Below, in pieces: positions 1 to 24,889 of a stretch of DNA of 24,889 nt (within the stretch, counting starts at the first letter, position 1; every line of letters begins with the position of its first letter). The DNA is taken from positions 1 to 24,889 of the IMG/VR virus record IMGVR_UViG_3300033273_000539. The stretch is one strand, 5' to 3'. Both the position numbers and the translations under genes were made by a program. This DNA is from a virus. The notes beneath the pieces are model-generated. The model was not told the DNA's origin and did no database searches. It saw nothing but the letters and a program-made list of their open reading frames with translations.

Positions 1-330
1 AGCTGCATCATAAATTTCTGGGCCTTCGGATAAAGCTGATACTTCCTCTACGACGCCATCAAAGTATTCCATTGCTACGCTACTTGGTGCAGCCACTGAT
101 ATCACGTGATCAGAATTAAGTGTCTGCAATTCATTAATGCTATTTTGCATTGCCATCCATGGGTGAAACGTATAATATTTGTAACTAACGTCGTCATCTG
201 CAGATTTTTGCTTTGGTTCAATACGAAGTGCTTTGCGGATGACAATATCCCGCGTTTCTTCGTTGTCCCATTCTACTACTTCGCAAATGACTTCTTCACC
301 ATTAGTTAGTTTGAAATGTTTAATTTCCAT
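1..330 (-). CDS. Small phage protein of unknown function, 3'-truncated by the window edge
   Basis: An open frame of 110 codons starts at the ATG at 330-328 and runs off the window without a stop. Its ATG shares one base with the uvsW stop (TAATG), and a GGAG ribosome binding site lies inside the last uvsW codons, so the two genes are probably translationally coupled. The protein begins MEIKHFKLTNGEEVICEVVE, a short strand-rich start ('TNGEEVICEVVEWD...RDIVIRKALRI') that resembles the Sm-like beta fold of small proteins found in marine T4-like phages. That comparison is from memory and weak. The later part (FHPWMAMQNSINELQTL, then HVISVAAPSS) is acidic and shows no catalytic motif. No membrane segment or signal peptide is visible. 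I am confident it is a real gene and unsure of its function. Confidence 0.78.
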   Translation of the reverse strand, partial: MEIKHFKLTNGEEVICEVVEWDNEETRDIVIRKALRIEPKQKSADDDVSYKYYTFHPWMAMQNSINELQTLNSDHVISVAAPSSVAMEYFDGVVEEVSALSEGPEIYDAA

Positions 331-1814
331 TATATCTCCACCTTATATGTTTTATATATGAAGTTCTCAGCCTTGTACATTTTTAATCTTTCATAGGAAT
401 GCAATAAAGCAAAGTTTTGTTGGCTGGTACCGTAGGATAAGTCATCCGTGATATCGTACAATTGAGTGACTCGCCCGTCGTCTGATTTACGAAGACCACG
501 CCCGATGGACTGGAGGACTCTGATTTGCGATTTGCTGGGACTAGCGAAGATAATGTTATGAAGGTTACGAATATTAATACCAGTACTGAAGGTACCCAGT
601 GACGCGACGATGATAGCGTCTGACTGCTTTTCCGTAATCTTTCGTATAGCTTCACGATCCGAAGTTTCTGTTGCTCCAGATACAAAGAAAATTTTCCTGT
701 CATTGTGTGCTTTATCTCGAATTAGGTCAAATAGTATTTTACCATGTTTTTCTACAAATTGAAACAGAACAAGAGTATTACCTTTCTGATCAAGTGCTAG
801 GTTACGAATAAACTGATTTCGTTTCTCGTGCCTTACGATATAATCAATTTCATCTTGGTATGAGCGTTTTCCGATATCGGCTTTATCTTTGTATTCAAGG
901 ACAAGTCGTTTGATCTCGAGTTTTGCCAGAGTATCATTATCTTGTAGAGTTCGTGTGGTAGTGACTTTATGTACTCTTCCGAATAATCCTTGTAATACGA
1001 GTTCATGAGTTTGTGTCCCATCTAATGTTCCGGTTGTACCGAATCTATATTGTGCCTCAGTGCATTTATTCATAATAGTAGTCAGCGATTTAGATTTAAA
1101 TCCGTGACACTCATCGCCGATCACCATACCGAACTGTTCAAACCATGGTGCACCTAATTTATATATGCTCTGCCAAGTCGAAACAATAACGGATAACATG
1201 GTATCCTTATCCTTGCCAGAATAGATCTTATGGATATCATCTTGTCCGAAACCGTAATCAATAAAATCGTTTGTCATTTGCTCTACAAGAGATGTTGTAG
1301 GTACAATAATTAAAACTTTCTGACCTTCGGCTGCTAATTGACTTAAATAATAACGCATTAATACATAGATTATGAGTGACTTACCAGAACCTGTTGGTGA
1401 GAGTAGGATTGCACGGTTTCGTTCTAGTCCTTTACATACTGCATCAAACTGATAGTCACGAATCTCATAAGGAAGATGAATACTATGAACGAACTCCATT
1501 ATCTCTTGTGGATTTATCTTGGTGTAATTAGCAGCATTGTCAGGGTAACCATATTCAGTTCTTTCTGTATCTATGGTATAGCCACGTTGTCCAGCAAATT
1601 TCTCGAGATGCTCGATGAGACCAGCGGGTAAAGTATTGTTCCTAATATTGAACAAACGAATTTTACCATCCCATAACTTATTACGGAATGCAGGCATGAA
1701 ACGGTATCCTGGGACAAAAAAAGAAAAGAATTCATTAAGTTCCTGAGCTTGGCCAAAATCACAATCAATCTGTAACGTTGAGTGATCTAACTTTTTAGCT
1801 ACGATTTTTTCCAT
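330..1814 (-). CDS. uvsW: UvsW-type superfamily 2 DNA helicase
   Basis: This is a 494-aa ATP-dependent helicase of the T4 UvsW family. UvsW unwinds branched recombination intermediates, R-loops and stalled forks and moves T4 from origin- to recombination-dependent replication. Residues 10-85 match the T4 UvsW N-terminal DNA-binding domain (EFFSFFVPGYRFMPAFR, then LWDGKIRL). The helicase core follows: Walker A TGSGKS (141-146), motif II DECH (234-237), motif III near TGTLDG (261-266), motif V TFSTGIN (408-414) and motif VI QSIGRGLRKS (435-444). It is somewhat shorter than the T4 protein but has no visible gap in the core. The start overlaps the upstream NUMOD gene by 20 bp. No strong Shine-Dalgarno sits close to this ATG, so translation may depend on the upstream gene. 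The position after uvsY matches T4. Confidence 0.96.
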   Translation of the reverse strand: MEKIVAKKLDHSTLQIDCDFGQAQELNEFFSFFVPGYRFMPAFRNKLWDGKIRLFNIRNNTLPAGLIEHLEKFAGQRGYTIDTERTEYGYPDNAANYTKINPQEIMEFVHSIHLPYEIRDYQFDAVCKGLERNRAILLSPTGSGKSLIIYVLMRYYLSQLAAEGQKVLIIVPTTSLVEQMTNDFIDYGFGQDDIHKIYSGKDKDTMLSVIVSTWQSIYKLGAPWFEQFGMVIGDECHGFKSKSLTTIMNKCTEAQYRFGTTGTLDGTQTHELVLQGLFGRVHKVTTTRTLQDNDTLAKLEIKRLVLEYKDKADIGKRSYQDEIDYIVRHEKRNQFIRNLALDQKGNTLVLFQFVEKHGKILFDLIRDKAHNDRKIFFVSGATETSDREAIRKITEKQSDAIIVASLGTFSTGINIRNLHNIIFASPSKSQIRVLQSIGRGLRKSDDGRVTQLYDITDDLSYGTSQQNFALLHSYERLKMYKAENFIYKTYKVEI

Positions 1815-2172
1815 ATGTGTATTGATTGCTACCTTTTGGGATACTTATTCCGTATCTACTGCCGTTTCTTTTTACCCAAGTAGATATTGCACCAGGGCAA
1901 TACCCTAATTTTTCAGCTGTTTCTTTACCAGATTTGTATAATATACCTTCAATCTCAACCTCTCTAGACTTTGATTCTGCTCTTTTCTTTTTATGTTCTT
2001 CAGTTTGTGGTACACCAGTAATAGCTTTAGTGGCTGGTTCCCATCCGAGTGCAGAGCCCCATTTATCAAACCTAGCTCCTTCCATTATTTCTTTTTCAGT
2101 TATGATATCCCAAATGTTCCAATAAGTCTCTTGGATAAATTGTTTCGTAGGCTTATAGATAGTATTAGACAT
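1795..2172 (-). CDS. NUMOD-type homing-endonuclease remnant or orphan DNA-binding protein
   Basis: A 125-aa protein between uvsY and uvsW. Residues about 52-75 (ITGVPQTEEHKKKRAESKSR) resemble the NUMOD3 nuclease-associated module, which often follows the pattern G..(S/T)EE.(K/R)KK.. . Residues about 72-115 (IEGILYKSGKETAEKLGYCP, then AISTWVKRNGSRYGI) resemble NUMOD1, a helix-turn-helix DNA-binding module. Both are accessory parts of GIY-YIG and HNH homing endonucleases. I see no catalytic GIY-YIG or HNH motif in the N-terminal 50 residues. It is therefore either a decayed endonuclease or an independent DNA-binding protein. It has its own late-promoter box upstream, a good AGGAG ribosome binding site about 8 bases before the chosen ATG, and a 3' end that runs 20 bp into uvsW. 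Identification is by pattern only. Confidence 0.68.
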   Translation of the reverse strand: MSNTIYKPTKQFIQETYWNIWDIITEKEIMEGARFDKWGSALGWEPATKAITGVPQTEEHKKKRAESKSREVEIEGILYKSGKETAEKLGYCPGAISTWVKRNGSRYGISIPKGSNQYTYGKNRS

Positions 2173-2204
2173 GACATGACTCCTGTATAGTCCTGTTGTG
2201 TTTA

Positions 2205-2234
2205 GGGTAGAGGGAATGCCAGTTCCCTTTATCC
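2205..2234 (-). promoter_or_regulatory. Leader hairpin upstream of the NUMOD gene
   Basis: A perfect 6-bp stem (AGGGAA / TTCCCT, positions 2211-2216 and 2223-2228, 6-base loop) is extended outward by broken pairs to 2205-2234. It lies in the predicted 5' leader just after the late-promoter box. No T-tract follows it on the minus strand, so it does not look like a terminator. It could be a 5'-end stabilising structure or a translational control element. Function is inferred. Confidence 0.35.
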
Positions 2235-2244
2235 GATCTAATAC

Positions 2245-2252
2245 TATTTATA
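2245..2252 (-). promoter_or_regulatory. T4-type late promoter box (TATAAATA) before the NUMOD gene
   Basis: A perfect TATAAATA on the minus strand lies 6 bases after the uvsY stop codon. It is identical to the T4 late-promoter -10 element recognised by the gp55/gp33/gp45 system. The predicted transcription start near 2239 gives a leader of about 66 nt to the NUMOD gene and would also serve uvsW. The position between two genes supports it. Confidence 0.7.
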
Positions 2253-2258
2253 ATAATA

Positions 2259-2705
2259 TCAATTTCCGGACTCGAATTGTCTCCAAGAAATCATGTTCCT
2301 TATAGTTTGATGACGCCATTTAATGTTATCTATGATATCACTTAATGTATCTTTTACAGTCTTCCAATACTCGATGAGTTCTTCAGACTTTTGAATCTCA
2401 GGATCAGAATCATAATAGTAATCCATTTCGCCTTTCATAATTTTCAGGCCGTCAAAAGGATCTGGATCCCAACCTTTTTCTAATAAGGTCTCATGATCCA
2501 TCTTACCATTATAGTAAAGCCATTTATCTTTGAGCAAAGTCTTCTGTTTAAACTCTGCTCTTTTTAATTCTAATTTAGCTTCGGTTAATAATCTTAAATA
2601 TTTAGAATGCAAGTTAGGTGTTTCGCGGGATGCATCATCTAATTTAGTTTCATGTATTTTACAGTCTTCTTGCCACATGTCAAGAATCTTGCCCAAGTCA
2701 ATCAT
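2259..2705 (-). CDS. uvsY: UvsY-like recombination mediator
   Basis: This 148-aa protein matches T4 UvsY in length and pattern. UvsY loads the UvsX recombinase onto gp32-coated single-stranded DNA. The match includes a lysine-rich central helix (ELKRAEFKQKTLLKDKWLYY, followed by NGKMD, like LDYYSGRGD in T4). It also includes a C-terminal helical segment (IEYWKTVKDTLSDIIDNIKW) and the ending MISWRQFESGN, like T4 DMRAFEAGK. The protein is charged and helical with no membrane segment. The start is preceded by GAGG about 7 bases upstream and lies 10 bases after the stop of the upstream tail-tube-fold gene. The pairing with uvsW downstream is the T4 arrangement, here interrupted by the NUMOD gene. 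Confidence 0.93.
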   Translation of the reverse strand: MIDLGKILDMWQEDCKIHETKLDDASRETPNLHSKYLRLLTEAKLELKRAEFKQKTLLKDKWLYYNGKMDHETLLEKGWDPDPFDGLKIMKGEMDYYYDSDPEIQKSEELIEYWKTVKDTLSDIIDNIKWRHQTIRNMISWRQFESGN

Positions 2706-2715
2706 TATTACCTCA

Positions 2716-3267
2716 TTATGTACGTGTTATCGTGAACGAATCAGTAATCGCTCCTGTGCTACTTATACTCCGTAATTCGAAGTATGTGAATCTAAAACTT
2801 GCTGCAAATGTAATGAATGTGTCACCTGTTGATGTTGATTCAAACTGAATATCACCTAATGCAGTTGGAACACAATCATGGTATTGAATTTGTTTTGTTG
2901 TATTGTTATGGCTTGATAAAATATGTAATGTAATATCTGCAAATGTTGGTGCATCAGTAGCGGTTCTATTTAACGCACTTCTTTGATTTGTATCTAACAG
3001 CCTACGAATCCAGCTATACATTTCAGTATAACCTTCCATATCTTCATCTAGAATGATATTTGCTGATAATTCATTGAATGTCAATGTATCGCCTGGCATT
3101 GGAACGCCAGCAAGCTTTCTAAATGGTACTTCAACCGAACTCATTAGCATTCCTGGATGAGTTACGGATTGACAGAAGAATTCTAGGTTTGGATAATTCT
3201 TACGATCAAGCACCAATTTAAAACTGGTGGGTTGAAGATAATTTATGTTCTGAGTTAAATCTGCCAT
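2716..3267 (-). CDS. Tail-tube-fold virion protein (gp3/gp54-like, paralogue of gp19)
   Basis: A 183-aa protein if started at the ATG at 3267 (MADLTQNINYLQPTSFKLVL). The frame stays open upstream to 3312, but that part is the transcription terminator of gene 23, so the longer start is rejected. It aligns by eye with gp19 of this window: (F/L)xC....PG......VPFR......GD..F, then a W in the middle (YSWIRRLLD) and a strand-rich C-terminus (CVPTALGDIQFES, then FRFTYFEL). T4 gp54 has a similar ending (GCIPISVSAPELSYDG, then FAYRVMQ). The likely role is a tail-tube cap, tube-initiator or completion protein. In marine T4-like phages a gene labelled gp3 often follows gene 23, which fits the position. 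No strong ribosome binding site precedes the start. Confidence 0.82.
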   Translation of the reverse strand: MADLTQNINYLQPTSFKLVLDRKNYPNLEFFCQSVTHPGMLMSSVEVPFRKLAGVPMPGDTLTFNELSANIILDEDMEGYTEMYSWIRRLLDTNQRSALNRTATDAPTFADITLHILSSHNNTTKQIQYHDCVPTALGDIQFESTSTGDTFITFAASFRFTYFELRSISSTGAITDSFTITRT

Positions 3268-3272
3268 ACTTT

Positions 3273-3280
3273 TATTTATA
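3273..3280 (-). promoter_or_regulatory. T4-type late promoter box just upstream of the tail-tube-fold gene
   Basis: A perfect TATAAATA on the minus strand lies between the gene 23 terminator and the start codon at 3267. Only 5 bases (AAAGT) separate the box from the ATG. T4 late transcripts start about 5-7 bases after this box, so the mRNA would begin at or within a base or two of the start codon. It would re-start transcription of the tail-tube-fold gene and uvsY after termination behind gene 23. Confidence 0.7.
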
Positions 3281-3283
3281 CCT

Positions 3284-3310
3284 AAAAGAAGGGCCACCCG
3301 AAGGTGGCCC
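3284..3310 (-). terminator. Rho-independent terminator after gene 23
   Basis: On the minus strand an 8-bp perfect stem GGGCCACC / GGTGGCCC with a TTCG loop (positions 3310-3291) is followed by TTCTTTT (3290-3284). A stable UUCG tetraloop plus a U-rich tail is a classic intrinsic terminator. It lies 48 bases after the gene 23 stop codon and separates the very abundant capsid message from the downstream genes. Confidence 0.93.
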
Positions 3311-3357
3311 ACAATAACTAAAGGAGAAACATAGTTATTATTTTAGACTACTTATAC

Positions 3358-4680
3358 TTACGCTAAGATGTTGTCTACGCGGAAGATTCTGTAGTATTGG
3401 TTAGTCTTGACTGCAGCAAGACCGTTAGCTGGCGCATTACCGACAAATGGGTTTGAAGCCATTCCGTAACGAGTCTTGAAGCCAATCTTAGGCTGGAACG
3501 TATCTTCTCCAACTGCACGAACCATTGTGAGTGGTACGTATGGGCAATAGAAGAGACCAGCGTCATATGGGTTAGTACCCTTATAACCAACAGTTACATA
3601 GTCTGTTGATGCATATGGGTCGATATAGACACGAGTACGTCCGTTAAGAACACCAGCGAATGTATTACCAGTGTCGTCAACATTCAAATTAGTTGACATA
3701 GCTGGTGAGTAGTCGAGCATACCAGAAGCAGCAAGTGCTGAAGCAACGTCAGAAGAACAAACAACGAAGTTGCCCTTACCACGACGAGTTTCTTTAGCGA
3801 TTGTATTAGCTTCTCTTTCGAGCTGTACAATCAAGCCCTTGAACTTCTCAACTGACCAACGACCATCAGCATCTGTTGACAAATCAAAGATACCGTTGAT
3901 TGCAGTATTGTCTGTTGCAGCACCAGTCTTAGCTTGTGAGTTAATAGTACGGATAACTTCACGGTTGATTTCAGCCAAGATTTCAGTAGACAGAATGTTA
4001 GCAAGTTCTGTCTCAGCATCCAAACCATGGATTGCTTTCAAATCTTGTGCCAATTCCAAGCTGTATTCAGCTTTCAAAGCACGTGACTTAGCAGTAACAG
4101 TTGCTTTCTCGATAGTGAAACCCATTTCTCCGAATGATCCACCACCGCTTGAGCCAAGAGCTTCAGCGTCTGCAGTTGCCAGACCAGTACCAGCAAGAGA
4201 AGTTAAACGCTGATCATCGATAGTTGAGTCAGCATCCGTGTCACTAACACCATTCAAACCTGAAGCGTTATCTGAATCGTGTGTTCCAGTACCTGAGAAC
4301 TGAGTTTCTGCTTCATTGAACAGAGCTTCACGATTAGCAGTATCACCACCAGCGTAGCGAGCCTTCATAGCGAAGATCAAGCCAGTAGGACCAGTCATTG
4401 GCTGAACACCACACACGTCATATGCCATCAAGTTAGGCATAGCACGACGAACAAGTGCAATCAGAACTGGGTTCCAGTTTGCAGCAGAAGTAGTGTTGTT
4501 ACCAGGCGCCGCTTCCGCGAGCATGCCAGAGTTTTGAGCAGCTTCTTCTTGGAACGCACGCTCTTGGTTTTCGAGAATTGCAGCCGTAACAGCTTTACGG
4601 TGCGCGTCTTGGATCTTACCAGCTGACTCGTTTTCGAGGACTGGAGACCACTTTTCGATCAAACGATCATATGATTCCAT
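3358..4680 (-). CDS. 23: Major capsid protein gp23
   Basis: A 440-aa protein that forms the hexameric shell of the head. It matches T4 gp23 closely: N-terminal LIEKWSPVLE and ILENQERAFQ (T4: LLNKWKPLLE, IFENQEKDFQ), and the signature VRRAMPNLMAYDVCGVQPMT (T4: VRRAIPNLIAFDICGVQPMN). It is shorter than T4 gp23 (521 aa), as in other marine T4-like phages. A probable gp21 cleavage site, consensus (I/L)xE, is MLAE ending at residue 56, which would remove a propeptide much as in T4. The ribosome binding site AAGGAG lies 8-10 bases before the ATG. Upstream gp22 is 18 bases away, and a strong terminator follows. No gene 24 (vertex protein) is present in the window. Confidence 0.98.
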   Translation of the reverse strand: MESYDRLIEKWSPVLENESAGKIQDAHRKAVTAAILENQERAFQEEAAQNSGMLAEAAPGNNTTSAANWNPVLIALVRRAMPNLMAYDVCGVQPMTGPTGLIFAMKARYAGGDTANREALFNEAETQFSGTGTHDSDNASGLNGVSDTDADSTIDDQRLTSLAGTGLATADAEALGSSGGGSFGEMGFTIEKATVTAKSRALKAEYSLELAQDLKAIHGLDAETELANILSTEILAEINREVIRTINSQAKTGAATDNTAINGIFDLSTDADGRWSVEKFKGLIVQLEREANTIAKETRRGKGNFVVCSSDVASALAASGMLDYSPAMSTNLNVDDTGNTFAGVLNGRTRVYIDPYASTDYVTVGYKGTNPYDAGLFYCPYVPLTMVRAVGEDTFQPKIGFKTRYGMASNPFVGNAPANGLAAVKTNQYYRIFRVDNILA

Positions 4681-4698
4681 TTTGGAACTCCTTACTTT

Positions 4699-5760
4699 TT
4701 ATTTTGTTTTCTGAAGAGCTTTCAGGTACATATCCATTGCACCAGAAGTAACTACAGGTGAATCACCTGTTTCTTCTGTAGCAACAAATTCTGCTTCCTT
4801 AGACTCAGTAACTTCTTGCTTGAAGTATGATTCTTTAACAGTCTGTACTTTTGTAGCAAAAGTTTCAGCATCTTCGAAATCAACATCTTCAACAAGTGAT
4901 GCAAGCTTTTCTCTCTGAGTTTCAGCTAGATCACGAGAGTGCTCACGAATAATCGCGTCACGCTTGTAACCTTCTAACTCTTCAGATAGCTCGATAGCTT
5001 TAGCAGTTGTAGCATTCAGAGACTCTTCGAGTTCTTCAACTGTATCTGCCAAATCATCAACTAGGTCGACCTTAGACTCAGGTACGTCGATGTAAGACTC
5101 TTCAAACAGACCCTTCAGGCCATTCATGAAGTTCTCAGCAATCTCAGCACGAAGCCCAGCTTGGATAGCGACTTTGTTGTCTTCCATCCACTGTTCAACT
5201 ACGTAGTTGAGGTATGAGTCAACATTCTCGACAAGCTCAGTCTTAGTAGTCTTGACTTCTTCAGCCAATTCTTCTTCGTACTTAGCTTCAAGACGATCGA
5301 TCTCTTCAGCAAGCTTAGACTTAATAGCTGCTTCAAAGATTGTTTCTGCCTTCGACTTAAACTCTTCTGACAAAGTAGCTTCGTCAGAAATCAATGCGTT
5401 TAGGTCGTCAGAGAAGTCTGCTTGGTACTGAATTTCAGCAGGTGTTTCTGCGATTGAAAGATCTTCTGCATCGAAATCTTCAGACATGAGCTTAGAAAGA
5501 ACTCCTGAAAGTTGCTCTTTCTTCATACCTGATAGCTTTGTGTATGCAGCGTTGATCATGCCAGCTTTAGTCTTTGGCATTGGATCTTTCTTAGTCTGGT
5601 CACCTTTACGCTTTGGAGCGCTTCCGGTTGCATCGCCAGCCTTATCAACAGAGGCTACTGACTGAGCTTCAGCATTCTTAGGATCATGAGCTTCTTCCAC
5701 GACTTCGTTCTCAACTTCGTCATGGAGCTCAACTTGATCTTCAGTATATTGATCAGTCAT
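4699..5760 (-). CDS. 22: Prohead core scaffolding protein gp22
   Basis: A 353-aa, strongly acidic, helix- and coiled-coil-rich protein directly upstream of gene 23, the position of the T4 gp22 scaffold. Residues 110-290 are almost continuous charged helix (EEIDRLEAKYEEELAEEVKT, TVEELEESLNATTAKAIELS). The first 75 residues are a low-complexity acidic/lysine segment. In T4, gp22 forms the inner core on which gp23 assembles and is then destroyed by gp21. Identification rests on position, size and composition more than on specific motifs. It is longer than T4 gp22 (269 aa). The stop of gp21 lies 9 bases upstream of the ATG, so the two are co-transcribed and probably co-translated. Confidence 0.9.
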   Translation of the reverse strand: MTDQYTEDQVELHDEVENEVVEEAHDPKNAEAQSVASVDKAGDATGSAPKRKGDQTKKDPMPKTKAGMINAAYTKLSGMKKEQLSGVLSKLMSEDFDAEDLSIAETPAEIQYQADFSDDLNALISDEATLSEEFKSKAETIFEAAIKSKLAEEIDRLEAKYEEELAEEVKTTKTELVENVDSYLNYVVEQWMEDNKVAIQAGLRAEIAENFMNGLKGLFEESYIDVPESKVDLVDDLADTVEELEESLNATTAKAIELSEELEGYKRDAIIREHSRDLAETQREKLASLVEDVDFEDAETFATKVQTVKESYFKQEVTESKEAEFVATEETGDSPVVTSGAMDMYLKALQKTK

Positions 5761-5769
5761 AATGACTCC

Positions 5770-6429
5770 TTATATTTTTGATTTGAGTAACGAGAGGAAA
5801 TTCTTAAACTCACGAACCTGTACCTCATAGAGATCTTTTCGTGGAGCTTTCTTAATTTCAGTCTCCATTTGTTCAATTGTTTGAGCTTCGATGATACCGT
5901 TATTCCATACCCATTCAACACCTTCCATAACTCCATTAACAAAAGCATTCGGTGCAGATGGATCCTGAACGATATCGACAGCATTAAGCATGAAGTCTTT
6001 ACCGACCATCATTGCATCGCTGCCTCGCTGCAAACTTCCCATACCACGAGTTGATACGCCAACCCTGACATCACCATCGAGCAAACCTTTTACGATTTGG
6101 CCCATAGGAGTTTCAAGTATTGTCGCCTTTCCAACAACATCGTTTCCGTCCCATTCGAGGGATTCGATCTTGTGAGAAACTTTGTCTAGGTTAACTGTTG
6201 GACCTTCAGGATGATTGAGTTCACCAACAGCTCTACCTTTTGAAACTTGTTCTTCTACGTATTTAGCAAGAGCAGATTCCATAACATCTTTTGGATAGAT
6301 TCTACCGTTACGGTTCTTTTGCTCTGCCTGCATGAATACACCTTCAATAGTGTATTTCTTTTTACCATTGTCTTTTGCTTCAACAATAGTTTCCAGATTT
6401 TGGTCGGTGTATTCTGCTATAAGCTTCAT
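5770..6429 (-). CDS. 21: Prohead core protease gp21
   Basis: A 219-aa serine protease that cleaves head proteins during maturation. It matches T4 gp21: YTIEGVFMQAEQKNRNGRIY (residues 26-45; T4: YIEGIFLQAEVVNRNKRLYP), GELNHP with the catalytic His at residue 73, and GVSTRGMGSL with the catalytic Ser at residue 126. A self-cleavage type site (GIIEAQ, consensus (I/L)xE) lies near residue 176-180 in the C-terminal part, in keeping with autoprocessing. Its start overlaps the stop of the 69-aa upstream gene by 4 bp (ATGA). Position before gp22 and gp23 is as in T4. Confidence 0.96.
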   Translation of the reverse strand: MKLIAEYTDQNLETIVEAKDNGKKKYTIEGVFMQAEQKNRNGRIYPKDVMESALAKYVEEQVSKGRAVGELNHPEGPTVNLDKVSHKIESLEWDGNDVVGKATILETPMGQIVKGLLDGDVRVGVSTRGMGSLQRGSDAMMVGKDFMLNAVDIVQDPSAPNAFVNGVMEGVEWVWNNGIIEAQTIEQMETEIKKAPRKDLYEVQVREFKNFLSLLKSKI

Positions 6430-6635
6430 TTCATTTTTCCAAATTGTTTCACAAATTGAGTAGCAGCTTTCTCTGCTTCTTTTTGTGATCTATAAACGTC
6501 AAGCTTGTCACCATCAACATAAGCAACAAACTTACCTTTATCCTTATGTACCATCACAGGAATACGATCAACTTTAAAACCTGATACGTGTTCACCTGGC
6601 GGCATTTTATTTCTTAGTTCAGTAAATAATTTCAT
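6426..6635 (-). CDS. Small basic prohead-region protein at the gp68 position
   Basis: A 69-aa protein, rich in lysine, between gp20/gp67 and gp21, where T4 has the minor core protein gp68. The sequence (FKVDRIPVMVHKDKGKFVAY, then VDGDKLDVYRSQKEAEKAA) suggests a small beta sheet followed by a C-terminal helix. I cannot align it with T4 gp68 from memory, so the link is by position only. It has its own late-promoter box 19 bases upstream but no clear Shine-Dalgarno before the ATG. Its stop overlaps the gp21 start by 4 bp, so it probably couples translation into gp21. Confidence 0.8.
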   Translation of the reverse strand: MKLFTELRNKMPPGEHVSGFKVDRIPVMVHKDKGKFVAYVDGDKLDVYRSQKEAEKAATQFVKQFGKMK

Positions 6636-6654
6636 ATTTCTGTTTATTCTTAAT

Positions 6655-6662
6655 TATTTATA
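6655..6662 (-). promoter_or_regulatory. T4-type late promoter box before the gp68-position gene and gp21-22-23
   Basis: A perfect TATAAATA on the minus strand lies in the gap between the broken small gene (ends 6675) and the start at 6635. Predicted transcription start is near 6649, giving a leader of about 14 nt. No other box occurs before gene 23, so this is the nearest visible promoter for gp21, gp22 and gp23. Confidence 0.72.
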
Positions 6663-6674
6663 TGTTTTAAGTTT

Positions 6675-6837
6675 TTAACCGACCCAAATTTGTACGTCAC
6701 CAGTTGTTTCTACTTCTGCTGTATAAATGTCAGTATCGGCCCCTGGCGGTAAACCCTTCTTGCTTCACTTTAGCATCGTTAGTCAAACTTCTAATAAACT
6801 TAGAAAATAATCTGTTTTTAGAACCTATTCTTGCCAT
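6675..6837 (-). pseudogene. Frameshifted small gene of the docking-segment family
   Basis: The ATG at 6837-6835 opens a frame for 35 residues (MARIGSKNRLFSKFIRSLTN, then DAKVKQEG), which then reads FTARGRY and stops at 6730. Removing one base from the GGG around 6760 joins it to the next frame, giving ...EGLPPGADTDIYTAEVETTG and DVQIWVG, with a stop at 6675. The downstream frame has no ATG, GTG or TTG start of its own, so a separate gene is unlikely. The total would be 53 residues. The N-terminus matches those of the 451-aa (8195) and 828-aa (19380) proteins, and the end QIWVG resembles QIWYG, which ends the 135-aa protein. It is either a real one-base insertion, a sequence error, or less likely a programmed +1 shift. 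It starts 3 bases after the stop of the 451-aa gene. Confidence 0.72.
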
Positions 6838-6839
6838 AA

Positions 6840-8195
6840 TTAACTATTCCCAAGTTGGCTGATTGAGCCGTTGTGTTCGACATACAAATATCCATTCGCA
6901 TATGCTAAACCAGCTACCACACTTGCCGATGAGTATTGACCAGTATATGTTAATGTAGTATGATCATTTGCGGTTGAAAGATCGAACTGATATATCTTTG
7001 ACGTGCTGGTACCAACCCAAACTCGAGTTCCATCATCGTTAGCAGCAACCGCGGTTACATTCCATGTATTAACTGGTGTAAGACTTCTCAAATCTATATT
7101 TCCTTCTGGATTGCCAGCAAAGGAATTCAGATCATATGCTGTATTCATTTTATGGATATGCAATCTTTCACCGCTTGTTACACCATAAAAAGCACTACCA
7201 TCCTTTGTAACATCCCAGAAGTTACTATTAGTATTGAGATATAAATAAATATTGTTTCCTTGTTGTGTCTGATTTGGCGTCTGACTTACATGACCAGGAT
7301 AATCTGTATTACTTGAGGTCTGACCAAATCTAATCATTCGTGCGTACGAATAGTTTGCCATAAATGCTTGTGACAAATCTGCAGAAACTCTAATACCACC
7401 AATAAAGTCATCATTATATGGTGAACCAATACCTGTATACTGGTCGGTTTGTTGTGATCCAGCGGTAGATACATCATATGCCGTTGACATTGTCCAAATA
7501 TGAACATTTGCCAAGTTATCTGCTTGTAACAGATAATTACCATCCTGTGTAACTTCAATACCTTGTTCACCAGAATTTGTAATATTACTAGAATTAACTA
7601 AGGTTACTGTTGATGTTACATCAAATGATGATACACCGCTACCATATGTAATACTAAAATCTGCTGAATCAGTATCAAATGAAATACCGTCGGAAGCTTT
7701 AAACGTGATTGTAAACGAACCACCATTTGAATCATAACCAGCTGTTAAAATATCGGCCAGTGATTTTGCTGTAACCGTAAATGTTCCATCAGAATCATTT
7801 GTAATAGTAGCTAATTCATAGGCAGAATCAGATGTACTATATGTCCAAATGATTGGAGTTCCATCTGAATCTGATGCACTAATTGTAATTGAGGTTGCGG
7901 TTCCACCATTAGAGTCAAGCGAATAACTTGCACCATCAGGACCGCTGTCAATACTTGGATTTAAGTTAACAAGATTAACATTATACCATCCAGATCCGTT
8001 TGAAATAAACAGGCGGTTAGATGCCCAGGCTTGATCACCATTAGTAAGTCCACTAACAGGAAGTAAACCAGCAGAGTCATATGCAGTAACGCCACCACCG
8101 CTAGCACCGGACGAAAGTCCGGTGTCGGTTAGGTTACCGTCTGTATCAATATCTCTTGCAAGTTTACTTAGCAATCTAGCCTTGGAATCCGGCAT
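6840..8195 (-). CDS. Modular adhesin-like virion protein inserted in the head cluster
   Basis: A 451-aa protein. Its parts, by eye, are: a docking segment at 1-27 (SKARLLSKLARDIDTDGNL); a glycine/serine linker; a YDSxGxLP module at 38-78 (YDSAGLLPVSGLTNGDQAW, ending GWYNVNLVN); an Ig/cadherin-like domain at about 84-185 (ISASDSDGTP, then ITFKASDGI); and a C-terminal region at about 190-451 with repeated strands and WTMSTAYDVSTAG / HKMNTAYDLNS motifs, as in beta-propeller or WD40-like virion proteins of marine phages. The first three parts match the 828-aa protein. It is inserted between gp67 and the gp68-position gene and joined to gp67 by TAATG, so it is likely a head or neck decoration or a host-binding protein. 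The function is inferred. Confidence 0.85.
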   Translation of the reverse strand: MPDSKARLLSKLARDIDTDGNLTDTGLSSGASGGGVTAYDSAGLLPVSGLTNGDQAWASNRLFISNGSGWYNVNLVNLNPSIDSGPDGASYSLDSNGGTATSITISASDSDGTPIIWTYSTSDSAYELATITNDSDGTFTVTAKSLADILTAGYDSNGGSFTITFKASDGISFDTDSADFSITYGSGVSSFDVTSTVTLVNSSNITNSGEQGIEVTQDGNYLLQADNLANVHIWTMSTAYDVSTAGSQQTDQYTGIGSPYNDDFIGGIRVSADLSQAFMANYSYARMIRFGQTSSNTDYPGHVSQTPNQTQQGNNIYLYLNTNSNFWDVTKDGSAFYGVTSGERLHIHKMNTAYDLNSFAGNPEGNIDLRSLTPVNTWNVTAVAANDDGTRVWVGTSTSKIYQFDLSTANDHTTLTYTGQYSSASVVAGLAYANGYLYVEHNGSISQLGNS

Positions 8196-8512
8196 TATTC
8201 GTCCTCAAGATTACCTTCGAGCGGATTATCAGGCCACTCTTCTTCGTCTTCTTCTACCTCAGCATCTTCGTCTTCGACTTCTAGATCTTCTTCATCTACG
8301 TCAAATTCGTCATCTACTTCAGGCTCAGGCTCTTCGCCGTTATAGATCTGACTCGCGATACCAATCTTCATTTGATTCAAGGCATCAGCCATCTTTTCAC
8401 CCATAATATTATTGAAAATATCTGAAGCACTTGTGTAATCCTTATTAGTAGCGGATTGCACTAAATCCTCAATCGGGTTTGTTTGTACTTCTGTTTCTTC
8501 AACATCACTCAT
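8195..8512 (-). CDS. 67: Acidic prohead core protein gp67
   Basis: A 105-aa protein directly after the portal gene. The start chosen is the ATG at 8512 (MSDVEETEVQTNPIEDLVQS), because AAGGAG lies 6-10 bases before it and it overlaps the gp20 stop by only 8 bp. The longer frame from 8548 would extend inside gp20. The N-terminal half is a helical segment (IFNNIMGEKMADALNQMKIG, then IASQIYNGEE). The C-terminal half is almost all Asp and Glu, the pattern of T4 gp67 (PIP), a core protein involved in prohead shape and cut by gp21. Position between gp20 and the gp68/gp21 genes agrees. Its stop overlaps the next start (TAATG). Confidence 0.9.
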   Translation of the reverse strand: MSDVEETEVQTNPIEDLVQSATNKDYTSASDIFNNIMGEKMADALNQMKIGIASQIYNGEEPEPEVDDEFDVDEEDLEVEDEDAEVEEDEEEWPDNPLEGNLEDE

Positions 8513-10013
8513 CGTCTTCTCCTTGTTCTGGCGTTTGTTCGCCTTCACCGTTTATTTGATCCTGCATTTGTTCAATTTGTTCATCATTAAAATGTAGGAT
8601 ATTCTTCATTACCCATTCTTTAGAGAAATATTCCCCAACATAATTTTGTACTTGATCTAAAGATTGTAATTTTTCTCTGAGAATCTCTGCATCTTTCAAT
8701 TCTGCAAAATGATTATCTTTTGCATATTCAATAATAATATCAGATTTCCAGTTATTCCAGTCTTCTTCTGTAATAATACCTTTCAGAATTAATTGCTTCT
8801 TCAAGATATTTACAAACAATTGAGAGAATCTACGACGAAGTCTATCTACAAACTTCTGGAACTTCAATTCATCTCTTGTAATTTCTGATGAACGACCTAA
8901 CGAGAACTGAGCTTCTTGCTCAAGTCGATTGATAGGTACATTCAATGCACGATACATCTTCTTCTGGAAGTATACGATGTCATCAATCTGACCCAGGTTT
9001 TCACCACCTGGTAATGTTGAGATCTCTGTACCTCTACCACCCTCGCGACGTGGGAGCCAGAAATCTTCAAGCAATGACATATGTTTACGATCATCACGGA
9101 TCTCACCAGTCTTTGCATCATAAACAAGTTTATTACGATATCTTGTCATGATATCTTTCATGTACTGTTCTGATTTACCTTTTGGTAGGTTACCTACGTC
9201 AATATAGAAAATACGACGCTCAGGCGCACGAGCAAGACGATAGATGACAAGCGAGTCTTCCATCATTCTTAACTGGTTAATTGGCTTTAATGCTTTATGA
9301 AGATATGATACAATCTTTTTACGATCTTCGTTTAACAGACCGGACGTAACATATGATACAGCATCTTCAGTTAACTTAACACCACCTGATTGCTGTGAAC
9401 CTGGCTTTTCTTGATAGATGAAATACTCATCTACTTTCTCAATTAACTTTGCACCAGTCTGTTGATCTGTTTTTGTTTTGACTTGTTTTACTTTACGGAT
9501 CTTTGATGAATCAATAGGACGAATCTCTTTGATTCCCTGTTTTAAGTTTGATTCATCAACTACTAGATGATGATATAATCTACCATCAACATACCATCTA
9601 CGGAAGATATCGTGACCATAGTCACCAAAATCTAACATACCATAGACGTTATCGAATTCTTCTTTGATTTGCTTTTTGATTGAATCTGAAACATCAATAT
9701 TGTCCATATTCAAATCGACAATCATTTCAGCATCTGAGAGTGTAACTGCTTCATTCACAATTTCTTCAATTGCTTGGTCAACCTCTGGGTGCATTGCTAC
9801 ACCACGATACTGCATGATTAATTGATAATTATCTTTTGAATCATCACCGTCAATATTTAAGTATTGACCATAATGCATTCCAGATGCGGTGACGTATCCC
9901 GCACCATCATCATCACGTGCAGGAACAATCGAGGCTTTTTTCTTCGGATCTTCTGCCTCGGCCTTTTTGATTTCAAAGCCGAATAATTTTAAACTCTTTC
10001 CGTTCTCTGCCAT
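8505..10013 (-). CDS. 20: Portal vertex protein gp20
   Basis: A 502-aa protein that forms the dodecameric portal through which DNA enters and leaves the head, and that starts prohead assembly. It has the T4 gp20 signature series: RAPERRIFYIDVGNLPKGK (about 251-270), MTRYRNKLVYDAKTGEIRDD, EDFWLPRREGGRGTEISTLPGG, and ALNVPINRLEQE followed by RSSEITRDELKFQKFVDRLR. Length is close to T4 (524 aa). The C-terminus is short and acidic (EGEQTPEQGEDDE). A terminator hairpin lies between gp19 and this start, yet no TATAAATA box is visible in the 61-base gap. Its promoter must be elsewhere or divergent, or transcription reads through. The ribosome binding site before the ATG is TAGGAA. Confidence 0.97.
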   Translation of the reverse strand: MAENGKSLKLFGFEIKKAEAEDPKKKASIVPARDDDGAGYVTASGMHYGQYLNIDGDDSKDNYQLIMQYRGVAMHPEVDQAIEEIVNEAVTLSDAEMIVDLNMDNIDVSDSIKKQIKEEFDNVYGMLDFGDYGHDIFRRWYVDGRLYHHLVVDESNLKQGIKEIRPIDSSKIRKVKQVKTKTDQQTGAKLIEKVDEYFIYQEKPGSQQSGGVKLTEDAVSYVTSGLLNEDRKKIVSYLHKALKPINQLRMMEDSLVIYRLARAPERRIFYIDVGNLPKGKSEQYMKDIMTRYRNKLVYDAKTGEIRDDRKHMSLLEDFWLPRREGGRGTEISTLPGGENLGQIDDIVYFQKKMYRALNVPINRLEQEAQFSLGRSSEITRDELKFQKFVDRLRRRFSQLFVNILKKQLILKGIITEEDWNNWKSDIIIEYAKDNHFAELKDAEILREKLQSLDQVQNYVGEYFSKEWVMKNILHFNDEQIEQMQDQINGEGEQTPEQGEDDE

Positions 10014-10028
10014 TTTTAATTCCTAGTT

Positions 10029-10055
10029 AGAAAGAGGGACCAGGGTTCTGGTCCC
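10029..10055 (-). terminator. Hairpin terminator between gp19 and gp20
   Basis: On the minus strand GGGACCAG, loop AACC, CTGGTCCC (10055-10036, 8-bp perfect stem) is followed by TCTTTCT (10035-10029). Flanking A- and T-rich bases extend the stem and make it look like a terminator in both directions. It lies 20 bases after the gp19 stop and would end or reduce the gp18-gp19 message before the portal gene. Confidence 0.82.
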
Positions 10056-10074
10056 TTTTCTTATTATGTATAAC

Positions 10075-10602
10075 TTAAGTAGTGGTGTCAGTATCGAAGT
10101 ACTGGTACTCGAAAGTCACAGTAAATCTTTCGATTTCATCATTTGCAGCATAGCTTACATCAATTGGCGAAACTTCTGTTGGGAAAGCTCCACGGAATGT
10201 ATACTTCTTAATTGCTGAACCATCTTTATCAAGTTGCTCAACAAACAGGTCTGCTTCATAACCAATCGGTGAAGTAATACCTGTATTTGCTGAATGATTG
10301 TTCATGCCATTTGACCAACGTTCCATAGCATTACGTACATCAAAGTCAGTATCATTGATGATTGTAACTGTCCATGGAGCAAACGTTCGGTCGCCAGCCA
10401 TTTTTAGCTGACGGCCTCTGAATGGAACAATAATTGTTCCAAGTGTTGATCCTGGAAGCTGAGCTGTTTCACATAAGAAACTTGTTAGTTCAGCATTTCC
10501 ATTAGCATATCCAGGGTAGTTAATCGTCGCCTTAAATAGATTAGGACGAGCGCCACCACCTCTGAGTTTTGATTTAAAGTCATCGACTCCTAAAACTGCC
10601 AT
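10075..10602 (-). CDS. 19: Tail tube protein gp19
   Basis: A 175-aa protein that stacks as hexamers to make the inner tail tube. It matches T4 gp19 (163 aa): GGARPNLFKATINYPG (T4: ARPNLFQVEISYLG), a VPFRGRQLKMAGDRTFAPWT segment (T4: VGFMNRKINVAGDRTFDDWT), TIINDTDFDVRNAMERWSNG, and the C-terminal FRGAFPTEVSPIDVSYAAND with FTVTFEYQYF. The gp18 stop lies 11 bases upstream of the ATG, so sheath and tube proteins are co-transcribed. A hairpin terminator follows. Confidence 0.97.
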   Translation of the reverse strand: MAVLGVDDFKSKLRGGGARPNLFKATINYPGYANGNAELTSFLCETAQLPGSTLGTIIVPFRGRQLKMAGDRTFAPWTVTIINDTDFDVRNAMERWSNGMNNHSANTGITSPIGYEADLFVEQLDKDGSAIKKYTFRGAFPTEVSPIDVSYAANDEIERFTVTFEYQYFDTDTTT

Positions 10603-10613
10603 TTTTTATCTCC

Positions 10614-12404
10614 TTATACCGTGCCTACGACTTCTTCGAAATCTACACCGGTTCTCACAGCTACGAAGTTTAGAGTTACGTAGTTGATTGAACGTGCAGG
10701 CTTGATGAAGATATCAGCTTTAAATTCATTACGATCAATGACTGCAGCAGTATTGTTTGTCTCATCACATACGACTCGGAAGTCAGTGATTCCACGACGA
10801 CCTTGTACTTCACGAAGCACAGGCTCAACAATATTAACAAACTCTGCTCTTGTAAATTCATCATTGAATTCAAAAAGAACTTGTTCTGCAGCTCTACCAA
10901 TTGCTCTTTCAAGTACTAAGAACAACCGACGTACATTGATACGATCAAATGCAGATGGGAAACCAATCGCAGTCTTATCGCCAAATAAGATAGCGCCTTG
11001 CCCAGGAACATTTGCAATTGGGTTAACATCAGCTTTATAAAGGGTATCTCTTTGTGCCTTTGTTGGGCTATATGCAAGAGAGGTAATACCTAACATCTGA
11101 CCTCTTCGGGCTCCAGCTGGAGAGAACCATGCCGCTCTATTAAAGTCAGTAGCTGCCATAATACCTGCTACTGAAGAAGCAGCTGGAATGAACACATACT
11201 TATCGTTGTACTTATCATATACTTTTACAAAATTATTATCAATGATTAAATGTGATGCATTTGTAAATGTATTTGCTGTAGCTACTGTATTAGTTACTTT
11301 AGTAGCATCGCTTGTAACTCCAATAATGTCATCTCTTGCAGGAGATGTGACAGCTACAAGATCCTTCCTAGCGCGCGCAGTAGCTACTAAGTCATTGACG
11401 ACAGTTGTTTGATCTGCACGAGCATTCATTGAAGGGGAAATTAAGAAATCAATTTCAACTTGATCTTTGTCTTCAAACAGATCAAATCCTTCTAATACAT
11501 CAGCTGTACCAAGTGTACCACCGTTAGCTCCTGATGCAAGACTAATAGTTCTTGCCGCACAGCTATCTAAACCATAGTTTGTTCCATCGACCTTATTAGA
11601 TCCTCCACCTTTAGCTTCAAGCTCAAGGTCAAGATTTAAGAAATAAACATATTGAGAAGCCTTGTTAACTACGTCTAGTGCAAAAACACTTTGTCCTTCA
11701 AAGTTTTTAGCATCTTTTATAACAGAAACTGAAGGGAACGTCTCTAAAACTTGTCCACGAGTACCAGTGATTTTTCCATCTTCATCAACGACGACAATAT
11801 GCATTTCGTCGTTAAAGACATTATTTTGCCTTGCAAAATATGATCTATCAGGAGCAGCGTCAAAGCTTGATTTATATGTCCAATCGTCAAAAACGTCTCC
11901 GGTTGAATCGGCTGGAAGATACGAAACTTTAAGGCTATTTCCAAGTGCACCTGGGAACCTTGCAACAAATCCATAACCCAAGGTATCATCTGAATCAAGA
12001 GCATCTTTTAATGAAGTCTCTCTTTGATCAAAGTCAGTGCCACTTAAAATAAGCGGGTTATCGATAGTATAAGCGCCATTTGAATCGTATGTTCCATTTG
12101 CTGCACCTTGCATTGAATATGCACTTTGCGCAGAGTCATCAGTATTTCTGACAACTTGCAATGAATTCGAGTATCTAAGAAATTGCGTAGCCGACAAAAA
12201 GTCGACCGCATTACTATCTGATGGTGAAGCAAAGTTTTCGACGAGTTCCGCTTCATTTGAAACAGCGGTTCTCTCTAGAACTGGACCCCACCTAAAGTTA
12301 CCGACGATCGCACCTGTTGTTGATTGCACATTAGGTACGCCACCGGTCAGATCAACCTCCTTTACGACAACCGCAGGAGATTCTGATGGTGTAAAAAGTG
12401 CCAT
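10614..12404 (-). CDS. 18: Contractile tail sheath protein gp18
   Basis: A 596-aa protein that forms the contractile sheath around the gp19 tube. The N-terminus FTPSESPAVVVKEVDLTGGV and VPNVQSTTGAIVGNFRWGPV is nearly the T4 gp18 sequence. The C-terminal third is the conserved sheath core (DRINVRRLFLVLERAIGRAA, EFTRAEFVNIVEPVLREVQG, RGITDFRVVCDETNN, PARSINYVTLNFVAVRTGVDF), ending in an EEVVG motif. T4 gp18 is 659 aa; the difference lies in the variable outer domains (about 90-350). Two TATAAATA boxes precede it, and a GAGG ribosome binding site lies 8-12 bases before the ATG. Confidence 0.98.
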   Translation of the reverse strand: MALFTPSESPAVVVKEVDLTGGVPNVQSTTGAIVGNFRWGPVLERTAVSNEAELVENFASPSDSNAVDFLSATQFLRYSNSLQVVRNTDDSAQSAYSMQGAANGTYDSNGAYTIDNPLILSGTDFDQRETSLKDALDSDDTLGYGFVARFPGALGNSLKVSYLPADSTGDVFDDWTYKSSFDAAPDRSYFARQNNVFNDEMHIVVVDEDGKITGTRGQVLETFPSVSVIKDAKNFEGQSVFALDVVNKASQYVYFLNLDLELEAKGGGSNKVDGTNYGLDSCAARTISLASGANGGTLGTADVLEGFDLFEDKDQVEIDFLISPSMNARADQTTVVNDLVATARARKDLVAVTSPARDDIIGVTSDATKVTNTVATANTFTNASHLIIDNNFVKVYDKYNDKYVFIPAASSVAGIMAATDFNRAAWFSPAGARRGQMLGITSLAYSPTKAQRDTLYKADVNPIANVPGQGAILFGDKTAIGFPSAFDRINVRRLFLVLERAIGRAAEQVLFEFNDEFTRAEFVNIVEPVLREVQGRRGITDFRVVCDETNNTAAVIDRNEFKADIFIKPARSINYVTLNFVAVRTGVDFEEVVGTV

Positions 12405-12466
12405 TTTATTTTCCTCTATTTAATGATATGAATACATAATACGGTTGAAGTTTCACAATTCACTAT

Positions 12467-12474
12467 TATTTATA
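12467..12474 (-). promoter_or_regulatory. T4-type late promoter box before gene 18 (proximal)
   Basis: A perfect TATAAATA on the minus strand in the gp17-gp18 gap. Predicted start is near 12461, giving a leader of about 57 nt to gene 18, which contains a GAGG ribosome binding site. It would drive high-level synthesis of sheath and tube proteins. Confidence 0.75.
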
Positions 12475-12482
12475 TATTTATA
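12475..12482 (-). promoter_or_regulatory. Second TATAAATA box, overlapping the gp17 stop codon
   Basis: A second perfect TATAAATA directly abuts the proximal box (12467-12474). The TAA stop of gp17 lies inside it (12480-12478). The tandem could give two start sites 8 bases apart, or one of the two may be a by-product of the AT-rich junction. Confidence 0.5.
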
Positions 12483-14079
12483 AATTTGGGTCGTGTTCTA
12501 CTGCCCAAGGATGATCTTTTTCTTCCAATTGTTGCATATATTGTGAACCATCATCTATGAACCCAAATGGTACCATATCATCTTCAATTTCTTGCATTTT
12601 TTGTTCAAACAACATTTGCTTGAGATTAATATCAGTCATATCACCAAAATATTGTGTAGATGCAAAATAGCCAAACATAACTAAGTTCATCATTAAATCA
12701 TCATGGTTTCCATCAGAAGCTTCATATGATTGACCCTTGGCTTCAAACGTAGAAACTTCCAGAATAGTATTCTCATCAACAATTTTCAGTTTATTATTTT
12801 CGAGGATATCTTTAATTGCAGAACATCCAAGTCTCTTGACCTTTCGATTCATCTCAATGCCAAGACCAGATGCCTTGATAGAGGAGGTTACGTGAAGATT
12901 TTCATATTCTAGTTCATGATATAATCCATTACAAACAACTGACCCTTGGTCATTTGATTCTACCACGACATATGCATCATTGTAGACTTTCGCGTACTTA
13001 TATATAATATTAGGGAAGAGTATGGGCGAGATAGTATTATTGCGATACACCGCGACCTGCTCAAAGGGTCGGACCGATATGTCGATCACATTAAATGTAG
13101 AATAGTCCTGACCTCTTCCTTTTGATACATCAACTGTCATAACATATTCGTGTTTTTTAGTCGTCTCTTTATAGACGAGAAGGTCTCCCGCTTCAAGGGT
13201 TCGAATAGGGTTATGCGCTCGCAGACCCATAAGTGTTTCGGAGTTGATTAATGTATCACCAGTACCGAAAAATGTATTTCCAAATTCTTGGTCGAATTGG
13301 AGCTGAGAAGTATTCGCGACAGTCTGATGCTTCCATTTTTCATCTCGACCCGGAACATCCCACCAGTCTACTCGAAATGGTTGAAACTCATTTATTCCCT
13401 GCAGTGCACCTTCCCATATTTTGTGGAAAATATTACCAATACCATTTGCGGTTGATGTAATAATAATTTTTGTATCTTTACCAGATGATACTACAGGATA
13501 TGTTGACGTATAGAACTCAGCTGCACGTTCTACAAATGCAAACTCATCGAGATATAGTAAGTTAACAGACATGCCTCGAATCGAAGAACCAGATGTTGCT
13601 GCAGCTACAATCCGTGAGTTATTACTAAACTCAATCGATCCTTTATTCAGTGCTTTACACCCTGGTTGTAAAAAGAATGGGAGATTCTCTAGCATCAATG
13701 TAATCCGTGATAACATCTCCCGTGCGGTCGCACCCTTGTTTGCCATTACCGCGATGGTCTTTTCACTATGAAATAAAGCATACCAAAGAAGATAAGCGCA
13801 AGCAGAGATAGATTTACCGGACTGTCGGCAAGCCAAGACAATGTTAAACCTGTTATTGTTAAAATGCTCAAACATATTTTTTTGATAAGGATATAGATCA
13901 AAATTAACAAGTCCTCTATCTAATGCAATCACTTTAACATATTTTTCACAAAAGTATACAGGGTCTTTCATACACCGCGCATACTCCTGCACCAGCTCTT
14001 GGGTCCACTCTTGTTGGACACCATCTCTTTTTACGTTAGGGTTTCCGAGATAACTATTGTTTGTCTGTTGGAGTGACAT
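12478..14079 (-). CDS. 17: Terminase large subunit gp17
   Basis: A 533-aa packaging motor ATPase and headful nuclease. The start used is the ATG at 14079 (MSLQQTNNSYLG), though a GTG at 14091 is in frame. Visible motifs, numbered from that ATG: Walker A CRQSGKS (84-90), Walker B LLYLDE (174-179, catalytic Glu 179), coupling motif TSTANG (208-213), then the RNase H-like nuclease with VDVSKGRGQDYS (Asp 317), VVVESND (Glu 374) and DGNHDDLMMNLV (Asp 460/461). These match T4 gp17 (SRQLGKTT, VDVAEGRGQDYH, EGHDDL). No intein or intron is seen. The start overlaps the end of gp16 by 26 bp, suggesting coupled translation. Confidence 0.97.
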   Translation of the reverse strand: MSLQQTNNSYLGNPNVKRDGVQQEWTQELVQEYARCMKDPVYFCEKYVKVIALDRGLVNFDLYPYQKNMFEHFNNNRFNIVLACRQSGKSISACAYLLWYALFHSEKTIAVMANKGATAREMLSRITLMLENLPFFLQPGCKALNKGSIEFSNNSRIVAAATSGSSIRGMSVNLLYLDEFAFVERAAEFYTSTYPVVSSGKDTKIIITSTANGIGNIFHKIWEGALQGINEFQPFRVDWWDVPGRDEKWKHQTVANTSQLQFDQEFGNTFFGTGDTLINSETLMGLRAHNPIRTLEAGDLLVYKETTKKHEYVMTVDVSKGRGQDYSTFNVIDISVRPFEQVAVYRNNTISPILFPNIIYKYAKVYNDAYVVVESNDQGSVVCNGLYHELEYENLHVTSSIKASGLGIEMNRKVKRLGCSAIKDILENNKLKIVDENTILEVSTFEAKGQSYEASDGNHDDLMMNLVMFGYFASTQYFGDMTDINLKQMLFEQKMQEIEDDMVPFGFIDDGSQYMQQLEEKDHPWAVEHDPNL

Positions 14080-14404
14080 CGATTTCTTCACTTTCTTTTT
14101 GTAGTAGCTTCTGCAATTCTGAAGTCGATCCTACAAATATATTATTTTGTTGATGCTCTACTTGTTTTGTTTCTTTGGTGGGTTGTATAATGTCTTTATG
14201 CTTTTTGTTGAGGTCCATCAGCTTATCATTAATGTCAGCAATGTTTTTTAACATTCCAGCCAAAACTTCATAAGCACGAGGATGCTCAGACTCACGGGCA
14301 ACATGAATCATGTCTTCTAAACCTTCGCGACCCTTTTCAATGAGATCATAATAGGTCTCACGTGAATAGTCATAGTCGCTTTTTACATTATCATCATCTT
14401 TCAT
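14054..14404 (-). CDS. 16: Terminase small subunit gp16
   Basis: A 116-aa acidic, largely helical protein immediately before gp17. The core segment YDLIEKGREGLEDMIHVARE, then SEHPRAYEVLAGMLKNIADI and NDKLMDLNKKHKDI, follows the T4 gp16 central coiled coil ([40 protein letters not shown]). This is the oligomerisation region of the small terminase that regulates gp17 and selects DNA. It is shorter than T4 gp16 (164 aa), lacking most of the N-terminal part. It overlaps gp17 by 26 bp and shares one base with the gp15 stop codon (TAATG), so gp15-gp16-gp17 form a tightly packed unit. Confidence 0.93.
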   Translation of the reverse strand: MKDDDNVKSDYDYSRETYYDLIEKGREGLEDMIHVARESEHPRAYEVLAGMLKNIADINDKLMDLNKKHKDIIQPTKETKQVEHQQNNIFVGSTSELQKLLQKESEEIDVTPTDKQ

Positions 14405-15186
14405 TATGCACTATCTATAATTGTAGTTGTGAATCCGAAATCAGAATCTGCAAGACCAATTGCATCAGTTGGGTCTGGTACAACTTTAATTGTCTCGAGA
14501 TATGTGTCTGAATCCTGTAAACCATTATCAATCTGACTGAGATCGATTTTAGTAGTTCGAACAATGCCAGATTCTGAAATAGGTCCATGAAAACTTACTT
14601 TCATTTCAAAATCAAGTGCGTAAATAATTGTACGTCTTGATTCCATTTGTCCTTCAAAGTCATCCTGGAATCCTACACCCTGTATAATAATAGGTATATC
14701 TTCTTTAAAATCAGGATAATCAGTAGGGAATGGTTTAACCGTCAATGTATATTGTGGGTTAAAATACGGTAAAATCTGTTCTACAATTTGTAATGCATCA
14801 TCTTGTGACTTAGCATACACATTCAACTGAAAATTAATTGTATATGGAACAGGTGGAAAAAACTTCTTACGCTTTGTATTTTCAGAAGCAACTGTATTAA
14901 ATGTACTTGTCTTTGTCAGCTGACGAGAAGTATCGTATGCAAAGTTCGTAATCTCAAATGACATCCGTGGTAACTTTACTGCAACCTTAGTATCATTATA
15001 GAGATCAGGATTCTCACGGATTCTTTCCAAATACTTTTGCTTTGGAGCATATGACAAAGGTACTTTTACTTGGCTAACCGCAGCACCACTTGAGTTAGTA
15101 CGAATTACATATATGTCATTGAACATGCGACCAAACATTGCCACACATTTTCGAATCTTTTCATGGTAGAAATAAGTACCAAACAT
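14404..15186 (-). CDS. 15: Tail sheath stabiliser and completion protein gp15
   Basis: A 260-aa protein that caps the top of the tail and joins it to the neck. It matches T4 gp15 (272 aa): MFGTYFYHEKIRKCVAMFGR (T4: MFGYFYNSSFRRYATLMGDL), VKVPLSYAPKQKYLERI (T4: IRVPITYASKEHFMMKL), LPRMSFEITNFAYD, and DDALQIVEQILPYFNPQYTL (T4: DDMFQIVEQILPYFQPHFNT). The tail end is rich in Asp-Ser pairs (ADSDFGF). Its ATG shares one base with the gp14 stop (TAATG), so it is translated from the neck operon message. Confidence 0.97.
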   Translation of the reverse strand: MFGTYFYHEKIRKCVAMFGRMFNDIYVIRTNSSGAAVSQVKVPLSYAPKQKYLERIRENPDLYNDTKVAVKLPRMSFEITNFAYDTSRQLTKTSTFNTVASENTKRKKFFPPVPYTINFQLNVYAKSQDDALQIVEQILPYFNPQYTLTVKPFPTDYPDFKEDIPIIIQGVGFQDDFEGQMESRRTIIYALDFEMKVSFHGPISESGIVRTTKIDLSQIDNGLQDSDTYLETIKVVPDPTDAIGLADSDFGFTTTIIDSA

Positions 15187-16073
15187 TAACTATTCTCCGG
15201 ATCACCAAACGGGTTATTTTCAGTAAAGTCTAAGAAGTCATCGGAGACAGTACTAAAGTTATCATTCTGCTCATTATTCGATATCTTATTATCGTCAGCC
15301 AATACAGTAGTAACGGTAAAGTCTGAGTCATTAATACGAATTTCTTTGTTGATAGCAAACTCGTGGAACTTACCATCAGATGCACCAACATGAATGAGAT
15401 GCAGAGTTTGATCAGAATCAGACCATCTAGATACTTCGCCACTAATCGTCAATCCTTCATCAGAATCAAGTGTCATAGTAGCAGTATCACCAATTGTGAT
15501 ATACGGACTTGTGTCATCAAGGATCATTCTATAAGTATATGCATGATCGATTTCAATTGCATCAAGATCCGCAATTCCTGTATCCAGATCTTCATCATTG
15601 TATTCGAATAACTGACAACGCATCTTATACGTTGGAAGGTTTGATAGCTGATAGAATGGTTGCTCATGCTCTACATGCATGATCTGAAATAAAGACTTTG
15701 ACATAGGAAGATAAATCAGATCACCTTCCTTTGGTCTTTCAACCGTAATAGCAGTATTAATCCTTGATACTAATCTTTCCCAACGTCTACGAGAAACAAC
15801 AAATGTCGCTTCGTCACGAATCTCAACACCGAATCTTGTGAATAAATCCCCTTCGCCTTCAAATCCATCGACATTCTCGATAAACATAGAAACTTTATGA
15901 GCAGAACTAAACTTTGAAGGAATATCATCTCCAAAAATTGTGTCTTCATTTACAATAGATCTTGGAAGATAATAGACTGACTGCCCATAAATCTCGAGAG
16001 CTTCGATAGTGATGTCTTCGTACAGATTTTGTTCTGATCTGACACCTTGGCTGAAATATGGATTCATTCCCAT
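15186..16073 (-). CDS. 14: Neck protein gp14
   Basis: A 295-aa neck (head-completion) protein. The N-terminal 160 residues match T4 gp14: NPYFSQGVRSEQNLYEDITI, EALEIYGQSVYYLPRSIV (T4: ESIQMRGVECYYVPREYV), TIFGDDIPSKF, GFEGEGDLFTRFGVEIRDEA, and PKEGDLIYLPMSKSLFQI. Residues about 185-265 form an extra strand-rich module (MTLDSDEGLTISGEVSRWSD, then LHLIHVGASDGKFHEF). T4 gp14 (256 aa) lacks this module, but similar modules occur in marine T4-like phages. The C-terminal peptide (DDFLDFTENNPFGDPE) echoes the T4 end FESSPFDNDFMD. A second ATG two codons in (16067) is also possible. The gp13 stop is 6 bases upstream of the start. Confidence 0.95.
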   Translation of the reverse strand: MGMNPYFSQGVRSEQNLYEDITIEALEIYGQSVYYLPRSIVNEDTIFGDDIPSKFSSAHKVSMFIENVDGFEGEGDLFTRFGVEIRDEATFVVSRRRWERLVSRINTAITVERPKEGDLIYLPMSKSLFQIMHVEHEQPFYQLSNLPTYKMRCQLFEYNDEDLDTGIADLDAIEIDHAYTYRMILDDTSPYITIGDTATMTLDSDEGLTISGEVSRWSDSDQTLHLIHVGASDGKFHEFAINKEIRINDSDFTVTTVLADDNKISNNEQNDNFSTVSDDFLDFTENNPFGDPENS

Positions 16074-16079
16074 AACTTA

Positions 16080-16835
16080 TTATCCCATGAAGAAGTCAGC
16101 AGGCATTTCGTGTTCTAGGCGAATCTTTTCTTGTAGCGTAGTAATCTCCTGAGTTGCATCATCATAAATTTGACGACCATTCAACATAACACCACCTGGA
16201 AGCTGCATGCCTTCAAACTTAATTAGGTTCTGACCCCACTGTTGTTTAATCAGTGCAGTACCATAATCAAGAAGCCACATGTCTTTCCAAATTGAAGTAT
16301 TAGTATTTGGATCTAATTGAGTGTAAATTTCTGCAATGATATAATCATCTGCTTTGATATCACCATCAGCGAAGTCCCCAAAAATGTATAGACGATTTTC
16401 TCTACGTGAAAACTGGACTTGAGGCTGACCATTTAGTTTAGTATCAAGTAATGATAGGTATTGTTGCATTTGCTCGTAGTATGCAAGATCACCAGCAAAA
16501 TGAATCATTGATGCCATATCATTCAGCATCATCTGATATTTAATATCAAAGAAATTGCGACCAGAATTAAAGTTAGATGATAGAGGAAATACTTTTGATA
16601 CAAAAAGAATATCATCAGACAAGTCAATGTATTCATTTGATACATCACTATCTGTTATTTGATGTTTGAGATACGTACGTACCGTAGCATCAGAATGATA
16701 CTCACGATAATACAATAAAGCTTCATCAACTCTGTCTTGAAGCTGGTCTTCATCCACGTTAATTTCAATAACGGGATCACCAAGCTTACGTAGACAGTAG
16801 TCGATATATTGCTGTCTGGTCGCTGGAAGTGCCAT
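16080..16835 (-). CDS. 13: Neck protein gp13
   Basis: A 251-aa neck protein that works with gp14 to complete the packaged head. The start MALPATRQQYIDYCLRKLGD and PVIEINVDEDQLQDRVDEAL is the conserved gp13 opening (adaptor-like helical hairpin). Later ADDYIIAEIYTQLDP, MWLLDYGTALIKQQWGQNLI and KFEGMQLPGGVMLNGRQIYD are typical of the family in marine T4-like phages. It is shorter than T4 gp13 (309 aa). A TATAAATA box and an AGGA ribosome binding site precede it, so it opens the neck-packaging transcription unit. Confidence 0.95.
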   Translation of the reverse strand: MALPATRQQYIDYCLRKLGDPVIEINVDEDQLQDRVDEALLYYREYHSDATVRTYLKHQITDSDVSNEYIDLSDDILFVSKVFPLSSNFNSGRNFFDIKYQMMLNDMASMIHFAGDLAYYEQMQQYLSLLDTKLNGQPQVQFSRRENRLYIFGDFADGDIKADDYIIAEIYTQLDPNTNTSIWKDMWLLDYGTALIKQQWGQNLIKFEGMQLPGGVMLNGRQIYDDATQEITTLQEKIRLEHEMPADFFMG

Positions 16836-16867
16836 ATCACAGTCCTAAGATTAAGTTTTCTTAGTAC

Positions 16868-16875
16868 TATTTATA
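16868..16875 (-). promoter_or_regulatory. T4-type late promoter box before gene 13
   Basis: A perfect TATAAATA on the minus strand in the 58-base gap between the 828-aa gene and gene 13. Predicted start near 16862 gives a leader of about 27 nt containing the AGGA ribosome binding site. It would drive gp13 through gp17. Confidence 0.78.
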
Positions 16876-16893
16876 TGTTTTTTTCTTTAAACT

Positions 16894-19380
16894 TTACGAT
16901 GTCGCCTGATATGTTCTACCTTGAGTTGCAGTAGGTGCTGTAAAGTTTGTGGTGTACTTAGCGGTATCTTTGAGGATTTGTACATTTTCTAAATAACCAT
17001 ACATTTCTTCACCGATAGCACCAATAGTATCACCAATTCCAAATGCTTCAGCTGAATAATTTGCAGTTGATGAATAGCTACTACCAACTTGTGTTCCATC
17101 AATATATGCTTTAATTACGCCACTCGATCTAACAAATGCAAAATGATACCAAGTATTTGTCGATAGCTGGTTAGTCGCTTCGATCTTTCTAGAAGAACTA
17201 CTCACTTGGTCATACCATACAACATCACCAGATGCATCAGTTCCAACATTAAATCCTGTACTACCTCTTGTGCTACTTACCCACGAGATCCAGTCTACTA
17301 ATGATGTATGATATGCCCATCCTTCAATTGTAAAATCACCTGATCCCAGACCACCCGGAATAGTTGTCGTAATATAATCACCAGTACCATCAAAATACAT
17401 CGCAGTATCAGCAAACTTAGTCTGAGTAGTAGAAGTTGCAGTATTTCCTACAGGTGTTAGAGTATTATTCCCAGTTATATCGTAGATACCTGCGTTGTCC
17501 ATTGAGAGGTACAAATCGGCATTAGTGTTTCCAACTGAAGATGTTGGTGGGGTAAATGTTGAAGTGTATATTGCTGTACCAACAGAAATTTTAAAATCTG
17601 AAATCCATCCAAGGAATGGCTGGACTGTTCCAGTATGACGTGAATCACCGATACGTATATCAGTGCTACCTATATTACCACTTACTGTTCCGCTATAAAG
17701 CGAATCACCATTTTTATATAGTGTTAATGTTGTTCCGCTTCTTACAATTGCAAAATGATGCCATTCATTAATAGTAAAATCAGCACTAGGTGAATAATGA
17801 CTTGTACCATTAACATATAAATTATCATATGGAGCGCTACCACCGATTCTAAATAGGATCCCATTAGTATAGCTTCCTAATTCAAATACAGTACCGCCGT
17901 TATTTTTTTCAGTTTGGTATAACCATCCTTCTATTGTAAAGTCACCTGTTATTGATGATATATTAGTAATATCTAATCGTGTACTAGCATTATTATAATA
18001 TGATCCTTTATTAGACGTATCGCTATATTCAGATGATTGACCATATAATGTAAATGGACTAATTTGTGGCGTACCACCACCAGTAGCAAATGTCGTATCG
18101 TTTGTTGAATTATCTTTATATCGTGCATCCTGCAAACCTAAGAATACAGTTCCACTCATTGTTGTGAATGGATCTGTACTAGGAGTAAAATTATCGCCAT
18201 ATTTAAAATCAGATGCACTGGTCGAACCACTAGCCCGAATATGCAAATTAGTCATGTATCCTTTAAAGAAATTAGAACCGCTCCCACTTCCAAGATTGGC
18301 ACCAATAAATGCAGCAGATGCACCAGAACCTAAACTTACCGATGAACTAAAAGATTCTTTCCATGAACCGTTCAGATAACCCTTTAATTCGGTACCACGT
18401 CTTTCGAAACAAATATGATTCCATTGTCCAGGGATTACAGCATTGTTTGCACTATAATTAAATGTATATGATGTTACTGCATATAATGCTAGTTGACCAC
18501 TAGAATTTAAACCAACATTAAATGGAGTCGCAGAGGCTGATGGTCTACAATCTAATAAAGTACAAGCACGGATTTCATCCGGCCAAATCCACATTTCAAT
18601 TGTAAAGTTATTTGTTCCAATTGCAACATTAGACATATCCGCCTTAAAATAATCACCATCGCCATCAAAGTAAACACTGTAATTATCCAGATACGGATGG
18701 AAGGCAGATTGTATTGGCGTTCCAGTTGTTGTTACTGTGTGAGCATTAGTAGATCGATCAATAAATGTAGAATTATCTAATCCATCAGAATCAGATGTTC
18801 CAATGCTTAATGCAACATTCTTCCATTGACCTGACACAAAATTTAACGTAAACGTTTGTGCAGCTGAAGATACTACATTAATTCCATCAGTAGCTTTAAA
18901 GGTTAGAGTACCAGACGTTGCTGTTCCTGCTGAATCTTGACTGAAAGGTGTAATCGTAAATACGCTTGAATCCTGGCTCAACGTAGCAATACTGTCAAAA
19001 CCAGTACCTTTAATTACGCTATAAGTGATTGGATCCCCATCAGAATCTGCTGCAGTAATTGTAATCACTGTTTGCGTAGATCCATCGTCTGCTAATGTAA
19101 ATGGTGTTGTACCACCATCAGAATCTGTAATACTTGAAATATTTGGTGCTGTATTAATTAGTGCAATACTATACCAACCAACAGAATCCCAAATGTACAA
19201 TCTATTGTTTGACTGCACATAAGCTTGATTACCATTATCATTGCCAGAATATGGTAACGAGCCAATTGAATCATATACGGTTACACCTGGTGTTGTAGCA
19301 AGTGCACTTGTAGGCAACTTACCAGAAGTGTTTACCGATGATGCAAATTCGCTTAGAAATGAATTCTTACTTTGTGCCAT
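16894..19380 (-). CDS. Large LamG-domain virion adhesin
   Basis: An 828-aa protein with the following parts by eye. Residues 1-27 are a docking segment (SKNSFLSEFASSVNTSGKL). Residues 34-78 are a YDSxGxLP module (VYDSIGSLPYSGNDNGNQAY, ending GWYSIALINT). Residues 85-182 are an Ig/cadherin-like domain (ITITAADSDGDPITYSV, then LTFKATDGI). Three concanavalin/LamG-like units follow, at about 185-425, 440-630 and 640-820. Each shows the pattern '(Y/S)xYFDGxGDY...FTIE(M/G)W' and a later 'W(N/H/Y)H(I/F)(C/A)F.R...LK.Y..G'. Examples are FTIEMWIWPDE, FTIEGWLYQTE and FTIEGWAYHTS. LamG domains often bind glycans, so a role in host-surface binding or head decoration is likely but inferred. No signal peptide or membrane segment is visible. 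The upstream 135-aa gene ends 3 bases before it. Confidence 0.9.
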   Translation of the reverse strand: MAQSKNSFLSEFASSVNTSGKLPTSALATTPGVTVYDSIGSLPYSGNDNGNQAYVQSNNRLYIWDSVGWYSIALINTAPNISSITDSDGGTTPFTLADDGSTQTVITITAADSDGDPITYSVIKGTGFDSIATLSQDSSVFTITPFSQDSAGTATSGTLTFKATDGINVVSSAAQTFTLNFVSGQWKNVALSIGTSDSDGLDNSTFIDRSTNAHTVTTTGTPIQSAFHPYLDNYSVYFDGDGDYFKADMSNVAIGTNNFTIEMWIWPDEIRACTLLDCRPSASATPFNVGLNSSGQLALYAVTSYTFNYSANNAVIPGQWNHICFERRGTELKGYLNGSWKESFSSSVSLGSGASAAFIGANLGSGSGSNFFKGYMTNLHIRASGSTSASDFKYGDNFTPSTDPFTTMSGTVFLGLQDARYKDNSTNDTTFATGGGTPQISPFTLYGQSSEYSDTSNKGSYYNNASTRLDITNISSITGDFTIEGWLYQTEKNNGGTVFELGSYTNGILFRIGGSAPYDNLYVNGTSHYSPSADFTINEWHHFAIVRSGTTLTLYKNGDSLYSGTVSGNIGSTDIRIGDSRHTGTVQPFLGWISDFKISVGTAIYTSTFTPPTSSVGNTNADLYLSMDNAGIYDITGNNTLTPVGNTATSTTQTKFADTAMYFDGTGDYITTTIPGGLGSGDFTIEGWAYHTSLVDWISWVSSTRGSTGFNVGTDASGDVVWYDQVSSSSRKIEATNQLSTNTWYHFAFVRSSGVIKAYIDGTQVGSSYSSTANYSAEAFGIGDTIGAIGEEMYGYLENVQILKDTAKYTTNFTAPTATQGRTYQATS

Positions 19381-19383
19381 GTC

Positions 19384-19791
19384 TTATCCGTACCAAATTT
19401 GATTGGGGCCTGTATCTGCTGCTGGTGTTTCGCTTTCAACAGTTGTAGTAATCTTAGATGAAAATATATCTCTTTTATGAACTGATGTTACAATACGAAT
19501 TGTTTCATCAAATACATTACTACCATTTACTTTGACAGCATGTGTCTTATTTGTAATTGGGTTATAGTGATTCCATTCACCATCCCGTGCAACCGCATGC
19601 TCAACAAGCTTTCCATCTTTAGTAGTAGGCGATATTACTATCGATGTAAGATGAGTTTCCTCAGTCATATCTGAGTCAGTTATAGAATGAATAATAAAAT
19701 TACGCTCTGTAAAAGGTTGACGCGCATTAAGGTTTATCTGATGATAAGCGTTGGCTAAGCTATAATGTTTATTATTACGGAACTCACTCAC
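19384..19791 (-). CDS. Small virion-region protein of unknown function
   Basis: A 135-aa protein that I do not recognise. It begins MSEFRNNKHYSLANAYHQIN, continues with strand-like segments (RNFIIHSITDSDMTEETHLT, then SIVISPTTKDGKLVEHAVAR), and ends PAADTGPNQIWYG. The final QIWYG resembles the end QIWVG of the frameshifted small gene at 6675-6837. No catalytic motif, membrane segment or signal peptide is seen. It overlaps the 643-aa gene upstream by 4 bp and is followed after 3 bases by the LamG gene, so it belongs to the fibre/adhesin operon. A chaperone, connector or minor fibre role is possible, but there is no direct evidence. Confidence 0.83.
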   Translation of the reverse strand: MSEFRNNKHYSLANAYHQINLNARQPFTERNFIIHSITDSDMTEETHLTSIVISPTTKDGKLVEHAVARDGEWNHYNPITNKTHAVKVNGSNVFDETIRIVTSVHKRDIFSSKITTTVESETPAADTGPNQIWYG

Positions 19792-21719
19792 TGTGACTGA
19801 ATCTCCACAACTTTAACTTCAATATGACCATTATCATTAATTGTTAACGTTTCAGTAACATCTGCAGTTTTTGATGTAGTTACAGTTTTAGTCTTTGTGC
19901 TATTATCAAACAACGCAGGGCCAACAATCTGTAGCGTTAGATCTGTTTCTACATTTGAATCAGTTGCATCTTGTGCTGAAATGCTCAGCGTATTAGTAAT
20001 ATCTGATCCAGCATATGTGACGTAATCAGAATCAGTTGTAACACTAACGTTATATACTAAATCTTCTGCCCAGACCTGTAAAGGAGTAGGAGCATGCCAA
20101 TCAACTGCAGCTGAACCCACTGCAAAATCTTTTTCCCATTCAGCTGTTATTACCTTACCACTTGGCATCCACATTACTTGGTTAAATACAGTATAATGAT
20201 CATACCAGACTTCTGACATCGTTTCGGCAGATGTATCAAACTTAACGACATGAGTTGAATGTTTTGTAAATACCATCATGATAGTATGCTCAGTATTCAA
20301 TGGAGCAATACACCACGGTGCAGCATCGTAATCATTTACTAAATTCGGAGACGTAGTTAGAATATCGTTCCACTTTCCATATGTACCAGAACCAGTTAGG
20401 GCAGTTAGAGTAGCCGCGTTACTTGCGGATATCTTCATAATCATATACGGTCTATCGTGCGACTTACTATATGTTCCGTTATTTACAACAGTCGCAAATA
20501 AGTATTTTTGAGAATCTATCGCCTGAGATGCGCTAATAATTCTAAGATCTAGAATATATTCTGGTCCAAGCAATGAAATTGCAGCGCTTACCCTTTGATC
20601 TTGCATATCATCGTCTGCATTATTTACAGACGGTACAGTATGTGAAGCAGTACTACGCGTAATGGTAGCAGCATCAATATCCATTTCAATAAGATATATT
20701 ATATTATAAGCAGGTGCATCAAATATTCCAGTCCCAAACCGCCAATAGTAACATATTTTTTTACTAGTAGTTGATTCAGCTGATTCTTGGTGATATACCA
20801 CATTCGATGGAACTGACATCGGATAATAATACTGCTGAGAATTTCCTATACCAGTATATTCTTCTGTAATACTATTTGCAGAATTATCGTATCTTAAAAT
20901 ATCTACGTTCATATTACTGCCGCCATTAGTAGAACTACCTTCATGGGCAAGGAAAAAATGATCTCCGTTATTACACTTTGTTAAATGGTGAATATATGAA
21001 CAAGTACTACTAGTGCCGTATAATTCAGTCTTAGTAACTGTACGTAAGTTTTGCTCAGTAGTATAATTAATAACAGCTAATTGTTGGCTGTGCTGGGTAG
21101 TGCTACCATGAAGTTGTCTAAATAACATACCAGAGCTTGTTTCAGGATCAATAATATTGAATCCATACTCAGAAGCCTGAGCTCTGTATGTACCAATCAT
21201 ATAGCACATTTTTCCATCAGCTCCATCATAATGAGCCCTTGCGCCTGAATTGTGCGTATATGTCCACATTCCAAGGTATTCGTCAATTGTATGATTGTAG
21301 TGCCAAGTTTTTAGCGGATGATCAAGCCAGTCTCTGTGCCATAGTGCAGTATTACAATTTGTTGCATGCTGCATCATAATCGAACCATCAGTAGATTGAT
21401 TCGAATAATCGGATTTAGCTGCCCTTGAAACCATTGGATAATTTGGTGCCATAATTGCACCCGCATATTGGCTTGCAGCATTATCATTATGCCAAATGCC
21501 AAAATAGTAGATATCGTCATCATCTATTACGGTCCAAGTTTTATCTGTATTGACCGAATGATTTCCAACCCAATTCATTACCCGCGAACCAATTTTTGGC
21601 GTAAAGGTATCAATGTCAAATAAAATGCCATTAATTACAATATCTTTTGGATATTTTACATCTTGCCAAACAGACGGAAAAGAAACATTTTGACCAGCTC
21701 CGTGTGCAATATAAGCCAT
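19788..21719 (-). CDS. Large virion-type protein of unknown function, candidate receptor-binding protein
   Basis: A 643-aa protein, unusually rich in His, Trp, Tyr and Met for this window. The N-terminus (MAYIAHGAGQNVSFPSVWQD) leads into a long region of spaced hydrophobic strands (KMCYMIGTYRA, HFFLAHEGS, KKICYYWRFG, KYLFATVVNNG, TIMMVFTKHS, VITAEWEKD). The regular spacing suggests a beta-propeller of perhaps six or seven blades. Residues about 555-643 look like an Ig-like domain (YVTYAGSDITNTLSISAQDA, then LTLQIVGPALFD, TKTKTVTTS). Several cysteines lie in the propeller-like part (NCNTALWH, CSYIHHLTKC). It sits between fibre and LamG genes, so a host-recognition or fibre-tip role is plausible. 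Fold and role are inferred, and no family is recognised with certainty. Confidence 0.85.
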   Translation of the reverse strand: MAYIAHGAGQNVSFPSVWQDVKYPKDIVINGILFDIDTFTPKIGSRVMNWVGNHSVNTDKTWTVIDDDDIYYFGIWHNDNAASQYAGAIMAPNYPMVSRAAKSDYSNQSTDGSIMMQHATNCNTALWHRDWLDHPLKTWHYNHTIDEYLGMWTYTHNSGARAHYDGADGKMCYMIGTYRAQASEYGFNIIDPETSSGMLFRQLHGSTTQHSQQLAVINYTTEQNLRTVTKTELYGTSSTCSYIHHLTKCNNGDHFFLAHEGSSTNGGSNMNVDILRYDNSANSITEEYTGIGNSQQYYYPMSVPSNVVYHQESAESTTSKKICYYWRFGTGIFDAPAYNIIYLIEMDIDAATITRSTASHTVPSVNNADDDMQDQRVSAAISLLGPEYILDLRIISASQAIDSQKYLFATVVNNGTYSKSHDRPYMIMKISASNAATLTALTGSGTYGKWNDILTTSPNLVNDYDAAPWCIAPLNTEHTIMMVFTKHSTHVVKFDTSAETMSEVWYDHYTVFNQVMWMPSGKVITAEWEKDFAVGSAAVDWHAPTPLQVWAEDLVYNVSVTTDSDYVTYAGSDITNTLSISAQDATDSNVETDLTLQIVGPALFDNSTKTKTVTTSKTADVTETLTINDNGHIEVKVVEIQSQ

Positions 21720-21946
21720 TATGATACCTCTATAGTTAAATTATCTGAATCGATTTCAGCATATAAGCCTTTAGTTGATAAATGATCGTTCCAAAAAGTT
21801 AGCGCATCACTGCCATCAATCCAGTCTCTTTTATCTGAATCTCCAACACCTGGCCGAAACGGCTGCTTCAAAATAAGAGCATTAGTATGATCACTATCAT
21901 CTAATACTAATTCTAAGGCATTGTTAACGAATCTTAATGTATACAT
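21719..21946 (-). CDS. Small conserved-looking protein in the fibre operon, function unknown
   Basis: A 75-aa acidic protein (MYTLRFVNNALELVLDDSDH start, LYAEIDSDNLTIEVS end) with three Asp-Ser-Asp motifs. It lies between the tail-fibre gene (stop 3 bases upstream of its ATG) and the 643-aa gene. Its stop shares one base with the next start (TAATG pattern), so it is expressed as part of the same message. The size and site, right after a long fibre gene, would suit a fibre-assembly helper or fibre cap, but nothing in the sequence proves this. No motif is recognised. Confidence 0.75.
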   Translation of the reverse strand: MYTLRFVNNALELVLDDSDHTNALILKQPFRPGVGDSDKRDWIDGSDALTFWNDHLSTKGLYAEIDSDNLTIEVS

Positions 21947-21949
21947 TTA

Positions 21950-24889
21950 TTACTCTTCCGCATATGTTATAATCAAGTTGAGATCAGAACCAGCAGTTGT
22001 TGATCCGATCTGTGTAATATCTACAGTGAGATAATCAAACTGACTAACTGATAATGATAAACCAGTATTTGTATCAGAGTCACTACCTGCAGCAATCGTT
22101 TGTGTATCAATTGCTGAACCATTCTTATTTAACGTTGTTATTAATGAACTACCAACTGGAGCAGTTCCGACAACAGCCGTTACTGTAGATATATTTATAT
22201 TCCTTGGAGAAACCCATCTAGCAGTGCCAGTGGTCACTTCCAATGTGCCAATCTGATTTAGCTGTAAATATTTATTCGCGTCAACTCTTGCTTGTACGTA
22301 AGCACTATCAACTAGATTTGTTACGGCCGATGAATCTAGACCCGCGTCTCCAGCTCGAGCTAATACATAAGCTGAATCAACAGTACTTGCAATTTCAACT
22401 GCAATCTGTGCTGAATCAACGGAAGCGCCAGCGGTAATGTTAAATGCTGTAATTACATCAGAATCAGCTGCAGCTTCAGTTAATGTAATTGAAGAACCGT
22501 TTGTTGCAGTGTAGTCAACGCTATCAACAAGTAAAATACCGTTTGCAAATACTACAAGTGAATGCGATGAATATAATAGTGAGTTACCATTATCATCTGC
22601 ACCACTAAATACTGTATCACCAGAATCAGCAGTAAATACGTAAGTTCTTAATCCACGCTGTGTACCAGCTACTGATGAAATATATGCGCTATCAACAATT
22701 CCTAAAACTCCAGCAGAATCTAATCCACCACCGCCACCACCAGTTGTTAATTGACGTGCCTGAATGTATGCGCTATCAACTGTACTTTCAACAATCGTGA
22801 CAACAGTTGCTGAGTCAGTTCCGGCTGAAGTTCTTGCAGATACCCATGCAGAATCAACAGTTTCACCATTTAATGATAAGTAAGTAAATTCACCAGAATC
22901 AGCTACTGCTTTACCAGTAACAGTAATACCTGTAGTTGATGTTTCGAATTTCTTAGATGCATTATGATACAATTCAACAGAACTATCTTTATTAAAGATA
23001 GCCATATCTTCAGCATTACCATCATGTGTAATCTTAACAGCAATACCATTTGTATCGAGTACTAAATTACCTGCACCAAGGTCTCTAACAAAACTATTTG
23101 ATCCGCTATGATAGATTTGGAAATCAGAACTAGCACCAAAATGAAGACGTTCTGCATCACCCCATCTAATAGTTTTTACGTAAGCACTATCGATTAAACC
23201 AAGAACTGCAGCAGAGTCGACACCATCACCCACTGATCCGGTAAATGATACAATACTAATGTTATCACTTGCATTTGCATCATTAGTAAGAGTAATACTC
23301 GTACCATTCGTTGCAGTGTAGTCATCGCTATCGACAAGTAAGATACCATTTCTAAATACCTGTACATTACCAACAGCATATGATAAAGTAGTACCCTTAT
23401 CATCAGCACCACTGAATACAGTATCACCTGAGTCTGCAGTAAATACAAAGTTATTTGTAACAACACTTCCGCCAGCAATACTCTTGATAATTGTGACTTC
23501 GTCATTAGCTAATAGCGATTCACCAAGAACAACACTCGTACCATTCGTTGCAGTGTAGTCAGTGCTTCTTAATAATACACCATTAAGATATACTGCGATT
23601 GAGCCAGCTGTATATGATAGCGTATTGCCATCACTGTCTGCACCAGAGAATGTAGTATCGCCTGAATCCGCAGTATAGTAGTAAGCGTAGATTCCTCTAA
23701 CAGATCTATCTTCGAGAAGAGTTAACGCAGCTGCAGAATCCAATCCACCAGACCCAACTGATGATTGCCTTGCTTGAACATAGGCTGAGTCAATTAAATT
23801 AATAGTTGCAGAAGAATCTAATCCTCCTGATCCAACATTAGATTGGCGAGCTTGAATATAAGCACTATCAACAATGCCAGTTACAAATCCTGAATCTCTT
23901 TGTTGATCATTTGTTGTAATTAAAGATATGACATTAGCAGAATCAAGTATTGTTGGAGTACCAGTCAATGAACTATATGCAAAGTCTTGTCTAGCCTGTA
24001 CATATGTCGAATCAACTAATGATGTTACATCAGAGTTACCGTAAGTACTAATATCAGAGTTGTTTGCTAATTGTACCCAACTTCCAGCATGTGCGAAGTA
24101 TCCAGCACCTGTCGCATGAACATGGGCAAACATACCATGATATGTTGATGCACTTGGCAAAGCACCGACCGAATCATAAACATTACCAAACAGTACTTTG
24201 TTACCGCCCATATCAAGATCAGATCCAGTAATAACACTTATCACATTAGCCGAATCTAATACTGTAGGAGTTCCAGTTAGTGAACTGTATGCGAAGTCTT
24301 GTGCAGTTTGTCTAGCTTGAACGTAAGCAGAATCAATAATTCCAGTTGTTGCAGCTGAATCTAGTTTTTGTCCAATTAATGTTACAAGAGTTGCATAAGC
24401 CGAATCGTCATCATTCAACGCAGCTGCAATTTCATTCAAAGTATTTAATGTACCAGGTGCACCATCAATTAGATTATCAATTGCAGTAGTTACAAATGCA
24501 GTCGTCGCAATTTGAGTTGTATTAGTGGTTGAAGATGCCGTTGGAGCAGTTGGTGTACCAGTTAGCGCAGGACTTGCAAGAGTTGCGTATGATGAAAGCA
24601 TACCACTCGCATTTGCAGAGTCAAATGTGCTGTAATTCGCATCATTTGTGAATTCACTTACATTTGTTGGTGCACCAGTTAGCGAACTATATGCAAAATC
24701 TTGAGCGGTTTCTCTAGCTTGGACATATGCACTATCAATGATATTTGTTACATTACCAGAATCAAGTATTGTTGGTGCACCAGTCAGTGAACTATATGCA
24801 AAGTCTTGAGCAGTCTGACGAGCCTGCACATAAGCTGAGTCAGCCGTACTTTCAATAATTGTAACAACAGTTGCTGAGTCAGTTCCAGC
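21950..24889 (-). CDS. Repetitive tail-fibre-like structural protein, 5'-truncated by the window edge
   Basis: At least 979 residues are encoded, and the frame is still open at base 24889, so the true start is outside. A GTG at 24829 is internal (part of AYVQAR) and not a start. The protein contains about a dozen DSAY(V/I)-type repeats, four followed by the DFAYSSLTG(A/T)PT unit. It has a classic phage-fibre repeat (ALTGTPTAPTASSTTNTTQI, then ATTAFV), a YDSVGALP module, and three copies of an about 65-residue domain beginning (F/Y)TADSGDT.FSGAD. A marine-phage fibre domain (LGAGNLVLDTNG, then NAEDMAIFNKDSSVELYHN) precedes a conserved C-terminal domain ending LNLIITYAEE. A glycine linker (GGGGG) lies near base 22730. 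It probably forms an extended trimeric fibre for host contact. Confidence 0.92.
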   Translation of the reverse strand, partial: AGTDSATVVTIIESTADSAYVQARQTAQDFAYSSLTGAPTILDSGNVTNIIDSAYVQARETAQDFAYSSLTGAPTNVSEFTNDANYSTFDSANASGMLSSYATLASPALTGTPTAPTASSTTNTTQIATTAFVTTAIDNLIDGAPGTLNTLNEIAAALNDDDSAYATLVTLIGQKLDSAATTGIIDSAYVQARQTAQDFAYSSLTGTPTVLDSANVISVITGSDLDMGGNKVLFGNVYDSVGALPSASTYHGMFAHVHATGAGYFAHAGSWVQLANNSDISTYGNSDVTSLVDSTYVQARQDFAYSSLTGTPTILDSANVISLITTNDQQRDSGFVTGIVDSAYIQARQSNVGSGGLDSSATINLIDSAYVQARQSSVGSGGLDSAAALTLLEDRSVRGIYAYYYTADSGDTTFSGADSDGNTLSYTAGSIAVYLNGVLLRSTDYTATNGTSVVLGESLLANDEVTIIKSIAGGSVVTNNFVFTADSGDTVFSGADDKGTTLSYAVGNVQVFRNGILLVDSDDYTATNGTSITLTNDANASDNISIVSFTGSVGDGVDSAAVLGLIDSAYVKTIRWGDAERLHFGASSDFQIYHSGSNSFVRDLGAGNLVLDTNGIAVKITHDGNAEDMAIFNKDSSVELYHNASKKFETSTTGITVTGKAVADSGEFTYLSLNGETVDSAWVSARTSAGTDSATVVTIVESTVDSAYIQARQLTTGGGGGGLDSAGVLGIVDSAYISSVAGTQRGLRTYVFTADSGDTVFSGADDNGNSLLYSSHSLVVFANGILLVDSVDYTATNGSSITLTEAAADSDVITAFNITAGASVDSAQIAVEIASTVDSAYVLARAGDAGLDSSAVTNLVDSAYVQARVDANKYLQLNQIGTLEVTTGTARWVSPRNINISTVTAVVGTAPVGSSLITTLNKNGSAIDTQTIAAGSDSDTNTGLSLSVSQFDYLTVDITQIGSTTAGSDLNLIITYAEE
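22446..22636 (-). repeat. TADSGDTxFSGAD domain, copy 3 (C-terminal)
   Basis: The third copy in protein order of an about 65-codon unit: FTADSGDTVFSGADDNGNSL, then VFANGILLVDSVDYTATNGS and ITAF. It shares the GDTxFSGAD start and the (D/T)YTATNG(T/S)S motif with the copies at 23242-23443 and 23487-23677. This unit is common in marine phage fibres. Confidence 0.85.
22776..22825 (-). repeat. 50-bp direct repeat, copy B
   Basis: Encodes GTDSATVVTIVESTVDS. It matches 24840-24889 at about 44 of 50 bases, in the same orientation and reading frame, about 2.06 kb apart. Differences are mostly silent third-position transitions. Confidence 0.8.
23242..23443 (-). repeat. TADSGDTxFSGAD domain, copy 2
   Basis: The middle copy of the about 65-codon unit: FTADSGDTVFSGADDKGTTL, then VFRNGILLVDSDDYTATNGT. 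It is the most similar to copy 3 in its NGILLVDS core. The DNA stretch coding TATNGTS is nearly the same in copies 1 and 2. Confidence 0.85.
23487..23677 (-). repeat. TADSGDTxFSGAD domain, copy 1
   Basis: The first copy in protein order: YTADSGDTTFSGADSDGNTL, then VYLNGVLLRSTDYTATNGTS. It is separated from copy 2 by only about 14 codons, so the first two copies form a tandem pair. Confidence 0.85.
23745..24838 (-). repeat. DSAYVQAR repeat array of the fibre shaft
   Basis: Six DSxY(V/I)QAR units lie here. Four carry the longer form continuing to DFAYSSLTG(A/T)PT, starting near 24838, 24735, 24335 and 24015. The last of these lacks the TAQ tripeptide (QARQDFAYSS), an in-frame loss of three codons. 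Two further units near 23875 and 23795 share QARQS(N/S)VGSGGLDS. Further degenerate units (such as VDSAYVLAR, DSAYIQARQ) continue downstream to about 22290. Confidence 0.85.
24840..24889 (-). repeat. 50-bp direct repeat, copy A
   Basis: Encodes GTDSATVVTIIESTADS at the window edge and is the partner of the copy at 22776-22825. It may extend beyond the window. Confidence 0.8.

Follow-up and report, generated by a model that had tools for sequence, protein, structure and literature searches.

As described in PMC7029224, pelagimyophages and cyanomyophages carry their fiber genes in a hypervariable host-recognition cluster between VrlC and the neck gene gp14, and carbohydrate-binding domains occur among the structural proteins of that cluster. 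The locus analyzed here resembles the cluster in that fiber genes occupy a hypervariable island surrounded by conserved T4-like structural genes, but the gene of interest lies elsewhere, in a small second slot flanked by the gp67 and gp68 positions. The counterpart of the VrlC-gp14 island in our DNA is probably the stretch upstream of position 16894. Closer at hand are the fiber genes of L005, L013, L015, L113, L115 and L140, which open with the same N-terminal module (N-module) as our gene, lie mostly in the same slot and, where it is visible, share the same downstream late promoter. They encode 70 to 682 residues in one frame, whereas the present gene breaks after about 28-36 codons and has its second part in another frame. 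Programmed +1 frameshifting is known from genes such as prfB. Like genes of the prfB type, the one described here has two overlapping open frames that are joined in the +1 direction, but no shift motif, stimulator or conservation was seen in it.

The gp67-gp68 slot and its surroundings

The window is a 24,889-base IMG/VR virus record, a metagenome contig that represents a fragment of a T4-like marine phage. Its minus strand carries the genes for the neck, terminase, sheath, tube, portal, a gp67-type core protein, protease, scaffold, capsid, UvsY and UvsW. The portal, protease and gp67 names are backed by PHROGs matches, and those of UvsY, UvsW and gp67 by Pfam; the genes that we take to encode the neck, terminase, sheath, tube, scaffold and capsid were recognized from their sequences. 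Between UvsY and UvsW lies a 125-aa gene (1795-2172, minus strand) with weak similarity, below the cut-offs, to a helix-turn-helix and to the I-TevI DNA-binding domain, which is possibly a homing-endonuclease-type insertion or a fragment of one; in L003, UvsW directly follows UvsY, with no counterpart of this gene in between. The stretch of interest, 6675-6837, is located between a 451-aa adhesin-like gene and a 69-aa gene, with the following features:

8195..8548, minus strand: prohead core protein of the gp67 type, which flanks the slot upstream (phrog_1064, 2.2e-9; Pfam GP67, 1.1e-5, 26.2 bits, just under the cut-off of 27)
6840..8195, minus strand: intact 451-aa fiber/adhesin-like gene with an N-terminal module of the same kind, first gene in the slot (sequence comparison)
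6754..6837, minus strand: first 28 codons of the two-frame gene, matching the N-terminal module common to the relatives' fiber genes in the same slot (homology searches, shuffles, profile)
6730..6837, minus strand: frame-0 open reading frame, 35 codons and then TGA at 6732-6730 (reading frames, codon model)
6733..6764, minus strand: overlap of ~32 nt that must contain the +1 frame change, with consecutive rare, G+C-rich codons whichever frame is read (frames, codon model)
6675..6755, minus strand: downstream part in the +1 frame, coding-like and startless, the last 9 codons and stop of which resemble the C-terminus of a 135-aa family (codon model, C-terminus comparison)
6636..6674, minus strand: conserved spacer with a T4-type late promoter, TATAAATA, downstream border of the slot (alignment; T4 late promoter TATAAAT as given in PMC3037559)
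6426..6635, minus strand: conserved 69-aa gene in the gp68 position, flank of the slot (found in 22 loci)
19384..19791, minus strand: 135-aa gene with the C-terminus TGPNQIWYG, putative cassette counterpart of the tail of the two-frame gene (family comparison)

The gp67-type gene and the 69-aa gene enclose a fiber-exchange slot, and the two-frame gene sits in it, downstream of the former and upstream of the late promoter that precedes the latter. Many relatives have nothing in this slot, and others have one to four long fiber genes there. After four of the 22 loci with the 69-aa gene were left out because they start inside or too near it (L008, L018, L019 and L024), the upstream side could be read in 18, where the gp67-type gene stands directly before the promoter region in 10 and a fiber-type gene in 8. 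The TATAAATA block forms the 3' border of the slot in all 14 aligned sequences, empty-slot loci included. The spacing between gp20 and gp21 (portal and protease), counted only in loci with both genes and after 70 of these had been collapsed to 62 by their slot ends, is at most 753 bp in 50 of the 62 distinct loci. Among the 12 wider loci, N-module fibers lie in the slot in the window, L011 and L012, and the other nine have other genes, or genes beyond gp67 or beyond the 69-aa gene. By eye, genes of metabolic appearance (sugar-nucleotide transferase-, aminotransferase- and nitroreductase-like) lie between gp67 and gp21 in L096, L103, L042 and L049.

The contents of the slot differ from phage to phage. 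L113, which belongs to the record of L004, has three complete fiber genes and one more that is cut by the end of the locus but complete in L004; its 682-aa fiber and the 348-aa protein encoded next to its portal gene found only distant partial matches in phages. The phage of L003 (locus L067, on the same contig), the closest relative, has a protease identical to that of the window by alignment, and its slot contains genes of 413, 496 and 70 aa in addition to a giant fiber. The slot is empty in the cultured phage C48C1 (Kyanoviridae). When GTDB genomes were searched for the 69-aa gene, the one locus that turned up, in a Lachnospiraceae MAG, was unconvincing, and comparison of the 451-aa protein and the N-module with the PDB gave nothing useful (best E 0.41, an ice-binding protein). 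A distal fiber gene of the same slot in L012 (3489-4980) has likewise lost its frame, near 4145, where one of its internal repeats apparently suffered a short deletion. This second broken gene fits a slot where genes decay, with the caveat that repeats also trouble assemblers.

Two coding-like frames in one small gene

On the minus strand, the gene starts with an ATG at 6837-6835. The +1 frame has a TGA at 6767-6765 and is then open from 6764 to a TAA at 6677-6675, a stretch without ATG, GTG or TTG. Given this TGA and the frame-0 stop at 6732-6730, a +1 move anywhere from 6764 to 6733 joins the two parts into a reading of 53 codons, with 28 coherent codons in frame 0 followed by about 25 in the +1 frame. 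The original prediction, made from the letters of the DNA, had described these two parts at these coordinates and had noted that the second has a stop upstream in its frame and no start of its own; both observations are borne out. It had also proposed that one base of a GGG is skipped, of which the +1 direction stands and the exact site is less certain: in a codon model trained on 24 window genes, the GGG near 6755 is the optimum for the change, but only by about 1 log unit above its neighbors and 6 above the worst position. As the margins across the overlap are this small, the candidate site is not fixed to one base. The rare codons in the overlap are GGG, AGG and CGA.

Both parts look coding. 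For the 28 upstream codons, frame 0 leads the other frames by margins of 2.7 to 9.1 log units. In the downstream part, the +1 frame of the 26 codons exceeds the best of the five alternatives by 6.78, a value reached by 32% of true-frame segments and by none of the 4,000 wrong-frame open segments in each of five frames. Of Markov random sequences, 13% stay open, and 0.7% of the open ones reach 6.78. The downstream part derives, with high confidence, from coding sequence.

Origins of the two parts

The upstream codons match the starts of relatives' fiber genes in 4 of the 26 records searched, with E values from 3.6e-8 to 8e-4 (best match per record). Local alignment of the N part against the first 40 residues of 11 N-module genes of at least 364 residues gave scores of 34-75, which none of 2000 shuffles reached for any of the 11. 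On a profile of 19 N-modules, built without the two-frame gene itself, the N part alone scores 29.3 bits, and it carries the N-module pattern M-x-(S/R)-(K/R)-N-R-x-(F/L)-(S/A). Compared to the N-modules of L013, L005 and L113 (L115 was left out), codon positions 1 and 2 are identical at 13-16 of 20 sites and position 3 at 7-10 of 20. That the third position differs most indicates that the N-module had been under protein-level selection. On these sequence comparisons, homology of the N part to the fiber N-modules appears virtually certain. Searching with a DNA pattern for the beginning of the N-module returned 16 stretches; one was the known L005, and none of the other 15 runs on as an N-module protein.

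The residues that follow the N part in the +1 frame raise the profile score from 29.3 to 35.1 bits, which is equalled by 41 of 1000 shuffles, or by 184 of 1000 when the one leucine is held; the frame-0 residues after codon 28 bring it to 30.3 bits. Similarity to the N-module apparently extends a few residues beyond the frame change, which speaks for a one-base change in a continuous gene and not for a break at a joint. Short N-module proteins also exist in intact form, namely one of 70 aa that L003's phage has in this slot and two of 77 and 154 aa in L115, in addition to proteins of 63-89 aa with weaker N-module matches in other loci; a short gene is therefore not abnormal in itself. Intact short proteins (63-85 aa) that open with the N-module or a weak match were seen at 8944-9156 of the reverse complement of L140, L115:1329-1562, L016:8889-9146, L066:9044-9235 and L068:4081-4272.

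The tail resembles a different family. We compared the last nine residues with 829 distinct gene C-termini from the loci collected, after dropping the small window-locus copies L001 and L002. The best matches are the three members of the 135-aa family (window 19384-19791, L131 and L115/L132) with scores of 32-33, the next being 13, and none of the 826 non-members scores as high against the family. The tail has the conserved Q(I/L)WxG of this family before the stop, but the gene lacks the conserved family core (THxxSIVIS..TKDGKLVEHxVARDG). Shuffles give p values of 0.002-0.003 for the tail against the family, uncorrected for the other comparisons made, and the link comprises about nine residues only; the match gains nothing from the 16 residues with which the C part begins (p 0.29-0.49). 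The 135-aa protein and its C-terminus had no matches in phages, and a DNA pattern for the last residues of the two-frame gene found none. An origin of the tail in a 135-aa family gene is supported but not proven. We also considered whether the tail could be the latter half of the N-module domain (YDSAG..LP...GDQAW); this was set aside as the weaker reading, as shuffled tails score as good or better in 778 of 1000 cases and the 135-aa family is clearly the best C-terminus match.

A precedent for both ends in one place is found in L115, where a cassette running from an N-module gene to a gene of ~135 aa that ends in ...QIWIG directly follows gp67, in this slot and in this order. The same cassette, of a fiber gene and genes of ~75, ~643 and ~135 aa, was observed at L115:5001-8030 in the gp67-gp68 slot and at 19384-24829 of the window, in the large fiber island upstream of the neck gene. 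Fiber cassettes seem to move between slots.

Readings of the frame break

The reading that we favor, with some confidence, is that the two-frame gene is what is left of a collapsed fiber cassette, fused by deletion, out of frame, dead and yielding no single joined protein. The ancestor would have carried an L115-like cassette after gp67, composed of an N-module gene and then genes of ~73, ~644 and ~135 aa. A deletion of roughly 3 kb, to which we give even chances, would have taken nearly the whole cassette and joined the beginning of the N-module gene to the final codons of the ~135-aa gene, leaving a chimera of 53 codons; the presumed order of these events is the one given here. The one-base offset would have been created at the joint or by a later one-base change. 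Because the 16 residues before the tail are unlike the 135-aa family and the N-module similarity passes the frame change, the frame break may be a one-base change separate from the deletion joint. We found no parental sequence similar enough to reveal the joint. The gene as printed stops after 35 codons, a fiber body was found in no frame, and the chimera would yield only a 35-residue peptide with unrelated end residues, so that no fiber is expected from it; its function is probably lost.

Another history, in which a normal N-module protein of about 53 residues was hit by a natural one-base frameshift with no large deletion, is possible but doubtful. It accounts for the coding-like character of the whole C part and for the gain from 29.3 to 35.1 bits with the +1-frame residues, and intact short N-module proteins (70 aa in L003's phage, 77 and 154 aa in L115, 63-89 aa elsewhere) provide models for such a gene. 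However, IMG/VR patterns and the phages tblastn search revealed no relative of this size and tail, and the tail resembles the end of another gene family. As the first half is the anchor module of longer fiber genes and the tail is like another family, a collapsed or chimeric slot gene explains more than a one-base hit. The original prediction of an inactivating mutation in a small gene is thus kept for the inactivation, but not for a stand-alone gene, since the N half comes from long fiber genes and the tail apparently from another family. Should the break be a sequencing or assembly error, the gene would be intact in the phage; we consider this improbable. The window is a metagenome contig, and neither IMG/VR patterns nor the 26 records contained a second copy of the stretch, but the reading frames of the 24 other genes used for the model are intact over 23 kb, so that a random indel in so short a stretch is unlikely. 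Moreover, the site is not a long homopolymer, and the corrected gene would still be an odd short chimera.

Readings in which the break does no harm fare worse. The 35-codon open reading frame could be a working small protein with the downstream coding-like stretch as old debris; its ATG directly follows the stop of the fiber gene and its module resembles intact short proteins, but after codon 28 frame 0 misfits both codon usage and the N-module profile (30.3 versus 35.1 bits), and its chances are slim. Very slim is the chance that a short N-module stub is kept at the distal end of the slot as a homology landing pad for fiber cassettes or as a mini-anchor protein, of which the short genes of 70 aa in L003's phage and of 77 and 154 aa in L115 would be further cases; for a landing pad, the frame break would matter little, since the module's DNA is what gets used. 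A programmed +1 frameshift that yields a 53-residue protein is barely credible, although the frames overlap and both are coding-like. No fold beyond shuffles was detected in three stretches (z -0.11, 0.45 and 1.10), and the region had no Rfam match; some known +1 shift sites need no stimulatory structure. The overlap 6733-6764 contains rare codons (GGG, AGG and CGA) but, to our knowledge, no known shift motif. No homologue spanning the frame-change site emerged from the phages tblastn search, IMG/VR patterns or the 26 records searched. For the 53-codon reading, the best tblastn hit in phages (E 6, a DNA polymerase) is a chance match, IMG/VR patterns gave 34 stretches with no relative among them, and PHROGs and Pfam held no homologue. 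With no fold, no Rfam match and no homologue that has the site, inactivation is far likelier than programmed shifting, in agreement with the original preference for mutation or error.

Under the favored reading of a collapsed cassette, the gene would be an ordinary scar of fiber-gene gain and loss and not a new mechanism, and it is unremarkable as a frameshift. It also advises caution, in that two coherent frames at a site of gene exchange need not mean programmed shifting. For the biology of these phages, it suggests that, in addition to the known host-recognition island, fiber genes are exchanged at a second slot, located between the gp67 and gp68 positions.
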